Source: Chryseobacterium lacus (GTDB lineage Bacteria; Bacteroidota; Bacteroidia; Flavobacteriales; Weeksellaceae). Taken from it: 64,000 nt of DNA. A program made the translations under genes and the position numbers. The notes beneath the pieces were generated by a model. That model ran no database searches. It saw only the letters and a list, made by a program, of their open reading frames with translations, and was not told the DNA's origin. The stretch's first letter is position 1. The number at the start of each line of letters is the position of its first letter. The DNA lies in NCBI RefSeq assembly GCF_003336205.1, contig NZ_QPIE01000003.1:62001-126000 (forward strand), written 5' to 3'. Of the stretch, positions 1 through 64,000 are shown piece after piece.

Positions 1-76
1 CCACTGTTCTGCTTGTTTTCAAAATGATTTATAACCGGGGAAAAAACTAAATTTGTAACATTGAAAGGAAGAATTT

Positions 77-1294
77 ATGCTTGAAAAAAAAGATCATAGT
101 TATGAACGCGCCGTTTTGGTCGGCTTAATTACCAGAGATCAAAATGAAGAAAAACTAAATGAATATCTTGATGAACTGGAGTTTCTTGCTTATACAGCAG
201 GAGCATCCGTAGAAAAAAGATTTACACAAAAAATGACTCAGCCGGACGCCAAAACCTTTGTAGGAAGCGGTAAAGCTGAAGAAATCAAAGAATATGTAAA
301 AGAAAACGAAATCGGAACCGTTATTTTCGATGACGAACTTTCCCCGTCACAACTGAAAAATCTGGAACGGGAACTGGAAGTGAAAATTATCGACAGAACC
401 AATTTAATCCTCGACATTTTTGCACAAAGAGCACAAACTTCCTACGCACGAACTCAGGTGGAATTGGCACAATACGAATATTTACTTCCACGATTGACCA
501 GAATGTGGACTCACTTGGAAAGGCAGCGAGGAGGAATCGGAATGCGCGGTCCCGGTGAAACGGAAATTGAAACCGACAGAAGGATCATCCGCGACAGAAT
601 TTCTCTTTTGAAAGCAAAATTGAAATCCATCGACAAACAAATGACGACCCAAAGGCAAAACCGTGGAAAAATGGTGCGCGTAGCTTTGGTAGGATACACG
701 AATGTCGGGAAATCTACGCTCATGAATGCGCTTTCAAAATCCGAAGTTTTTGCTGAAAATAAATTGTTTGCCACGTTGGATACTACGGTGAGAAAAGTAG
801 TGATCGGGAATTTGCCGTTTCTTTTAACCGATACCGTAGGATTTATCAGGAAATTACCCACTCAGTTGGTGGAAAGTTTTAAATCTACGCTGGATGAAGT
901 TCGTGAAGCGGATTTGCTGATTCATGTGGTGGATATTTCTCATGAAAGTTTTGAAGATCATATTGATTCTGTAAATCAAACTTTGATGGAAATAAATGCG
1001 CATCAGAAACCGATGATCATGGTTTTTAATAAAATAGACGCTTTTGCTTACGAACAGAAATCTGAGGACGATCTGACTCCTTCCACGCGAAAAAACATTT
1101 CACTGGAAGCATGGATGAAAACTTGGATGGCAAAATCCAAACATCCTACCGTGTTTATTTCTGCGCTCAACAAAGAAAATTTTCCGGAAATGAAAAAACT
1201 GATTTATGAAGAAGTTCATCGTATTCATATTTCCAGATTTCCGTACAATGATTTTCTTTTTGAATATTTTGATGAGGAAGAAACGGAGAAATAA
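77..1294 (+). CDS. hflX: GTPase HflX
   Basis: 405-residue ribosome-associated GTPase. HflX proteins bind the large subunit and split stalled 70S ribosomes, for example after heat stress. The N-terminal HflX domain spans about residues 10-100. A glycine-rich linker with the family signature RGPGETEIE lies near 157-165. The G domain follows, with P-loop GYTNVGKST at 206-214, a DTVGF G3 motif and an NKID G4 motif. Length is normal for the family. A TAnnTTTG box (TAAATTTG, 48-55) lies 21 bp before the ATG and GGAAG is the likely ribosome site. The stop codon shares one base with the start of the next gene (TAATG), so the two are probably co-translated. Confidence 0.96.
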   Translation: MLEKKDHSYERAVLVGLITRDQNEEKLNEYLDELEFLAYTAGASVEKRFTQKMTQPDAKTFVGSGKAEEIKEYVKENEIGTVIFDDELSPSQLKNLERELEVKIIDRTNLILDIFAQRAQTSYARTQVELAQYEYLLPRLTRMWTHLERQRGGIGMRGPGETEIETDRRIIRDRISLLKAKLKSIDKQMTTQRQNRGKMVRVALVGYTNVGKSTLMNALSKSEVFAENKLFATLDTTVRKVVIGNLPFLLTDTVGFIRKLPTQLVESFKSTLDEVREADLLIHVVDISHESFEDHIDSVNQTLMEINAHQKPMIMVFNKIDAFAYEQKSEDDLTPSTRKNISLEAWMKTWMAKSKHPTVFISALNKENFPEMKKLIYEEVHRIHISRFPYNDFLFEYFDEEETEK

Positions 1295-2016
1295 TGACCG
1301 AAGAAATCAAAACTGCGCTTCAGTTTCTTTCCCAACCTGAGAAAAAGGAATTCTTTCCCCGCTTTTTTAAATCCGGGCCGGGCGAATATGCTGAAGTCGA
1401 CGAATTCATCGGCGTCACGGTTCCGGATCAACGGAAAATAGCCAAAGCTTATTTTCAGAAAATTTCTTTGAAAGAACTGAGCGTATTGTTATCTTTAAAA
1501 ATCCATGAGCACCGTCATTGCGCTCTGCTGATGCTTGTTTCTAAGTATGAGAAATCAAAATCTGAAGAGGAAAAACATGAAATTGTGGATTTCTATCTTC
1601 AGCATTTGGAGTATATCAACAACTGGGATTTGGTGGATAATTCCTGTTATAAAATTCTGGGAAGACACAGTTTTGAACATGATGACGACAGCATTTTGCG
1701 AAATTTATCAGTTTCAGAAAATCTTTGGCAGAAGCGCATGGCCATCGTCGCGACACTGTGGCATGTAAAGAAAGGATCTTTTCAACTGACACAGGAATTG
1801 GTGCTTCAAAACCTGAAACATACTCATGATCTGATGCACAAAGCCAACGGCTGGTTACTGCGTGAAATGGGAAATAAAAATGAAGAAATTCTCCTCGGTT
1901 TTCTGAATAAGCATTATCGGGAAATGCCGCGAACCACACTTCGTTACGCTATTGAAAAGCTGAATGAGGCGCTTCGGCAGGATTATTTAAAAGGAAGAAT
2001 ATATGGAGTTGTCTGA
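1294..2016 (+). CDS. DNA alkylation repair protein, AlkD-like
   Basis: 240-residue all-helical HEAT-like repeat protein of the AlkC/AlkD DNA glycosylase superfamily. These enzymes excise N3- and N7-alkylated bases without flipping them. The family region GVxxPDxR is seen at 40-47, and the conserved N-W-D-L-V-D stretch at 110-115 supplies the Trp and Asp expected in the AlkD active site. The start overlaps the hflX stop by one base, and the end overlaps the next gene by 14 bp, which points to one transcription unit. Substrate range is inferred from the family only. Confidence 0.88.
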   Translation: MTEEIKTALQFLSQPEKKEFFPRFFKSGPGEYAEVDEFIGVTVPDQRKIAKAYFQKISLKELSVLLSLKIHEHRHCALLMLVSKYEKSKSEEEKHEIVDFYLQHLEYINNWDLVDNSCYKILGRHSFEHDDDSILRNLSVSENLWQKRMAIVATLWHVKKGSFQLTQELVLQNLKHTHDLMHKANGWLLREMGNKNEEILLGFLNKHYREMPRTTLRYAIEKLNEALRQDYLKGRIYGVV

Positions 2017-2341
2017 TTGGCGAACCTTTGTTCATTATTTTTTACATTTGGTTTTTCCGGTTTTTATAGCGCTGGTTTTCTTCAGAAAAAATTGGAAGAA
2101 AGCTTACTTTCTGATGCTTGCAACCATGTTGGTAGATCTGGATCATCTTCTGGCAACACCGCTTTTCGATCCGGACAGGAACAGTATCGGGTTTCATCCG
2201 TTACATTCTTATCCGATGATTGCGCTGTATTTTCTGGGAACTATTTTTCTTAAAGGAAATCTCAGGATTATTTCCGTAGGACTTCTATTTCACATGTTTA
2301 CAGACTTTCAGGACTATTATTTATGGAATAATATCAATTAG
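2003..2341 (+). CDS. DUF6122 family membrane protein
   Basis: 112-residue hydrophobic protein with about four predicted membrane segments and conserved polar clusters: LVDLDHLLA near the middle, FHPLHSYP after it, and FHMFTDFQDY near the C-terminus. The His/Asp pattern resembles small membrane metal-dependent hydrolase-like families (YdjM/DUF457 type), but this is only an impression. The match to DUF6122, a Bacteroidota family of unknown function, is recalled rather than computed. The start ATG at 2003 is preceded by GGAAG and lies inside the end of the AlkD-like gene, so translation is probably coupled. Confidence 0.75.
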   Translation: MELSDWRTFVHYFLHLVFPVFIALVFFRKNWKKAYFLMLATMLVDLDHLLATPLFDPDRNSIGFHPLHSYPMIALYFLGTIFLKGNLRIISVGLLFHMFTDFQDYYLWNNIN

Positions 2342-2403
2342 TTTCTTAAATAATTATTTAATTTTAAAACTCTCAAAAATAAACAGTTTCGAAACAGCTT
2401 TTT

Positions 2404-2787
2404 TTATTCCAACTTTTTCGCTACCGCCATTTTGTGAGCCATGAGTTGTGATATATTTCTGGCTTTATAAACGGCCATTTCTGCAATTTCACCTGCGAAA
2501 AGTTCCTCTACCGTTTCTGTCCAGAGCTGAAGCCAATGTTGAAAATGATGTTTTTCTATGGCAACTTTCGCATTAACAGGAAAATGGGCGGACATGGGAT
2601 TTCCTTTGTAAGAGACCTTTCCGAATAACAAAGTTTCCCAAAACTGATACATTTTCGGAAGGTGAATATTCCAGTCTACCTGAGCTACATCATTAAAAAA
2701 ATAACCAATGGTTTCGTCTTTCTGAATTTTGCCATAAAAAGTATTCACCAGAAGTTCAATGTCTGCTCTTGTTTCAAGATCTTTCAT
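2404..2787 (-). CDS. Group III truncated haemoglobin
   Basis: 127-residue haem protein of the TrHb3 (Ctb) class. Such globins bind O2 or NO and are linked to nitrosative stress or microaerobic life. The FY pair at 17-18 fits helix B, and the HFxxWLxLW segment at 81-89 carries the probable proximal His81. The frame is open further upstream, to 2817. I chose the ATG at 2787 because a TAACTTTG promoter box occupies 2793-2800, only five bases before it, so the longer version would begin upstream of its own promoter. It is transcribed divergently from the cysteine-cluster gene. Confidence 0.9.
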   Translation of the reverse strand: MKDLETRADIELLVNTFYGKIQKDETIGYFFNDVAQVDWNIHLPKMYQFWETLLFGKVSYKGNPMSAHFPVNAKVAIEKHHFQHWLQLWTETVEELFAGEIAEMAVYKARNISQLMAHKMAVAKKLE

Positions 2788-2792
2788 AACCA

Positions 2793-2800
2793 CAAAGTTA
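2793..2800 (-). promoter_or_regulatory. -7 promoter box of truncated haemoglobin gene
   Basis: TAACTTTG on the minus strand matches the Bacteroidota -7 consensus TAnnTTTG. It stands five bases before the ATG, so the mRNA should have almost no leader. No clear -33 TTTG was found at the usual spacing. Confidence 0.6.
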
Positions 2801-2845
2801 TGAAATATTATAAGCATTGCCTTTTGGATGAAATTTTAAAAAAAG

Positions 2846-2853
2846 TAAATTTG
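2846..2853 (+). promoter_or_regulatory. -7 promoter box of cysteine-cluster gene (leaderless type)
   Basis: TAAATTTG followed by exactly four bases and the ATG at 2858. With the box ending near -5, the transcription start would be the A of the ATG. It is one of four such arrangements in the window. Confidence 0.6.
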
Positions 2854-2857
2854 CCCG

Positions 2858-3352
2858 ATGGATTTGGAACTTCATAAAATACAAGCGCTTCAGAAACAAA
2901 AAGAACATCAGAAATTTCTGGCACAGCTGAAGAAAAAACCGCCCAAAAATCTGGATGTTACTGTTCAAAATATTCATGATGAAGTTTTTAAAAATATCAA
3001 TTGTCTCAAATGTGCCAATTGCTGCAAAACCACAGGACCACTTTTTACGGAAAAAGATATTGAAAGAATATCAAAAGGCCTGAAAATGAAAGCTGTAGAC
3101 TTTGAAAATCGTTTTCTGAGAACGGATGAAGATCAGGATAAAGTACTGAATTCGCTTCCATGTTGGTTTTTGAATGAAGACAACACCTGTTCTATTTATG
3201 AAATAAGGCCAAAAGCCTGTCGCGAATTTCCACATACGAACAGAAAGAAAATTTACCAGATTAATCATCTTACCATTCAAAACACCGTTATCTGTCCCGC
3301 TGCATTTTCATTTGTAGAGAAAATGTCTCTGCATTTGCAGCACAAAAAATGA
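2858..3352 (+). CDS. YkgJ-family cysteine cluster protein
   Basis: 164 residues. An N-terminal charged helix is followed by the family cluster CLKCANCC (Cys49, 52, 55, 56). Further cysteines lie in PCWF, NTCSIYEIRPKACREFP and VICP. This arrangement is the CxxCxxCC zinc- or iron-binding module (PF03692-type, formerly UPF0153), whose biochemical role is not settled. The Y-E-x-R-P-x-x-C-R-x-F-P motif is strongly conserved in the family. The gene stands alone between a divergent globin and fumarase, each with its own promoter box. Confidence 0.87.
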   Translation: MDLELHKIQALQKQKEHQKFLAQLKKKPPKNLDVTVQNIHDEVFKNINCLKCANCCKTTGPLFTEKDIERISKGLKMKAVDFENRFLRTDEDQDKVLNSLPCWFLNEDNTCSIYEIRPKACREFPHTNRKKIYQINHLTIQNTVICPAAFSFVEKMSLHLQHKK

Positions 3353-3396
3353 TTTTGATCACACCGTTGCAGTGCCTGCCAATCGGTAAATTTCTG

Positions 3397-3404
3397 TAAA
3401 TTTG
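3397..3404 (+). promoter_or_regulatory. -7 promoter box of fumarase gene
   Basis: TAAATTTG followed by C, in the 68-bp gap before the fumarase ATG, leaving a leader of about 13 bases. No convincing -33 element was found. Confidence 0.5.
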
Positions 3405-3420
3405 CTGTTATAAAAAATTA

Positions 3421-5031
3421 ATGATGGAATTTCAGTATCAGGAACCTTATCCTATTTTAAAAGATGACACGCAATACAAAAAACTGACTTCGGATTTTGT
3501 AAAAATAGAAAAACTTGGCGACAGGGAAATTCTCGTGATCGACCCGAAAGGCCTCGAATTTTTAGCCGAAAATGCACTTAGCGATGTTTCTTTTATGCTT
3601 CGCCCTTCACATCTTCAAAAATTAAAAAATATTATTGATGATCCTGAAGCTACTGATAACGACAGATTTGTTGCGTACAATCTTCTGCAAAATGCCGCTG
3701 TAGCTGTGGAAGGAGCACTGCCGTCATGCCAGGATACCGGAACCGCGATTTGTGTAGCCAAAAAAGGCGAAAATGTGTACACCGGTGCTGAGGATGCAGA
3801 ATGGATTTCCAAAGGAATTTTTAATACGTACCAAAACCGAAATCTCAGATATTCACAAATCGTACCTCTTACCATGTTTGAGGAAAAAAACTCAGGTTCC
3901 AATCTCCCCGCACAGATCGACATCTACGCAACGGCAGGAGATTCCTACAAATTCCTGTTTCTTGCAAAAGGTGGTGGTTCGGCCAATAAAACTTTCCTGT
4001 ATCAAAAAACCAAGTCGTTGCTGAATGAAAAATCCATGGAAGAGTTCATCCGGAAATCTATAATGGATTTGGGCACCGCAGCTTGTCCGCCATATCACCT
4101 CGCCTTGGTGATTGGAGGAACTTCGGCGGAAGCCAATTTGGCTGCTGTGAAAAAAGCGAGCGCCGGATATTATGACCATCTTCCTACAGAAGGAAATATG
4201 GGCGGACAGGCATTCCGCGATTTGGAATGGGAAGAAAAAGTGCAAGATATTTGTCGAAAAAGTACAATTGGTGCTCAGTTCGGAGGGAAATATCTCACTC
4301 ATGATGTTCGCGTTATCCGGTTGCCAAGACACGCTGCGAGTTGTCCGGTTGGGATGGGAGTTTCCTGTTCGGCAGACCGGAATATCAAGGCAATGATCAA
4401 TAAAGAAGGAATTTTTCTGGAACAGCTGGAAGAGAATCCTAAAAGATTTTTGCCGGAAACGCCACCACATTTGGAAGCTCCTGTAGCCATAGATCTTAAT
4501 CGTCCTATGGCAGAGATTCTTGCTGAACTTTCAAAATATCCGATAAAAACAAGACTGAAACTTAGCGGAACCCTTATTGTGGCTCGTGATATTGCGCATG
4601 CAAAAATCAAAGAAATTCTGGATTCCGGTAATCCGATGCCCGAATATTTTAAGAATCATCCGATTTATTACGCCGGGCCGGCTAAAACGCCAGAAGGGAT
4701 GGCCTCCGGAAGTTTTGGGCCTACAACCGCCGGGAGAATGGATGTGTATGTGGACGAATTTCAGGCTCATGGCGGCAGCATGATTATGCTGGCAAAAGGA
4801 AACCGAAGCAAGGATGTTACGAATGCCTGTGCGAAATACGGTGGTTTTTATTTAGGATCTGTTGGCGGCCCGGCTGCGATTCTGGCAAAAGAAAATATCA
4901 AATCGGTAGAAGTAGTTGATTTTCCGGAATTGGGTATGGAAGCCATCCGTAAAATTGAAGTAGTGGATTTTCCTGCTTTTATTATTACAGATGACAAAGG
5001 GAATGATTTCTTCGAGAGTATTTCCCGTTAA
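3421..5031 (+). CDS. Fumarate hydratase, class I (Fe-S)
   Basis: 536-residue single-chain class I fumarase that interconverts fumarate and L-malate in the TCA cycle using an oxygen-sensitive [4Fe-4S] cluster. The N-terminal alpha domain carries the PSCQDTGTA motif (Cys103). A second cysteine lies in TAACPPYH (about 222), and others in [14 protein letters not shown] (about 308 and 314). The C-terminal beta domain has [15 protein letters not shown] and the [21 protein letters not shown] segment. Length matches two-domain class I enzymes. The start could be either of two adjacent ATGs (3421 or 3424). Symbols differ between databases (fumA or fumB), so none is assigned. Confidence 0.95.
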
Positions 5032-5099
5032 AATGATCTAAAGTGCTTTCAAATAACAAAAATCAGGATGAAAAACTTTTTTAATACAACAAAATAATT

Positions 5100-5107
5100 T
5101 AATTTTG
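5100..5107 (+). promoter_or_regulatory. -7 promoter box upstream of small membrane protein
   Basis: TAATTTTG fits TAnnTTTG and lies 17 bases before the ATG at 5125, in the gap after the fumarase gene. Confidence 0.45.
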
Positions 5108-5124
5108 CTCAAAATCTGAATTCA

Positions 5125-5400
5125 ATGTTATTGATATTATCATCTTTCTGGCCAGGTTACCAATTCTTTTGGTTCGTGTTTTTTGTAATCATGTTCCTGA
5201 TAGGATTCTGGTGTATCCTGATGTTTTTCGGAGTCATCATCCCAATGTGGCTGACTTCAGGATTAAGAGAATATTTTGGAAAAACAAAACCTTTCGATCC
5301 TGAAGATATAAGAAGAAAAACATTACCGGAACAAGGTGCCGAAGTGATTTACAGCAATCCGAAAGGTCGCGGCCCGTTTAATGATCACGGTCATCATTAA
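5125..5400 (+). CDS. Small membrane protein, unknown function
   Basis: 91 residues, not recognised. The first about 42 residues are very hydrophobic (one long or two short membrane segments, rich in Phe and Trp). A basic and acidic cytoplasmic-type tail follows, with KPFDPEDIRRKTLPEQGAEV and a His-rich end (DHGHH). It has its own -7 box and is followed by a strong terminator, so it is probably a monocistronic gene. The clean start, the regulatory flanks and the membrane-like composition argue that it is real. Function cannot be inferred. Confidence 0.7.
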   Translation: MLLILSSFWPGYQFFWFVFFVIMFLIGFWCILMFFGVIIPMWLTSGLREYFGKTKPFDPEDIRRKTLPEQGAEVIYSNPKGRGPFNDHGHH

Positions 5401-5464
5401 CCTGATGGCATTGCTTTTCTCACTTTAATCCGGGAAAGCAATCCTCAAGCAAAACACTATATTT

Positions 5465-5500
5465 ATCCGCTTTCACACTTCTGAAAGCGGATTTTTTATT
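5465..5500 (+). terminator. Rho-independent terminator
   Basis: Perfect 11-bp stem (5465-5475 with 5482-5492), six-base loop, then a T-rich run. It ends the small membrane protein transcript before pgi. Confidence 0.85.
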
Positions 5501-5543
5501 TCTGCTAACTCATTGTGTTCTTTCCAAAGCCTTATTTTTTCCG

Positions 5544-5551
5544 TAACTTTG
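5544..5551 (+). promoter_or_regulatory. -7 promoter box of pgi
   Basis: TAACTTTG, 35 bases before the pgi ATG, downstream of the terminator at 5465-5500. Confidence 0.5.
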
Positions 5552-5586
5552 TCTCAGTTTGAAGTTCGGTTACAATTCAAAAATGT

Positions 5587-7230
5587 ATGCTCGCTAAAAT
5601 AAATCCTACCACCACACAGGCCTGGAAAAAGCTTCAGGCTCATTTTGCCCGGACCGATTTTGATTTGCGGACTTTATTCCTGCAGCCGGAGCGTTTCAGC
5701 AATTTTTCGGTTGAGAAAGAAAATTTCCTTTTCGATTATTCTAAAAATTTGATTAACGAGGAAACGATTACGCTTCTGTTTCAGCTTGCGGAAGAATGCC
5801 AATTGAAGGAAGCAATTGACAGCATGTTTTCCGGAACTAAAATTAATGAAACAGAAAGCCGAGCTGTTCTTCATACTGCACTTCGTCATTTTTCTGATGA
5901 TCCGATTTTGATTGATGGCAAAAATATCAAGGAAGAAATCAGAATGGTTTTGAATCAGATGCGGGATTTTTCTGAAAAAATAATTTCCGGCGAGCATCGC
6001 GGATTTTCGGGTAAACAAATTACAGATGTCGTCAATATCGGAATCGGCGGTTCAGATCTGGGTCCGGCGATGGTGGTATCTTCCTTGAAACATTTCAAAA
6101 CCCGGCTGAATGTACATTTTGTTTCCAATATTGACGGAAGCCATCTGGCGGAAACAGTGAAAGCACTGAATGCTGAAACCACACTTTTTATTATTGCCTC
6201 CAAAACCTTCACAACTCAGGAAACTATGACCAACGCAGCATCTGCTAAAGATTGGTTTTTAAAAAATGGTGGTGAATATGAGGATATTGCAAAACATTTT
6301 GTGGCGATATCAACGAATACAAAAGCAGTAAAAAACTTTGGTATTGATGAAGAAAATATGTTCAGGTTTTGGGACTGGGTTGGCGGAAGATACTCTCTCT
6401 GGAGCGCCATCGGATTAAGTATTGTTTTAGCCGTTGGTTTTACCCGTTTTGAGGAATTGTTGACAGGTGCTTTTAATGTGGATCAGCATTTCCGGACAGC
6501 GAAATTCAGCGAAAATATTCCGGTAATTATGGGATTGCTGGGAATTTGGTACAGAAATTTTCATCATGCAGAAACCCATGCAATTCTTCCTTATTCTCAA
6601 TATCTACATCGTTTTCCGGCCTATTTGCAACAGGCAGATATGGAAAGCAACGGCAAGTCTGTGGATCGCAACGGTGAATTTATTAATTACAAAACTGGCC
6701 CTATTCTTTGGGGCGAACGCGGAACCAACGGGCAACATGCATTTTTTCAGCTGATTCATCAGGGAACTGCAATAATTCCTGCAGATTTTATTGCTTTTAC
6801 CCAGTCTGCAGATCATCTTTCAGATCATCAGGAAAAATTGCTGGCTAATTTTTTCGCTCAGCCGGAAGCCTTGGCTTTTGGAAAAACGGAAATCGAAGCA
6901 AGAACAGAACTGGCAAAATCCGGAATGGATGCTGCAACTGTAGAAAATCTCGTTAATCATCATATTTTCCAAGGAAACAAACCCACAAATAGTCTGCTGT
7001 TTAAGGAGTTGACTCCTTTCTCTTTGGGACAGCTTATTGCACTTTATGAACATAAAATCTTTGTGCAGGGCGTGATCTGGAATATTTTCAGTTATGATCA
7101 GTTTGGAGTAGAGTTGGGGAAAGTTCTGGCCAAAACGATACTTCCGGAGTTGAAAAATGATCATCATATTACCTCTCACGATAGCTCCACCAATGGTTTA
7201 ATTGCTTATTTTAAACGCCATCATTTATGA
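5587..7230 (+). CDS. pgi: Glucose-6-phosphate isomerase
   Basis: 547-residue cytoplasmic enzyme that interconverts glucose-6-phosphate and fructose-6-phosphate in glycolysis and gluconeogenesis. It has the two SIS domains of the large, E. coli-type PGI. Visible motifs are [11 protein letters not shown] for phosphate binding, [42 protein letters not shown] with the ring-opening His, and the C-terminal [19 protein letters not shown] with the catalytic Lys. All signatures are intact. The stop overlaps the methyltransferase start as ATGA, so translation is likely coupled. Confidence 0.97.
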
Positions 7231-8063
7231 GTATTCGCTCTTTATATTATGCATTAAGCCCCGAAATCAGGCTGTTGGTAAGAAAAATCTATTATTGGCC
7301 ACACGATTGCTATAGAAACCTTTTCGGAAAAAAAGGAATAATGGAACCCGGAAAAGGAGACATTTATATTGGATCCGGAGATTTCATAGAACAAGGAAAA
7401 AAGCAGGCACAACAGCTTAAAGAGTATATTGATTTGAGAAGTGATGACGTGGTACTGGATATTGGCAGCGGAATTGGCCGAACTGCAGTTCCTTTAACGG
7501 AAATAATCACCACAGGACAATACGAAGGTTTCGATGTCGTAAAAAAGGGAGTGGACTGGTGCCAAAAAAATATTACAACAAAATACCCTAACTTCAGTTT
7601 CAAATTCGTTCCGCTTCACAACGATTTGTACAATACATTTGATACCAAAGTTTCGGAATTTAAATTTCCATATCCCAATCATCATTTTGATAAAGTTTTT
7701 CTTTTTTCAGTTTTCACCCACATGAAAACTCATGAAATTCAACATTATCTCAAAGAGATTCAAAGGGTAATGAAACCCGAGGGAAAGTGTCTGGCTACTT
7801 TCTTTTTGTACGATGAAAACACTGAAGAAACGATTGCAAATAATGAAGGATTCAGCTTTCCGCATCAGTTTTCAGAAGGCTATCGGCTGATGAATAAAAA
7901 AGTGGAATCCGCGAACATCGCAGTCAGTATTCCGCTCTTACAGAAAATGACAGAAAACGCTGGATTAGAAATCGAAAATATACAACCTGGATATTGGAAT
8001 GGCTTCGTTTCAAAAGAAAATGCCGCCCATTTCCAGGATATAGCAATCATCAAAAATAAATAA
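7227..8063 (+). CDS. Class I SAM-dependent methyltransferase
   Basis: 278 residues. A Rossmann-type methyltransferase core starts near residue 65, with motif [12 protein letters not shown] at 75-85 and an acidic residue (FDVVKKG) closing strand 2. [13 protein letters not shown], the motif IV region, and a following [14 protein letters not shown] resemble small-molecule or glycan methyltransferases (Methyltransf_11/25). The substrate is unknown. The first 60 residues are basic and aromatic and could contact a membrane or partner. It overlaps pgi by four bases (ATGA) and lies three bases before folD, so the three are probably co-transcribed. Confidence 0.88.
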
Positions 8064-8066
8064 AAA

Positions 8067-8945
8067 ATGGCTCAGATTCTTGACGGACTCAAAGTTTCCA
8101 AAGAAATCAAACAAGAAATTCAACTGGAAGTAGAAAAAATTACAGAAGCAGGGAAAAGGCCGCCTCATTTGGCAGCGATTCTGGTGGGTGAAAACGGCGC
8201 AAGTAAAGCCTACGTCAACAGCAAGGTAAAAGACTGCAAAGAAGTAGGATTTGTTTCGTCTTTAATCCGTTTCCCAGACACTGTTTGCGAGAAAGAGCTT
8301 CTTGCGGAGATTACAAAACTCAACGATAATGAAGAAGTGGACGGATTTATTGTCCAACTTCCACTTCCGAAAGGAATAGATCAGGAAAAAATCATCAATG
8401 CAATAGATCCTAAAAAAGATGTGGATGGTTTTCATCCGGAGAATTTCGGCAGAATGGCATTGGAAATGGAAGCATTTCTTCCTGCAACACCGTATGGAAT
8501 CATGACATTACTGGAAAGACATCACATACCTACCCGCGGAAGACACTGCGTGGTAGTAGGCCGAAGCAGAATTGTTGGCAGACCGATGAGCATTCTGATG
8601 AGCAGCAAAGGAAATCCCGGAGATGCAACCGTAACAGTCGTGCACAGCCATACCCGGAATATAGAAGAATATACCCGGAATGCGGATATAGTTATCGTGG
8701 CTTTAGGTGCTCCGAAATATCTGAAAGCAGACATGATCAAAGAAGGTGCAGTTATTATTGATGTGGGAATAACCCGCGTAGAAGATACAGGAGCAAAAGG
8801 TTATCACCTTGAAGGCGATGTAGATTACGAAAGTTGCGAACCGAAAGCGGGATGGATTACCCCGGTTCCAGGCGGAGTTGGACCGATGACAAGGGCAATG
8901 CTGATGAAAAACACTTTACTTGCCTACAAGAGATTTAATAAATAA
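8067..8945 (+). CDS. folD: Bifunctional methylenetetrahydrofolate dehydrogenase / methenyltetrahydrofolate cyclohydrolase
   Basis: 292-residue FolD, which converts 5,10-methylene-THF to 10-formyl-THF using NADP+, supplying one-carbon units for purines and formyl-Met-tRNA. The active-site YVNSKVKDCKEVGF segment holds the Tyr and Lys. FIVQLPLPKGI and DPKKDVDGFHPENFGRM follow. The nucleotide site is VVVGRSRIVGRPM and the C-terminal signature is TPVPGGVGPMTRAML. Length and motifs are complete. It follows the methyltransferase by three bases. Confidence 0.97.
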   Translation: MAQILDGLKVSKEIKQEIQLEVEKITEAGKRPPHLAAILVGENGASKAYVNSKVKDCKEVGFVSSLIRFPDTVCEKELLAEITKLNDNEEVDGFIVQLPLPKGIDQEKIINAIDPKKDVDGFHPENFGRMALEMEAFLPATPYGIMTLLERHHIPTRGRHCVVVGRSRIVGRPMSILMSSKGNPGDATVTVVHSHTRNIEEYTRNADIVIVALGAPKYLKADMIKEGAVIIDVGITRVEDTGAKGYHLEGDVDYESCEPKAGWITPVPGGVGPMTRAMLMKNTLLAYKRFNK

Positions 8946-8989
8946 TTTTGCAAGACAGAATTCTATGAATGGATTTTGTACAAAAATAA

Positions 8990-9619
8990 ATGACAAACGA
9001 TCAGGAAATACTATTAAAACAAGGAAAAATGCTCCCGGTGATGGAGCATTTTTATACCATACAGGGCGAAGGTGCACATACCGGAAAAGCAGCCTATTTT
9101 ATAAGATTAGGCGGTTGTGATGTAGGCTGCCATTGGTGCGATGTGAAAGAAAGCTGGGATCCTAATTTACATCCACTTATGGATGCGAAATCTGTAGCCG
9201 AAATAGCAGCAAGTTTTTGCAAAACTATCGTATTAACCGGCGGAGAACCGCTGATGTGGAATCTTGACATCCTAACCGGAAGGCTGAAAGAACTGGGATG
9301 TACCATTCATATCGAAACCTCCGGCGCCTATCCTATGAGTGGAATTCTAGACTGGATTTGTCTTTCTCCAAAAAAGACAGGATTGCCAAAGCCGGAGATT
9401 TATCAGCAAGCTCAAGAATTGAAAATGATTATCTTCAATCAACACGATTTTAAATTCGCCGAAGAACAAGCAGCCAGAGTTTCTCCTGAATGCCGACTCT
9501 TTCTACAAAGCGAATGGAGCAAGCGACACGAAATGTATCCTAAGATTACAGATTATATTCTGGCAAATCCACACTGGCAAGCTTCCGTACAAACGCATAA
9601 ATATTTAAACATTCCATGA
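8990..9619 (+). CDS. queE: 7-carboxy-7-deazaguanine synthase (radical SAM)
   Basis: 209-residue radical SAM enzyme that makes 7-carboxy-7-deazaguanine from carboxy-tetrahydropterin, an early step of queuosine synthesis. It has the QueE-specific CX3CX2C cluster motif (Cys43, Cys47, Cys50 in GGCDVGCHWCD) instead of the usual CX3CX2C spacing with Phe or Tyr. FYTIQGEGAHTGKAAYFIRLGG precedes it and VLTGGEPLMW supplies the SAM-binding GGE. The tgt gene at 50.1 kb supports a functional queuosine pathway in this organism. The ATG at 8990 lies 44 bp after folD. Confidence 0.94.
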   Translation: MTNDQEILLKQGKMLPVMEHFYTIQGEGAHTGKAAYFIRLGGCDVGCHWCDVKESWDPNLHPLMDAKSVAEIAASFCKTIVLTGGEPLMWNLDILTGRLKELGCTIHIETSGAYPMSGILDWICLSPKKTGLPKPEIYQQAQELKMIIFNQHDFKFAEEQAARVSPECRLFLQSEWSKRHEMYPKITDYILANPHWQASVQTHKYLNIP

Positions 9620-9648
9620 GTTAGCACGAAAAAAATAACGTGGAAATC

Positions 9649-9879
9649 TTAGTCTTTTCTGCTGTTACTTCTTACGATAAAGGCAATCAAAACGATTAAA
9701 AGCAATGCACCTATCACCCAATATAACGGATTTGCCATCCATTCTTCAGTTGTGGTACTAGTGGTGGTAGTTTCAGTGATGGAAATGCTGTCTTGGGCAA
9801 AAGCCGCAATACTTGAAAGCAGCATAATAGTAAGCAACACGAGTTTTTCGGATTTTCTTTTTAATAATGAAGTTGTCAT
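9649..9879 (-). CDS. Small exported single-pass membrane protein, unknown function
   Basis: 76 residues, not recognised. A signal-peptide-like start (basic, then LVLLTIMLLSSIAAFAQ) is followed by a Ser/Thr-rich stretch with five or more Thr in a row-like pattern. A second membrane segment (WVIGALLLIVLIAFIV) and a basic tail RSNSRKD follow, so the C-terminus is probably cytoplasmic. Small proteins of this shape are common in Bacteroidota. It is convergent with queE and has no clear terminator. It is probably a real gene because of the coherent signal/anchor architecture. Confidence 0.6.
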   Translation of the reverse strand: MTTSLLKRKSEKLVLLTIMLLSSIAAFAQDSISITETTTTSTTTEEWMANPLYWVIGALLLIVLIAFIVRSNSRKD

Positions 9880-10046
9880 AATTTTATTTTTTAATAGTTG
9901 AATAATTGATAGGATGAGAATTTCAACTAGAGTGCCACAAAATCAAAATTTCTGAAATCATGTGAATCATATAATGAGATGTTATAATTTTGAAAATGGA
10001 ATTTTATCAATGATAAATCTTAAATTTACCAAAAACACAGGAAAAT

Positions 10047-10625
10047 ATGTTCAAATTAAAACTCCCGACTGATCCGCGCTGGGCGAATATCGCAGAATCC
10101 AATCTTCCTGAGATTCTGACGGATCACGCTTGGTGTGAGCAGAAAGCAGCCACCAATTCTATCACGCTCATTACTATGTTGCCGGAATATCCTGACATCG
10201 TTTCCGAACTTCTGGCCATTGCTCAGGAAGAACTGGATCATTTTCAGCAGGTTCATGAGATTATTAAAAAACGCGGTTATCAGCTTGGCAGAGCGAGGAA
10301 GGATGATTACGTAAATGATCTGGCCAAATTTATCATTCAGGGAAGCCGTGAAGATTTAATTATCGATAAAATGCTTTTTGCAGCCATGATAGAAGCCCGA
10401 AGTTGCGAGCGCTTTCGGGTGCTCACAGAAAATATAAAAGACGAAGAACTAAAAGTTTTTTATCGGGAATTAATGATCTCCGAGGCCAACCATTATACTA
10501 CATTCATTGGTTTCGCTCGGCAGTTGGGCGATCCTGAAAAAGTGAACGAACGATGGGAAGAATGGCTTGAATATGAAGCAAAAATCATCGCAGGATATGG
10601 AACCAGAGAAACAATACACGGATAA
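10047..10625 (+). CDS. miaE: tRNA-(ms2io6A)-hydroxylase, MiaE-like
   Basis: 192-residue ferritin-like diiron protein. MiaE hydroxylates the isopentenyl group of ms2i6A at tRNA position 37 using O2. The helical carboxylate/His iron ligands are visible as AQEELDHFQQVHEII, MIEARSCERFRVL and SEANHYTTFIGFA, which is the typical E/ExxH pattern repeated in a four-helix bundle. NSITLITMLPEYPDI near residue 40 matches the family entrance region. The 3' end overlaps the DUF502 gene by 29 bp. Confidence 0.9.
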   Translation: MFKLKLPTDPRWANIAESNLPEILTDHAWCEQKAATNSITLITMLPEYPDIVSELLAIAQEELDHFQQVHEIIKKRGYQLGRARKDDYVNDLAKFIIQGSREDLIIDKMLFAAMIEARSCERFRVLTENIKDEELKVFYRELMISEANHYTTFIGFARQLGDPEKVNERWEEWLEYEAKIIAGYGTRETIHG

Positions 10626-11259
10626 ACAAAGCTGGCTGCCGGCCAATGTGAAAAGAAAAAGAGATTTTCCGGGATTCTTCCTCAAGTCTTTTTTTCAGGG
10701 ATTGATGATTATCGGCCCGTTTGGGCTCACGGTTTTCGTCATCTGGTATATTATTTCTTCTATTGATAATCTTTTTCCTTCCGTTTCACATCAGTATCCG
10801 GGATTGGTTTTTATTTCTGTTATTACTCTCACCGCCATTCTGGGATTTTTGGGAAATAAATTCATTTTAGGAAGACTTTTGCTGGACAGAATCGATTTTC
10901 TTTTGGAAAAAACACCAGGCATCAAGCATATTTATACGCCTACAAAAGATGTGATGTCGTCCTTCGTTGGCGATAAAAAGAAATTCAACCATCCCGTTTG
11001 GGTAAAGACCAACGAACATCCCGAAATATGGAGAATTGGTTTCCTGACGCAACAAAACATGTTGGAGGTGAATAAAAATGAACACGTTGCGGTTTACCTT
11101 CCGCACTCTTATGCCATTTCCGGATGGGTCATTGTCACCAAAAAAGATAACATAGAACCTATTATTGGAATGAGTGCTGCAACAGCCATGAAATTTGCTG
11201 TAAGCGGTGGTGTAGCGGGATTTCACCTTGAAAAAAATATTTCCAAAACTGCGGAATAA
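10597..11259 (+). CDS. DUF502 family membrane protein
   Basis: 220 residues. Two membrane segments lie near the N-terminus (GLMIIGPFGLTVFVIWYIISS and an LVFISVITLTAILGFLGN region), followed by a soluble domain. The family features PGIKHIYTPTKDVMSSF and the FHLEKN end are present. DUF502 proteins are widespread in bacteria and of unknown biochemical role; a link to membrane transport or stress has been proposed for plant relatives (COV1-like). The ATG at 10597, preceded by CAGGAT, fits better than an upstream ATG at 10567. It overlaps miaE. Confidence 0.82.
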   Translation: MEPEKQYTDKQSWLPANVKRKRDFPGFFLKSFFQGLMIIGPFGLTVFVIWYIISSIDNLFPSVSHQYPGLVFISVITLTAILGFLGNKFILGRLLLDRIDFLLEKTPGIKHIYTPTKDVMSSFVGDKKKFNHPVWVKTNEHPEIWRIGFLTQQNMLEVNKNEHVAVYLPHSYAISGWVIVTKKDNIEPIIGMSAATAMKFAVSGGVAGFHLEKNISKTAE

Positions 11260-11312
11260 AATAAATTTACTATTAATATTACCAACCTTACTTACAGAAA
11301 ATATTTAACGAA

Positions 11313-12689
11313 ATGAACTTACCCTACGCTGAACCTTACAGAATTAAAATGATCGAAGAAATTCGTCAATCCACAAAAGAAGAAAGAGAAGAATGGCTGA
11401 AAAAAGCAAACTTCAATCTTTTTAATTTAAAATCTTCACAAGTATTTATAGATCTGCTCACCGACAGCGGCACAGGTGCCATGAGCGACAAGCAATGGGG
11501 TGCGCTGATGACTGGCGACGAAAGCTACGCAGGTTCCCGCTCTTTTGAAGCACTTCACAATACTGTTCAGAAAATTACAGGATTTCCTTACCTTTTGCCT
11601 ACTCACCAAGGTAGAGCTGCCGAAAATGTTCTATTTTCTGTCTTGGTAAAAGAGGACGATGTGATTCCCGGAAATTCTCATTTTGACACGACAAAAGGCC
11701 ATATCGAAATCAGGAAAGCGCACGCAATAGATTGTACCATAGACGAGGCTTTTGACATCAAAAACCTTCATCCTTTTAAAGGAAATATCGATCTGGAAAA
11801 ACTGGAGAAAGTATATCAAACCTATCCAAAAGATAAAATTCCTTTTTGTCTCATTACGATTACCTGCAATACTTCCGGAGGACAGCCTGTTTCTATCAAG
11901 AATATAAAAGAGGTAAAAGAACTTTCTGACCGTTACGGAATTCCTATTTATTTCGACAGTGCGCGGTATGCAGAAAACGCCTATTTCATCAAACGAAGAG
12001 AGGAAGGTCAGCAACACAGAAGTATCAAAGAAATTTGTCGCGAAATTTTTTCCTACGGAGAAGGAATGACGATGAGTTCTAAAAAAGACGGCTTGGTGAA
12101 CATCGGTGGATTTATTGCACTGAATAACGAAGAAGTTTTTCAAAAAGCGTCCAATTTTACTATTATTTATGAAGGTTTCATCACGTATGGCGGACTGGCT
12201 GGAAGAGATATGTCGGCTCTATCCGTTGGTCTGGATGAAGCTACCGAACTAGAGTACCTAGAAAGCAGAATTTCACAAGTTGAATATCTCGGAAATAAAT
12301 TAATGGAATTTGGAATTCCGGTTCAAAAACCGATCGGTGGACATGCCGTTTTCATTGATGCATTGAAATTCTTGCCCAATGTTCCAAGAGAGGAATTTCC
12401 TGCACAAACACTGGGGTTGGAATTGTATAAAGAAGCCGGAATCCGGGGTGTAGAAATCGGGACGCTATTGGCAGACCGTGATCCCGAAACAAGAGAAAAC
12501 CGATATCCGAAACTGGAGCTTTTGCGTTTGGCTATTCCGCGTCGCACCTACACTAATAATCACATGGATTACATTGCGGTGGCATTAAAAAATGTTTTTG
12601 AGAGAAGAAATGAAATCACCAAAGGATATCAAATCACCTGGGAACCGGAAATTTTGCGTCATTTTACAGTGAAGCTGAAAGAAGCGTAG
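11313..12689 (+). CDS. tnaA: Tryptophanase (tryptophan indole-lyase)
   Basis: 458-residue PLP enzyme cleaving L-tryptophan to indole, pyruvate and ammonia. TDSGTGAMSDKQW and the PLP lysine in MSSKKDGLVNIGG are intact. Residues that separate tryptophanase from tyrosine phenol-lyase favour tryptophanase. FDTTKGH has Asp where TPL has Thr. RGVEIG has Val and Ile where TPL has Met and Arg. RHFTVKLKE near the end has His where TPL has Phe. Only 53 bp separate it from DUF502, with no room for a tnaC-type leader peptide. No tryptophan permease gene is adjacent. A perfect terminator follows. Confidence 0.93.
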   Translation: MNLPYAEPYRIKMIEEIRQSTKEEREEWLKKANFNLFNLKSSQVFIDLLTDSGTGAMSDKQWGALMTGDESYAGSRSFEALHNTVQKITGFPYLLPTHQGRAAENVLFSVLVKEDDVIPGNSHFDTTKGHIEIRKAHAIDCTIDEAFDIKNLHPFKGNIDLEKLEKVYQTYPKDKIPFCLITITCNTSGGQPVSIKNIKEVKELSDRYGIPIYFDSARYAENAYFIKRREEGQQHRSIKEICREIFSYGEGMTMSSKKDGLVNIGGFIALNNEEVFQKASNFTIIYEGFITYGGLAGRDMSALSVGLDEATELEYLESRISQVEYLGNKLMEFGIPVQKPIGGHAVFIDALKFLPNVPREEFPAQTLGLELYKEAGIRGVEIGTLLADRDPETRENRYPKLELLRLAIPRRTYTNNHMDYIAVALKNVFERRNEITKGYQITWEPEILRHFTVKLKEA

Positions 12690-12703
12690 AAGAACAGCAC
12701 AAA

Positions 12704-12742
12704 AAATCCCGGAACTGAAAAGCTTTCCGGGATTTACTTTTT
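12704..12742 (+). terminator. Rho-independent terminator after tnaA
   Basis: Perfect 11-bp stem (12704-12714 with 12725-12735), 10-base loop, then ACTTTTT. The A-rich left flank could also let it end transcripts from the opposite strand. Confidence 0.85.
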
Positions 12743-12756
12743 AGGTTATGAATAAT

Positions 12757-13284
12757 TTATTCAGCAGTAGCACGGTTTCTGTTCAGGTCAAAAGATGCGC
12801 CTACGAGAAATGCAAACTGATTGTTCAATAAACGGTAGCCCGTCGCATCCGTATTGAATCTCGCGATAGGAAACTGAGTTTCTGCAAAAATCCCGAATCC
12901 TTTATCAAAGAAATATCGAACTCCCGCATGGCCACCGAAATTCTTCAGTCCAAGGTTCAGTCCCGGATAAATATCGAAATTTTCAGGAAGACCAATAACA
13001 CCACCCAAGTGTGCGCTGGCTCTGGCTTTTACATCAAACCGATGTTCCGCCATAATTTTATCCCCAATGACATTTTCTTTAGCTCCCAGCAGATAACCAG
13101 CCTGTGCTCCAACAGAAAAACTTTCGCCCAAACCATAATCCAAAGACACCATAATTCCGGTTCCTCCGCTTTGCAAATTCGCACCAATATTCAATCGGAG
13201 GTCTCCCTCACCTCTATAGGCACTGTTTTGTGCATAGGCAAATCCTAAACTTAAAATGGAAACTGCTAATAATAATTTCTTCAT
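12757..13284 (-). CDS. Small outer-membrane beta-barrel-like protein (DUF6646-like)
   Basis: 175 residues. A cleavable signal peptide (MKKLLLAVSILSLGFAYAQ) is followed by alternating glycine/aromatic strands, for example DYGLGESFSVGAQAGYLLGA and HAGVRYFFDKGFGIFAETQFP, typical of an eight-stranded porin-like barrel. The assignment to DUF6646 is from memory and less certain. Function is unknown. A TATCTTTG box at 13305-13312 lies 20 bases upstream of the start. The gene is convergent with tnaA. Confidence 0.75.
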   Translation of the reverse strand: MKKLLLAVSILSLGFAYAQNSAYRGEGDLRLNIGANLQSGGTGIMVSLDYGLGESFSVGAQAGYLLGAKENVIGDKIMAEHRFDVKARASAHLGGVIGLPENFDIYPGLNLGLKNFGGHAGVRYFFDKGFGIFAETQFPIARFNTDATGYRLLNNQFAFLVGASFDLNRNRATAE

Positions 13285-13304
13285 ATTTTATATTTTTTAT
13301 CCGA

Positions 13305-13312
13305 CAAAGATA
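13305..13312 (-). promoter_or_regulatory. -7 promoter box of barrel protein gene
   Basis: TATCTTTG on the minus strand, directly beside the stop codon of the upstream sugar dehydrogenase gene (13315), so the barrel gene probably has its own transcript. Confidence 0.5.
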
Positions 13313-13314
13313 CC

Positions 13315-14538
13315 CTATTTTGGAGAAACTTTATACAGTTTGCCGCTGTCCGTAATACCGTACAGATTTCCATCATGGCCATTCAAAACATCTCTGAATC
13401 TTTCATTTTCGTCTTCTAATAACCATTCTTCGCCGGTTACTTTGTCATTCTCTATCACAAGCCGAATAATTTTTTTTCCGCTAAGGCAGGCAATCATTAA
13501 ATTATTTTTCCATTCCGCAATATTTCCGGTATAAAAATCAATCCCGCTGGGAGAAACGGAAGGATCCCAGAAATAAACCGGTTGTTCCAATCCGTCTTTC
13601 TGCCCGATTCCTTCGCCAATGGTTTTTCCGCTGTATTCTTCGCCGTAAGTAATCGTTGGCCAGCCATAATTGATTCCAGGTTTTATGAGGTTCACTTCAT
13701 CCCCTCCTTTGGGCCCCATTTCAGCCTGCCATAACGCTCCCGTTGTCGGATGAAATGCAATACCTTGCGGATTTCTGATTCCTGTAGCATAAATTTCCGG
13801 TTTCCAGCTCGGTATATTTGGATTTCCTGCAGCTGCTTTTCCTTCTTTATTTATTTTAAGAATTTTTCCTAAATAACCACTTTGATCTTGTGCCAAATGA
13901 CGCGTTGCCATATCTGACCGTTCTCCTGTAGTTACGAATAAATTTCCGTCTTTATCAAAAATAATTCTGCTTCCGTAGTGTTTATCACCATCATAAGTTG
14001 GAACTGCACGAAAGATCACCACCGGATTTTCAACTGATTTCTCGTCAGCAGATAATTTTCCTTTCGCTACGGCTGTATGATTTCCGTTGCTAACTGGTTC
14101 TGAAAAAGTCCAGTATATCATTCTGTTGTTTTTAAAATCAGGATCTAAAGCGACATCTAAAAGACCACCTTGCCCTTTATCATCCACTTTTGGAAATCCG
14201 TCGACGGTAAGTTTTGTTTTACCATCTTTTGAAACAATAATCATAGATCCTGATTTTTCGGTGATCAAAAATCTTCCGTCCGGTAAATTAATAATTCCCC
14301 AAGGTTTCCCGAGACCGGAAGCGATTACCTGAGCTTCATACGGAACCGATGTTTTCACGCCTTTTACCCTGGTTTGCCCTTCATAAGCAGCCGGAATATC
14401 AGTATTTCTCTTATCACTTTCCGGATTTGGGAGGGCTGTTCCAACCGCTTCCGAAGATCCGTTTTGGCTTTTGGTATTGTTTTGGCAACCTGCAAGAAAT
14501 AATGTCGCCACAGCCAGAAATTTAAATGCACTGTTCAT
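13315..14538 (-). CDS. PQQ-dependent sugar dehydrogenase family lipoprotein
   Basis: 407 residues. A lipoprotein signal ends in LFLAGC (Cys18), so the protein is likely anchored in the outer membrane or periplasm. The rest is a six-bladed beta-propeller of the soluble aldose dehydrogenase (YliI/Asd) family. Recognisable pieces are GLGKPWGIINLPDGRFLITEK, GGLLDVALDPDF, HYGSRIIFDKDGNLFVTTGER, RNPQGIAFHP, EMGPKGGDEVN and YGWPTITYG. Members oxidise aldoses with PQQ when supplied with the cofactor. No pqq genes are in this window, so the source of PQQ is unknown here. Confidence 0.87.
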   Translation of the reverse strand: MNSAFKFLAVATLFLAGCQNNTKSQNGSSEAVGTALPNPESDKRNTDIPAAYEGQTRVKGVKTSVPYEAQVIASGLGKPWGIINLPDGRFLITEKSGSMIIVSKDGKTKLTVDGFPKVDDKGQGGLLDVALDPDFKNNRMIYWTFSEPVSNGNHTAVAKGKLSADEKSVENPVVIFRAVPTYDGDKHYGSRIIFDKDGNLFVTTGERSDMATRHLAQDQSGYLGKILKINKEGKAAAGNPNIPSWKPEIYATGIRNPQGIAFHPTTGALWQAEMGPKGGDEVNLIKPGINYGWPTITYGEEYSGKTIGEGIGQKDGLEQPVYFWDPSVSPSGIDFYTGNIAEWKNNLMIACLSGKKIIRLVIENDKVTGEEWLLEDENERFRDVLNGHDGNLYGITDSGKLYKVSPK

Positions 14539-14654
14539 TTATTCAAATTTTAGTAAAAATAGTTCTTTTCTGAATTGACAGGTTATAGCTTTTATGCTTA
14601 TTGTTTCAAAATTAATTAGAACCATGATGGGCTGACATTACTTTTTTCTTTTTG

Positions 14655-14662
14655 TATTTTTG
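14655..14662 (+). promoter_or_regulatory. -7 promoter box of uvrB (leaderless type)
   Basis: TATTTTTG, four bases, then the uvrB ATG at 14667. It predicts a transcript starting at the A of the ATG. Confidence 0.6.
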
Positions 14663-14666
14663 AACA

Positions 14667-16658
14667 ATGAAATTTAATCTCCATTCCAACTTTAAACCAA
14701 CTGGTGATCAGCCCCAAGCAATTGAAAAATTGACAAAGGGAATAGAAACCGGCGAAAAATATCAGACTCTTCTGGGTGTAACAGGCTCCGGAAAAACTTT
14801 TACCATAGCCAATGTTGTGAATAACATTCAGCGACCAACCATCGTTTTAGCACACAATAAAACATTGGCAGCACAACTTTTTATGGAGTTCAAGGAATTT
14901 TTCCCGGAAAATGCCATTGAATATTTTGTTTCCTATTACGACTATTATCAGCCGGAAGCGTACATTGCTTCGAGCGGAACCTACATCGAAAAAGACCTTT
15001 CCATCAATGAAGAAGTTGAGAAACTAAGACTTTCGGCAACGGCAAGTTTGCTTTCCGGAAGGCGGGATGTTCTGATAGTTGCCTCCGTTTCCTGTATTTA
15101 CGGTATCGGAAACCCAAACGAATTTCATAAATCCCTTATTTCAATTGCGGTTGGTGATAAAGTGACCAGAACTGCGCTATTGCATTCGTTGGTTAATGCT
15201 TTATATGCCAGAACATTGAATGAGTTTCAGCGAGGAACTTTCAGGGTGAAAGGCGATGTTATTGATATTTTCCCAGCGTATGCGGACAATGCTGTTCGGG
15301 TTCATTTTTTTGGGGATGTGATCGAGAAAATTCAAACTTTTGATCCGGTTTCAGGAAATGTGGAAAGTAATTTCGACCAAATTCAAATCTATCCTGCCAA
15401 TCTTTTTGTGACTTCAAAAGAAACGTTAAACGGTGCCATTCGGGATATTCAGGATGATTTGGTAAAACAAGTAGACTTTTTCAACAGCATTGAAAAACCT
15501 CTGGAAGCCAAGCGTTTACAGGAGCGTACAGAGTTGGATTTAGAAATGATTAAAGAACTCGGATATTGTTCCGGAATTGAAAATTATTCCCGCTATCTTG
15601 ACGGAAGGTTGCCCGGCTCAAGGCCTTTTTGTCTGTTAGACTACTTTCCACGAGATTTTCTCATGGTAATTGATGAATCTCACGCGACAATCCCGCAAGT
15701 TCACGCGATGTACGGCGGCGACCGCAGCCGTAAAGAAGCCTTGGTAGAATATGGTTTCCGGCTTCCGGCTGCGATGGACAACCGTCCTTTGAAGTTTGAA
15801 GAATTTGAGGGAATGCAAAACCAGGTGATTTATGTATCCGCAACACCGGCAGATTACGAACTGGAAAAAACCGGCGGTGAATATGTGGAACAGATCATCC
15901 GTCCGACGGGACTTCTGGATCCTGTGATCGATATTCGGCCGACGATTAATCAAATTGATGATTTGATGGAAGAAATTCAAAAACGGGCAGAAATTGATGA
16001 ACGCGTTTTGGTGACAACGCTTACTAAGAAAATGGCGGAAGAACTCACAAAATACTTTACAAGATTTGGAATCAGAAGCAGATACATTCATTCTGATGTG
16101 GAAACTTTGGAGCGGATCCAGATCATGCAGGATTTACGCACCGGGCTTTTTGACGTTCTGATTGGAGTGAATCTTTTGAGGGAAGGCCTGGATTTACCTG
16201 AAGTTTCTCTTGTTGCAATATTAGATGCAGACAAGGAAGGAATGCTGAGGTCAAGACGTTCGATGATTCAGACTATTGGGCGGGCTGCAAGAAATATCAA
16301 CGGAAGAGCAATATTGTATGCGGATAAAATCACAAAAAGCATGCAAGCTGCCATCGATGAAACCAATTATCGACGAGATAAACAGATGCAATACAATCTG
16401 GAAAATAATATTGTTCCAACTCAGATTAACAAAAAAATATCTGAAGCTTTGGTGGGAAGAGCTAAAGATTTCCCTGATGAAAAATATACGCAGAAAGAGA
16501 TCTTAAAACAGGTTGCTGAACAGCGCGAAACTTATGGCGAAGCGGATTTGGATAAGCTCATTGCTGAAAAACAGAAAGCCATGGAAGCAGCTGCGAAAAA
16601 TCTTGATTTTATAAAAGCTGCGAAATTACGTGATGAAATTGCTGTACTTAAAGGTTAG
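14667..16658 (+). CDS. uvrB: UvrABC system protein B
   Basis: 663-residue helicase-like subunit of nucleotide excision repair. UvrB is loaded on damaged DNA by UvrA and recruits UvrC. Walker A is GVTGSGKTF near residue 38, followed by VLAHNKTLAAQL. The damage-probing beta-hairpin region YYDYYQPEAYI is present, as are DESHATIPQ (Walker B), the YVSATP motif and RAARNINGRAILYAD (motif VI). The C-terminal UVR helix pair that binds UvrC (EKQKAMEAAAKNLDFIKAA) is complete. Length is normal. Confidence 0.98.
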   Translation: MKFNLHSNFKPTGDQPQAIEKLTKGIETGEKYQTLLGVTGSGKTFTIANVVNNIQRPTIVLAHNKTLAAQLFMEFKEFFPENAIEYFVSYYDYYQPEAYIASSGTYIEKDLSINEEVEKLRLSATASLLSGRRDVLIVASVSCIYGIGNPNEFHKSLISIAVGDKVTRTALLHSLVNALYARTLNEFQRGTFRVKGDVIDIFPAYADNAVRVHFFGDVIEKIQTFDPVSGNVESNFDQIQIYPANLFVTSKETLNGAIRDIQDDLVKQVDFFNSIEKPLEAKRLQERTELDLEMIKELGYCSGIENYSRYLDGRLPGSRPFCLLDYFPRDFLMVIDESHATIPQVHAMYGGDRSRKEALVEYGFRLPAAMDNRPLKFEEFEGMQNQVIYVSATPADYELEKTGGEYVEQIIRPTGLLDPVIDIRPTINQIDDLMEEIQKRAEIDERVLVTTLTKKMAEELTKYFTRFGIRSRYIHSDVETLERIQIMQDLRTGLFDVLIGVNLLREGLDLPEVSLVAILDADKEGMLRSRRSMIQTIGRAARNINGRAILYADKITKSMQAAIDETNYRRDKQMQYNLENNIVPTQINKKISEALVGRAKDFPDEKYTQKEILKQVAEQRETYGEADLDKLIAEKQKAMEAAAKNLDFIKAAKLRDEIAVLKG

Positions 16659-16682
16659 AACGACTTCTTCGTTCACTGTTTC

Positions 16683-16943
16683 TTAAAATCTGAAAATCTT
16701 CTTTTTGGGCGAGTCATTATTCTTCGTATTTCCACGTAGCGGTGTTAGCAAATCCATTAAACCGTTAATTTTAATTTCGTAAATCGTAGAAAGTTGCATC
16801 CCGAGTTTACCTTTCGGGAAACCGCCGTTACGCATGAACCATTCAAGATAAGAAACAGGCAAATCGGCTAAAACGGTATCTTTATACTTACCGAACGGCA
16901 TTCTAACAACACAGATTTCTTTCAAAATTTCAGGTTTAAACAC
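16683..16943 (-). CDS. DUF3820 family protein, GTG start
   Basis: 86 residues. The core MPFGKYKDTVLADLPVSYLEWFxxNGGFPKGKLG is the DUF3820 signature (a small family once called putative quorum-sensing-regulated virulence factor). Biochemical function is unknown. The first in-frame start that includes the usual N-terminal PEILKEIC segment is a GTG at 16943; the next ATG would remove 13 residues. The C-terminal tail is basic. It converges on uvrB with only 24 bp between the stop codons. Confidence 0.8.
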   Translation of the reverse strand: MFKPEILKEICVVRMPFGKYKDTVLADLPVSYLEWFMRNGGFPKGKLGMQLSTIYEIKINGLMDLLTPLRGNTKNNDSPKKKIFRF

Positions 16944-17015
16944 TGATACTAATATTTGGTCTTTAAAAATAAGAAATCATTATAATTCTATAAGGTTTTC
17001 GTTAAACAATATTTT

Positions 17016-17023
17016 TATATTTG
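17016..17023 (+). promoter_or_regulatory. -7 promoter box
   Basis: TATATTTG, 22 bases before the ATG of the 114-residue protein at 17046. Confidence 0.5.
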
Positions 17024-17045
17024 ATCATCACAAATTAAAAATACA

Positions 17046-17390
17046 ATGGAAAAACCAAAACCGATGCTCACCATGAGCCAAATAATGAGTAAGCTTGCAG
17101 ATAAAGGAATTACGAATGAATTTCGGATGCATGAAAATCTGCAGATGATTTTGGAAGGTAATGAGCATGCTTACCAGCCAGAAGATTTAAAAATATTAAA
17201 AACTTTCCGTTTTGAAGGTGACAGCAGCCCGGAAGATAATGCAGTACTTTATGTAGTTGTAGATCAGAAGGGAAACAAAGGAATTATTATCGATTCTTAT
17301 GGCGCGGAAAGCAATTATCCCGGTGAAGAATTCGATAATTTCCTTCGGAATATTCCTGTAGATGAAGATGATGAATATAATTTCTATTGA
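17046..17390 (+). CDS. Small conserved protein, unknown function
   Basis: 114 residues. An N-terminal helix (MSQIMSKLADKGITNEF) is followed by an alpha/beta core with YQPEDLKILKTFRFEGDSSPEDNAVLYVVV and KGIIIDSYGAESNY, and a strongly acidic C-terminus. It resembles small Bacteroidota proteins that some databases label phosphoribosylpyrophosphate synthetase. That label is not supported here: the protein is far too short and has no PRPP-binding motif. It has its own promoter box and converges on the DUF59 gene. Confidence 0.72.
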   Translation: MEKPKPMLTMSQIMSKLADKGITNEFRMHENLQMILEGNEHAYQPEDLKILKTFRFEGDSSPEDNAVLYVVVDQKGNKGIIIDSYGAESNYPGEEFDNFLRNIPVDEDDEYNFY

Positions 17391-17406
17391 TCAACTGTAT
17401 TTCAAA

Positions 17407-17736
17407 TCAGAATAAAATTCCAAGTTCGAATTTCGCTTCTTCACTCATCATATCTTTATGCCATGCCGGTTCAAAAGTAAGTTCCAGATCCACAGATTTC
17501 ACACCTTCTACGCCGGCTACTTTTTCTTTCACTTCGGCGGGCATACTTTCAGCAACGGGGCAATTAGGCGTTGTTAAAGTCATCACTACTTTTACCTCGG
17601 CTTCATCAGAAATCTGTATATCGTAAATAAGTCCTAATTCATAAATATCGACCGGTATTTCAGGGTCATAAACGGTTTTGAGTGCTTTAATAATATTATC
17701 GCCTAAATTGGCTATTTGTTCGTCATTTAACTTCAT
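17407..17736 (-). CDS. DUF59 / MIP18-family Fe-S assembly protein (SufT-like)
   Basis: 109 residues, a single DUF59 domain. DPEIPVDIYELGLIYDI and MTLTTPNCPVAESMP, with the conserved Cys, are the family hallmarks. Stand-alone members (SufT, or PaaD-like in other contexts) help mature iron-sulfur proteins. No suf genes are adjacent and no paa genes are in the window, so SufT-like is the better guess. It follows the exonuclease gene by 27 bp on the same strand and may be co-transcribed with it. Confidence 0.88.
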   Translation of the reverse strand: MKLNDEQIANLGDNIIKALKTVYDPEIPVDIYELGLIYDIQISDEAEVKVVMTLTTPNCPVAESMPAEVKEKVAGVEGVKSVDLELTFEPAWHKDMMSEEAKFELGILF

Positions 17737-17763
17737 AATTCAAAATTTTTGCCGCATCCTGAA

Positions 17764-18462
17764 TTATTCCTCTTTTTTAATAAGCAATTCTTCCTGTCTC
17801 ATTCTGCGGAAAATATTGGCCAAAGTTAAGACATCTTTCTCACAATATTGAACGATTCTAAATAAATCTTTATCAATATAATAGATTGATGAAACCTGTG
17901 AACCATCGATATCGTCCTTAGGCGTAGGGATTTGAAATACATGAGCAAGAAGTTCCAACGAAATATACGATTTATAATCCCCGAATTTCCAGAGCTCCAT
18001 TGTATCAATATGTGGAATTTCCCAGGGTTTCTTTCCGTACATCTGAAACGGGATCGGAGGCTGCATTCCGTTAATTAGAAAACGACGGGCAATCCACGGA
18101 AAATCAAATTCTTTTCCGTTATGTGCACACAAGATGGAATCTCTTAATTTAGGTCTGTTAAAAATTTCACCAAACTCTTCCAGCAAAACTTTTTCATCGT
18201 CTCCATAAAAGCTTTTAATAAGAAGTTTTCCGTTTTTCTCTATTTTTCCGATAGAGATACAAATAATCTTCCCAAATTCTGCCATCACACCCGCTCGTTC
18301 CTGATAAAAGTCTTCCGCTGTCAATTCGTTTTTACGTTGATGAAAAGTTTTTTTGTCCCAGAGTTTTTTCTCGGAATCGGGAAGATCTTCCCAAGCTGAA
18401 GCGTTCGGTACGGTTTCGATATCCAGAAACAACACTTTTTCGATGGGAATATTTTGTATCAT
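17764..18462 (-). CDS. Predicted 3'-5' exonuclease, DnaQ-like (PolB-associated type)
   Basis: 232 residues with a DEDDy exonuclease fold. FLDIETVPN near residue 13 is ExoI. ILCAHNGKEFDFPWIARRF is ExoII with its Asp. YCEKDVLTLANIF, late in the protein, supplies the Tyr and Asp of ExoIII. It matches the PF10108-type family of predicted 3'-5' exonucleases related to DNA polymerase B exonuclease domains. Its role in repair or RNA processing is unknown. A TACTTTTG box at 18552-18559 would give a leader of about 85 bases. Confidence 0.87.
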   Translation of the reverse strand: MIQNIPIEKVLFLDIETVPNASAWEDLPDSEKKLWDKKTFHQRKNELTAEDFYQERAGVMAEFGKIICISIGKIEKNGKLLIKSFYGDDEKVLLEEFGEIFNRPKLRDSILCAHNGKEFDFPWIARRFLINGMQPPIPFQMYGKKPWEIPHIDTMELWKFGDYKSYISLELLAHVFQIPTPKDDIDGSQVSSIYYIDKDLFRIVQYCEKDVLTLANIFRRMRQEELLIKKEE

Positions 18463-18551
18463 TTTTGTAAAATTGTTTAGTTGAAATGAATTTTTCTATT
18501 GTTTCTAAAATAAATTATCTAGTCGTCAAGTTATGTTCCTCAGCAGATAAA

Positions 18552-18559
18552 CAAAAGTA
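18552..18559 (-). promoter_or_regulatory. Candidate -7 promoter box upstream of exonuclease gene
   Basis: TACTTTTG on the minus strand, about 90 bases before the exonuclease ATG and just downstream, in the direction of transcription, of a strong hairpin. Confidence 0.45.
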
Positions 18560-18576
18560 ACGATAAAAATGAAGTG

Positions 18577-18602
18577 AAAAAACAGGAATTTTCCTGTTTT
18601 TT
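18577..18602. terminator. Terminator-like hairpin in a divergent intergenic region
   Basis: Perfect 12-bp inverted repeat (18577-18588 with 18591-18602) with an A-run on one side and a T-run on the other, so it can terminate in both directions. It lies between two divergent genes where no annotated transcript should end. It may insulate the two promoters, attenuate comM, or end an unannotated small RNA. Confidence 0.6.
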
Positions 18603-18647
18603 GTATAACATAAACTTCTTATTTTTACCATTTAAACCAAATTTGAT

Positions 18648-20183
18648 ATGCTTATAAAAATCTATGGAAGTGCCATTTATGGAGTTTCTGCACAAACCAT
18701 TACCATCGAGGTAAATGTAGATACGCCAGGTGTAGGCTATTATTTGGTTGGCCTGCCCGATAACGCTATAAAAGAGAGCAGCCACAGAATTTCCGCAGCA
18801 TTAAAAAATGTGGGTTTTAAAATTCCGGGAAAGAAAATCACCATTAATATGGCTCCTGCCGATCTCAGAAAGGAAGGTTCTGCTTATGACCTGAGCATCG
18901 CCATTGGCATTCTGATCGCATCGGGACAGATACAGGGAGATCAGGTTTCTGATTATATTATCATGGGCGAACTGTCTCTGGACGGCGGTTTACAGCCAAT
19001 AAAAGGGATTCTTCCCATTGCAATAAAAGCCCGGGAAGAAGGGTTTAAAGGAATTATCCTCCCAAAACAAAACACACGCGAAGCCTCCATTGTGAACCAA
19101 CTGGAGGTGTACGGTGTCGAAAACATTAAAGAAGTTATTGACTTTTTTGATAAAGGAATTCCGCTGGAACGCACAGAATGGGATACCCGGAAAGAATTTC
19201 AGGAAAAAATGAACGATTTTCCATTTGATTTTTCTGAGGTAAAAGGACAGGAAACAGCTAAACGAGCGATGGAAGTTGCTGCAGCTGGCGGACATAATAT
19301 TATTTTGATCGGGCCTCCGGGAAGCGGAAAAACCATGTTGGCAAAACGAATTCCGAGTGTATTGCCGCCATTAACCATGAAAGAAGCTCTGGAGACTACC
19401 AAAATTCATTCTGTTGCCGGAAAAATAGGTTCGGAAACTTCTCTGATGACAGTGAGACCATTCCGAAGCCCTCATCATACGATATCTGATGTCGCTTTGG
19501 TAGGTGGTGGCAGCTATCCGCAACCGGGAGAAATTTCTTTAGCACACAACGGTGTTTTGTTTCTGGACGAAATGCCGGAATTTAAAAGAACGGTTCTAGA
19601 AGTAATGCGGCAACCTTTAGAGGATCGCGTGGTAACGATTTCTAGAGCTAAGTTCACGGTGAATTATCCGGCAAGTTTTATGTTGGTCGCAAGTATGAAT
19701 CCCAGTCCGAGTGGATATTTTCCTGATGATCCGAATAATACTTCCACCGCATTTGAAATGCAACGGTATATGAGCAAACTTTCCGGGCCGTTGCTAGACA
19801 GAATTGATATTCATATTGAAGTTCAAAAAGTGGAATTTGACCAACTTTCGGACAAACGAAAAGGAGAAAGCAGTCTTGAGATACGGGAAAGGGTTCTGAA
19901 AGCCAGAGCCAAACAAACTGATCGTTATAAGGATCTCGACATCAGTTATAATGCGCAGATGGGACCGAAAGAAATAGAAAAACACTGTGAGCTGGAGGAA
20001 GCATCTAAAAATCTGATCAAACAGGCGATGGAAAAACTGAATCTTTCTGCACGGGCTTATGACAGAATTCTAAAAGTAGCAAGGACGATTGCCGACTTAG
20101 AAGGGCTGGACAATATAGAGAGCGACCATATTTCAGAAGCCATACAATACCGAAGCTTGGATCGTGAATTCTGGAGTGTATAA
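18648..20183 (+). CDS. comM: YifB/ComM family AAA+ ATPase (Mg chelatase-like)
   Basis: 511 residues. The N-terminal ChlI domain (GLPDNAIKESSHRISAALKN, INMAPADLRKEGSAYDL) is followed by an AAA+ module with Walker A GPPGSGKTMLAK near residue 222. The GEISLAHNGVLFLDEMPEF Walker B/insert region and the C-terminal Mg_chelatase_C domain with LSARAYDRILKVARTIADLE follow. In Vibrio, ComM is a hexameric helicase that drives branch migration during natural transformation. YifB homologues occur widely, also in species not known to be competent. The motifs are complete. Confidence 0.93.
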   Translation: MLIKIYGSAIYGVSAQTITIEVNVDTPGVGYYLVGLPDNAIKESSHRISAALKNVGFKIPGKKITINMAPADLRKEGSAYDLSIAIGILIASGQIQGDQVSDYIIMGELSLDGGLQPIKGILPIAIKAREEGFKGIILPKQNTREASIVNQLEVYGVENIKEVIDFFDKGIPLERTEWDTRKEFQEKMNDFPFDFSEVKGQETAKRAMEVAAAGGHNIILIGPPGSGKTMLAKRIPSVLPPLTMKEALETTKIHSVAGKIGSETSLMTVRPFRSPHHTISDVALVGGGSYPQPGEISLAHNGVLFLDEMPEFKRTVLEVMRQPLEDRVVTISRAKFTVNYPASFMLVASMNPSPSGYFPDDPNNTSTAFEMQRYMSKLSGPLLDRIDIHIEVQKVEFDQLSDKRKGESSLEIRERVLKARAKQTDRYKDLDISYNAQMGPKEIEKHCELEEASKNLIKQAMEKLNLSARAYDRILKVARTIADLEGLDNIESDHISEAIQYRSLDREFWSV

Positions 20184-20185
20184 GA

Positions 20186-20216
20186 AAAAAAGACTGTCGT
20201 AAAAACAGTCTTTTTT
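20186..20216. terminator. Bidirectional terminator between comM and sodA
   Basis: Perfect 12-bp stem (20186-20197 with 20205-20216), seven-base loop, A-run on the left and T-run on the right. It can end both convergent genes. Confidence 0.88.
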
Positions 20217-20238
20217 CCTTCGTTTATTTTAGAAAAGT

Positions 20239-20835
20239 CTATTTATTGAAGAGTTCTTCCACTTTATCCCAATTGATTACTTCAAAAAAAGCAGTAACAT
20301 AATCGGGTCTTCTGTTCTGGTAATTCAGATAATAAGCGTGTTCCCAGACATCTAAACCAAGGATTGGCGTTCCGTCGCAACCTGCATTAGGCATTAGCGG
20401 ATTGTCCTGATTTGGAGTTGAACAAATTTCTACGGAACCATCTTCCTTTTTACATAACCAAGCCCAACCGGAACCGAATCTTGTTTTAGCCGCTTCTGAA
20501 AAGTCAGTTTTGAATTTATCAAATCCTCCCAATTTTTCAATTGCATTTTTCACGTTTCCTGTTGGTTCTTTGCTTCCACCAGGTGTCAAAATCTCCCAGA
20601 AAAGAGTGTGATTGAAATGTCCCCCTCCATTATTTCTAACAGCAGGTTTATCTGCTCCTGTTCTGCAGATTTCTTCAATAGATTTACCTTCCAGTTCGGT
20701 GCCTGCGATGGCTTTATTCAGATTATCAATATAAGCCTGATGGTGCTTTGTATGATGGATTTCCATCGTTTTAGCATCAATAGTTGGTTCTAATGCATCG
20801 TACGCATATCCTAATTTCGGTAATTCAAATGACAT
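20239..20835 (-). CDS. sodA: Superoxide dismutase, Fe/Mn family
   Basis: 198 residues from the ATG at 20835, chosen because it begins the typical [15 protein letters not shown] motif; the frame extends eight codons upstream. The enzyme dismutates superoxide in the cytoplasm. The metal ligands are a His in HHTKHHQAY, a His in HFNHTLFWE, and the Asp and His of [18 protein letters not shown]. Sequence alone does not safely tell Fe from Mn. A TATCTTTG box lies at 20857-20864. Confidence 0.96.
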
Positions 20836-20856
20836 ATTGTTGATTTTAATTAGTTT

Positions 20857-20864
20857 CAAAGATA
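20857..20864 (-). promoter_or_regulatory. -7 promoter box of sodA
   Basis: TATCTTTG on the minus strand, 21 bases before the chosen sodA ATG. It nearly overlaps the upstream extension of the frame, which supports the shorter start. Confidence 0.5.
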
Positions 20865-20935
20865 GGGATCTTTACGCTCTTTTAACTTATAACATTTTTT
20901 AAAAAAATTATATCAATAATTGATGAAAGCTACTA

Positions 20936-22684
20936 TTAACGGTTCATCGACATCAAGAACTCCTCGTTGTTCAATGTACCTTTTATATTTTTCTGAACAA
21001 ATTCCATTGCTTCCAACGGATTCATATCAGAAAGATACTTTCTGAAAATCCACATTTTCTGTTGGGTATTTTCATCATGAAGCAAATCATCCCGTCGTGT
21101 ACTGGAGGACACCAAATCAATGGCCGGATATACTCTTTTATTCGCAATTTTCCGGTCGAGTTGCAGTTCCATATTCCCGGTTCCTTTAAATTCTTCAAAA
21201 ATCACTTCGTCCATTTTAGAACCTGTGTCAATAAGAGCAGTGGCGATAATGGTTAAAGATCCGCCGCCTTCAATATTTCTTGCAGCTCCAAAAAATCTTT
21301 TCGGACGGTGAAGCGCATTGGCATCCACACCACCGGAAAGAACTTTCCCGGAAGCAGGCGTTACGGTATTATAAGCTCTTGCCAATCGGGTAATAGAATC
21401 CAGTAGAATCACAACATCGTGTCCGCATTCTACCATTCTTTGTGCTTTTGCAAGAACCAGATTCGCTACTTTCACGTGTTTATCTGCAGCTTCATCAAAT
21501 GTAGAAGCAATTACTTCTGCGTTCACGCTCCTTTCCATATCAGTAACTTCCTCCGGACGTTCATCGATAAGAAGAACCATCATATAAGCTTCAGGATGAT
21601 TGGCTGCTATAGCATTGGCAATGTCTTTCAACAACATGGTTTTACCGGTTTTGGGTTGCGCAACAATCATGGCGCGCTGTCCTTTTCCGATAGGCGCAAA
21701 TAAATCCACGACACGGGTGGCTATCGTAGACTCTTTTCCAGCAAGATTGAATTTCTCTTCAGGAAAAAGTGGTGTTAAATATTCAAAAGCAACACGATCC
21801 TTGATGAAAGCCAGATCTCTTCCATTTACTTCTAATGGTTTTTGAAGCGAGAAATATTTCTCTCCTTCTTTTGGCAATCTTACAATTCCTTTTACAGTAT
21901 CTCCTGTTTTCAGGCCGAAATTCCGAATTTGAGAGGTAGAAACATACACATCATCGGGTGAAGAAATGTAGGAGAAATCCGAAGAACGGAGAAAGCCGTA
22001 ATTGTCTGGCAAAATTTCTAAAACTCCTTCGATAATAACAAGACCATCAAAATTAAATTCCTTTTTAGATTCAGATTCCTGCTGCGGTTCTGTACTTTTT
22101 TGTTGATTGGAATTTTTATGCTGATGTTGAGGATGATGCTGTTTCGCACCGTTGTTGGCCTGATTTGGATGCTGTGGTTTAGGCTGTGGCGCTGGAGGAG
22201 TTTCCGTTTTTTCGGAAGATGCGGGAGCTGGTTTTTCAGCGGGTTGCGATTTTTCAGGTTCGGTTTTGTTGTCTACCCTTTTTCTTTTCTTTTTATCAGA
22301 AGTGGGCGCTGGAGTTTGCTCAGTTGGCTGTACCTGTACCGCAACTGGAGCCGGAATGGTAAGTATATCCGTGACTTCTGATTTTTCTTCGGCAGTTTCT
22401 GGTTTAGGTTTTACTTCCTCGGGTTTGGGTTTTGGTGTACTTCGCTTTCTGGGAGTTGTTTTTTTCACTTGCTCCGGTGCTTTTTGTGATTCTTCTTCCT
22501 TTGCAGGATGCTCGGAAGCGAGGTAATATTCTTTGGCTATTTTGGTATTGGAAGCCTGAAAATCAAGAATAGCGAAAATGATGGTGTCAGGATCGCTGTT
22601 TTTGGTTACTTTCACGCCCAAATCTTTGGTAATTTTGGTCAGTTCCGAAATGGATTTAGACCTTAGCGTTTCTAAGTTGAACAT
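20936..22684 (-). CDS. rho: Transcription termination factor Rho with long disordered insert
   Basis: 582 residues from the ATG at 22684 ([11 protein letters not shown], a standard Rho N-terminus); the frame is open 28 codons further but without sense. Rho is the hexameric RNA helicase for factor-dependent termination. An N-terminal helical domain covers 1-55. A low-complexity region, rich in Pro, Lys, Glu, Gln and His, covers about 56-209. The RNA-binding cold-shock-like domain ([15 protein letters not shown]) and the ATPase core with [29 protein letters not shown] and [13 protein letters not shown] complete it. The insert is typical of Bacteroidota Rho. Confidence 0.97.
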
Positions 22685-22744
22685 ATAGTAATGATAGGTA
22701 TGTTTCGTAAAAAAAAATGTTGTTGTAAGATAGTTGATAAGAAA

Positions 22745-22766
22745 ACAAGTCGGGCGACTTTTTTCC
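22745..22766. other. Hairpin in rho leader
   Basis: AAGTCG and CGACTT form a tight inverted repeat (about 22747-22760) inside the approximately 95-base rho leader, followed on the minus strand by a moderately T-rich stretch. On the plus strand it precedes six Ts. It could be a leader attenuator for rho or an anti-antisense terminator. This is inference. Confidence 0.35.
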
Positions 22767-22781
22767 AAGGAATCTGTATTG

Positions 22782-22789
22782 CAAATCTA
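22782..22789 (-). promoter_or_regulatory. -7 promoter box of rho
   Basis: TAGATTTG on the minus strand, about 97 bases before the rho ATG. It lies only nine bases from the -33 element of the divergent DUF4293 promoter, so the two promoters probably compete for polymerase. Confidence 0.5.
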
Positions 22790-22797
22790 CACTTATT

Positions 22798-22828
22798 TTT
22801 GAATTGAACAAAATTTGTGCTATTTTTG
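22798..22828 (+). promoter_or_regulatory. Two-element Bacteroidota promoter of DUF4293 gene
   Basis: A -33 TTTG (22798-22801), a 19-bp spacer and -7 TATTTTTG (22821-22828), matching the published Bacteroidota consensus. The ATG at 22845 follows after a short leader. Confidence 0.72.
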
Positions 22829-22844
22829 CGCTCTATTAGCTGAA

Positions 22845-23234
22845 ATGATACAAAGAATACAAACTGTTTTCCTGTTCATCGCTGCATTATCCGCAGCGGC
22901 TCTGCATTTTACCGGAATGGATGCAGAAGTTTTCGGAAGCCAATATATCGTTGCGGCGATAAGTTTGGTTTCATTTATGGTAGCAATCGTTTCCATTTTC
23001 AGTTATAAGCAAAGACAAAGACAAATCATGTTGAATACGTTCAACTTGTTTATAAACGTTTTGTTGATTGGTGTACTGATGTACTGGCTGCTCAATTTAT
23101 CTGGAGGAATTTCGTTTCCTGAGAAAGGTATTGAGCCCGTCTTTCCTGTGGTAGCGATATTTTGCCTTTTTATGGCGAATATTTACATCCGCAGAGATGA
23201 AAGGCTCGTAAAATCTGTGGACAGACTTCGGTAA
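22845..23234 (+). CDS. DUF4293 family membrane protein
   Basis: 129 residues with four predicted membrane helices and the family start MIQRIQTVFLFIAA. A cytoplasmic YKQRQRQIMLN loop lies in the middle, and the end is IYIRRDERLVKSVDRLR. DUF4293 is restricted to Bacteroidota and has no known function. It is very often found divergent from rho, as here. I chose the ATG at 22845 over an upstream one because it begins the conserved MIQRIQT sequence and lies downstream of the promoter. Confidence 0.88.
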   Translation: MIQRIQTVFLFIAALSAAALHFTGMDAEVFGSQYIVAAISLVSFMVAIVSIFSYKQRQRQIMLNTFNLFINVLLIGVLMYWLLNLSGGISFPEKGIEPVFPVVAIFCLFMANIYIRRDERLVKSVDRLR

Positions 23235-23259
23235 CCTTACAACGATTTTTTTGAGTGTG

Positions 23260-23290
23260 AACAGTTCCTTTCGGGGAGCTGTTTTTTATT
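23260..23290 (+). terminator. Rho-independent terminator after DUF4293
   Basis: Nine-bp stem with one G-T pair (23260-23268 with 23275-23283), loop of six, then a T-rich tail. Confidence 0.75.
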
Positions 23291-23331
23291 TCTTTAAAGT
23301 TGGCAAATTATTTATTATTCAAATCAACCGC

Positions 23332-23745
23332 TTACTTTTTCTGAGATCTCATCGCTTTTACCTTTTTGATGTTTGAATCCGCCACAAAATTTTGGTATTC
23401 TTTTGTTTCCATTCCATAAAGGGCAATTTTACCGTTACTATCGCTGTGAATTCCAAACCCATAACTTTTTGTCAACGGCGAAGCCCGAAAACAAGGTTGT
23501 CCTTTGGAGAAAAACGCTTTTCTAGCTTCAGAATAATCTCCGCTTTCCACCTTGTTTCTGTCGGCATACACTTGAAACAGAATATCATCCGAAGTAAAAC
23601 GATACGGATTTTCAACTAGGAGCTCATACTGCATTGCGGCCACAGTTTTCTTTTCCTTCAACGGTGGCGGCGTTCCGACTTCTGCTTTCGTGTCATCAGC
23701 TACTTCTATAAAAGTGTCAAAATAATTGGCAGTATGGGTTTTCAT
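23332..23745 (-). CDS. DUF6157 family protein
   Basis: 137 residues, soluble. The N-terminus TANYFDTFIEVADDTKAEVGTPPP and the phrase LxENPYRFTSDDILFQVYADRN are the family hallmark, followed by FFSKGQPCFRASPLTKSYGFGIHSDSNGKIALYGMET. DUF6157 is a conserved bacterial family of unknown function. Basic residues dominate the C-terminus (KKVKAMRSQKK). It is a single gene between convergent DUF4293 and divergent menD. Confidence 0.82.
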   Translation of the reverse strand: MKTHTANYFDTFIEVADDTKAEVGTPPPLKEKKTVAAMQYELLVENPYRFTSDDILFQVYADRNKVESGDYSEARKAFFSKGQPCFRASPLTKSYGFGIHSDSNGKIALYGMETKEYQNFVADSNIKKVKAMRSQKK

Positions 23746-23884
23746 AAGTTTATTTTGAGGTATATTTTAATTTTAGTCAATTAACATAAAAACTGAATTT
23801 ATTGTCTGATAAAAGTAAACAAATTCTCATAAAGAGCAAATCTTAAAGTTGTAAACCGGTGTACCATCCGCTTCAAAAAACCAC

Positions 23885-23892
23885 TACCTTTG
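23885..23892 (+). promoter_or_regulatory. -7 promoter box of menD (leaderless type)
   Basis: TACCTTTG, four bases, then the menD ATG at 23897. Confidence 0.6.
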
Positions 23893-23896
23893 CGGT

Positions 23897-25567
23897 ATGA
23901 AACAGTTTTCATCGAAACGCAGTGTCCAAATCTTGGCACACCTTCTGGAAGCCTATGGAATCAGGCATTTTATCATCTCTCCCGGTTCGCGCAATGCGCC
24001 CATTTCTATTCATTTTTCGGAAACAGAAAGCTTCAACTGTTACAGCATCGTGGATGAAAGAAGTGCCGGATTTGTCGCCATCGGAATGGCAAAAAGCCTA
24101 AAAAACCCCGTTGCCGTAACGTGCACCAGCGGTTCGGCAGCAGCAAATTATTATCCGGCTGTTACCGAAGCTTTTTATCAAAACGTTCCGTTATTACTCT
24201 TAACTGCAGACCGGCCGGAAGATTTCGTGGATTTATTCGACGGGCAAACCATCAGGCAAAAAAATCTTTTCAACCAACACAGTTATGGAGATTTTCAGTT
24301 GAAAGAAGATGATGAGGAAAATGCTGATGAATACAATTTTGATATCATAAAAAAAGCAATCGAAGTTTGTCTGGAAAAACAAGGCCCGGTACACATTAAC
24401 ATTCCACTTTCGGAACCGTTGTATGAGCTGGTTTCCGAGCTTCCGTTGTTTGCTGATGTGGAAAATACCATTCAAAAGAAAAATTATAATTTACCGTCCG
24501 TACTCACTGCCGACTGGAACATTTCTAAAAGAATTCTCATTTTGGCAGGAACGCGGGATTACAGCGAAGAACTGCAAATGCAGCTTTCACAATTGGTTAA
24601 AAATCATAGTGCTGTGGTTTTAACCGAAGCCAACTCCAACCTGAATAATGAGAAATTCTTTTCCCATATCGATCGTTACGTCTTTGGTTTTAATGATGAA
24701 GATGAACGAAAATACGCTCCGGATTTGCTCATTACCATCGGACAAAATGTAGTTTCCAAAAGGGTAAAACAGTTTTTGAGAAAAGCCAAACCCAAAAATC
24801 ATTGGCATATTGATGAAATCTGGCAACCAGATACCTACTTTTCGCTGACACAACAAATCACTGCAAAACCCGAAGTCTTTTTTAGTAAACTTCTGAAAGC
24901 CATCAATCTGGAACCTCAACCTTATTTCAATCTTTGGGAAATACTGAGGGAAAAGAAAGATGTAAAACATCAGGAATATGCACTGCAAACCGGTTTTTCC
25001 GATTTCTACCTTTTCAAATTATTAGCAGAAAAAACACCTGCGAATTATAACATCCATTTCAGTAATAGTTCTGCGATTCGGTATGCACAACTTTTTGATT
25101 TTCAAAAGTTTAAAGTTTACTGCAACCGCGGAACCAGCGGAATTGACGGTTCCACTTCCACAGCGATGGGTTTTGCAATGGCAGATAAAAACCCTGTGCT
25201 ATTGGTAACCGGCGAACTCAGTTTTTTCTATGACATCAATGGATTATGGAACCAATACATTCCACCTTACACGAGAATTGTTGTTTTCAACAATGGCGGC
25301 GGCGATATTTTTAAAATTATTCCCGGGCCTTCCAAAGCGAGCAACGCATTGGATGAGTTTATAACTACTTCACACACTTTACAAGCCAGAAATCTTGCGC
25401 AGCATTTTGGTTTTGAATACATTAAAGTAGAAGATGACGGAACTTTGGAACGCGTGTTAGACGGATTTTTCCGAACCAGTGAAAAGCCGAAAATCCTGGA
25501 AGTGATCACCCGTGAAATTGAAAATGCAGAAATCCTGAAAAACTATTTTGAATACCTGAAAGACTGA
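23897..25567 (+). CDS. menD: 2-succinyl-5-enolpyruvyl-6-hydroxy-3-cyclohexene-1-carboxylate synthase
   Basis: 556-residue thiamine-diphosphate enzyme joining isochorismate and 2-oxoglutarate in menaquinone synthesis. The N-terminal domain has ISPGSRNAPISIHF and the VDERSAGFVAIGMAKSLKNPVAVTCTSGSAAANYYPAVTEAFYQNVPLLLLTADRP run. Near the C-terminus NRGTSGIDGSTSTAMGFA and the cofactor segment GELSFFYDINGLWN with FNNGGGDIF are intact. Length is standard. Other men genes are not in the window. The neighbouring minus-strand pabB-like gene also consumes chorismate, but the two are separately transcribed. Confidence 0.96.
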   Translation: MKQFSSKRSVQILAHLLEAYGIRHFIISPGSRNAPISIHFSETESFNCYSIVDERSAGFVAIGMAKSLKNPVAVTCTSGSAAANYYPAVTEAFYQNVPLLLLTADRPEDFVDLFDGQTIRQKNLFNQHSYGDFQLKEDDEENADEYNFDIIKKAIEVCLEKQGPVHINIPLSEPLYELVSELPLFADVENTIQKKNYNLPSVLTADWNISKRILILAGTRDYSEELQMQLSQLVKNHSAVVLTEANSNLNNEKFFSHIDRYVFGFNDEDERKYAPDLLITIGQNVVSKRVKQFLRKAKPKNHWHIDEIWQPDTYFSLTQQITAKPEVFFSKLLKAINLEPQPYFNLWEILREKKDVKHQEYALQTGFSDFYLFKLLAEKTPANYNIHFSNSSAIRYAQLFDFQKFKVYCNRGTSGIDGSTSTAMGFAMADKNPVLLVTGELSFFYDINGLWNQYIPPYTRIVVFNNGGGDIFKIIPGPSKASNALDEFITTSHTLQARNLAQHFGFEYIKVEDDGTLERVLDGFFRTSEKPKILEVITREIENAEILKNYFEYLKD

Positions 25568-25577
25568 TCACCATTTA

Positions 25578-26183
25578 TTAACCAAGCAGGTTGATGATTT
25601 TTTCTATAGGATAAATAATTCCTGAATTCATATCGTTCATGGCATTAATAATCCTGAAATGAGAAAAGGTTTTCAGATTCTCTACCGTGATTCTTGTTTC
25701 TTTAATTTGATTATTTTTCAGAAGGAATTGACGCTGGACACCATTCAGAAGGAAAGTAGAAGGTGTAAACCATGTTTCATTTTTGAAGAAAATAAGATTG
25801 CTGAAAGAAGTATCTGTAATATGACCATTTTGAACAATAATAATTTCTGCCGCTTTTGCTTCTGATTTTAATTCAGTAAAAAATTGCCGGTTCTCATACT
25901 TAAAGCAATATTTTAAATCATCTCCATTGAGCAATTGAAAATCAGAAATGAGCGGGACAGAATAGTGCTGAATTTCACAATTATAATTTCCTTGTAAATC
26001 ATACAAAATCCTAAGCTTAAACAAACCATTTTTCTGATGCAGAAGGTTCCTGAAAATTTGCAATAAATCTGGCGGATTTTCTTTTTTGAAATGTTTGAAA
26101 GTATCGTTCACCCTTTTCTGATGGTACTCCAAAAGAAAAGCTTTCTGTTCTTCAACCTTGATGCTTTCAATGAACCGGAACAT
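25578..26183 (-). CDS. Class IV aminotransferase family protein (PabC-like)
   Basis: 201 residues. The fold-type IV pattern is partly visible: the YHQKRVNDTF segment with an Arg, LQLLNGDDLKYCFKYENR with a possible Lys, and the end motif GHITDTSFSNLIFFKNETWFTPSTFLLNGVQRQFLL, which matches the E/D-x-x-x-x-N-hydrophobic signature. The start overlaps the 3' end of the pabB-like gene by 17 bp. The pair would convert chorismate to 4-aminobenzoate for folate, with aminodeoxychorismate lyase activity inferred from the context. It is short for the family. Confidence 0.82.
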   Translation of the reverse strand: MFRFIESIKVEEQKAFLLEYHQKRVNDTFKHFKKENPPDLLQIFRNLLHQKNGLFKLRILYDLQGNYNCEIQHYSVPLISDFQLLNGDDLKYCFKYENRQFFTELKSEAKAAEIIIVQNGHITDTSFSNLIFFKNETWFTPSTFLLNGVQRQFLLKNNQIKETRITVENLKTFSHFRIINAMNDMNSGIIYPIEKIINLLG

Positions 26184-27144
26184 AAATTTTGTTTTTCATT
26201 TCCTGATATTCATCTTCTAAATTGCTCAGATGTGTGATGCCGCCGCCGCTTTTAAAATAAAGTATTCCATTTTCTTTTTCTATGAAGCGGATCATCACGC
26301 AACTATCCATGTTTTCGCCATCGAACCAACCGCAAACACCAGTGTACCAACCTCTTTTATATCCCTCAGATTCCAGAACAATTTCCAGCGTTTTTGGTTT
26401 AGGTGCACCCAAAACAGAACCGGCAGGAAGCAAGCTTTTCATAACACTTCCCGTTTTTCCGAGAAATTCAGGTTTTAAAATTCCGGAAATTTCAGAACTC
26501 ATGGCATACAGATTTTTTTGCTTGGTTCTGATAAAATCTATCCGTTGAAATTCTTCCACTTTCACCTCATCGGCCACCATGCTCAGGTCGTTTCGTAAGA
26601 GATCGACCACAGTGTAATGTTCGGCTTTTTCTTTAACATCATTTTTGAGAATCTCAGCCGCATTTTCAATTTCCGCATCGATTGTTCCTTTCATAGGGTG
26701 CGTGAAAATTTTACCTTCACGAACTTCCACGAAGGTTTCCGGTGAGAAAAACACCAACTGATCCTGATACAAAACTTTATATTTCGCTTTTGAAACAAAG
26801 AAAATGTCTTTTAGGGTGAGATTGGTTTTTATTTCCGTTTTTCTGGTATAATTGGTAAGATAAGAATTTCCCAATTTAAGGTTTCTCTGAACATGATCAA
26901 ACCCTTTTTTATAGGATTCCTGAGATTCGGGAAACGCTGTAAATTCAGTTAGTTCCGGGGAAATGTCAGGCAATTCATAATTTTTGAAATGAGGAAAATT
27001 AATATGGATTCCTGAGTTTGAAAGCTCTTCAACAGTAGATAAAACGATATTTTCAGACAAAAAGTCAATCATGAAAAAGAAAGGGATTTTCTCCCGGGAA
27101 AGGGCATCCATTCTGTCGAAAGCGGGATGAAAACCTGTAATCAT
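26167..27144 (-). CDS. pabB: Aminodeoxychorismate synthase component I-like (chorismate-binding)
   Basis: 325 residues, essentially the C-terminal chorismate-binding domain. Visible signatures are KVLYQDQLVFFSPETFVEV, IFTHPMKGTID, VVDLLRNDLSMVA, GSVLGAPKPKTLEIV and RGWYTGVCGWFDG, ending in FKSGGGITHLSNLEDEYQEMKNK. It lacks the tryptophan-binding N-terminal half of full-length TrpE/PabB, as do several short Bacteroidota PabB proteins. A glutaminase partner (PabA) is not in the window. The ATG at 27144 sits four bases after a TATTTTTG box, which supports this start over an internal one. Confidence 0.88.
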   Translation of the reverse strand: MITGFHPAFDRMDALSREKIPFFFMIDFLSENIVLSTVEELSNSGIHINFPHFKNYELPDISPELTEFTAFPESQESYKKGFDHVQRNLKLGNSYLTNYTRKTEIKTNLTLKDIFFVSKAKYKVLYQDQLVFFSPETFVEVREGKIFTHPMKGTIDAEIENAAEILKNDVKEKAEHYTVVDLLRNDLSMVADEVKVEEFQRIDFIRTKQKNLYAMSSEISGILKPEFLGKTGSVMKSLLPAGSVLGAPKPKTLEIVLESEGYKRGWYTGVCGWFDGENMDSCVMIRFIEKENGILYFKSGGGITHLSNLEDEYQEMKNKIYVPVH

Positions 27145-27148
27145 GAAA

Positions 27149-27156
27149 CAAAAATA
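27149..27156 (-). promoter_or_regulatory. -7 promoter box of pabB-like gene (leaderless type)
   Basis: TATTTTTG on the minus strand, four bases, then the ATG. A divergent box lies 13 bases away at 27170-27177. Confidence 0.6.
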
Positions 27157-27169
27157 ATTTATTTAGCCT

Positions 27170-27177
27170 TACTTTTG
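27170..27177 (+). promoter_or_regulatory. -7 promoter box of membrane protein gene
   Basis: TACTTTTG, 15 bases before the ATG at 27193. Confidence 0.5.
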
Positions 27178-27192
27178 TGCAAAATTATAAAG

Positions 27193-27927
27193 ATGAACGG
27201 AAATAACCCTGAAAAAGTCGGGATATCCACGATTATTGGAGAAGCATTTTCTTACTGGACCAGAACGCTGATGTATCAGGTAATGTTCAGCCTCCTTTAT
27301 ATTTCGATACTCATTACAGTGTTGTTTTATTTTGCTGAATATTATGGCATTATGGAGGATTATCTGGCAAGTGTGGATGAACTTAAAAACGGAATGGAAG
27401 CGTATGCAGAAGCGCAGAAGAAAATCATTGCGAATCCTAATTATGGTAATTTTTCTTGGGTTCTTATCGGTGTCCTTACTTTTCTTTTTCCTTTGAATAT
27501 GGGACTTTACAAAATGTTCAGAAAACTTGACCTGAAAGAACCTCTCGTAGTTCAAGACCTGTTTGCGGGATATGTCGGAATCAATTTCTTCAATTATGCC
27601 AGCTATTATTTTTTCTGGTTTATGGTATTTAGCCTTACTGCTCCGACGGTTTTTCTTGGGATTATTTGGGTAGGCATTACCTTGTTCAGTGCGCCTTTGA
27701 TGTTTTTCAGAAATTTGCGGATTTTTCAAACGTTTAGCCTCAACATTACGGCCTGGAAAAAGTTTTTCCCATTAATTTTGTCTGGAATTCTATTTTCGAT
27801 GATTTTCAAATTCGTTGGGATGATCACAATAATAGGCATTCCGTTTACATTTGCTTTCACCAATGCGATGATTTATGTTCTTTATAAAGGAATCTTCCGA
27901 GAAGAAGAGCGGCCGGCAAAACAGTAA
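27193..27927 (+). CDS. Polytopic membrane protein, unknown function
   Basis: 244 residues, not recognised with certainty. About five predicted membrane helices are visible, starting with YQVMFSLLYISILITVLFYFA and including FSWVLIGVLTFLFPLNMGLYKMF and the repeated aromatic VGINFFNYASYYFFWFMVF. A 60-residue polar segment separates the first two helices. The layout resembles DUF4013/DUF975-type integral membrane proteins found in Bacteroidota. I start at the ATG 27193 (AAAG upstream, downstream of the promoter box) rather than at the longer frame beginning at 27127, which would start inside the divergent pabB gene. Confidence 0.75.
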   Translation: MNGNNPEKVGISTIIGEAFSYWTRTLMYQVMFSLLYISILITVLFYFAEYYGIMEDYLASVDELKNGMEAYAEAQKKIIANPNYGNFSWVLIGVLTFLFPLNMGLYKMFRKLDLKEPLVVQDLFAGYVGINFFNYASYYFFWFMVFSLTAPTVFLGIIWVGITLFSAPLMFFRNLRIFQTFSLNITAWKKFFPLILSGILFSMIFKFVGMITIIGIPFTFAFTNAMIYVLYKGIFREEERPAKQ

Positions 27928-27976
27928 ATTTTTCTCTAAAGTTTAAGCAGATTCATCATAGAAAGAACATTATTTG

Positions 27977-27984
27977 TACATTTG
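27977..27984 (+). promoter_or_regulatory. -7 promoter box of AI-2E family gene
   Basis: TACATTTG, 31 bases before the ATG at 28016. Confidence 0.45.
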
Positions 27985-28015
27985 ATTTGTTGACACCACG
28001 CCAAAATATTTGAAT

Positions 28016-29101
28016 ATGCCCAATAGAAAATACCAGATCAGCGGAGTAAAAATAAAACAGGTTTTCCTGCTACTGATTATTACCGTCATGGTTTTGCTTA
28101 TTTTATTTAATCTTTCGATGTTTATTCCTGCACTTTTGGGTGCGCTTACCTTGTATATTGTTTGTCGTAAGTTCAATTTTTATCTTCAGGAAGAAAAAGA
28201 ATGGAAACCGGTCTGGGCATCTTTACTGATCGTTTTTTTGGGCATCATCGTGTTGGTAATTCCTGTATATCTGTTGGTCGATCTGATCATAGAACGAATT
28301 GGAGATTCTAAAGAATATCTGGAGAAATTCAATGTTTTTCTCGATAAAATTCATGATTATGTTTATGCCAAAACGAACATCGATATCCTAAGCAAGGAAA
28401 ACCTGGACAAGATCAAAGAATGGGCAGGGAATTATTCCACATCCGCACTCAGCGGAACCTTCAGCACACTTTCGGTGATTGCGGGGATGTTTTTCATGCT
28501 GTATTTTATGCTGGAAAAACCAAGGTTTTTTGAAAGACTTGTTGCTTCTGCAGCGCCTTTAAAAAAAGCCAATATCAATCTTATCGGCGAAAAATTCAGA
28601 AAATTGGTGATCGCAAATGCTGTTGGTATTCCGGTAGTTGCAATAGGACAGGGTTTGGTAGCGCTTATTGGTTATTTAATTTTCGGAGCGCCAAGCCCGG
28701 TTCTTTTATTTGCATTAACGGCAGTTACGTCTATGATTCCTATTGTAGGCGGTGCAATCGTTTTTGTTCCGGTAGGAATTTTTATGATTGCGGAGGGCGA
28801 TACTTTCGGAGGTGTGGGCGTTCTGCTGTACTGTATGATTATCGTCGGGCTTACGGATAACATCATGAGATTTACTTTGCTGAAAAAGCTTGAAAATATA
28901 CATCCGCTGAATACTGTCTTCGGAATTATTCTCGGACTTAATCTTTTTGGATTTATCGGATTGGTTTTCGGACCCATTTTGGTTTCTATGACTGTGCTTT
29001 TGATACAGGTGTACCGGGATGAATTCTCGGAAGATGACACACCGGAGCTAGAGCTTCCGGAACCAAAAGAAATCGAAGAGAAAATTGATTTAACAATTTA
29101 A
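28016..29101 (+). CDS. AI-2E family transporter
   Basis: 361 residues of the PF01594 (formerly UPF0118) family, with about seven to eight membrane helices. The N-terminal pair (VFLLLIITVMVLLILFNLSMFIPALLGALTLYIV) and a soluble central segment are followed by FFMLYFMLEKPRFF. The conserved GYLIFGAPSPVLLFALTAVTSMIPIVGGAIVFVPVG stretch matches the family. Members have been linked to autoinducer-2 export (TqsA) and to Na+/H+ antiport in different species, so the substrate is open. The ATG at 28016 is preferred over a TTG two codons upstream. trxA follows 12 bp later. Confidence 0.88.
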   Translation: MPNRKYQISGVKIKQVFLLLIITVMVLLILFNLSMFIPALLGALTLYIVCRKFNFYLQEEKEWKPVWASLLIVFLGIIVLVIPVYLLVDLIIERIGDSKEYLEKFNVFLDKIHDYVYAKTNIDILSKENLDKIKEWAGNYSTSALSGTFSTLSVIAGMFFMLYFMLEKPRFFERLVASAAPLKKANINLIGEKFRKLVIANAVGIPVVAIGQGLVALIGYLIFGAPSPVLLFALTAVTSMIPIVGGAIVFVPVGIFMIAEGDTFGGVGVLLYCMIIVGLTDNIMRFTLLKKLENIHPLNTVFGIILGLNLFGFIGLVFGPILVSMTVLLIQVYRDEFSEDDTPELELPEPKEIEEKIDLTI

Positions 29102-29113
29102 AGTAATATAAAA

Positions 29114-29419
29114 ATGTCCCAGAAATTCAAGGAACTCATTCAGTCGGAACGTCCGGTACTTATTGATTTTTTTGCCACGTGGTGCGGACCATGCAAAGTT
29201 CAGTCTTCTGTTCTTACCACGGTAAAGGAAAATATTGGCGATTTGGCCAGAATCGTAAAAATAGATGTCGATCAGTTTCCGGCTATTGCCGCTGAATACG
29301 GCGTTCGGGGAGTTCCCACGTTAGCGGTTTTCAAAAATGGAGAACTGCTGTATAAGCAAAGCGGGGTTCATGATGTGAATACGCTTACCAAACTGCTAAA
29401 ACAATTTGCTGAAAGTTAG
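29114..29419 (+). CDS. trxA: Thioredoxin
   Basis: 101-residue cytoplasmic disulfide reductase with the redox motif WCGPCK at about 22-27 and cis-Pro in RGVPTLAVF. There is no signal peptide. It follows the AI-2E family gene closely and is probably co-transcribed. Its stop codon lies three bases from the stop codon of the convergent nitrilase gene, with no room for a separate terminator. The symbol is by family; other thioredoxins may exist elsewhere in the genome. Confidence 0.93.
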   Translation: MSQKFKELIQSERPVLIDFFATWCGPCKVQSSVLTTVKENIGDLARIVKIDVDQFPAIAAEYGVRGVPTLAVFKNGELLYKQSGVHDVNTLTKLLKQFAES

Positions 29420-29421
29420 TT

Positions 29422-30171
29422 TTATTTGATTTCAAACGCATCGCGATCATCCAGAAACCTGAAATGCTCCCGAAACTGAATCAGCTTTTCCAGATTTATT
29501 TTTGCGGAAATTAGATCGCCTTCTTTTTGTGAAATTTCGCTTCCATCTGCAAAAAAACAATGGGAACTTTCTTTGTAAAATAATCCGTTTCCATCCGTAC
29601 CAATCCTGTTTAATCCAAAAACATACGCCTGATTTTCGATGGCTCGTGCTTTCAAAAGGTGTTGCCAGGCTTCTACTCTTTTTTCAGGCCAGTTCGCAAC
29701 GTACAAAGTCAGATCATAATCTCCATTATTTCGTGAAAAAACCGGAAAGCGAAGATCATAACAAATCTGAAGCAAAATCCGAATGCCTTTATACTGAGTA
29801 ATCATTCTTTTATTTCCCGCAGTATATACCTTGTCTTCTCCGGAAAATGAGAAAAGATGTCTTTTGTCGTATTGGGTATAATTTCCGTCGGGTTCCACAA
29901 AATACATTCTGTTATAGAATTTTTGATGTTCGTGTATGGACACACTTCCACAGACTGCTGCGTTTTTATTTTTTGCAAAACTTTTCATCCAACTCAGAGA
30001 TTCTTCATTTCTGTCTGCAATGTCTTCAGGTTCCATACAGAATCCTGTCGGGAACATTTCCGGAAGCAAAAATATGTCGCTTTCCTGGTGGTCAAACGCT
30101 TTTTCAATGTCTTGGAAATTTCTGTTTTTATCCTTCCAGTGGATGTTTTGATTGAGGCCTAAAATTTTCAT
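29422..30171 (-). CDS. Nitrilase family amidohydrolase, omega-amidase (YafV) type
   Basis: 249 residues with the Glu-Lys-Cys triad: Glu in LLPEMFPTGF, Lys in YDKRHLFSF and Cys in LLQICYDLRFPVF. YDLTLYVANWPEKRVEAWQHLLKARAIENQAYVFGLNR is a strong match to the branch that includes YafV and Nit2 (omega-amidases acting on alpha-ketoglutaramate or alpha-ketosuccinamate in methionine-salvage-linked metabolism). The exact substrate is inferred. The gene ends three bases from trxA. Confidence 0.9.
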   Translation of the reverse strand: MKILGLNQNIHWKDKNRNFQDIEKAFDHQESDIFLLPEMFPTGFCMEPEDIADRNEESLSWMKSFAKNKNAAVCGSVSIHEHQKFYNRMYFVEPDGNYTQYDKRHLFSFSGEDKVYTAGNKRMITQYKGIRILLQICYDLRFPVFSRNNGDYDLTLYVANWPEKRVEAWQHLLKARAIENQAYVFGLNRIGTDGNGLFYKESSHCFFADGSEISQKEGDLISAKINLEKLIQFREHFRFLDDRDAFEIK

Positions 30172-30243
30172 CAGATAAAAAGATTTACAATCATTAAAGA
30201 TAGAACAATTCCGTGATACAGCCTGTTTTTATCGTTTTGGTCT

Positions 30244-30251
30244 TATTTTTG
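30244..30251 (+). promoter_or_regulatory. -7 promoter box of outer-membrane protein gene
   Basis: TATTTTTG about 104 bases before the ATG at 30355, giving a long A-rich leader. Confidence 0.4.
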
Positions 30252-30354
30252 TTTACTTCTTTACTGATTTTTCAGACAGTCAGTTCGCTGTTGTTTTAAT
30301 AAAAATCAATACTCAAAACATCAAAATTAAAATAAACATTAAAAATTTACTATT

Positions 30355-30819
30355 ATGAAAAAGCTATTTTCAGCAGTAATGTTAGGAGCTGCACTTCTCT
30401 TAGGAACCCAATTTACAAATGCCCAAACCTACAGAACGGGAGCAGGATTACTGATTGACGTCGGTGACGGATCGACTCTCGTAGGCCCACATTTGAAGCA
30501 TTTCTTTTCAGGAAGTAATGCCGGTGAGTTTTCCATATTATTCGGCGGAAACATGACAACCGTTCAGGCACTATACCAATACCATCAGCCTTTCAGCGGA
30601 GCATCAGGTTTAATGTGGTATGTAGGAGCGGGACCAGCTGTAAGTTTTGGTGACGGAAATTCTGCATTTTCCATTGTACCTGTTGCCGGTTTAGATTATA
30701 AAATCTCCGGTGCACCATTAGATATTTCTTTCGACTGGAGACCAAGAATTTGGTTCGGAAGCGGTAATTCAGATTTCCTTGCGGGAAGGTTCGGTATCGG
30801 ATTAAGATTTACTTTCTAA
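30355..30819 (+). CDS. Small outer-membrane beta-barrel-like protein
   Basis: 154 residues. A signal peptide (MKKLFSAVMLGAALLLGTQFTNAQ) is followed by Gly-rich amphipathic strands, including VGPHLKHFFSG, EFSILFGGNM, ALYQYHQPF and the YVGAGPAVSFG stretch. It ends in an aromatic residue (LRFTF), as outer-membrane barrels usually do. Function is unknown. It has its own promoter with a long leader and its own terminator, so it is monocistronic. Similar small barrel proteins are abundant in Flavobacteriia. Confidence 0.75.
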   Translation: MKKLFSAVMLGAALLLGTQFTNAQTYRTGAGLLIDVGDGSTLVGPHLKHFFSGSNAGEFSILFGGNMTTVQALYQYHQPFSGASGLMWYVGAGPAVSFGDGNSAFSIVPVAGLDYKISGAPLDISFDWRPRIWFGSGNSDFLAGRFGIGLRFTF

Positions 30820-30841
30820 AAACCTCTTCATAAAAATCACA

Positions 30842-30875
30842 AAAAAGGTTCTCAACTTCGAGGACCTTTTTATTT
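30842..30875 (+). terminator. Rho-independent terminator
   Basis: Twelve-bp stem with one G-T pair (30842-30853 with 30860-30871), six-base loop and a T-rich tail. It ends the outer-membrane protein gene. Its 3' edge contains the -33 TTTG of the rseP promoter. Confidence 0.82.
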
Positions 30876-30903
30876 GGCATCCTTTTGATAATTACTACAT
30901 TTG
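30873..30903 (+). promoter_or_regulatory. Two-element Bacteroidota promoter of rseP
   Basis: TTTG (30873-30876), 19-bp spacer, TACATTTG (30896-30903). It overlaps the tail of the preceding terminator. Confidence 0.7.
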
Positions 30904-30923
30904 CAAATTAATTAAAACACTTA

Positions 30924-32423
30924 ATGGAATTAGCAATTCAGATATTTCAATTCATTCTCAGCATATCAATTTTAGTACTTCTTCACGAACTTGGGCATTT
31001 TCTGCCAGCGAGATGGTTTCGAACCCGGGCAGAGAAATTCTTCCTGTTTTTTGATCCTTATTTTTCTCTTTTTTCGATGAAGAAAATCAATGGCCAATGG
31101 AAGTTTAAATTTCTTTCGAAAAACCTGCCCGATACAGAAAAAATCCTGGTGAATGGCGAAAGCAAAGAAGTTCCTGTTAATATTGAGAATCTTCCGGAAA
31201 GCGACTGGAGAAAGCATCCCGAAAGCACCAAATACGGTATTGGATGGTTGCCTTTAGGCGGATATGTGAAAATCGCCGGAATGGTAGATGAAAGCATGGA
31301 CACGGAGCAACTTAAGAAACCTGCACAACCATGGGAGTTTCGGAGTAAACCAGCCTGGCAAAGACTGATCATCATGCTTGGTGGTGTAACTGTCAACTTT
31401 TTCCTCGCCTGGATTATATATTCTAGCCTGAGCTTTTTTAACGGTGAATCATATCGCTCGCTAAATAAATTTGAAGATGGAATCGGCGTTACAGAATCCG
31501 GAAGAAAAATGGGCTTTCAGAACGGAGATAAAATCCTGAAAGTAGACGGAAATCCTGTAGAACGTTTCGAAACGGCATCGCTTAATATTCTTTTCAGCAA
31601 TGACGTTACGGTAGAGAGAAATGGACAGGAAATTACTTTTCCGGTGAGCGAAGATGGAATTGCTGAAGTAATCAAACAGCGAGAGGTGAGACTTTACCTA
31701 ACACCAAGATTTAAAACCGTGGTGGATTCTATATTACCACAAAGCCCTGCACAAAAGGCCGGTTTGCAAAAAGGAGATCATATCGTTTCGGTTAATGGAA
31801 AAAATGTACAGTATTTTGATGAACTGACCGGAGAACTTTCTCAAAATAAGGGACAAAAAATTACACTAGGTATTCAAAGAAATAATGCTCCTGCAACCGT
31901 GGAAGCTCAGGTAAACAAAGAAGGAAAACTCGGATTTGCATTTGATGCAAATGAACTGGTTTCCGCTGATGAAAAGACAAAAACAGTTCAGGAATATACT
32001 TTCTTTCAGGCTATACCTAGAGGATTGGAAAGAACAGTAGATGCGCTTACAACCCAAGTGAAGCAGTTCAGAATTATATTTAATTCGAAAGTTCAGGGAT
32101 ATAAAAATGTTGGGGGCCCTATCGCTATTGTGAAAATGATGCCGGTGGAAAAATCCGAAACAGGAGCACTAAGCATCAACTGGCCTGCGTTCTGGAGTTT
32201 TACAGCGATGTTTTCCGTTTGGCTGGCCTTTCTTAACCTGATCCCAATTCCAGGCTTGGATGGTGGCCATGTAATGTTCACCTTATGGGAAATCATTACA
32301 GGAAAACCTGTACCTCAGAAAATTCTGGAACACGCACAGATGATTGGAGTCATTTTCCTCTTAGGACTGATGCTTCTTATTTTCGGAAACGACATTTTCA
32401 AGCTCTTCACCGGAAAACTGTAA
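30924..32423 (+). CDS. rseP: Site-2 intramembrane metalloprotease RseP-like
   Basis: 499-residue zinc metalloprotease that cleaves membrane proteins within the bilayer. The HELGH motif lies in the first membrane helix, the third metal ligand in FLNLIPIPGLDGGHV near the C-terminus. Two PDZ-like domains occupy the middle, with MGFQNGDKILKVDGNPVE and SPAQKAGLQKGDHIVSVNGKNV. A large N-terminal insert (residues about 45-110) is typical of Bacteroidota RseP. In E. coli RseP degrades the anti-sigma factor RseA. The target here is unknown and no sigma/anti-sigma pair is adjacent. The two-element promoter lies directly upstream. Confidence 0.95.
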   Translation: MELAIQIFQFILSISILVLLHELGHFLPARWFRTRAEKFFLFFDPYFSLFSMKKINGQWKFKFLSKNLPDTEKILVNGESKEVPVNIENLPESDWRKHPESTKYGIGWLPLGGYVKIAGMVDESMDTEQLKKPAQPWEFRSKPAWQRLIIMLGGVTVNFFLAWIIYSSLSFFNGESYRSLNKFEDGIGVTESGRKMGFQNGDKILKVDGNPVERFETASLNILFSNDVTVERNGQEITFPVSEDGIAEVIKQREVRLYLTPRFKTVVDSILPQSPAQKAGLQKGDHIVSVNGKNVQYFDELTGELSQNKGQKITLGIQRNNAPATVEAQVNKEGKLGFAFDANELVSADEKTKTVQEYTFFQAIPRGLERTVDALTTQVKQFRIIFNSKVQGYKNVGGPIAIVKMMPVEKSETGALSINWPAFWSFTAMFSVWLAFLNLIPIPGLDGGHVMFTLWEIITGKPVPQKILEHAQMIGVIFLLGLMLLIFGNDIFKLFTGKL

Positions 32424-32438
32424 TTTTCCCGAAAAAGA

Positions 32439-32470
32439 TTTGTGCAATATTGAAAAACATATTATATTTG
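32439..32470 (+). promoter_or_regulatory. Two-element Bacteroidota promoter of tRNA-Asn
   Basis: TTTG (32439-32442), 20-bp spacer, TATATTTG (32463-32470). The tRNA begins 25 bases later. Confidence 0.72.
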
Positions 32471-32495
32471 CACACGCTTAACAAAAGAAAAGCAT

Positions 32496-32569
32496 TCCTC
32501 CTTAGCTCAGTTGGTTAGAGCATCTGACTGTTAATCAGAGGGTCGCTGGTTCGAGCCCAGCAGGAGGAG
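32496..32569 (+). tRNA. tRNA-Asn (GTT)
   Basis: Complete cloverleaf of 74 bases without encoded CCA. The acceptor stem TCCTCCT pairs with AGGAGGA. The D-arm TAGCTCAGTTGGTTAGAGCA and the T-arm with TTCGAGCC are standard. The anticodon GTT at 32530-32532 sits in a seven-base loop closed by TCTGA/TCAGA. A terminator hairpin follows immediately. Confidence 0.97.
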
Positions 32570-32572
32570 CAA

Positions 32573-32601
32573 ACCATCAGAAAATTCTGATGGTTTTTTT
32601 A
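32573..32601 (+). terminator. Terminator after tRNA-Asn
   Basis: Ten-bp perfect stem (32573-32582 with 32585-32594) with a very short loop, then a T-run. It separates the two tRNA genes. Confidence 0.85.
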
Positions 32602-32628
32602 TAGAAATTTTCTTTACTGAAGAAGTTC

Positions 32629-32703
32629 GGGCAGTTAGCTCAGTTGGTTTAGAGCGTTGCGTTGACATCGCAGAGGTCACTGGTTCGAATCCTGTACTGC
32701 CCA
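32629..32703 (+). tRNA. tRNA-Val (GAC)
   Basis: 75 bases without encoded CCA. Acceptor GGGCAGT pairs with ACTGCCC, discriminator A. The anticodon loop TTGACAT is closed by a five-bp stem and carries GAC at 32664-32666. The T-loop is TTCGAAT. A hairpin shared with glyS follows. Confidence 0.97.
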
Positions 32704-32706
32704 CAA

Positions 32707-32733
32707 AAAAAGTCCCGTTATGGGACTTTTTCA
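32707..32733. terminator. Bidirectional terminator of tRNA-Val and glyS
   Basis: Perfect 10-bp stem (32707-32716 with 32722-32731), five-base loop, A-run on the left and T-run on the right. Confidence 0.87.
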
Positions 32734-32755
32734 TTTTAATCATTTCTGAAGTTGA

Positions 32756-34300
32756 TTAACTCAATTGAGTCAGCAGATTTCTGAAATTGGTTTTCTCATC
32801 AATAATTCTTCTTAGTTCGCTTACTGCAACCCTTTCCTGTTTCATGGTATCACGATCTCTTAACGTGACCGTATGGTCGCTTAAAGACTCATGATCTACT
32901 GTAATGCAATAAGGTGTTCCTAATGCATCATTCCTGCGGTAACGCTTTCCGATGCTGTCTTTATCTTCATAAATAAGATTGAAATCATATTTCAAATCAT
33001 CAAATATTTTTTCTGCATATTCGCCTAATCCGTCTTTTTTCATCAATGGAAGAATGGCAGCTTTTACCGGAGCCAAGGCGGGAGGAAGCGAAAGAACCGT
33101 TCTTTCTGAACCATCTTCCAGAACTTCATCTTTCAGACAATTGGACATCAACGCAAGAAACAAACGGTCTAACCCAATAGAAGTTTCTACCACATACGGA
33201 ACATAATTCTCATTTCTTTCCGGATCGAAATACTGAAGTTTCCGTCCGGAATGTTGTTCGTGTGCATTCAAGTCGAAATCTGTTCTGGAGTGAATTCCTT
33301 CCAGTTCTTTAAAGCCAAATGGAAATTTAAATTCGATATCCGCCGCAGCGTTGGCATAATGTGCCAGCTTTTCGTGATCGTGAAACTTATAATTTTCTTC
33401 GCCAAGTCCTAATGCCAAGTGCCAGTTGAGGCGTTTTTGCTTCCATTCTTCATAAAATTTCAATTCTGTTCCCGGAGGTACAAAAAACTGCATTTCCATC
33501 TGTTCAAATTCACGCATTCTGAATATAAACTGTCTAGCGACGATTTCATTCCGGAATGCTTTCCCAATTTGGGCAATACCGAAAGGCAGTTTGTGCCGGG
33601 AAGTTTTCTGTACGTTCAGGAAATTAACAAAAATTCCCTGCGCAGTTTCCGGACGCAGATAAAGATCCATCGCATGTTCTGCAGAAGCACCAAGTTTGGT
33701 TCCGAACATCAGATTGAACTGACGGACCTCTGTCCAGTTTTTAGAGCCTGTATCAGGATCGGCAATTTCCAGTTCTTCGATTAACGCCTTTACATCCGCC
33801 AGATCATTGTTATCAAGAGATTGTGCCATTCGCGACAGAATACTTTTTTGTTTTTCACGATAATCAATAACTCTGCTGTTAGTCGCTTCAAACTGCGCTT
33901 TGTCAAAGGCATCGCCAAACCTTTTTGCAGCTTTATCTATTTCTTTCTGCGCTTTATCTTCCAGCTTTGCACAATAATCTTCTATCAGAACATCGGCGCG
34001 AAATCTTTTTTTACTGTCTTTGTTATCAATCAGCGGATCATTAAACGCATCAACGTGGCCCGAAGCTTTCCATGTGGTAGGATGCATCAAAATTGCAGAA
34101 TCAATTCCTACAATATTTTCGTTCAGCTGTACCATGGCCTTCCACCAGTACTGTTTGATGTTGTTTTTCAGTTCTGCACCATTTTGTCCGTAATCATAAA
34201 CAGCAGAAAGGCCATCATAAATTTCGGAACTTGGAAAGATAAAACCGTATTCTTTTGCGTGAGACACCACTTTTTTGAAAGCATCTTCCTGTTTTGCCAT
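32756..34300 (-). CDS. glyS: Glycine-tRNA ligase (single-chain alpha2 type)
   Basis: 514 residues from the ATG at 34300; the frame is open 36 codons further upstream but the protein family begins with MAKQEDAFKKVVSHAKEYGFIFPSSEIYDG. Class II synthetase of the eukaryote/Gram-positive alpha2 kind. Motif 2 is FRNEIVARQFIFRMREFEQMEMQFF and motif 3 lies in ETSIGLDRLFLAL. The C-terminal anticodon-binding domain has KKDGLGEYAEKIFDDL and GKRYRRNDALGTPYCITVDHESL. A TATTTTTG box at 34320-34327 lies upstream. Bacterial convention varies between glyS and glyQS for this type. Confidence 0.95.
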   Translation of the reverse strand: MAKQEDAFKKVVSHAKEYGFIFPSSEIYDGLSAVYDYGQNGAELKNNIKQYWWKAMVQLNENIVGIDSAILMHPTTWKASGHVDAFNDPLIDNKDSKKRFRADVLIEDYCAKLEDKAQKEIDKAAKRFGDAFDKAQFEATNSRVIDYREKQKSILSRMAQSLDNNDLADVKALIEELEIADPDTGSKNWTEVRQFNLMFGTKLGASAEHAMDLYLRPETAQGIFVNFLNVQKTSRHKLPFGIAQIGKAFRNEIVARQFIFRMREFEQMEMQFFVPPGTELKFYEEWKQKRLNWHLALGLGEENYKFHDHEKLAHYANAAADIEFKFPFGFKELEGIHSRTDFDLNAHEQHSGRKLQYFDPERNENYVPYVVETSIGLDRLFLALMSNCLKDEVLEDGSERTVLSLPPALAPVKAAILPLMKKDGLGEYAEKIFDDLKYDFNLIYEDKDSIGKRYRRNDALGTPYCITVDHESLSDHTVTLRDRDTMKQERVAVSELRRIIDEKTNFRNLLTQLS

Positions 34301-34319
34301 AAAATATTGATTAGATGTG

Positions 34320-34327
34320 CAAAAATA
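34320..34327 (-). promoter_or_regulatory. -7 promoter box of glyS
   Basis: TATTTTTG on the minus strand, 19 bases before the chosen ATG. It supports the shorter start. Confidence 0.5.
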
Positions 34328-34454
34328 GAGATTTTTATCCCGATTTGAAAATGAGCGCAGAAAGAAATGCATCACGACCTTTAGCTGACTACAAATGTAT
34401 ATATTCAAAAATAAATTAAAATCTAAAATATTTTTTTTAAATCAAATAATATAG

Positions 34455-34462
34455 TATATTCG
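34455..34462 (+). promoter_or_regulatory. Variant -7 box (TAnnTTCG) of lipoprotein gene
   Basis: TATATTCG, differing from TAnnTTTG at one position, 26 bases before the ATG at 34489, in a very AT-rich region. Confidence 0.35.
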
Positions 34463-34488
34463 CTGAATTAAAACTAAACTTTAAAGAA

Positions 34489-34881
34489 ATGAAAGATTTT
34501 TTTATTAACAAGAAAAAGGTGATAACTTCAATTGCATTTTTATCTATACTGAGTTTAACTGTTTCCTGCGACGAAGAAAGCAGATCATCTATGGGTGATA
34601 CTAATGCAGTAGTGGTAGGGAAGGCTAAACTTGATTGTAAATCAGATGATGCTTTTAAAGACGAAGTATACATTATCAAGCTCATGTCAGACACACCTGG
34701 TAAAAATAATTCAAGCAATCTCTTTTATGAATTAAATCTACCAAAAGAATATCAACAAGCTAATAAGCCGATTACCATTACTCATAGAGCCCCAACAAAA
34801 GCAGAAATGGATCTTTTTGTATCCGAAGAATGCCAAAAAGGTTCTCTTTTCTCTTATATTTATATTGAAAGTATTAAGTAA
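34489..34881 (+). CDS. Small lipoprotein, unknown function
   Basis: 130 residues, not recognised. A basic N-terminus and hydrophobic stretch end in SLTVSC (Cys27), followed by acidic and Ser residues, fitting a surface- or periplasm-facing lipoprotein. The mature part is short, with two further cysteines (KLDCKSD and EECQKG) that could form a disulfide, and the phrase FYELNLPKEYQQANKPITITHRAPT. Base use is more AT-rich than the neighbours, as are its flanks, so it may be a recent or fast-evolving gene. It is flanked by a variant promoter box and a terminator. Confidence 0.68.
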   Translation: MKDFFINKKKVITSIAFLSILSLTVSCDEESRSSMGDTNAVVVGKAKLDCKSDDAFKDEVYIIKLMSDTPGKNNSSNLFYELNLPKEYQQANKPITITHRAPTKAEMDLFVSEECQKGSLFSYIYIESIK

Positions 34882-34927
34882 ATTTATTTTTTGTAAATAT
34901 TATTATTCACTTTTTCGGAATTTAAAT

Positions 34928-34966
34928 TAAAGGCTGTATTCATACTTGAAACAGCCTTTATAAATT
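34928..34966 (+). terminator. Rho-independent terminator
   Basis: Perfect 10-bp stem (34928-34937 with 34951-34960), 13-base loop, short T-containing tail. It ends the lipoprotein gene before pyrD. Confidence 0.68.
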
Positions 34967-35004
34967 TACAAAAAGTTCACATATTGCTTTCTATTAATTA
35001 TCCT

Positions 35005-36015
35005 ATGTATAAAAGCATTATTCGCCCATTACTCTTTAGGCTGGATCCTGAAAAAGCACATCATCTGACCTTTTTCCTGCTTAAAAATTTCAGCTTTCTT
35101 TCGAAAATTATATACGGCAAACCTTTGCATGACAAGAGGTTGGAAAGAGAAGTTTTTGGGCTGAAGTTTAAAAACCAGGTCGGACTTGCTGCGGGTCTAG
35201 ATAAAGATGCAGTCGCTTATCAGGAGCTATCGGATTTGGGATTTGGTTTTATAGAAATCGGCACTTTGACTCCCAAACCACAGCCGGGAAATGACAAAAA
35301 AAGACTGTTTCGGTTATTGGAAGATTCAGCCATTATCAACAGAATGGGTTTCAATAACGGCGGAGTAGATGCTGCTGTGGAGAAGCTCAGAAAAAATAAA
35401 GGTGTTCTCATCGGCGGAAATATTGGCAAGAACAAATCGACGCCTAATGAGGAAGCAGTGCAGGATTACCTCATCTGTTTTGAAAAACTCTTTCCATTTG
35501 TCGATTATTTTGTGGTCAATGTCAGCTCTCCCAATACACCTAATTTAAGAGCTTTACAGGAAAAAGAACCGTTAACGAAGCTTTTAGGCGAACTGCAAAC
35601 TCAGAATCTTAATAAAGCAAAGGCAAAACCCATTCTACTGAAAATAGCTCCTGATCTTTCTGATGAACAACTGTTAGATATTATTGACATTGTAAGAGAT
35701 ACCAAGATTGCAGGCGTAATTGCAACCAATACGACGCTTTCCAGAGAAAACTTGATTTCAGAAAATAAAAAAGAGTCTGGTGGATTATCTGGCAAGCCGC
35801 TTACCAGACGTTCTACAGAAGTGATTCGTTTTCTATCGGAGAAAAGTGGAAAAGCATTTCCGATTATTGGTGTTGGCGGTATTCATTCCACCGAAGATGC
35901 CATGGAAAAACTGGAAGCAGGAGCAAGCCTCGTTCAGCTATACACCGGATTTATCTACGAAGGCCCGGAATTAATCAAGAAAATTAATCAGAAAATTCTG
36001 GAAAATATTAAATAA
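35005..36015 (+). CDS. pyrD: Dihydroorotate dehydrogenase (quinone), class 2
   Basis: 336-residue membrane-associated flavoprotein for the fourth step of pyrimidine synthesis, passing electrons to quinone. The short N-terminal helical domain ([27 protein letters not shown]) is class 2-specific. FMN and substrate motifs are [47 protein letters not shown] and [14 protein letters not shown] with the catalytic Ser, then [11 protein letters not shown] and [16 protein letters not shown]. The ATG at 35005 is better than a TTG at 34984. The stop region overlaps the convergent DUF445 gene by eight bp. Confidence 0.95.
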
Positions 36016-37252
36016 AAAAGTGGGTAATCGTGTAGATCACAAGTCCAACGAAACCTCCGACTAAAGTTCCGTTTACCCGAATAAACTGTAAATCTTTCCC
36101 GACTTCCAGTTCGAGTTTGTCGCTCAGGGCTTTTCCTTCCCAATTTTCCACCGTGTTGCTGATGAGTTGGCCAAACTGATGTGTATTTTTTAAGATGTAT
36201 TTATAGGCCGTTACCCGAATCCAATGGTCGATTCTGTATTTCAGTTGTTCATCATGCTGAAGTTTTTGCGACCATTCTGAAATATTTTTCACGAGATAAT
36301 TTTTGAAAACAGAATCATCACTTTCAAGTTCCTGAACCAAGGATTTTTTAATAGAATTCCATAAATCGCGGGAGTACTGTTGAAGCTTTTCCTCTTTTAG
36401 AAAATTACTTTTAATTTCTCGGAATTCCTGCTCCCAGATTTCACTGGTTTTGAGATCATCGGAAAACAGAAGCAGTTTAGAAGTGACTTCATTCCTTAAT
36501 TGGTGTTCTGAAGACTGCTCCACTTCCTCAAAATACTCGGAAATTCCTCGGGTTATTTTTTCTGCAATTACGTTATCCACAAACTTAGGAATGAGCGCAA
36601 AACTTTCTTTCTTTACTCGTTCCTGCACCATATCCTGATTGTTGACAACATATTCCTTAATTTGTTTGGCCAGAGAAGTGATGAGTTTCTGATGATCATT
36701 TCTCCGGATAACATATTCCAAACCGCTGCCGATCATTTCATGAAGCCGGAGACCATCAGACATTTCTTTTGCTTTTTCAGAAATAAATTGAACCACCTCA
36801 TCGTCATCCAAACGGTGAACAATATCGAGAAGAATATTGGAACTTTCTTTGATGAGCAGTTGTTGATTGTGATTTTTAGAAAGCCATTCTCCCACAAATA
36901 CCGCAACAGCAAGTTTCTTAATATAGGGACGAATACTCTGAGGCGAAAGAAAATTAGAAACCACAAAACTCCCGAGGTTATCCCCAATTTGATCTTTTTT
37001 ATTTTGAATCAGATTCGTATGGGGAATTTTTAAACCTAAAGGATGATGAAAAAGCGCGGTAACGGCAAACCAATCGGCAAGTGCACCTACCATCGCCGCT
37101 TCAGAAAAAGCCCGGAAATACCCAATCCAATGGGAATTGTCTTGTTTTTCCAGATAAGTGGTAACAATAAAAATGACTGCCATTAAAACGAAAAGCCCTG
37201 TCGCAAAGGTTTTATATTTCCTGAGTTGGTGTCTTTTTTGCTCTTCATTCAT
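36008..37252 (-). CDS. DUF445 family membrane protein
   Basis: 414 residues. An N-terminal helix lies at about 14-30. The family motif [42 protein letters not shown] follows. A long helical middle, rich in charge and probably periplasmic or cytoplasmic coiled-coil, leads to a C-terminal helix ([20 protein letters not shown]). DUF445 (YjiN/YheB) proteins are widespread and uncharacterised. The gene converges on pyrD with overlapping stop regions. Confidence 0.85.
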
Positions 37253-37314
37253 TCTGTAATGATTAAATTTGAATATTGTTGACAGAGAAATTCTCCGATT
37301 ATTATATCAGAATA

Positions 37315-37836
37315 ATGAAAATTTTATACTTCATCTTCATTTCATTTTCTCTGTTGGCATGTTCTCAGAACTATCAACCTATAAAATCATCCGATATGAC
37401 CAACAACACATCAAAAAACAATCCATATTTTTCCAGAACAGATACGGCTAAAATTAACATTTCAGAAGAAGAATGGAAAAAACACCTGGATCCTGAGTTA
37501 TATTACATCGCACGTCAGCAAGGCACGGAGCGCCCACACACCGGTAAATACAACGATTTTGATGAAAAAGGAACTTACTATTGTGCAGCTTGCGGAAATC
37601 ATTTATTTAAAAGTACGCAGAAATTTGCCTCAACGTGCGGTTGGCCAAGTTTTTTTGAAGCCGATAAAAACGGGGTCGAGTATAAAAGAGATTCCTCCCA
37701 CGGAATGGAGCGGATAGAAGTGGTTTGCAAACGCTGTTCTTCTCATTTGGGCCATGTTTTCAATGATGGGCCGCCTCCAACCGGAACACGCTATTGTATG
37801 AATTCCATTAGTTTAGATTTCGTGCCGGACAACTGA
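37315..37836 (+). CDS. msrB: Peptide-methionine (R)-S-oxide reductase, lipoprotein form
   Basis: 173 residues from the ATG at 37315. A lipoprotein signal (ISFSLLACS) is followed by a 40-residue linker and a full MsrB domain. MsrB reduces methionine-R-sulfoxide in proteins. TGKYNDFDEKGTYYCAACGNHLF and VVCKRCSSHLGHVFNDGPPPTGTRYCMNSISL contain the two CxxC zinc pairs and the catalytic Cys161. The lipid anchor implies a role in repairing envelope proteins, an inference from the signal. Confidence 0.93.
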   Translation: MKILYFIFISFSLLACSQNYQPIKSSDMTNNTSKNNPYFSRTDTAKINISEEEWKKHLDPELYYIARQQGTERPHTGKYNDFDEKGTYYCAACGNHLFKSTQKFASTCGWPSFFEADKNGVEYKRDSSHGMERIEVVCKRCSSHLGHVFNDGPPPTGTRYCMNSISLDFVPDN

Positions 37837-37906
37837 TTATCATCGTTAATTTATCTTAATTAGCGTTAAATTTTTTCAATTTAAAGGATTGACAGTTATG
37901 TTTTTA

Positions 37907-37914
37907 TACATTTG
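37907..37914 (+). promoter_or_regulatory. -7 promoter box of L,D-transpeptidase-like gene
   Basis: TACATTTG, 28 bases before the ATG at 37943. A TTG at 37889-37891 is a little too close to be a standard -33 element. Confidence 0.45.
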
Positions 37915-37942
37915 CAAAGCCAAATGATTTAACATAATATAG

Positions 37943-38698
37943 ATGAAAAAATTAATGATAACACTGGTGGCTACTTTTGGGGTTGCTACTTCTTATATTC
38001 CTTTTGAAAATAAAAACACTGTACCCAAAGATAAAATAAGCACTTCTGAGATAACTTCTGTCAACTCTTCTTACCTCAATAAAGAAAAGTTATCTTCTGC
38101 GGAAAATTTGTATAAAAGCTTGGATTTTAAAGGTGGAAATATCTTACAATATGATGTTTTTGAAAAAGCCATCAACGGATTTCATCAGTTGAAAGAAAGC
38201 GGAAAACTGAAGGCAACTTCGGAACTTCTTACGATTTGTGATTTCTCGTTGTCATCAAACGAAAAAAGGCTGTGGATCATCAATACCGTAACCGGAGAAA
38301 TACTGTTCAATACTTTGGTAGCTCACGGAAAAAATACCGGAGAAGAGTTTGCTGAGAAATTTTCAAATACAGAAAGTTCACTGCAATCCAGCATGGGTTT
38401 TTATATTACGGACCAAACTTATTTTGGAGAAAATGGTTATTCACTAAGATTGCGAGGAATGGATGCGGGTTATAATGATGCTGCCGAAAGACGTGCTGTA
38501 GTAATGCATGGCGCGGATTATGTGAGCGAAGAGTTCACAAAAAAGCACGGAAGAATCGGAAGAAGCTGGGGTTGTCCTGCGATTCCCAGAGCGTTGGCAA
38601 AATCTATTATTGATACCATAAAAGAAGAGAATTGCCTGTTCATTTATTATCCGGATCAGGAATATTTGAGTTCTTCACAATGGCTGAAAACGGTATAA
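37943..38698 (+). CDS. L,D-transpeptidase-like murein protein (YkuD_2 family)
   Basis: 251 residues. An N-terminal signal-like helix (LMITLVATFGVATSYI) is followed by an approximately 60-residue helical linker and the catalytic domain (PF13645-type). LWIINTVTGEILFNTLVAHGKNTG, YGFNG-like loops, MHGADYVSEEFTKKHGRIGRSWGCPAIP with the HxxxxGRSxGCP His and Cys, are all seen. The family is thought to remodel peptidoglycan cross-links in the periplasm; that is inferred from homology to YkuD. The gene is monocistronic with a strong terminator. Confidence 0.88.
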   Translation: MKKLMITLVATFGVATSYIPFENKNTVPKDKISTSEITSVNSSYLNKEKLSSAENLYKSLDFKGGNILQYDVFEKAINGFHQLKESGKLKATSELLTICDFSLSSNEKRLWIINTVTGEILFNTLVAHGKNTGEEFAEKFSNTESSLQSSMGFYITDQTYFGENGYSLRLRGMDAGYNDAAERRAVVMHGADYVSEEFTKKHGRIGRSWGCPAIPRALAKSIIDTIKEENCLFIYYPDQEYLSSSQWLKTV

Positions 38699-38701
38699 AA
38701 T

Positions 38702-38733
38702 AAAAAAGGATTTCCGTTGAGAAATCCTTTTTT
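38702..38733. terminator. Bidirectional terminator
   Basis: Perfect 13-bp stem (38702-38714 with 38721-38733), six-base loop, A- and T-runs. It is shared by the transpeptidase-like gene and the TonB-dependent receptor gene. Confidence 0.88.
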
Positions 38734-38751
38734 TAATGCTTGAAATGAACT

Positions 38752-41412
38752 TTAAAACTTCACATCAAAACCTACATAAATGTGAGCCGGCATGATGGGC
38801 GCATACACCATTCCACCATCGAAATAATTTCCGAAAGGATTGGCTGCATCAATGATCGGGTTGTTCTGTGTGTAAGAAGTCAGGTTTTCACCACCGATAT
38901 ACACTCTCATTTTATCATTGAAATTTTTAGCAATCTGGGCATTTAATGTAGAAAAAGAACCTGAATATTTTGGCAACTGAAATTCCGAAGGATTGGTTCC
39001 CATTTCTGGAAGCAGTTGTTTTCCAACAACATTCAATGTAGTATCGAATGTCCAAAATCCACCCTTTTCATTTTTCGATGTGGTATAAGCAAGATTCAGA
39101 AAACCCCGATGTTTTGCCATAAAAGGAACTTCGCGGCGGCCGTTGGCATAATCTGCCTGAACATCATAATATTTATACGCTAACCGAACTTCAAAATTTC
39201 TGATGGGCGTGAAATCCCATTGCGTCTGAAAACTGTTGGCAAAAGAAGTTCCGTTCAAATTATAAAAGACAATTTTCTGCGCAGATTGGTCCAGATCCAA
39301 CAATACCTGCTGCTGAAAATCAGTCCGGAAAAAATCGGCAACCACAGTAGATTTTCTGCCTAAAAACTGGAATTCCTGCTGAAGGCTTGCACCATAATTC
39401 CATGCAATTTCCGGCTTCAAACCATAGATTTCACCATCATTGGGAATGATTTCTATCGTTCTGTTGGATGCAAAATACCCCTGACTTTCTGCAAAAACAT
39501 TGGCCGTTCTAAATCCTTTTCCAGCGGACAAACGGAGAATGGTTTTGGGCGTAAAATCATATTTGAAATTTAACCTTGGTGTAAACTGAGTTCCGGCCAG
39601 ATTATGAAAATCTGTTCGGGCTCCTGCTACCAGTGTATAATTCGTTCCTGTGAGCGTATATTCAAAGAACAATCCGGGAACGGTTTCGGTGCGTTTGAAA
39701 TTTTGAGAAAGATAATCTTCATCATAGTTATCGTAGAGAAAACTTGCTCCGGTTTTGTACTTATGATTCGTGTTTCCGAAGATACTTTCAAAAATAAGAT
39801 TGGAATAAAAAGTCTTTTGTTTTCCAAAATAGTCTCTCAATCCGAAGAAACTGTCCTGCTGATGGTACGTAAACTGATTCATCCAGCCAATACTCTGATA
39901 TGGTTTTCCCTCAAAAATATGGCCGGTTTTGTTCCAAACCTGAAATCTGGAAATATCAATTCCGACACCATAATTCGGCTGAGAAATTTGAGGTTTTTGC
40001 CAATCAAAATCAACTTGCCCCGCTTTTCTTTTATCCTGAAGAAAATTGATTCCAAAATGGGTAGCCCATCCTGAGTGATCAAGATCGGTATAATTCAAGA
40101 GATAAGTTGCATTCAGCTGTGTTCCGGTTGGCTGATCCAAAAACCCGTCATTATTATGATCCGATTTTACCAAAGTTCCGTTGCCGTGAAGCAAAATACT
40201 TTGACTCCAGTGCTGTGTTAAATTAGAAGTATGGGTAATATTCGCTTCAGTTCTCGCATTAGAATCTGCAAAAATATTCAAAGAGGTTTCAGGTTCTTTA
40301 CTGTGTTTCAGAAGTTCAGTATTAATTTGGCCTGTGATGCTTTCATATCCGTTGGTGACGGTGCTTCCGCCTTTGGTAAGCTGAATTCCTCCAATCCACC
40401 TTCCGGGAATAAAATTGAGTCCGTAAGGTGACGCCAAACCGCGAATTTCGGGCAGCAATTCCTTAGTAAGAGAAGTATATTTCTGATCCAAACCCAGCAT
40501 TTTGAGCTGTTTCGTTCCCGTTACGGCATTGCTATAGGAAACATCAACTGTGGCATTGGTTTCAAAACTTTCAGATAAATTACAACAGGCGGCTTTCAAA
40601 AGTTCTTTTCCGCTGATATTAAAAGTCAGTCCAACATCTTTTCTGCTCAGCGCTGTAGCGTCCCTTTCCTTAATAACTGTTACTCCTTCAATGCTGTTGT
40701 CATAATGTTCCGGATGATCAGAAAAATCTTTTCGGGCAACAGATTCCGAAGGTTGTTCATCGATATGTACCAGCGGATTTTTTTCGCCAAAAGCCAGCGT
40801 CCGGCTGTACACACAACAGGCCGGCAAATCTTTGTACGCTTTTTCTGTTGACTGAAACATTTCATTATCATGCCCAACATCCGCAATTTTCTTTAAAATG
40901 GCTTCAGCAGATGTCTTAGAAGGATCCAGTTGCAATGTAATCTTCTGAGTAGGAGCATCCCAAACTGCGACATCTGCACCCGCATCTAAAGCTGCTTTTT
41001 CAATCCTGTTTTTGCAGGACACACAGTTTCCTTTTACGAAGTATTGAAGTTCGGAATCTTTCTTTTCAGTTTTCAGGAAAGAGGGTTGCCGTTCATAATG
41101 GCAGCAATCGGGTAAGTTATTGTACGTTTCCTGAGTTGTGCTGTATCGTTCGTTATCATGTCCGGCGTCGGCAATTTTCTTCAATACAGTATCGAGGTTG
41201 GTTTCGCTTTCGTTAAATTCAACATTAAGAATTTTAGTGGAAGCACTCCAGTTTGCCGTTTTTGCTCCGGCTTTTTTGGCGGTAGTTTCTATGCGTTCTT
41301 TACACATTCCGCATTCGCCTTTTACCAGAACTGCGTGAGTAACATTTTGTGCAAAGATAAAATTGGCAGCGAATAACACTATGATTAGTAAGCTCTTATA
41401 TAATAATTTCAT
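38752..41412 (-). CDS. TonB-dependent receptor with two N-terminal HMA-like domains
   Basis: 886-residue outer-membrane receptor. Signal peptide 1-21. Two HMA-like units follow at about 25-104 and 122-200. Each has a CxxC pair (Cys34/37 and Cys130/133), a GHDNE stretch and a terminal LPxCC (103-104 and 199-200). A linker with a third CC pair (276-277, LLKAACCNLSESFETN) introduces the plug. The 22-strand barrel then runs to a terminal Phe (YVGFDVKF). The domain set suggests copper or another soft metal as cargo, perhaps as a complex. It is the last gene of the locus at 38.7-44.9 kb. Confidence 0.93.
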   Translation of the reverse strand: MKLLYKSLLIIVLFAANFIFAQNVTHAVLVKGECGMCKERIETTAKKAGAKTANWSASTKILNVEFNESETNLDTVLKKIADAGHDNERYSTTQETYNNLPDCCHYERQPSFLKTEKKDSELQYFVKGNCVSCKNRIEKAALDAGADVAVWDAPTQKITLQLDPSKTSAEAILKKIADVGHDNEMFQSTEKAYKDLPACCVYSRTLAFGEKNPLVHIDEQPSESVARKDFSDHPEHYDNSIEGVTVIKERDATALSRKDVGLTFNISGKELLKAACCNLSESFETNATVDVSYSNAVTGTKQLKMLGLDQKYTSLTKELLPEIRGLASPYGLNFIPGRWIGGIQLTKGGSTVTNGYESITGQINTELLKHSKEPETSLNIFADSNARTEANITHTSNLTQHWSQSILLHGNGTLVKSDHNNDGFLDQPTGTQLNATYLLNYTDLDHSGWATHFGINFLQDKRKAGQVDFDWQKPQISQPNYGVGIDISRFQVWNKTGHIFEGKPYQSIGWMNQFTYHQQDSFFGLRDYFGKQKTFYSNLIFESIFGNTNHKYKTGASFLYDNYDEDYLSQNFKRTETVPGLFFEYTLTGTNYTLVAGARTDFHNLAGTQFTPRLNFKYDFTPKTILRLSAGKGFRTANVFAESQGYFASNRTIEIIPNDGEIYGLKPEIAWNYGASLQQEFQFLGRKSTVVADFFRTDFQQQVLLDLDQSAQKIVFYNLNGTSFANSFQTQWDFTPIRNFEVRLAYKYYDVQADYANGRREVPFMAKHRGFLNLAYTTSKNEKGGFWTFDTTLNVVGKQLLPEMGTNPSEFQLPKYSGSFSTLNAQIAKNFNDKMRVYIGGENLTSYTQNNPIIDAANPFGNYFDGGMVYAPIMPAHIYVGFDVKF

Positions 41413-41504
41413 TGTAAAATAGGTTTAATTTATAAAATAAATATCCCAAAAAAAGTCTTCTCAACTGTTGAAGGAAGCACATAATTTTGGCTATCAATAA
41501 AAAA

Positions 41505-41876
41505 TTAAACTATTTTAGGAGGATGCCAGATTTTGGAATTAACATCCAAAATTTCGGGAGTAATATAAGCGAACGCCTTTTTTTCGACAGGTAAAACCCT
41601 GAGAATATCCGTTGAGAATCCCGAAATAGGAACGGAAAAAAAAGCAATATGAAGATGACAGGCAGTACAGGTAAGGCATCCTTCACAGGAATGTTCTTTA
41701 CTGCCTGAATCGTGACATGGTTTTTCCTGAGTTTCCTGTGAGGACTGACAACAGTCTTTCGAATCTGAATCTGCAATACAGCATATCGATTCTGCTTGGG
41801 CAAAAAGCATCTGTTTGGGTGTAATAAATAAACCCAAAGCAAAAATCAACAGGAAAATACTCAGTTTCTTTGCCAT
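41505..41876 (-). CDS. Cys/His-rich small exported protein (HYC_CC_PP-like)
   Basis: 123 residues. A signal peptide (LSIFLLIFALGLF) ends near AQA at 27. The mature protein holds nine cysteines, including CC at 32-33 and 42-43 and a CEGCLTCTAC cluster at 64-73, with several His beside them. It ends in WHPPKIV. The layout resembles the small HYC_CC_PP proteins that accompany TonB receptors in Bacteroidota; this assignment is from memory. It is a likely periplasmic metal-binding partner of the receptor encoded next. A TAACTTTG box sits seven bases before the start. Confidence 0.75.
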   Translation of the reverse strand: MAKKLSIFLLIFALGLFITPKQMLFAQAESICCIADSDSKDCCQSSQETQEKPCHDSGSKEHSCEGCLTCTACHLHIAFFSVPISGFSTDILRVLPVEKKAFAYITPEILDVNSKIWHPPKIV

Positions 41877-41883
41877 TGATTTG

Positions 41884-41891
41884 CAAAGTTA
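41884..41891 (-). promoter_or_regulatory. -7 promoter box of Cys/His-rich gene
   Basis: TAACTTTG on the minus strand, seven bases before the ATG, in the 21-bp gap after the triple-motif gene. It predicts a separate, almost leaderless transcript. Confidence 0.55.
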
Positions 41892-41897
41892 CAATTT

Positions 41898-42557
41898 TTA
41901 TTTTAAAGGTGCGCCTACAGCAATATCACATCGGTGGCCGGGTTCTCCATGTGGAGGATTCATTCCTGGTGCGGTGCTGGCAGTAGCTGCCTTTTCTGCA
42001 ACAGGAGCTGGATTGGAAACCGGAGTAATGGTTTGTGTTTGTTGCGGTGCTGTTGCAGGTTTAGCTGGCGCACTGTTCAAAGGAGCTCCTACGGCAATAT
42101 CGCAACGGTGGCCGGGTTCACCATGTGGTGGATTCATTCCGGGCGCAGTTTTTTTCGCTGTGGGTTGTGGAGCGGGTTGTGGAGCCGGAGCCGGTGTGGG
42201 AACTGCAACAGGAGCTGGAGCATTAACGCTTCTGGATTGTGCTAAGGGATTGGTATTGAAACCGCCTCCAGTTGCTGCAACAGGTGCCTGAGTAACAGAA
42301 GGAGCTGAATTGAGCGGAGCACCAACCGGAATATCACAACGGTGTCCCGGTTGTCCGTGTTCAGGATTTAAACCGGAAGCTGAATTGGCCGCAACGGTAT
42401 TTGCTTCGCCCCGTGTATTGACCATAGCAGAATCTACAGTTAATGAATCATTGGATGTAACAGCGTTTTCATTGGCTGTTGTATTGGTTGTTTGATCTTT
42501 AGAACAAGCAGTAAGAAGTAATCCTGATGCAAGAAAAATATTTAAATAGTTTTTCAT
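41898..42557 (-). CDS. Lipoprotein with three PxHGxPGHRCDIxVGAPL repeats
   Basis: 219 residues, function unknown. A lipoprotein signal ends in LLTAC (Cys18). The rest is low-complexity linker, rich in Ala, Pro, Thr and Gln, carrying three copies of one motif at residues 62-83, 140-162 and 198-219; the last copy forms the C-terminus. Each copy has two His and one Cys in fixed spacing (HGxPGHRC), fitting metal binding. Copies 2 and 3 are nearly identical, copy 1 differs at a few positions. The gene lies between a two-component system and metal-receptor genes. I recall similar motifs in other Bacteroidota proteins, without assigned function. Confidence 0.8.
   Translation of the reverse strand: MKNYLNIFLASGLLLTACSKDQTTNTTANENAVTSNDSLTVDSAMVNTRGEANTVAANSASGLNPEHGQPGHRCDIPVGAPLNSAPSVTQAPVAATGGGFNTNPLAQSRSVNAPAPVAVPTPAPAPQPAPQPTAKKTAPGMNPPHGEPGHRCDIAVGAPLNSAPAKPATAPQQTQTITPVSNPAPVAEKAATASTAPGMNPPHGEPGHRCDIAVGAPLK
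41901..42374 (-). repeat. Threefold coding repeat of the GHRCDI motif
   Basis: Three 66-69-bp units at 41901-41966, 42072-42140 and 42309-42374. Units one and two (by coordinate) are nearly identical in protein but differ at many third positions, so the duplication is not recent and the protein sequence is under selection. Confidence 0.85.
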
Positions 42558-42577
42558 TATATTTTAAATTTAAAAAG

Positions 42578-42620
42578 TAAAAGCATCAAATTTAGCAAAA
42601 TTTTACAAATGATGCTTTTA
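42578..42620. promoter_or_regulatory. 11-bp inverted repeat touching the promoter of the triple-motif gene
   Basis: TAAAAGCATCA (42578-42588) and TGATGCTTTTA (42610-42620) are perfect inverted copies 21 bp apart. On the minus strand the right arm comes first, and the left arm overlaps the -7 box TAAATTTG (42587-42594) by two bases and is followed by CTTTTT. It may be an operator, a terminator of the response-regulator gene with a long loop, or both. Confidence 0.6.
42587..42594 (-). promoter_or_regulatory. -7 promoter box of triple-motif lipoprotein gene
   Basis: TAAATTTG on the minus strand, 29 bases before the ATG. The predicted transcription start falls inside the left arm of the inverted repeat. 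Confidence 0.5.
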
Positions 42621-42632
42621 AAACAAAGGAAG

Positions 42633-43319
42633 TTAATGTTTTACGAGGAGCCTGAATCCTTCACCGTGAACATTGATGATCTCCAGCCCATCATCATCTT
42701 TCAGCAGTTTGCGAAGCTTGGCAATGTAAACATCCATACTTCTGGCGGTGAAATAATTTTCTTTTTTCCAGATTTTTCTTAGAGCCAGATCTCTGGGCAT
42801 AAAATCATTGCGGTGAATACAAAGTAATTTCAGCAATTCATTTTCTTTGGGAGAGAGTTTATATTCATTATCGCCTACTCTGAGTTGCCGCAGCATGGAA
42901 TCGAAATAAATATTACTCATTTTGAACTGTTCTTGCTCTTCATTTTCAATCGTGCTGCTGCGCTGCAGAATCGCTTTTATTTTATAAAGAAGCAATTCGG
43001 TATCAAAAGGTTTGGTAATATAATCGTCTGCCCCAATTTGATATCCGCGCAAAATATCTTCTCTCAGATTCTTAGCCGTAAGGAAAATAATAGGGGTGTT
43101 TTTATCAATTTTTTTCACATCTTCTGCCAAGCTGAAACCGTCTTTTTTGGGCATCATCACATCGAAAATACAAATATCGTATTCATTTTCCGTGAATTCT
43201 TTCAGGCCTTGTTCTCCGTCGGTCGCGAGTGTTACTTCAAAATTATTAATGGTTAAATAATCTTTCAGTACAGCACCGAAGCTTTGGTCGTCTTCTACTA
43301 ATAAAATCCTGTTGTTCAT
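42633..43319 (-). CDS. Response regulator, OmpR/PhoB type (RprY-like)
   Basis: 228 residues. The receiver domain has the acidic pair ED(D) at 10-11, the phosphorylation site Asp53 in IFDVMMP, Thr/Ser in IIFLTAK and the Lys in TKPFD. The winged-helix DNA-binding domain (KLSPKENELLKLLCIHRNDFMPRDLALRKIW, YFTARSMDVYIAKLRKLLKDD) is complete. It follows its kinase gene by 31 bp. The closest named relatives are RprY proteins of Bacteroides, from memory. Its position directly upstream of the lipoprotein/receptor genes makes those plausible targets. Confidence 0.93.
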   Translation of the reverse strand: MNNRILLVEDDQSFGAVLKDYLTINNFEVTLATDGEQGLKEFTENEYDICIFDVMMPKKDGFSLAEDVKKIDKNTPIIFLTAKNLREDILRGYQIGADDYITKPFDTELLLYKIKAILQRSSTIENEEQEQFKMSNIYFDSMLRQLRVGDNEYKLSPKENELLKLLCIHRNDFMPRDLALRKIWKKENYFTARSMDVYIAKLRKLLKDDDGLEIINVHGEGFRLLVKH

Positions 43320-43350
43320 TTTATTTTGTTTTTGTTATTCTTAATTTAGG

Positions 43351-44898
43351 TTACGACGTCATGGGCAATTTCAGTGTAAAGGTACTTCCTTTTCCTTTGT
43401 GCGATTCCACCAGAATTTGTCCCTTATGAAGCTCTACTATTTTTTTTACATAGGAAAGTCCTAGTCCCTGTCCTTTTACATTATGAATATTTCCCGTCTC
43501 CTCTCGAAAGAATTTTTCAAAAATTTTCTTTTTATTATCGCTGTCCAATCCAATTCCTTTATCCGAAATTTCGATGATATACCAGTGATTGTCGCTTTTG
43601 GTTTTCACCGAGATTTCGGGTACTTCCGGTGAATATTTATTGGCATTATCCAAAAGATTGATGAGCGCATTGGAAATATGGAATTCATCTACTTTTACGA
43701 TGTAACGGTCGGCGGTAAATTCCTGAGTTATCGTGCCGTCACGCTGCGCAACGATGAGGCTGAAACTTTCTGTAATTTCCCGGATTAAATTTCTGAGATT
43801 GGTTTCTTTCAGAAAAAGCTGAACCTCATTTCTTTCCAGTTTGCTCATGTTCAGGACATTTTCTATCTGCTTTTTCATCCTGAGATTTTCCTGCTTAATC
43901 AGATGTGAATAATATTTTACCTTCTCAGGATTATTGGAAATTTTGTCATTGGCAAGCGAATCCGTCGCTACTGAAATCGTGGCTAAAGGTGTTTTGAACT
44001 CATGTGACATGTTATTGATGAAATCCGTTTTTACCTCAGCTATTTTCTTTTGTTTCATCATATAATTGATGGAAATGATATAAATTCCTAAGATCGTGAG
44101 AAGCGACAGAAATGTTCCCAATAGCATGGGCAAATTATTTTTCGCCAAAGAATATCCTTTCCTCGGGAAGACTAACGCCAGACTATATTGGATCTGATCA
44201 TTACTGTCCAGATACAACGGGAAAGAATAGCTGTCGGCATTTTTTTCGTCTTTATAAATACTGCTTGCGACTGTGGTAAGCTGATCTTTACTATCAATTA
44301 TTCCATAACCGAATTTGGTATCTATTCCCTTCATTTTCAATTCTCTGGAAACCAAAGAATCAATGCTGTTTTGATCCACTCTTTGATCTATTGGCAGATC
44401 TTTTACATTAAGCTGAGCAAATTCGCGGAAATTGAATTCACCACTTTCAATCTGTGAATTTTGTTCTGCAGTAAGCAACTCGGGTGTATTCTGATTTTTT
44501 TTGATGGTAATCAAAGCCTCATCAGTGTACATTTTGGTAAGATTCAAACTATCACCTTGCGGAGAAATCGGAATACTCTGTTTTTCAATGATATTTTTAT
44601 AAGTTGTGATTTGCCTTTTACTTGCCGAATCTTCCACCGTTTGAATGAGCGTAAGTGTAGGCTGATCCGCATTTGCGATCGCTTCCTGATCGAAATTCTT
44701 GTATCGGGCGTAGTATTTCTCTACTTCCTGATCATTTATTTTTTTGACAGAGGACTCTAATGCGGCGTGAACTTTATTGGAGAAGTCCTGTTCCAATGCC
44801 TCATAATATCCTTTGAGCCAATAAAATTGCAGTGTGACAAAGACGATTAAAGAAATCGTCATAAACACCGAAATGATAGGGATGAATTTATTGTTCAT
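43351..44898 (-). CDS. Sensor histidine kinase (RprX-like)
   Basis: 515 residues. The first membrane helix (IISVFMTISLIVFVTLQFYW) and a second near 270 (LGTFLSLLTILGIYIISIN) enclose an approximately 240-residue periplasmic sensor region of unknown ligand, mostly helical and Glu/Lys-rich, without obvious Cys or His clusters. The H-box NMSHEFKTPLATI places the phosphorylated His at 299. The N, G1 and G2 boxes (LLDNANKYS, ISDKGIGLD, KGQGLGLSYVKKI) are complete. Cognate to the regulator 31 bp downstream. A 9-bp hairpin and an AT-rich palindrome lie upstream of the start. Confidence 0.92.
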   Translation of the reverse strand: MNNKFIPIISVFMTISLIVFVTLQFYWLKGYYEALEQDFSNKVHAALESSVKKINDQEVEKYYARYKNFDQEAIANADQPTLTLIQTVEDSASKRQITTYKNIIEKQSIPISPQGDSLNLTKMYTDEALITIKKNQNTPELLTAEQNSQIESGEFNFREFAQLNVKDLPIDQRVDQNSIDSLVSRELKMKGIDTKFGYGIIDSKDQLTTVASSIYKDEKNADSYSFPLYLDSNDQIQYSLALVFPRKGYSLAKNNLPMLLGTFLSLLTILGIYIISINYMMKQKKIAEVKTDFINNMSHEFKTPLATISVATDSLANDKISNNPEKVKYYSHLIKQENLRMKKQIENVLNMSKLERNEVQLFLKETNLRNLIREITESFSLIVAQRDGTITQEFTADRYIVKVDEFHISNALINLLDNANKYSPEVPEISVKTKSDNHWYIIEISDKGIGLDSDNKKKIFEKFFREETGNIHNVKGQGLGLSYVKKIVELHKGQILVESHKGKGSTFTLKLPMTS

Positions 44899-44916
44899 TC
44901 AAAAATTAAATTCAAA

Positions 44917-44980
44917 TGTTAAAATTACTGATTTTAACAATATAAAAACAGATAATGCGACAATATATTGTACATATTGT
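44917..44980. promoter_or_regulatory. Inverted repeats upstream of histidine kinase gene
   Basis: TGTTAAAAT (44917-44925) and ATTTTAACA (44931-44939) form a 9-bp hairpin 19 bases upstream of the kinase ATG. A 12-bp palindrome ACAATATATTGT (44960-44971) is followed by another TATTGT half-site (44975-44980). They could be operator sites for autoregulation. The region is AT-rich, so chance is not excluded. Confidence 0.4.
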
Positions 44981-45010
44981 TTCAAAAAAATGATTTTTAA
45001 CAGATATTTT

Positions 45011-45379
45011 CTATTCCAGTATTGAAATATCTTCGGGAAACAGCTCTTCATCCACGAAATACTGAATGATGGCTTTCTTCATCAGAATCTGCTGCTCATT
45101 CGGTTTCAATTCCGGAAGCACATCCAAAGTTTCGAAATGGGGATAACCATCGTCATCATAATGAGAAAACCGATAATATCCGAAAGGTTCCAAAAGCCGG
45201 CAAACCGCAATATGAATGAGGTTTAATTTGTCGTCTTTAGAATATTTTTGTTTTCCACTGCCCAGCTCCTGAATGCCGATAAGGAAAAGCAGGGTATCTA
45301 TTGTAGGGTGTTTTTCGGTATCAAAATTTTCCTGGAAAAAACGTTCTACTTCTTTCCAGAGTTCTGTTTCGTTCTTCAT
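45011..45379 (-). CDS. Small conserved protein, unknown function
   Basis: 122 residues, not recognised. Soluble, acidic, mostly helical by composition, with FFQENFDTEKHPTIDTLLFLIGIQELGSGK and the aromatic HIAVCRLLEPFGYYRFSHYDDDGYPHFETLD segment. The latter looks conserved because it is rich in aromatic and charged residues. Its ATG overlaps the stop of oligopeptidase B as ATGA, so it is translated after the peptidase and may be needed in fixed ratio with it. No motif gives a function. Confidence 0.75.
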   Translation of the reverse strand: MKNETELWKEVERFFQENFDTEKHPTIDTLLFLIGIQELGSGKQKYSKDDKLNLIHIAVCRLLEPFGYYRFSHYDDDGYPHFETLDVLPELKPNEQQILMKKAIIQYFVDEELFPEDISILE

Positions 45380-47421
45380 TTTTTATTTTCTAATTTTAGC
45401 AAAAATGCAAATTCCAAGGCATCTTCTTTCAGGCTTTCAAACCGTCCGCTGGCTCCCCCATGACCTGAACTCATGTCGGTTTTAAACAGTAAAATGTTAT
45501 CGTTGGTTTTTAATTCACGAAGCTTACAAACCCATTTTGCAGGTTCCCAATATTGTACTTGCGAATCATGAAAACCAGTTGTAATCAGAATATTAGGATA
45601 TTTTCTCGGTTCTACATTATCATAAGGCGAATAAGATTTAATGTAGTGATAATACTCCTCCTCTTTGGGATTTCCCCATTCGTCAAATTCTCCCGTCGTC
45701 AACGGAATTGTTTCATCCAGCATAGTGGTTACCACATCTACAAAAGGTACCTGAGCGATAATTCCGTTAAAAAGTTCCGGCTCCATATTCATGACAGCTC
45801 CTACCAAAAGTCCGCCTGCACTTCCGCCCATCGCATAAAGATGGGCAGATGAGGTGTAACTTTCTGTAATGAGAAATTTCGCCGCATCTATAAAATCATA
45901 AAAAGTATTCTTTTTACGGAGCATTTTTCCGTCTTCATACCAGGTTCTGCCCAGATATTCACCGCCTCGAATATGTGCAATGGCATAAACAAAACCCCGG
46001 TCTAAAAGAGACAATCTTACGTTAGAAAAACTCGCATCTACCGTATGCCCATAACTTCCGTAGCCATATAAAAGCAGTGGAGTTTCAGGAGATTTTTGTG
46101 TGTTTTTGCGATACACCAGTGAAATCGGCACTTTAGTAACTCCATCCCGGGATGGTGCCCATATTCTCTCAGAAATATAATTTCCCGGATGAAAATCTCC
46201 GCCCAAAACTTCCTGCTGTTTCAGAAGTATTGTGGTTTTCTTGTCCATATCATATTCAAATGAAGCATTCGGTTGGGTCAAAGAAGTATAACCATAACGG
46301 AGCTTGGTGGTATCAAATTCCAGATTAATTCCGATAAATGCGGTGTAAGCCGGATCAGAAAACTCCAGATAATGAGAATTTCCAGTCATCTGATTGATTA
46401 TATTAATCTGCAAAAGGCCTCCTTTTCTTTCTTCCAATACCAAATGTTGGGCAAAAATCTCAAAACCTTCCAATAAAATTTCTTGACGGTGAGGGATAAT
46501 TTCTTTCCAGAATTTCATTTCACAATGATCTACGGAAGTTTTCACCAATTTGAAATTGAAAGCATCTTGCGCATTCGTAATGATGTAGAAATCGTTTTGG
46601 TAATGTTCAATGGAATATTCCAGATTTTCTTTTCGTCGCTGTACTATTTTCCAATCTGCAAAAACCTGATCTGCAGGTATAAATCGATGTTCATCCGACA
46701 CTGTACTTGAACTGCCAATAAAAATGTATTTCAGCGATTTTGTTTTGTAAACATTTACATCAAAAGCTTCATCTTTTTCATGAAAAATCAGAACATCCTG
46801 AGAAGAATCGGTTCCCAACTCGTGCCGAAAAACCTGAAATGCGCGAAGGTTTTTGTCTTTCCGGATATAGAAGAAATGTTGGTTATCATTAGCCCAAACG
46901 ACTTTTCCGGTGGTATTCTCAATATTATCGGGTAAAAGTTCTCCTGTTTTCAGATTTTTGATTTGAATGGTATAAATTCTTCTTCCGACTGTATCGGTAG
47001 AAAAGGCAGCCAATTCATTATCAGTGCTTACGGCAGCACTTCCGAAATCAAAATAAGAATGTCCTTCCGCAAGAAGGTTGGTATCGAACATCAGTTCTTC
47101 CGTCTGATCTAAAGAAAGATATTTACGGCAAAATAAGGGATATTCTTTATTCTCTTCGTAACGGACGATATACCAATAATCATTGAAAAAATAAGGAATA
47201 CTTTCGTCATCTTTTTTGTAGCGGGATTTCATTTCCTCATACAGCGCTTCCTGAAGCTCGATAGTATCCTTCATCATGAAAGCGGCGTATTCATTCTCCT
47301 GTTCCAGATATCGGACCGTTTCAGGATTTTCTCTTTCGTTCAGCCAGAAATAATGATCAATACGTTGATCGCCATGGGTTTCCAGAACTTTTTTTATTTT
47401 TTGCGCTACGGGAGCTTTCAT
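45376..47421 (-). CDS. ptrB: Oligopeptidase B (S9A prolyl oligopeptidase family)
   Basis: 681-residue serine peptidase that cuts after basic residues in short peptides. An N-terminal seven-bladed propeller (EYAAFMMKDT start, YWYIVRYEENKEYPLFCRK) precedes the alpha/beta-hydrolase domain. The latter contains GYGSYGHTVDASFSNVRLSLLDRGFVYAIAHIRGGEYLGRTWYEDGK, the nucleophile in GGSAGG, Asp in FHDSQVQYWEPAKWV and His in SSGHGGASGR. Length is standard and no signal peptide is present, so it is cytoplasmic. A TAATTTTG box at 47439-47446 lies upstream. It overlaps the next small gene by four bases. Confidence 0.93.
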   Translation of the reverse strand: MKAPVAQKIKKVLETHGDQRIDHYFWLNERENPETVRYLEQENEYAAFMMKDTIELQEALYEEMKSRYKKDDESIPYFFNDYWYIVRYEENKEYPLFCRKYLSLDQTEELMFDTNLLAEGHSYFDFGSAAVSTDNELAAFSTDTVGRRIYTIQIKNLKTGELLPDNIENTTGKVVWANDNQHFFYIRKDKNLRAFQVFRHELGTDSSQDVLIFHEKDEAFDVNVYKTKSLKYIFIGSSSTVSDEHRFIPADQVFADWKIVQRRKENLEYSIEHYQNDFYIITNAQDAFNFKLVKTSVDHCEMKFWKEIIPHRQEILLEGFEIFAQHLVLEERKGGLLQINIINQMTGNSHYLEFSDPAYTAFIGINLEFDTTKLRYGYTSLTQPNASFEYDMDKKTTILLKQQEVLGGDFHPGNYISERIWAPSRDGVTKVPISLVYRKNTQKSPETPLLLYGYGSYGHTVDASFSNVRLSLLDRGFVYAIAHIRGGEYLGRTWYEDGKMLRKKNTFYDFIDAAKFLITESYTSSAHLYAMGGSAGGLLVGAVMNMEPELFNGIIAQVPFVDVVTTMLDETIPLTTGEFDEWGNPKEEEYYHYIKSYSPYDNVEPRKYPNILITTGFHDSQVQYWEPAKWVCKLRELKTNDNILLFKTDMSSGHGGASGRFESLKEDALEFAFLLKLENKK

Positions 47422-47438
47422 TTAAAAAATTTAGAAAT

Positions 47439-47446
47439 CAAAATTA
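47439..47446 (-). promoter_or_regulatory. -7 promoter box of oligopeptidase B gene
   Basis: TAATTTTG on the minus strand, 17 bases before the ATG. Confidence 0.45.
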
Positions 47447-47450
47447 TAAT

Positions 47451-47485
47451 AAAAAAGCCATCTTTTCACACTGAAAAGACGGCTA
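47451..47485 (-). terminator. Rho-independent terminator of hemD
   Basis: A 13-bp stem with one G-U pair (47457-47469 with 47473-47485 approximately), short loop, and a run of Ts on the minus strand. It lies between hemD and the oligopeptidase promoter. Confidence 0.82.
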
Positions 47486-47504
47486 TTGGCTTATTTTTAG
47501 GAAA

Positions 47505-48245
47505 TTATTTACCTAAACCTCTGATATATTTTTCTATTGCCATCGTCATGGAAGGGTTTTCCTTGGTAGGTGCCATTACATTCACTACCAATCCGGATTC
47601 TTCCGCAGCACTTTGTGTCGTGGTGCCGAAAACGCCAATTTTGGTTTTGCCTTGCTTAAAATTTTCAAAATTTTGAAATAGCGAACGAATCCCTTGTGGA
47701 CTGAAGAAAACGAGCATATCGTAATCTTCAATATTAATATCCGACAAATCCGAACAAACAGTTCGGTACATGATGGATCTGGTCCAGTCAATATTGGCTT
47801 TATCCAGCGTTACCGGAATATCAGGACTCATGACATCTGAGGTAGGAATAAGATACTTTTCGGAAGGATATTTCTTAAAAAGAGGAGCCAGATCGGCAAA
47901 ATTCTTTTCTCCAAAACTGATTTTTCTTTTTCTGTAAATGATGTGTTTCTGAAGGTAATTGGCAACAGCCTCGCTTTGGCAGATATACCTCATAGAATCC
48001 GGCACGCTAAAGCGCATTTCCTCTGCCAACCGGAAATAATGATCGATTGCGTTTTTGCTGGTAAAGATAATCCCCGTGTAATGGGAAAGATCTATTTTCT
48101 GCGTCCTCAGTTCTTTATTGTCTACCCCTTCTACGTGAATAAAAGGCCTGAAGTCTATTTTTATTTTCTCTTTTTTTGCCATTTCCAGATAAGGAGAAGA
48201 TTCATTAGGAGCAGGCTGAGATACAAGAATAGATTTTATTTTCAT
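47505..48245 (-). CDS. hemD: Uroporphyrinogen-III synthase
   Basis: 246 residues from the ATG at 48245 (MKIKSILVSQP). HemD closes hydroxymethylbilane into uroporphyrinogen III in haem synthesis. Sequence conservation in this family is low, but the two-lobe pattern, with FTSKNAIDHYFRL in the first lobe, YRTVCSDLSDINIEDYDMLVFFSPQGIRSLF in the second and GVFGTTTQSAAEESGLVVNVMAPTKENPSMTMAIEKYI at the end, is characteristic. The frame is open further upstream, but that part overlaps the DUF4271 gene. It lies 11 bp downstream of DUF4271 and is probably co-transcribed with it. Confidence 0.9.
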   Translation of the reverse strand: MKIKSILVSQPAPNESSPYLEMAKKEKIKIDFRPFIHVEGVDNKELRTQKIDLSHYTGIIFTSKNAIDHYFRLAEEMRFSVPDSMRYICQSEAVANYLQKHIIYRKRKISFGEKNFADLAPLFKKYPSEKYLIPTSDVMSPDIPVTLDKANIDWTRSIMYRTVCSDLSDINIEDYDMLVFFSPQGIRSLFQNFENFKQGKTKIGVFGTTTQSAAEESGLVVNVMAPTKENPSMTMAIEKYIRGLGK

Positions 48246-48256
48246 TTCAATTTTTC

Positions 48257-48925
48257 TTAAAAAAACAACAGTTTCCACAGTGCCAACAATGGCACAAATT
48301 GGAGGGTGCAAATATACAAAATTTTATAATACCATTCTGACGGGAAAACCTTCTGAGGGTGAAACAGATAGAACAGATTTTTAAATGCAAAAATACAGCA
48401 AAGGCCCAAAATATAATATGGAAATACTTCTGCCTTATTGATACCGAAGTAATAATGAACAATAATGAGAGCCATGAGGATCAGCGAAACCACAAAGTAA
48501 AACTTCGTCGCAGCAAAATAAAATAAAGGCCATTTTCTGGAATCAGCGATACTTTGGTAAAACAAATAACTGAGAATCATTCTGCCGAAATAGAACAAAA
48601 AAACACTCAGCATCGTATAGCCAATTTTATTCAACTGATATCCAAGAATTTCTTTCTCAGCAACGATTTGTGGTACAAATGGAATATATTGAGAAACCAA
48701 TACCGACAAAGAGATACAGTACACCAATGAAACAATCATCCAGCTCAAGATTTGATTGCTGGAATCCTCAAACGGCTGCAAAAGAAATTCTCTGATAGTA
48801 GCATCCCGTTGCAGCGAAATAATCATGAATAAGTACAGAAAACCACACCCGAGCAATATAAAGATAACCCAGTCGTTATTTTCCGGAATTCTGATGGTGC
48901 TGATGATATTCAGTGCCAATATCAA
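48257..48925 (-). CDS. DUF4271 family membrane protein, probable TTG start
   Basis: About 222 residues with six predicted membrane helices. The family N-terminus RIPENNDWVIFILLGCGFLYLFM is present, then LQPFEDSSNQILSWMIVSLVYCISLSVLVSQ and the end FKNLFYLFHPQKVFPSEWYYKILYICTLQFVPLLALWKLLFF. DUF4271 is Bacteroidota-specific and uncharacterised. There is no suitable ATG: the open frame runs back to 49240 through the divergent glycosyltransferase gene. A TACTTTTG box at 48940-48947 leaves only TTG codons at 48925 or 48919 before the conserved part. Confidence 0.85.
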   Translation of the reverse strand: MILALNIISTIRIPENNDWVIFILLGCGFLYLFMIISLQRDATIREFLLQPFEDSSNQILSWMIVSLVYCISLSVLVSQYIPFVPQIVAEKEILGYQLNKIGYTMLSVFLFYFGRMILSYLFYQSIADSRKWPLFYFAATKFYFVVSLILMALIIVHYYFGINKAEVFPYYILGLCCIFAFKNLFYLFHPQKVFPSEWYYKILYICTLQFVPLLALWKLLFF

Positions 48926-48939
48926 AGGTATTTTTTTTG

Positions 48940-48947
48940 CAAAAGTA
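48940..48947 (-). promoter_or_regulatory. -7 promoter box of DUF4271-hemD unit
   Basis: TACTTTTG on the minus strand, 14 bases before the proposed TTG start, in the 81-bp region shared with a divergent promoter. Confidence 0.55.
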
Positions 48948-48990
48948 GAGATTATTTTAAACACCCTAAATAGCAAAAGTGGAAATACGC

Positions 48991-48998
48991 TATCTTTG
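48991..48998 (+). promoter_or_regulatory. -7 promoter box of glycosyltransferase gene
   Basis: TATCTTTG, eight bases before the ATG at 49007, so the leader is about four bases. Confidence 0.58.
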
Positions 48999-49006
48999 CA
49001 CCTGAA

Positions 49007-49723
49007 ATGAAGAAACTCGTCATCATACCTACTTATAACGAAAAAGAAAACATCCGAAACATCATTGAAGCGGTGTTTGCTTTGCAGCAGGAATATCATA
49101 TTCTGGTAGTGGACGATTCTTCTCCCGACGGCACTTCCGAGATTGTAAGAAATCTTCAGGAGTATTATCCGGGAGAACTTTATTTGAGTGTAAGAAAAGT
49201 AAAAGACGGATTGGGAAAAGCATACATTCATGGATTTCAATGGGCTTTGAAAAATAATTACGATTACATTTTTGAAATGGATGCCGATTTTTCACACGAC
49301 CCAAAAGACCTTCCCAAACTTTTTGAAGCCTGCAAAAAAGGCGGAATGAGTGTGGGTTCCCGGTATTGCAATGGCGTAAATGTCGTAAACTGGCCTATGG
49401 GAAGGGTGTTGCTTTCTTATTTCGCCTCGCGTTATGTCCGGTTTGTTCTGGGAATTCCTGTGTATGATACTACGGCAGGTTTTGTTTGTTTTTCGCGGGA
49501 AACTCTCCAAAAAATCGGGCTTCATAAAATAAAACTGAAAGGTTACGGTTTTCAGGTAGAGATGAAATTCAGAGCGTACAAAAAAGGAGTGAAAATTATC
49601 GAAGTGCCAATTATTTTTACCAACAGAGTGCAGGGAGAAAGCAAAATGAATGGCGGCATTATTGGTGAAGCTATTTTCGGAGTGCTTAATTTGAAATGGA
49701 AATCGCTGATCAACAGATTATAA
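49007..49723 (+). CDS. Polyprenol-phosphate mannosyltransferase-like glycosyltransferase (GT2)
   Basis: 238-residue GT2 enzyme close to dolichol-phosphate mannose synthase. VIIPTYNEKENI starts the nucleotide-binding fold, then VVDDSSPDGTSEIV, FEMDADFSHDPKDLPKL with the DxD motif, and SRYCNGVNVVNWPMGR. It lacks C-terminal membrane helices, as the short DPM1-type enzymes do. It probably charges undecaprenyl phosphate with a hexose from a nucleotide donor for envelope glycan or protein O-glycosylation; donor and acceptor are inferred. DUF4296, tgt and lptF/G follow closely on the same strand. Confidence 0.9.
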   Translation: MKKLVIIPTYNEKENIRNIIEAVFALQQEYHILVVDDSSPDGTSEIVRNLQEYYPGELYLSVRKVKDGLGKAYIHGFQWALKNNYDYIFEMDADFSHDPKDLPKLFEACKKGGMSVGSRYCNGVNVVNWPMGRVLLSYFASRYVRFVLGIPVYDTTAGFVCFSRETLQKIGLHKIKLKGYGFQVEMKFRAYKKGVKIIEVPIIFTNRVQGESKMNGGIIGEAIFGVLNLKWKSLINRL

Positions 49724-49726
49724 TTC

Positions 49727-50098
49727 ATGAAAAAGCAACTCATATTCCTATTTCTGATTTTAATCACAACAGCATGTACCGAATATGTGGACGTGCCGGA
49801 AAAGCCACTTTCAAAAAACCAAATGGCAGAAATAATAGCCGAAATGACCCTCCGCCAACAGGAACTTCTGGCTGAACCCGGAAGTAAAATGCAGAAAGAA
49901 ACTCAGGAGATTTTGAAAAAACACAAGATAAAAGCAGAAGATTTTACAGAAAGTTACAAATATTACATCATGAAAAAGGAAATGGATGAGGTTCTGATCA
50001 AAGCTCAGGACATTATTCTGAAAGAACATCCTGATGCCAAAAAATTCGTCGAAAAGAAACTGAAAGGAAATCCTGAAATCACCTCTGCTCCAAGATAA
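49727..50098 (+). CDS. DUF4296 family lipoprotein
   Basis: 123 residues. Lipoprotein signal with Cys16 in ILITTACTEY. The mature part is helical and charged, with PLSKNQMAEIIAEMTLRQQELLAE and the following KKHKIKAEDFTESYKYYIMKKEMDEVLIKAQDIILK. DUF4296 is a Bacteroidota lipoprotein family of unknown function. Only three bases separate it from the glycosyltransferase stop, and five from the tgt ATG, so it is inside an operon. Confidence 0.85.
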   Translation: MKKQLIFLFLILITTACTEYVDVPEKPLSKNQMAEIIAEMTLRQQELLAEPGSKMQKETQEILKKHKIKAEDFTESYKYYIMKKEMDEVLIKAQDIILKEHPDAKKFVEKKLKGNPEITSAPR

Positions 50099-50103
50099 AA
50101 TAT

Positions 50104-51237
50104 ATGCAGCCATTTTTTGAAATAGAAAAAAAAACAGAAAGCAAAGCCAGAGCGGGAGTCATTTCTACCAGCCATGGCCAGATTCAAACACCGATTTTCA
50201 TGCCCGTCGGAACAGTAGCTTCCGTAAAAACGGTCCATCAGCACGAGCTGAAAGAGGACATCAAAGCTGAAATCATTCTCGGAAATACCTATCACCTTTA
50301 TTTGCGGCCCGGAATGGAAGTGATGCAAAATGCAGGCGGACTTCACCAATTTATGAAATGGGACCTTCCTATCCTCACGGATTCCGGTGGTTATCAGGTT
50401 TTCTCGCTTTCCGATTCAAGGAAAATGACGGAAGAAGGTGTTAAATTTAAATCTCATATCGACGGAAGCTTTCACTTTATTTCTCCGGAAAAATCGATGG
50501 AAATCCAAAGACAAATTGGTGCGGATATTTTCATGGCTTTTGATGAATGTACGCCTTATCCGTGTGAATACAATCAGGCAAAAACCTCAATGGAACTCAC
50601 CCATCGCTGGTTGAAGAGATGCATCAGTTGGTGCGGAGAAAATCCCGAACTTTATGGTCATAAACAACATTTGTTCCCTATTGTTCAGGGTTCAGTATAT
50701 TCAGATTTAAGGAAAATTTCTGCCGAGGTGATTTCAGAAGCAGATGCTATCGGAAATGCCATTGGCGGACTGTCTGTTGGCGAGCCAGAAGAAGAAATGT
50801 ACCGCATCACCGATATTGTAACCGATATTTTACCGGTAGCAAAACCAAGATATTTAATGGGTGTAGGAACGCCATGGAATATTTTGGAATCCATCGGTTT
50901 GGGAATTGATATGATGGACTGCGTTATGCCGACCCGAAATGCGCGAAATGCAATGCTCTTCACCTGGAACGGGGTGATGAACATGAAAAACGAAAAGTGG
51001 AAAAATGATTTCTCCGACCTGGATGAATTCGGAACCAGCTTTGTAGACAGAGAATACTCGAAAGCGTATGTAAGGCATCTTTTTATTGCCAAAGAATATC
51101 TGGCCAAGCAAATAGCATCTATTCATAACTTGGCATTCTATCTGGATCTGGTGAAAACTGCGCGCCAACATATCGTTGCAGGAGATTTTTATGAATGGAA
51201 AGATTCTGTTACGCCGGCGCTCAGACAACGTTTATAA
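50104..51237 (+). CDS. tgt: Queuine/preQ1 tRNA-guanine transglycosylase lacking the zinc cysteines
   Basis: 377 residues. Tgt swaps guanine-34 of tRNA-Asn, -Asp, -His and -Tyr for preQ1. LTDSGGYQVFSLSDSRKMTEEGVKF holds the general acid/base Asp. GSVYSDLRK, GIGGLSVGEP-like text and DMMDCVMPTRNARNAM with the nucleophilic Asp are intact. In canonical bacterial Tgt a CxCxxC near residue 310 binds zinc with a following His. Here that region reads DEFGTSFVDREYSKAYVRHLF, with Gly, Ser and Asp in the three Cys positions and the His kept. I believe this is usual in Bacteroidota. queE at 9 kb belongs to the same pathway. Confidence 0.94.
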   Translation: MQPFFEIEKKTESKARAGVISTSHGQIQTPIFMPVGTVASVKTVHQHELKEDIKAEIILGNTYHLYLRPGMEVMQNAGGLHQFMKWDLPILTDSGGYQVFSLSDSRKMTEEGVKFKSHIDGSFHFISPEKSMEIQRQIGADIFMAFDECTPYPCEYNQAKTSMELTHRWLKRCISWCGENPELYGHKQHLFPIVQGSVYSDLRKISAEVISEADAIGNAIGGLSVGEPEEEMYRITDIVTDILPVAKPRYLMGVGTPWNILESIGLGIDMMDCVMPTRNARNAMLFTWNGVMNMKNEKWKNDFSDLDEFGTSFVDREYSKAYVRHLFIAKEYLAKQIASIHNLAFYLDLVKTARQHIVAGDFYEWKDSVTPALRQRL

Positions 51238-51256
51238 AACATCAGAATAAAGAATA

Positions 51257-52351
51257 ATGGGAATTATTGACAGATACATCATCAGAAAATACCTCGGAAC
51301 GTTCGGGTTTATTTTGCTGTTGCTGTCAGTTGTGGTTCTGATTATTGATGTTCAGGCCAAAAAACCGAGAATCCAGGACAACGGTTTCGAACTGTCTCAT
51401 TTCCTGATCAATTATTATCCCTTCTGGATTATTTATCTGGTCATGACTTTCATGTCAATTCTGGTATTTATTTCCGTTATTTTTTTCACTTCCCGAATGG
51501 CCAACAACACGGAAATTGTAGCCATCATCAGCAGTGGAGCCAGTTTTCACAGATTTGCAAAACCCTATCTGATCACTTCACTTTTCATTGCAACAGCTTC
51601 TTTGCTCATTAATCATTTCGTATTGCCTTGGGCGAATGTGAAAAAAAATGAACTGGAAGTGTACACTTACAGCGCGGCCAACCGAGAGAAAATTATTGGA
51701 AGTGCGCCGGTTTCTACCCAAATCAATAAGGATGAATTTATTTTCATCCACAGTTACAACAAAAAAGAAAAAAGGGGTTCGGGGTTTGCTTATAAAAAAT
51801 TTGATAAAAACAAAAAACTCACTTACCAAATCTTAGCTTCGGAAATGAACTGGGATCCGCAGAAAAAAGTATTTATTCTTACCAGTTTTCACGAAAAAAC
51901 TATCAACAAAGACGATACCGAGCGCCTGAACAATGGCAACGAAATGACCCGCAGTTTCGGCTTTCCTCCTGAGGAACTTTTCCCGGATGTGCTGCTAAGC
52001 CAGAGCAAAACAACGCCGGAACTAACCAACTTTATCAACAGAGAACGGGAAAAAGGAAACAGCAACCTGAATACCCATTTGAATGAACTTCATCAGCGGA
52101 CTTCTATGCCAGTTGCGGTCATCGTACTCACATTTCTGGCGCTGTCACTTTCTTCACAGAAGAAAAGAGGCGGTTTGGGTGTTAATTTAGCAATCGGAAT
52201 TTCTCTTGCATTTGTATTTGTATTCTCATTTGAAGCCCTGAAAATTGTTTCTGAAAATAAAACGCTGTCGCCATTGCTGGCCATGTGGCTGCCAAATATG
52301 GTTTTCACGCCGCTCGCAGCCTACTTATATTTTAAAAGAGCCAATCAGTAA
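51257..52351 (+). CDS. LptF/LptG family permease
   Basis: 364 residues. Three membrane helices at each end flank an approximately 150-residue periplasmic beta-rich domain, the layout of LptF/LptG (YjgP/YjgQ). The start IIDRYIIRKYLGTFGFILLLLSVVVLIIDV and the loop FFTSRMANNTEIVAIISSGASFHRFAKPYLITS with the coupling-helix region are diagnostic. With LptB and its partner it would move lipopolysaccharide from the inner membrane to the periplasmic bridge. Which of F or G it is cannot be told. It follows tgt by 19 bp and its end overlaps the convergent birA by seven bp. Confidence 0.92.
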   Translation: MGIIDRYIIRKYLGTFGFILLLLSVVVLIIDVQAKKPRIQDNGFELSHFLINYYPFWIIYLVMTFMSILVFISVIFFTSRMANNTEIVAIISSGASFHRFAKPYLITSLFIATASLLINHFVLPWANVKKNELEVYTYSAANREKIIGSAPVSTQINKDEFIFIHSYNKKEKRGSGFAYKKFDKNKKLTYQILASEMNWDPQKKVFILTSFHEKTINKDDTERLNNGNEMTRSFGFPPEELFPDVLLSQSKTTPELTNFINREREKGNSNLNTHLNELHQRTSMPVAVIVLTFLALSLSSQKKRGGLGVNLAIGISLAFVFVFSFEALKIVSENKTLSPLLAMWLPNMVFTPLAAYLYFKRANQ

Positions 52352-53046
52352 AGCAGTTCAATTTCTTTATGGGAAAATTTGCGAACGCCGTCTTTTTCTA
52401 AATTTATCCATAAATAACCACCAGAATCGGTCTGCTGAATAATGCCATTTTGTCGTACTCCTTTGATCTCAAAAACGGAAATTTCATCTTTTCTGAAAAG
52501 ATGCTTATTGTAAACCGAAACGATATCTTCCGGTATTTTAAGACTAAATAAATATGAGAAACGTTGGAAAAGACCTCGTGCAAGCAAGTGAAGATCCACC
52601 ATTTTCCCAGTTTGTGTCAGGATACTTCCAGCTTTCGGCAAGTCGATAAAATCTTTCTGCAGCACATTAATCCCGATTCCGATAATATATTTGTGGGCTT
52701 TTTTCTCAATTAAAATTCCTGCTACTTTTTTATTCTTGATGATTAAATCATTCGGCCATTTAATTTTCACTTCGCTTTTTGTCAGATTGGCAATAAAATC
52801 CCTGAGAATGACTGCGGTATAAAAATTGATCAATGCACCTGAGTTTTTAAAATGTGTTTCCTCAACTGCTATAGTAAAGGCAACATTCTGATGCTCAGTT
52901 GATTTCCACGAATTGCCATACTGTCCGCGACCTTTGGTCTGGTGAAAAGTATACATCCCAATCACATCGGTGCTTTGGAAATTCGGATGAAGGAGGATCT
53001 CATCATTCGTGGAAAGGCAATGTTGAAGGTATAAGAGCGGACTCAT
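52345..53046 (-). CDS. birA: Biotin-[acetyl-CoA-carboxylase] ligase
   Basis: 233 residues, catalytic and C-terminal domains only, without the helix-turn-helix repressor part of E. coli BirA. It links biotin to the carrier lysine of biotin enzymes. HQTKGRGQYGNSWKS is the GRGRxxxxW loop, VKIKWPNDLIIKNKKVAGILIEK includes the catalytic Lys, and IGIGINVLQKDF follows. The C-terminal SH3-like domain is short. It converges on the permease gene. Confidence 0.93.
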   Translation of the reverse strand: MSPLLYLQHCLSTNDEILLHPNFQSTDVIGMYTFHQTKGRGQYGNSWKSTEHQNVAFTIAVEETHFKNSGALINFYTAVILRDFIANLTKSEVKIKWPNDLIIKNKKVAGILIEKKAHKYIIGIGINVLQKDFIDLPKAGSILTQTGKMVDLHLLARGLFQRFSYLFSLKIPEDIVSVYNKHLFRKDEISVFEIKGVRQNGIIQQTDSGGYLWINLEKDGVRKFSHKEIELLY

Positions 53047-53095
53047 TTAAGAAAGTTTTAATACTTTTAAAAACGTGAAAATAAAGAAAAAACAA

Positions 53096-53103
53096 TAAAT
53101 TTG
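53096..53103 (+). promoter_or_regulatory. -7 promoter box of rsfS-ftsH unit
   Basis: TAAATTTG, 19 bases before the rsfS ATG, in the divergent gap to birA. Confidence 0.5.
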
Positions 53104-53122
53104 CAGATTAGAGAAAATTTTA

Positions 53123-53485
53123 ATGAGTAAAAATACTGATAAACAGCAACTAATAGATAAAATCGTAGATGCAATACAGGATACCAAAGGTGAAGATATC
53201 ATGATTTTTGACCTTACCGGAATTGAAAATTCTGTAGCCGAAACATTCATCATTTGTAGCGGAAATTCCAATACCCAAGTCTCTGCTCTTGCAGGGAATA
53301 TCGAGAAAAAAGTAAGAAACGAACTGCACGAAAGGCCTTGGCATGTAGAAGGCTCCGAAAATGCCCTTTGGGTATTAGTAGATTATGTATCCGTAGTCGT
53401 TCATATATTCCAAAAAGAAGTTCGGGAGTATTACGAAATCGAAGAACTCTGGGGTGATGCCAAAATCACAAAAATCGAAGCTTAA
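53123..53485 (+). CDS. rsfS: Ribosome silencing factor RsfS
   Basis: 120 residues. RsfS binds ribosomal protein uL14 and blocks subunit joining in starvation. The family signatures DIMIFDLTGIENSVAETFIICSGNSNTQVSALAGNIEKKVR and WVLVDYVSVVVHIFQKEVREYYEIEELWGDA are present over almost the whole length. ftsH follows after 18 bp on the same strand. The rsfS-ftsH-LUD-cdsA-psd order fits a conserved Bacteroidota gene neighbourhood, recalled rather than checked. Confidence 0.95.
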   Translation: MSKNTDKQQLIDKIVDAIQDTKGEDIMIFDLTGIENSVAETFIICSGNSNTQVSALAGNIEKKVRNELHERPWHVEGSENALWVLVDYVSVVVHIFQKEVREYYEIEELWGDAKITKIEA

Positions 53486-53503
53486 TCTTAAAGAACAAAC
53501 TTA

Positions 53504-55519
53504 ATGAACAATAAAGGATTTAACTGGTTTTTTCCCATTGCAATTATGGGAATTATACTGTATTTCGCGATGGGCTTTTTCGGGTCTTCCGATATACAGG
53601 AAATCACAGAAGAAGAATATTTCACCTTGATGCAAGAAGGAAAGGTTCAGAATGTGAAAGCTTACCGGGACAATTATACTGCCGATGTTTTTCTTACGGC
53701 TACAGCTAAAAAAGAATTAGCCAAAACCAATGAACAAAAAAGTCCGTTTTCCGGGCTCAATCCGGCGCCCAGCGCAGATTATACACTGAAATATGGTGAC
53801 CTTCGCCTTTTTTTAGAAAAATTTGACAAGATAAAAGCAGAAAATCCTCAACTCACCACTACTAAAAATGTAGACCGTGCAGGATCGGCGATGCAGGAAA
53901 TACTGATTCAAATCGGCATCGGGCTTTTCATCATGTTCATCATTTATTTCGTTTTCTTCAGAAGAATGGCAGGACCTGGTGGCCCTGGCGGACAAATTTT
54001 CTCTATCGGGAAATCAAGAGCCAAGCTTTTTGATGAAAAAGATAAAATAAATGTGACTTTCAAAGATGTTGCCGGACTGGAAGGTGCAAAAGAAGAGGTT
54101 CAGGAAGTAGTAGATTTCCTGAAAAATTCAGAGAAATACACCAAATTGGGAGGCAAAATTCCAAAAGGCGTGCTTTTAGTAGGTCCTCCGGGAACGGGAA
54201 AAACCTTATTGGCAAAAGCTGTTGCCGGCGAAGCAAAAGTACCTTTCTTCTCTCTTTCGGGATCAGATTTTGTTGAAATGTTTGTAGGTGTCGGTGCTTC
54301 CAGAGTTCGCGATTTATTTGCACAGGCAAAAGCGAAATCTCCCGCCATTATTTTTATTGATGAAATAGATGCCATCGGAAGAGCCAGAGGTAAAGGAAAT
54401 TTCACAGGCGGAAATGACGAAAGAGAAAACACACTGAACCAGCTTCTTACAGAAATGGACGGCTTCGGAACGGATACCAATGTTATCGTAATGGCGGCTA
54501 CCAACCGTGCAGATATTCTGGACAAAGCCTTGATGCGGGCTGGCCGTTTTGACAGATCCATTTATGTTGATTTGCCGGAACTTCACGAAAGGCGACAAAT
54601 TCTGGATGTGCATTTATCAAAAATTAAATTGGACGATAATGTAGACAGAGATTTTCTCGCCAAACAAACTCCCGGATTTAGCGGTGCAGACATCGCCAAT
54701 CTGTGTAATGAAGCAGCCTTAATAGCAGCAAGAAACAATCATGAAACCGTAACCAAACAAGATTTCCTAGATGCGGTTGATCGGATTATTGGAGGTTTAG
54801 AGAAGAAAAATAAAGCCATAAAACCTTCTGAAAAAAGAAGAGTTGCCTATCACGAAGCTGGTCATGCCGCCATTTCATGGTTGGTAGAACATGCAGCTCC
54901 GTTATTGAAAGTAACGATCGTGCCGAGAGGAAGATCATTGGGTGCAGCTTGGTATTTACCGGAAGAAAGATCCCTGACCACAACAGAACAAATGTACGAC
55001 GAGATTTGCGCCACCTTAGGCGGAAGAGCTGCAGAACAAACCGTTTTTGGTAACATTTCTACCGGTGCACTTTCCGATTTGGAAAGAGTGACAAAACAGG
55101 CTCAGGCTATGGTGACCATCTACGGATTAAACGATAAAATTGGAAATATTTCCTATTACGACAGCTCCGGACAAAGCGAATATAATTTCGGAAAACCATA
55201 TTCTAACGAGACGGCCAAACTGATCGATAGTGAAATATCCAAAATTATTGAACATCAATATGTAAGAGCTTTGGAAATTCTGGCAACAAATCGGGACAAA
55301 CTGGATGCGCTGGCTCAAAAACTCCTTGAAAAAGAAGTTATTTTCCGCGAAGACCTTGAAGAGATTTTCGGAAAAAGAGCCTGGGATCCTGAACTGACCG
55401 AAACTCCGGTGAGCAACAAGGAAAATAAACTTGTAGAAGAAGTCACTGTGGAGGATCAGAAGCAGGAGGAAAAAAATAGTATAGCGTCTCCGGAAAGCGG
55501 AGGCGGAGATCAGCTTTAA
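53504..55519 (+). CDS. ftsH: ATP-dependent zinc metalloprotease FtsH
   Basis: 671 residues. Two membrane helices (about 5-24 and 140-160) flank a small periplasmic domain of about 110 residues. The AAA+ module has Walker [14 protein letters not shown], the pore loop [15 protein letters not shown], Walker [13 protein letters not shown] and the SRH region [26 protein letters not shown]. The M41 peptidase site is HEAGHA. A Gly-rich linker [15 protein letters not shown] precedes the AAA domain. The C-terminal tail is acidic and Lys/Glu-rich. FtsH degrades LpxC, SecY and other membrane proteins in E. coli. A terminator follows. Confidence 0.97.
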
Positions 55520-55528
55520 TATAATAAG

Positions 55529-55561
55529 TCCGATATTACTTAAAATATCGGATTTTTTTAT
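55529..55561 (+). terminator. Rho-independent terminator after ftsH
   Basis: Perfect 9-bp stem (55529-55537 with 55544-55552), six-base loop, then a T-run. Some read-through into the LUD-cdsA-psd genes would still be possible. Confidence 0.85.
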
Positions 55562-55634
55562 ATTTTAAAGTTCATTTTCATGAAAATTTAAATTATTTTC
55601 TATTTTTGTATTCATCTTAAAAACCTAATAAAAG

Positions 55635-56216
55635 TTGAGCTTATTTAAAAAAATAGTCAGCAAAATAATGAACCAGCCTGAGGACGAGGAAAGCCAAAGC
55701 CTGGAAAAACTGGGAGATTCGCTTAGAAATGCTGATCTGGACTATAAATTTGCGCAGCTTTTCACCCATTCCGGTGGTTTTTTTAATTATTGTGCCGATG
55801 AAGCCGAAGCTCTTCAGACCCTGAACCAAATCATTAAAATTGAAGGGATTCGTTCCATTTTTTGTTGTGACAAGGAATTGCGTAGTTTTTTGGATGTTGT
55901 AAAAACTCAGTACACGAACGATCTGGAACTGTATAATGATGCGGCATTCATTACTTGTGAATATTTAATTGCGTTCGACGGCAGAATCATGCTTTCGCAT
56001 AATAATATCAAGCATTTTCACTCATCTCGTCTTCCGGAAAAAGTAATCGTAATGGCTAATATTTCACAGATTGTTTCCAACCTGAACGAAGCCATGAGCA
56101 AAATCAAAAGAAACGGAAATGTGAAAAACCTCACTTCTATCAGCGGAAGCCAGAATAAACTGGACGCACCGTCTAAAAACAATACCAAGCTTTTCCTTCT
56201 TCTGCTGGAAGATTAA
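55635..56216 (+). CDS. LUD domain protein (LutC/YkgG-like), TTG start
   Basis: 193 residues. The match is to the LutC-type LUD domain: an N-terminal basic segment, then FFNYCADEAEALQTLNQIIKIEGIRSIFCCDKELRSFLD and the ending region ITCEYLIAFDGRIMLSHNNIKHFHSSRLPEKVIVMANISQIVSNLNEAM. LutC is part of the lactate-utilisation complex, but stand-alone LUD proteins beside ftsH and cdsA are usual in Flavobacteriia and their role is unknown. The first codon is TTG (55635), preceded by AATAAAAG; the next ATG (55668) would remove 11 residues that look family-like. No lutA/lutB genes are nearby. Confidence 0.83.
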   Translation: MSLFKKIVSKIMNQPEDEESQSLEKLGDSLRNADLDYKFAQLFTHSGGFFNYCADEAEALQTLNQIIKIEGIRSIFCCDKELRSFLDVVKTQYTNDLELYNDAAFITCEYLIAFDGRIMLSHNNIKHFHSSRLPEKVIVMANISQIVSNLNEAMSKIKRNGNVKNLTSISGSQNKLDAPSKNNTKLFLLLLED

Positions 56217-56240
56217 TCTCATCATTTTTAACTAATTATT

Positions 56241-57113
56241 TTGGACAGAAATTTCCTTCAGCGTGTTTTATCAGGTTTTATCTATGCCGTGATACTGATC
56301 GCTTGCGTGCATCCTATCGGAGCTGAAACGCTCAATAACATTTTGCCGTTAACGATAAAACAGCATTACCTTTTCTATGGTTTAATGTCATTTTTCTTTT
56401 TGGCCGGAGCCTGGGAATGCATGCGGATCATGAAATTCGGAGGCGGTTACGAAAAATGGATTGTATTTCCCTTGGCCATTTTCATATTCTATCTGTTTTC
56501 AAAAAGATTTTTTTATCACGATTTCTTTTTCAATTTCCGGCTGACTGAAATTCTGGCACTTTCCCTTATTTTAATCGCTGTGGTGACGCTTTTCAGATCT
56601 ACAAACGAGCTGTATTACGACAGCGGAAAACTGATTTTTACAGTTATTTATACAGCACTTCCTTTCGGTTTTGCTTTAGGGTTACCCAGATATTCAGCTT
56701 ATGAAAATACCTTCAGCCTGGAAGTTTTCTTCCTCTTTATTTTGATCTGGAGCAGTGACACCTTTGCTTATCTCACCGGAAAATTCTTTGGCAAACATAA
56801 AATGGCGCCTAAAGTTTCTCCCAAAAAAACCTGGGAAGGCTTTGCCGGCGGAGTAATTCTGACCATTATTCTGGCGTTTTTTATAGAAAAATACAATCCG
56901 GGGTTGCGCGGAAACTGGATGGTAGTGGGCTTTTTGGTATCCGTATTTGCTCCCTTCGGTGATTTGGTAGAAAGCCAATTGAAAAGAAGTTTCGGCGTGA
57001 AAGACAGCGGAAATATCATCCCAGGACACGGCGGAATTCTCGATCGGCTGGACAGTTTTATTATTTGCGCGCCCGTTGTATATTTGTACTTTATTTTAGA
57101 AAAGTTAATCTGA
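56241..57113 (+). CDS. cdsA: Phosphatidate cytidylyltransferase, TTG start
   Basis: 290 residues with about eight membrane helices. CdsA makes CDP-diacylglycerol from phosphatidate and CTP. The family signature is intact: SPKKTWEGFAGGVILTII, then FGDLVESQLKRSFGVKDSGNIIPGHGGILDRLDS. The frame begins with TTG at 56241 giving DRNFLQRVLSGFIYAV, which is the normal family N-terminus, so the TTG is very likely the true start. psd begins two bases after its stop codon, so the phospholipid genes are co-translated. Confidence 0.94.
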   Translation: MDRNFLQRVLSGFIYAVILIACVHPIGAETLNNILPLTIKQHYLFYGLMSFFFLAGAWECMRIMKFGGGYEKWIVFPLAIFIFYLFSKRFFYHDFFFNFRLTEILALSLILIAVVTLFRSTNELYYDSGKLIFTVIYTALPFGFALGLPRYSAYENTFSLEVFFLFILIWSSDTFAYLTGKFFGKHKMAPKVSPKKTWEGFAGGVILTIILAFFIEKYNPGLRGNWMVVGFLVSVFAPFGDLVESQLKRSFGVKDSGNIIPGHGGILDRLDSFIICAPVVYLYFILEKLI

Positions 57114-57115
57114 CT

Positions 57116-57769
57116 ATGAAACTTCATAAAGAATCCAAGGGAACTATTGTGGTTGCCAGCGTTGCGTTTGCTGTTGTGGCATTTCTGGCCATTTATTTTC
57201 TGCAGGTCTGGTCCTTACTCATCCTGATTCCTTTGCTGGTTGTCTATGGACTTATTTTTTGGTTTTTCCGGGTACCGAACCGTGAAATTCTGGATCATAA
57301 AGAGCAGGTCATCGCTCCGGTAGATGGGAAAGTAGTTATGATAAAAGAAGTGATGGAAAATGAGTTTTTAAAAGAAAAAGCCATTCAGGTTTCTATCTTT
57401 ATGTCGCCGCTGAATGTTCACATTTGTAGGTTTCCGGTTTCAGGAAAGGTAATTTATAAAAAGTACCATCCGGGAAAATATCTGGTGGCATGGCATGAAA
57501 AATCTTCGACAGAAAACGAAAGAACTACCATGGCCGTGGAAAGCCTTACGCATCATAAAGTGGTTTTCCGACAAATTGCAGGATATGTAGCCCGGAGGAT
57601 TGTTTTTTACTGCAATGAAGGGGATACCGCTAAAGCAGGACATGAGTATGGTTTCATAAAATTCGGTTCCAGAATGGACGTTTTTCTCCCCTTAGACACT
57701 GAAATTCTTTGTAAAATAGGTGATAAAACGAAAGGCGGAATTGATGTTATTGCCCGGATGAAAGAATGA
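57116..57769 (+). CDS. psd: Phosphatidylserine decarboxylase, short (PSD-A) type
   Basis: 217 residues from the ATG at 57116. The proenzyme cleaves itself at the Ser of FIKFGSRMDVFLP (FGS) to make the pyruvoyl cofactor and small alpha subunit; this is the short, archaeal/Bacteroidota type. An N-terminal pair of membrane segments (VVASVAFAVVAFLAIYFLQVWSLLILIPLLVVYGLIFWFF) and the VPNREILDHKEQVIAPVDGKVVMIKEV region are typical. It makes phosphatidylethanolamine. A upstream part of the frame overlaps cdsA and is discarded. No pssA is in the window. Confidence 0.95.
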   Translation: MKLHKESKGTIVVASVAFAVVAFLAIYFLQVWSLLILIPLLVVYGLIFWFFRVPNREILDHKEQVIAPVDGKVVMIKEVMENEFLKEKAIQVSIFMSPLNVHICRFPVSGKVIYKKYHPGKYLVAWHEKSSTENERTTMAVESLTHHKVVFRQIAGYVARRIVFYCNEGDTAKAGHEYGFIKFGSRMDVFLPLDTEILCKIGDKTKGGIDVIARMKE

Positions 57770-57793
57770 TTTTTCAATAAAAAACAGCAAAAA

Positions 57794-57822
57794 AAGTCCG
57801 GTTTCCCCGGATTTATTTGTAT
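57794..57822 (+). terminator. Weak terminator-like hairpin after psd
   Basis: Seven-bp stem with one G-T pair and a five-base loop, followed by only a short T-rich tail. It lies between psd and the lipoprotein gene. Confidence 0.5.
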
Positions 57823-57846
57823 ATTTTGCCAAATATTTTGATTATG

Positions 57847-58413
57847 ATGAAATTTGCCAAATATATTTTTGCTGCGGCCACGATCCTTTTTCTGTTTTCC
57901 TCCTGCAATGAAAATATGAAAAGGAAAGAACTCGAAATACAGAAACGGGAACAGGCTGTTCTGCAAAAAGAAAAAAGTATTGCGCTGATCGAATCAGATT
58001 ATCTGAAACTTCAAAAAATGCGAGATAGTATTATTTCCATACAGGACAGCATCAGTGTACATGTTCTTCCGATAGATATTCAGGGAAGATGGAACGGAAA
58101 ACTGGTATGCACCGAATCCAACTGTACCGATTATGTAGTGGGAGATGTGAGAATGGACGAATGGGAAATAAGCGAAGATAAGGGCAACATCATTGCAAAA
58201 AACATCAACAAAGTCGGTGTAATAAGGGTATATACCGGGAAATATGAAGGAAACTCGATCCAGTTGTTTTCCGAGAGCGAACCTACCTCACCGAAAACCC
58301 GTCACTTTAAAATTGAATTTACCACGATGACGGAGAAAAAACTTTCTGGATTCCGGGAAATCCGTGTGGACAATTCCTGTCTCTCCAAATTCACGATTGA
58401 ACTTTCACGATAA
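57847..58413 (+). CDS. Lipoprotein with N-terminal coiled coil, unknown function
   Basis: 188 residues (the ATG at 57844 gives one more). The signal ends in FLFSSC (about Cys20). A coiled-coil-like stretch of about 45 residues (KRKELEIQKREQAVLQKEKS) precedes a beta-rich domain starting at IQGRWNGKLVC. Two more Cys in that domain (CTESNC) may pair. The C-terminal domain looks like a lipocalin-like or DUF-type barrel (GRWNG, YTGKYEGNSIQL). Function unknown. The next gene, a cation antiporter, starts 12 bp later, so the two may be co-transcribed. Confidence 0.75.
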   Translation: MKFAKYIFAAATILFLFSSCNENMKRKELEIQKREQAVLQKEKSIALIESDYLKLQKMRDSIISIQDSISVHVLPIDIQGRWNGKLVCTESNCTDYVVGDVRMDEWEISEDKGNIIAKNINKVGVIRVYTGKYEGNSIQLFSESEPTSPKTRHFKIEFTTMTEKKLSGFREIRVDNSCLSKFTIELSR

Positions 58414-58424
58414 CCATTTTTTGT

Positions 58425-60563
58425 ATGCTGACGATTTTAAGCGCCTCGAAACACTTTTCGCTTCCTCTGGAAGATCCGGTTTTAAAGTTTCTGGTGATTC
58501 TCGTGATTATCCTGTTCGCTCCTATTTTGCTCAACAAAATAAAGGTCCCTCATCTCATCGGGCTCATTATTGCCGGAGCCGTCATCGGGCCTAACGGGTT
58601 TAATATTCTTCCCAGAGATTCCAGCGTAGTTGTTATAGGAACCACAGGATTGCTTTTCATCATGTTTCTTGCCGGCCTGGAAATAGACCTGACAGAATTC
58701 AAAAAAAACAAATGGAAAAGCCTGGGATTTGGTATGTTCACGTTTTCTATCCCATTATTTTTCGGGATTCTTTCAGGATATTATATTTTAGGATATTCTA
58801 TCTTGGTGGCCGTGCTTTTTGCAAGTTTATTTTCATCCCACACCCTTATTTCCTATCCTTTGGTCAGCAAATTAGGGATTTCCAAAAACAGGGCAGTGAA
58901 TATTACCGTTGGCGGAACCATGATTACGGATGTGTTGGCATTATTGGTTTTGGCAGTGTGTGTAGGGATGGCGCAGGGAGAAGTCACCACAACATTTTGG
59001 ATACGTCTGGGAATTTCTATTTTGATTTTTGGAAGCGTAGTGCTTTTCGGATTCCCGATTATTGCGCGCTGGTTTTTTAAAAATGTAAGCGATAAAGTTT
59101 CCCATTTCATTTTTGTGATGGTGATGATTTATCTGGCAGCATTATTTGCAGAATTAGCCGGAATTGAAGCCATCATCGGAGCGTTCCTTGCAGGATTGGC
59201 ACTGAATAAACTCATCCCTCACACTTCTGGACTGATGAACCGGATCGATTTTGTGGGCAACGCTATATTTATACCTTTTTTCCTGATCAGCGTCGGGATG
59301 ATTATCGATTTTAATGCTTTTATTAAAGATTTTGAAACCATAAAAGTCGCACTTATTATGACGATTCTCGGAATCGGAACCAAATATCTAGCGGCGATGG
59401 CAACTAAAAAAACCTTCAGGCTGACGGACGATGAAGGCAACCTGATGTTCGGACTATCCTCTGCTTCTGCAGCAGCTACACTGGCAGCCGTTATGGTGGG
59501 ATATAACGTCATTATTGGTGAAACTGAAAATGGCGAACCGATTAGATTACTCAACGAGAGTGTTCTGAACGGCAGTATTTTGCTGATTTTGGTTTCTTGT
59601 ACGGTATCGTCTTTCGTATCTCAAAAAAGTGCGAAAAATATTGCTGAAGAAGAAAATGAAAACAGCCTTTCGGAAGGAAATGATGAAGAAGAAAAACTGA
59701 TGTTGGCCATCAATTATCCCGAAACCGTGGAACCGATGACCAATTTAGCATTAGTTACCAAATCCAAGAAAAATACAGACCAGGTGTACGCGCTGAACAT
59801 CATCAATGAAGAACAGAACGAATCTTCGGAAAAAAATGCAGAGAAACTTCTGAAAACAGCCACAGAAATAGCCGCCGCTGCGGATCTGAAACTGAATGTT
59901 CTGAAAAGGCATGATTCCGATATTGTCAACGGAATTAACAATGAAATAAAAGAACATAAAATCACCGATTTGATTATTGGGGTCGATAATAAAAAAGGAT
60001 TTTCGTCGGCGTTTATGTACAATCTGTACAACGGATACCTGAACAGTGAATCGACCAATGTGTTGGTGTACCATTCTGTACAGCCTGTTTCCACGGTAGA
60101 AGTGTATCATGTATTAATTCCGGATAACGCACATAAAGAATCAGGATTTTTCAAAGCATTGCTCACCATTTGGAATATCTCCAGAAATTCGGGAGCGAAA
60201 ATTATCTTTTATGCTGAAGAGAATACCCTGAAAATGCTGGAAAATATTCAGAAAAAAGCCACAGTCGATGCGGTATTTATACCTTTGAGCAACTGGAATG
60301 AATTGCCGGAAATTGCGAATAAAATGAAGACGGATGAGGCGTTAATTCTGATCATGGCCAAGCGGGGAATGAAATCTTACCGTCCGGAAATGCGTCATGT
60401 TCCGCTGTATCTGGACCGTAATTTCAAAGATAAAAATTACTTACTCGTCTATCCGGCTATGGTAGGAAAACAGGAGGATAGCTATGGACTGCACACCCGG
60501 AGTTTCAATAACCCTGATGATTTTGCGGAAATCGGTAAATTAATTGGAAATATTTTCAGGTAA
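58425..60563 (+). CDS. CPA2-type cation:proton antiporter with C-terminal USP-like domains
   Basis: 712 residues. An approximately 400-residue antiporter domain with 12-13 membrane helices has PHLIGLIIAGAVIGPNGFNI, FSSHTLISYPLV and FAELAGIEAIIGAFLAGLALNKLIP with the conserved Glu/Gly pattern of KefB-like carriers. The remaining cytoplasmic part, from about 430, has two domains with UspA-like topology (NLALVTKSKKNTDQVYALNII, then VYHVLIPDNAHKESGFFKALLTIW) rather than the TrkA_N domains of KefB. The cation (K+ or Na+) is unknown. A short acidic linker, EEENENSLSEGNDEEEK, joins the parts. Confidence 0.9.
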   Translation: MLTILSASKHFSLPLEDPVLKFLVILVIILFAPILLNKIKVPHLIGLIIAGAVIGPNGFNILPRDSSVVVIGTTGLLFIMFLAGLEIDLTEFKKNKWKSLGFGMFTFSIPLFFGILSGYYILGYSILVAVLFASLFSSHTLISYPLVSKLGISKNRAVNITVGGTMITDVLALLVLAVCVGMAQGEVTTTFWIRLGISILIFGSVVLFGFPIIARWFFKNVSDKVSHFIFVMVMIYLAALFAELAGIEAIIGAFLAGLALNKLIPHTSGLMNRIDFVGNAIFIPFFLISVGMIIDFNAFIKDFETIKVALIMTILGIGTKYLAAMATKKTFRLTDDEGNLMFGLSSASAAATLAAVMVGYNVIIGETENGEPIRLLNESVLNGSILLILVSCTVSSFVSQKSAKNIAEEENENSLSEGNDEEEKLMLAINYPETVEPMTNLALVTKSKKNTDQVYALNIINEEQNESSEKNAEKLLKTATEIAAAADLKLNVLKRHDSDIVNGINNEIKEHKITDLIIGVDNKKGFSSAFMYNLYNGYLNSESTNVLVYHSVQPVSTVEVYHVLIPDNAHKESGFFKALLTIWNISRNSGAKIIFYAEENTLKMLENIQKKATVDAVFIPLSNWNELPEIANKMKTDEALILIMAKRGMKSYRPEMRHVPLYLDRNFKDKNYLLVYPAMVGKQEDSYGLHTRSFNNPDDFAEIGKLIGNIFR

Positions 60564-60569
60564 TTTATT

Positions 60570-62402
60570 TCATTCAAAGTTCTGAAGATCTACCAGTTTA
60601 CGGTAAATTCCGCCTTTATCATAGAGATCGTTATGATTCCCTTGCTCTACGATTCTGCCACGTTCCATCACGACGATAAGATCCGCTTTTTGAATGGTGG
60701 AAAGGCGGTGAGCAATAACGAGTGAAGTACGGTTTTCCATCATTTTTTCCAGAGCATCCTGCACAAATCTTTCAGATTCTGTATCCAGTGCGGAAGTAGC
60801 TTCGTCCAAAATCATAATCGGAGGGTTTTTCAGCACTGCTCTGGCAATAGAAATGCGTTGTTTTTGTCCGCCTGAGAGTTTGCCTCCCGCTTCGCCTATT
60901 CCAGTTTCATACCCTTTTGGTTGATCAATGATAAATTCATGCGCATTGGCGACCTTTGCAGCGTGTTCTATCTTTTCTTTGCCTGCCTGCAGATTTCCCA
61001 ATGCAATATTATTGGCAATGCTGTCATTGAAAAGAATATTATCCTGTGTTACAAGCCCGAAAAGACGGCGGTAACTGGAAAGTTTTAAATTCTTGATATT
61101 ATGTCCGTCAATGAAAATCTCGCCTTCCTGAACATCGTAAAATCGGGTAATCAGATTGGCAACGGTGCTTTTTCCACTTCCGCTTTGCCCTACTAATGCT
61201 ATTGTTTTTCCTTTGGGAATCGTAAGGGAAAAATTGTGAAGTACTCTTCGGTCTTCATAAGAAAAACTTACATTTTTAAATTCAATTTTATCATTAAAAC
61301 CTTTAATTTCGAATGCGTTTTCATCTTCCCTGATTTGATATTCAGCATCCAGAATTTCAAAAACCCTTTTCGCCGAAACTTCACCTTTCTGGAAATTGGA
61401 AATCGAATTGGAGAGTCTTTTTAATGGATCCAGAATGGTATAGAATAAAGAAATATAAACAATAAATTCAGCTCCACTCAGCCCTTTCCCCTGCAAAGCG
61501 AGTTTTCCGCCGAAATAAACAATCATTCCGATGGTTATCGCTCCCAGCAGCTCACTCACAGGTGAAGCCAGCGCTTTTTTCTTGAAAAGCCTCAAGGAAA
61601 GTCGCCGGATGGAATTCAAGGTTTGGTCGAACCTCGCCTTAATCTGATCCGAAGCATTGAATATTTTAATGATTTTTAACCCTACCAAAGATTCGTCCAC
61701 ATAAGAATACATTTTCCCGAGCTCGTTTTGGGCTTCTCCGGTATCTTTTTTCAGGCTTTTGCCAATAAGCGAGATCAGGGTTCCCATAATTGGAAAAACG
61801 ATGAGCGTAAAAACTGTCAGCTGAAAATTGGAATACAACAAATAACCCATGGTAAGGATAATCACAATAGGCGAACGGATAATATCAATAAGGCTGTTCA
61901 ATATATTGCCTTCTATTTCACCAACGTCTGAAGTGATTCTGGCGAAAACATCTCCTTTTCTTGTGTCTGAAAAAAAAGCCACAGGCAAGTCCAGAATTTT
62001 GTCGTGCATATTGCTCCGGAAATCCCGGGAAACACCGGTTCTGGAGTAGGTGAGATAGAACTCTGAAAAGTAACTGAATATATTTCTGAACAGAAACATA
62101 CTGATAAAAATAATACAGGTAATCAGCAGAACGTATTCTGCACCACGGGTTTCTTCCAGATTCTGAATGAAATAATTAAAACTGTCTTTAAGATAGGTGG
62201 CGATATTAAAAAGAGAACCGTCAAACTCGGGTTTTGCTTCAATTCTCGGCGTTTTTTTATCAAAAAGAATATTCAAAACAGGAATGAAAAACAGCATCGC
62301 AAAAATGTTGAAAACTGCATACAGGATATTGAAAAAAATACCGGCAGCCAAACTGCCTTTGTACGGCAGGATATACTGGATCGCCCGTTTATAATAATTC
62401 AT
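60570..62402 (-). CDS. ABC exporter, fused permease-ATPase (MsbA-like)
   Basis: 610 residues from the ATG at 62402. Six membrane helices span 1-310, then a nucleotide-binding domain with Walker A GQSGSGKSTVANLI, signature SGGQKQRISIARA, Walker B PIMILDEATSALD and the H-loop IAHRLST. The sequence fits lipid or drug exporters of the MsbA branch. The substrate is not determined. Lengths of both halves are normal. It converges on the antiporter and lies downstream of the radical SAM gene on the same strand, with 50 bp between. Confidence 0.92.
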   Translation of the reverse strand: MNYYKRAIQYILPYKGSLAAGIFFNILYAVFNIFAMLFFIPVLNILFDKKTPRIEAKPEFDGSLFNIATYLKDSFNYFIQNLEETRGAEYVLLITCIIFISMFLFRNIFSYFSEFYLTYSRTGVSRDFRSNMHDKILDLPVAFFSDTRKGDVFARITSDVGEIEGNILNSLIDIIRSPIVIILTMGYLLYSNFQLTVFTLIVFPIMGTLISLIGKSLKKDTGEAQNELGKMYSYVDESLVGLKIIKIFNASDQIKARFDQTLNSIRRLSLRLFKKKALASPVSELLGAITIGMIVYFGGKLALQGKGLSGAEFIVYISLFYTILDPLKRLSNSISNFQKGEVSAKRVFEILDAEYQIREDENAFEIKGFNDKIEFKNVSFSYEDRRVLHNFSLTIPKGKTIALVGQSGSGKSTVANLITRFYDVQEGEIFIDGHNIKNLKLSSYRRLFGLVTQDNILFNDSIANNIALGNLQAGKEKIEHAAKVANAHEFIIDQPKGYETGIGEAGGKLSGGQKQRISIARAVLKNPPIMILDEATSALDTESERFVQDALEKMMENRTSLVIAHRLSTIQKADLIVVMERGRIVEQGNHNDLYDKGGIYRKLVDLQNFE

Positions 62403-62452
62403 TGAGAGATTTTGATGCACAAAATTAAGGAAAATAGTACAAACGGTTGATC

Positions 62453-63493
62453 TCAAAAAAGTTTTAATTGCCGGGCTTTGGTTCCGGTAAAATGTTCTGT
62501 AGATAAAGCAGGCATTTTTTTTCCAGCAAAGAATTTTTTATTACCCAAAGCAAAGGTTTGATGAATCATATCTGCGATATTTCCCTGGCCCTGATACCGT
62601 TCAAAAAACCGTTTTTCGCCCAAGTTTCCGCCTCTCATTGATCGGATCAGGTTGAGCACTTTCTGAGCGCGATCCGGGAATGCTGTTTCAATCCATTTTA
62701 CAAAAACCGGTTCGACCGTATCGTTAAGCCGAACTAAAACATACCCGAACGACAATGCACCTGCATCCGACACGCTTTTAAGAATGCTGAGGCTTTCGTC
62801 GCTCGTAAGGCCTGGAATAACGGGAGCGACCATCACATTCACAGGAATTCCGTTTTCCGAAAGAATTTCTATGGCTTTCAGTTTGTTTCTGGCAGAAGAA
62901 GTTCTGGGTTCCATGGTGCGGCGAATGTCTTCATTTAAAGTAGGAATGCTTAGAGAAACACGAACAAGGTTTTGCTCAGCCATCGGTTTTAAAATATCCA
63001 GATCTCTGAGGACCAGTGCGTTTTTAGTGATAATACTTACGGGATGACGGTAATCTCTGCACAATTCCAGCAACTTTCTGGTAATCTGCAACTGCCGTTC
63101 TATGGGTTGATAACAGTCGGTATTGCCGGACATCAGAATGGTTTGGGGGATATATCCTTTCTTCTGAAAGAATTTTTCAAGAAGGTCGGGTGCTGATTTT
63201 TTCACCATGATTTTCCTTTCAAAATCTACTCCTGCGGAAAATCCCCAAAATTCATGTGTAGGCCGGGCAAAACAATAGGAACAGCCGTGTTCGCAGCCCT
63301 GATAAGGATTCATGGAATATTCAAAAGAAAGATCCGGGCTTTTGACTTTATTGACAATCGTCTTCGGGAATATTTCTGTGAAACTCGTTTTTACAGTGTC
63401 AGGATGATCATCAGGTTCAAACGTATAGCGATCAAAACGGTTGATAACGTTCTGCTGCGCACCTTGTCCTTTTATAAAATTTTGATCTTCCAT
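62453..63493 (-). CDS. PA0069-family radical SAM protein
   Basis: 346 residues. The cluster motif CX3CX2C is seen in YQGCEHGCSYCFARPTHEF near residue 70, preceded by the family phrase SFEYSMNPY. GNTDCYQPIERQ and VSIITKNALVLRDLDIL follow, with a PVIPGLTSDES loop. These belong to the PA0069/Rv2578c (SplB-like) group, related to spore photoproduct lyase but of unknown reaction. The C-terminal ends with EHFTGTKARQLKLF. No other redox or radical SAM partners are near. Confidence 0.92.
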   Translation of the reverse strand: MEDQNFIKGQGAQQNVINRFDRYTFEPDDHPDTVKTSFTEIFPKTIVNKVKSPDLSFEYSMNPYQGCEHGCSYCFARPTHEFWGFSAGVDFERKIMVKKSAPDLLEKFFQKKGYIPQTILMSGNTDCYQPIERQLQITRKLLELCRDYRHPVSIITKNALVLRDLDILKPMAEQNLVRVSLSIPTLNEDIRRTMEPRTSSARNKLKAIEILSENGIPVNVMVAPVIPGLTSDESLSILKSVSDAGALSFGYVLVRLNDTVEPVFVKWIETAFPDRAQKVLNLIRSMRGGNLGEKRFFERYQGQGNIADMIHQTFALGNKKFFAGKKMPALSTEHFTGTKARQLKLF

Positions 63494-63551
63494 GCAGTAA
63501 AATTAAGGCGCACAAAATTAATAAAGTGACTTTCCAAAAAGAAGTTTTCCA

Positions 63552-63581
63552 CAAAAAAAGCCGGCGTAAGACAACCGGCAA
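63552..63581 (-). terminator. Rho-independent terminator of small membrane protein gene
   Basis: A GCCGG/CCGGC stem (63560-63564 with 63575-63579) extended by flanking A/T pairs, followed on the minus strand by seven Ts. It follows the stop at 63601. Confidence 0.75.
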
Positions 63582-63600
63582 ATTCTGTATTGCCTTATGG

Positions 63601-63792
63601 TTATTTCAAAGCCAGATATTCGATTCCGTGGTGTAAATCCGAATTTTCATCATCATCATAAAGATGTCGGTGGTAGTCCGAATATTCAGAATCATAATCT
63701 TTATTGGAGAGCAAGCGCTTGACTAATGTGAATCCCATAACTGCGAAAAAGCCGAATATCCCTGCAATAATAACTCCTGTTTCTTTTTTCAT
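63601..63792 (-). CDS. Small membrane protein, unknown function
   Basis: 63 residues, not recognised. One membrane helix (TGVIIAGIFGFFAVMGFTLVK) begins near the N-terminus. It is followed by an acidic, Tyr/Asp-rich cytoplasmic or periplasmic tail with DSEYSDYHRHLYDDDENSDLHHGIEYLALK. The gene has a basic start, a helix and a separate terminator, which argue that it is expressed. The role is unknown. Confidence 0.6.
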   Translation of the reverse strand: MKKETGVIIAGIFGFFAVMGFTLVKRLLSNKDYDSEYSDYHRHLYDDDENSDLHHGIEYLALK

Positions 63793-63880
63793 AAAAATTG
63801 ATTTTGCTCTTTCGGAAATTACAAAATCTGTTCCTTTCTATGCCGATATTTCTTTTTCAATATGAATTAAATATCAATTT

Positions 63881-64000
63881 TTATCCGAAGAACAAATAGG
63901 CAAGGGTAATGGACGTGATAATGCCTACAAGATCTGCCAGCAACATGGCTCCCACAGTATATCGTGTATTTCTGATTCCGACAGCGCCAAAATAAACGGC
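63881..64000 (-). CDS. Nucleoside recognition domain (SpmB-like) membrane protein, 3' end only
   Basis: Partial: the window holds only the last 39 codons and the TAA (63881-63883). The sequence AVYFGAVGIRNTRYTVG with ADLVGIITSITLAYLFFG at the end matches the C-terminus of the spore-maturation SpmA/SpmB-type nucleoside recognition domain proteins, which are polytopic membrane proteins of uncertain transport role in non-sporulating bacteria. The rest lies beyond the right edge. Confidence 0.72.
   Translation of the reverse strand, partial: AVYFGAVGIRNTRYTVGAMLLADLVGIITSITLAYLFFG

Follow-up and report, generated by a model that had tools for sequence, protein, structure and literature searches.

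What would a small lipoprotein gain from three short units, each built around two histidines and one cysteine? The question is raised by a gene of Chryseobacterium lacus located in the window, that is, the whole stretch of 64,000 nucleotides that was analysed. A preliminary description of this DNA had taken the unit for a possible new metal-binding repeat. The gene, its units and its neighbours are listed in Table 1.

Table 1. Features of the lipoprotein locus, in window positions.
Feature	Position	Strand	Basis
TonB-dependent receptor, probable partner, two HMA (CxxC heavy-metal) domains at the N-terminus	38752..41412	-	PF00593 E 1.5e-24, PF00403 E 3.4e-08
Small exported Cys-rich protein, next gene downstream, 24-nt gap	41505..41876	-	CruR/CutF-like leader architecture
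Gene of the 219-aa lipoprotein with three NPxHGxxxHxCxxxVGxPL units joined by Ala/Pro/Thr/Gln-rich linkers	41898..42557	-	ORF and homologs
Unit copy 3, 21 residues, GMNPPHGEPGHRCDIAVGAPL, one residue short of the C-terminus	41904..41966	-	Sequence
Unit copy 2, 21 residues, GMNPPHGEPGHRCDIAVGAPL	42078..42140	-	Sequence
Unit copy 1, 21 residues, GLNPEHGQPGHRCDIPVGAPL	42312..42374	-	Sequence
Signal peptide and lipobox LLTA/C, residues 1-18 = MKNYLNIFLASGLLLTAC, lipidated Cys18 followed by S-K-D-Q	42504..42557	-	Translation
Gap 3' of the response-regulator gene, terminator-like hairpin	42558..42632	-	MFE -13 kcal/mol, z -3.49

The lipoprotein gene and its three units

The open reading frame starts with an ATG at 42557 and its stop codon ends at 41898 on the minus strand, and the position given earlier for the gene proved to be exact. 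The lipid-carrying Cys18 is invariant in two homolog alignments. The preliminary description was centred on a three-fold PxHGxPGHRCDIxVGAPL motif in a lipoprotein; the three copies were recovered at exact coordinates, and the lipobox was seen. The window units follow NPxHGxPGHRCDIxVGAPL, and their 21-residue form spans G[LM]NP to VGAPL. Eighteen of 27 aligned columns are invariant among copies 1-3. Copies 2 and 3 had been described as silently divergent while agreeing in protein. The codon comparison bears this out, with 13 identical codons, 8 synonymous differences and no non-synonymous difference over 21 codons. Copies 1 and 2 are separated by 11 synonymous and 4 non-synonymous codon differences. 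The claim of selection on the motif is supported by the silent-only differences between copies 2 and 3 and by the retention of the unit in hundreds of genomes. The last copy was likewise correctly placed at the protein end, one residue before the stop. The DNA pattern for HGxPGH has three matches in the 2.38 Mb genome, all of them inside the lipoprotein gene, and the pattern read backwards gave no match in the whole genome. Therefore, a chance occurrence is excluded.

The hairpin in the gap before the gene is AT-rich (AAAAGCAUCA...UGAUGCUUUU, minus strand) and is followed by a T run. It was not flagged by a consensus terminator scan. Since it lies between the response-regulator gene and the lipoprotein gene, the latter is probably the start of its own transcript, as judged from the DNA sequence.

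Spread and novelty of the unit family

The profile search of the motif in Bacteroidota that had been proposed at the outset was carried out, and the distribution and neighbours of the family were mapped. Homologs of the lipoprotein were found in 64 of 148 genomes of Weeksellaceae. Of 395 genomes across the phylum, 32 were clear carriers by the unit profile, confined to four families; five more matches in the phylum, with E values of 0.003-0.01, were treated as chance and dropped from this count. Two more distant families gave matches in 10 of 119 and 23 of 121 genomes. A scan of named genomes confirmed at least 443 stretches with the unit. The genera and groups among the matches listed are Flavobacterium, Chryseobacterium, Kaistella, Solitalea, Flavihumibacter, Chitinophagaceae and Sphingobacteriales, and the 80 loci kept among the matches listed all belong to Bacteroidota. 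Plasmids and viral contigs contained no match to the unit. On this search, a mobile-element origin of the lipoprotein was rejected.

The repeat had been called new, and the searches agree with that. The lipoprotein matched no Pfam family over the cut-off and none in NCBIfam. The best NCBIfam model, TIGR04101, remained sub-threshold and covered linker as well as unit; membership was rejected because the match is below the cut-off of the model and lies over low-complexity sequence. A known fold with an unrelated function was looked for in profiles, in PDB sequences and with Foldseek, and none was found. The best PDB hits by phmmer and hmmsearch were spurious (E 0.98-4.8), and Foldseek returned no match for the whole protein or for the single unit. 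A literature search for the motif letters retrieved no paper. On these sequence comparisons, the unit is a real, widespread, uncatalogued and strongly selected repeat family. The protein is encoded in hundreds of Flavobacterium, Chryseobacterium and sphingobacterial genomes, and Pfam and NCBIfam hold no model of it.

Conservation and predicted structure

Seventy-eight family proteins from Weeksellaceae, Flavobacterium, sphingobacteria and Chitinophagaceae were read. All 78 carry two to four units, including three proteins that appeared single by regular expression, in each of which the profile finds two. The proteins kept among the matches listed have three or four units, a number to be read with the ranking by likeness to a three-copy query. 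The residues N, P, H, G, H, C, V and G are invariant in 28 of 28 diverse unit copies, and one Leu is invariant as well in 35 last copies. Other positions drift: Arg is replaced by D, S, N or K, Asp by A, S, E or G, and the residue before the second His can be G, N, Y, F, W, H or S. Thus, the candidate metal ligands and putative turn residues are conserved and the adjacent charges are not. Met occurs in the units at one variable position only. The last unit usually ends 16-19 residues past its first His, which is the C-terminus of the protein.

Three-copy proteins typically hold six His and four Cys, the lipobox Cys included, and two-copy proteins four His and three Cys. Nearly no His or Cys is found outside the units of the family proteins, a scarcity that is partly expected for low-complexity linkers. 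Structural disulfides were considered and rejected: the count of non-lipid Cys in three-copy proteins is odd, so that not all of them can be paired.

A variant last unit is frequent in Chryseobacterium loci (among them L066, L067, L203 and L210): Trp directly precedes the second His (HGEPWH), and Arg and Asp are gone. This version resembles both the Trp-assisted copper site of CusF and the HGGGW repeat of prion protein. By analogy, the HGEPWH unit may be a specialised copy.

The structure was predicted with AlphaFold2. In the whole protein, the units reached pLDDT values of 81-91 and much of the linkers fell below 50. A 34-residue piece containing the copy 3 unit and a leader scored 89-92 over the unit, and its model shows a single bridge, from the residue before NP to the P of GAPL. 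Of the five single-unit models, two scored low (pLDDT 58-61), and AlphaFold2 may over-score short conserved motifs. Each unit is thus predicted to form a closed mini-loop, alone or in the whole protein, and the loops would be joined by disordered linkers.

These data bear on the idea that the units are a multivalent docking motif, namely peptide ligands of an envelope protein encoded elsewhere, with His and Cys as contacts. Short, repeated, C-terminal units on flexible linkers and the absence of a conserved neighbour outside Weeksellaceae are traits of linear motifs with a distant partner. However, Arg and Asp, the best docking side chains, vary, whereas H, H, C, N, P, G, V and G do not, and the isolated unit is predicted to fold alone. 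We consider docking improbable.

Genomic neighbourhood

In Weeksellaceae, a TonB receptor with HMA domains is encoded within 6 kb of the lipoprotein gene in 55 of the 64 carriers. Lipoprotein, leader and receptor are on one strand in all 20 loci that were read, in the order lipoprotein-leader-receptor or leader-receptor-lipoprotein. The gap from lipoprotein to leader is mostly 6-33 nt; that from receptor to lipoprotein is mostly 18-36 nt and larger in a few loci. The second order is found in two separate, well-supported clades of the receptor tree. Therefore, the association was formed or re-formed at least twice, and such a repeated association is a stronger sign of joint function than a single inherited arrangement. 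From gene order, the three genes look like a copper-uptake operon in Weeksellaceae. This setting, which is the strongest pointer to function, is found beyond the coordinates named in the preliminary description. The receptor itself is present in 137 of the 148 genomes, with or without the lipoprotein, which indicates that it does not require the lipoprotein.

The Cys-rich leader was compared with CruR and CutF. These are exported DUF2946 proteins in which a CxxC motif senses copper and a terminal proline motif stalls the ribosome, and their genes precede those of TonB transporters and further copper genes (PMC9426467, PMC9973294). The leader fits this anatomy by its signal peptide (judged by eye), its CxxC, its C-terminal proline motif and its position upstream of a TonB or copper gene. 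In 20 homologs, all before a receptor or an HMA gene, CxxCxxC and the C-terminal IW(Q/H)PPK are invariant. Against DUF2946 (PF11162), one of the 20 homologs matched at E 0.004 with 18.3 bits, below the cut-off of 23.7, and the window protein gave no match. By analogy, the gene at 41505-41876 is probably a Bacteroidota counterpart of the CruR/CutF copper-sensing leaders. The CruR-BfrG/CutF operons share with this locus a Cys-rich exported leader that ends in a proline motif and adjoins a TonB-dependent transporter (PMC9426467, PMC9973294). They differ in that the leader here is only a sub-threshold relative of DUF2946 and the receptor carries HMA domains. Moreover, their extra gene encodes a PepSY_TM protein, and here it encodes the repeat lipoprotein.

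In some Weeksellaceae loci (L078, at 10441-10830, and L083), a separate 130-aa HMA gene lies between the Cys-rich gene and a shorter receptor of 783-799 aa, as if one HMA domain of the receptor had been split off.

The setting in other families is different. In Flavobacterium, sphingobacterial and Chitinophagaceae-type families, the gene is an isolated one surrounded by housekeeping genes, and a clustering of the neighbours in 80 loci gave no partner gene common to different families. Two exceptions have a copper flavour. One family gene (L095) follows an HMA protein in a Chitinophagaceae-type genome, and another (L156) adjoins DUF420-SCO1-COX4-COX3.

A metal other than copper was also considered. 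HMA domains point to a soft metal, not to copper specifically; they carry Zn, Cd or Hg as well, and the N-terminus of the receptor also gave a weak match to MerP models. If the metal were Zn, Ni or Fe, the copper-like neighbours would be a side story of Weeksellaceae. The N2S ligand set of two His and one Cys fits Zn as well as Cu, and most family genes are far from any copper gene. The leader architecture and the SCO1/COX neighbour, however, suggest copper, and another metal seems to us quite improbable.

A precursor similar to RiPPs was also considered, in which the repeated cores would be modified at Cys, for instance by an MNIO enzyme. Cys-containing cores are indeed repeated in a lipoprotein here. 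MNIO-modified peptides, including a ChrH lipopeptide, are known from Chryseobacterium, and the copper-chelating bufferins offer a RiPP parallel (PMC12636315, PMC10214503). However, the MNIO profile (PF05114) was over the cut-off in only 3 of the 34 carrier genomes tested and not in the genome of the window, and the surroundings of the gene show no conserved modifying enzyme. An MNIO-modified RiPP of the bufferin or ChrA type was rejected, since 31 of the 34 carriers lack PF05114 over the cut-off, and we hold a RiPP-like precursor to be very improbable.

Proposed function

The invariance of H, H and C against the drift of Arg and Asp, the odd number of non-lipid Cys in three-copy proteins and the predicted operon with HMA receptor and leader support metal binding indirectly. 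Judged from the sequence, the unit plausibly binds a metal. Our main proposal is that the protein is a copper-capturing lipoprotein whose multivalent H-H-C sites serve the HMA-TonB receptor in Weeksellaceae, and we regard it as evenly poised between right and wrong. According to this proposal, the protein would be a lipoprotein of the outer membrane, and its metal sites, two to four in number, would be tethered and independent of one another. In every NPxHGxxxHxCxxxVGxPL unit, a closed loop of about 19 residues would bring both His and the Cys together; the resulting N2S ligand set would most probably be one for Cu(I)/Cu(II). In Weeksellaceae, the lipoprotein would be a copper-capturing accessory of the adjacent TonB receptor. 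Its flexible arms would take copper near the mouth of the receptor, or act as a copper buffer at the periplasmic face, and the copper would then be handed to the receptor with its pair of HMA (CxxC) domains. The Cys-rich leader, encoded between or before lipoprotein and receptor, would sense copper and tune the expression of the receptor. What the data show directly is the unit, its conservation, its presence in at least two copies, the predicted mini-fold and the recurrent adjacency on one strand; metal binding, copper as the metal, surface exposure, the hand-over to the receptor and the same job for the orphan copies in other families are what we infer.

Capture at the mouth of the receptor presumes a location at the cell surface. 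The export signal of surface lipoproteins in Capnocytophaga is C-x-K-(D/E)2 (PMC5080379). A Lys followed by D or E near the lipid Cys was found in 101 of 140 homologs, with CKKDE in Chryseobacterium; CSKDQ of the window protein is a partial fit only. Surface exposure in Weeksellaceae is plausible on this signal.

Several sphingobacterial members (L094, L166, L169-L171, L174-L176 and L178) have an N-terminal membrane segment and no lipobox, and the L095 member has a plain signal peptide instead of a lipid anchor. The lipid anchor thus appears to be replaceable by a membrane segment. Such members (L094, L166, L169-L171, L095) need not be located at the surface, and they would suit a periplasmic copper or silver sponge, whose tethered sites absorb excess metal and protect the envelope without feeding an uptake receptor. 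The same anatomy, multivalent His/Cys sites on disordered linkers, would serve that purpose, and SilE is a precedent of a disordered periplasmic metal sponge (PMC5008109). On the other hand, the invariance of N, P, G and V, together with the confidently predicted closed loop, suggests defined sites, and the predicted Weeksellaceae operon with its TonB receptor and leader resembles uptake, not efflux. A sponge is therefore unlikely in our estimation.

A wider form of the copper-capture proposal may also be put forward. The unit would be a new minimal metal-binding mini-domain, about 19 residues long and carrying an N2S site. Two to four such units would form the tethered arms of a lipoprotein from which copper passes to the HMA-TonB receptor, and the lipoprotein would be a third kind of accessory in TonB-dependent uptake besides the SusD-like and hemophore-like ones. 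This form is tentative, and we hold it with distinctly less than even confidence. If copper capture is true, a dedicated outer-membrane step would be identified for copper uptake in Bacteroidota, a route of which little is known, and peptide design could profit from a 19-residue metal site that is genetically encoded. A testable function is also suggested for the HMA-TonB receptor and for the CruR/CutF-like leader gene.

Comparison with known systems

The motifs of SilE consist of His and Met with simple spacing. SilE/PcoE and the lipoprotein are alike in being flexible exported proteins along which short metal-ligand motifs recur (PMC5008109). The latter differs by its 19-residue His-His-Cys unit with invariant Pro, Gly, Asn and Val, by the predicted mini-fold and by the usual lipid anchor. 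No sequence relation to SilE/PcoE was found, and their repeated His/Met pairs are absent from the units. The octarepeats of prion protein, PHGGGWGQ, bind copper; they are Pro-His-Gly units placed in tandem along a flexible chain. Flexible chains with Pro-His-Gly units are found here as well, and the third copies in Chryseobacterium even read HGEPWH. The octarepeats are contiguous, whereas copies of the lipoprotein unit are 35-90 residues apart; the unit also exceeds the octarepeat in length and contains a further His and a Cys. By analogy, the mode of action is likely akin to that of SilE and the prion octarepeats, and the lipoprotein is a member of neither.

The nickel hook of NiSOD, HCDLPCG, resembles H-x-C-D-I-P-V-G of the unit locally (peptide in PMC5722923). 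The second Cys is Val in the unit, and the N-terminal His and the SOD domain are lacking. This candidate was rejected, and the likeness is probably due to chance, given the missing second Cys, the internal or C-terminal location of the unit and the lack of a Pfam match.

The SusD-like surface lipoproteins of Bacteroidota, which feed TonB receptors, are likewise encoded beside a TonB receptor. In Chryseobacterium homologs of the repeat lipoprotein, a putative K-(D/E)2-like export signal follows the lipid Cys (PMC5080379). Unlike them, the repeat lipoprotein has no globular ligand-binding domain, and capture would use tethered metal sites.
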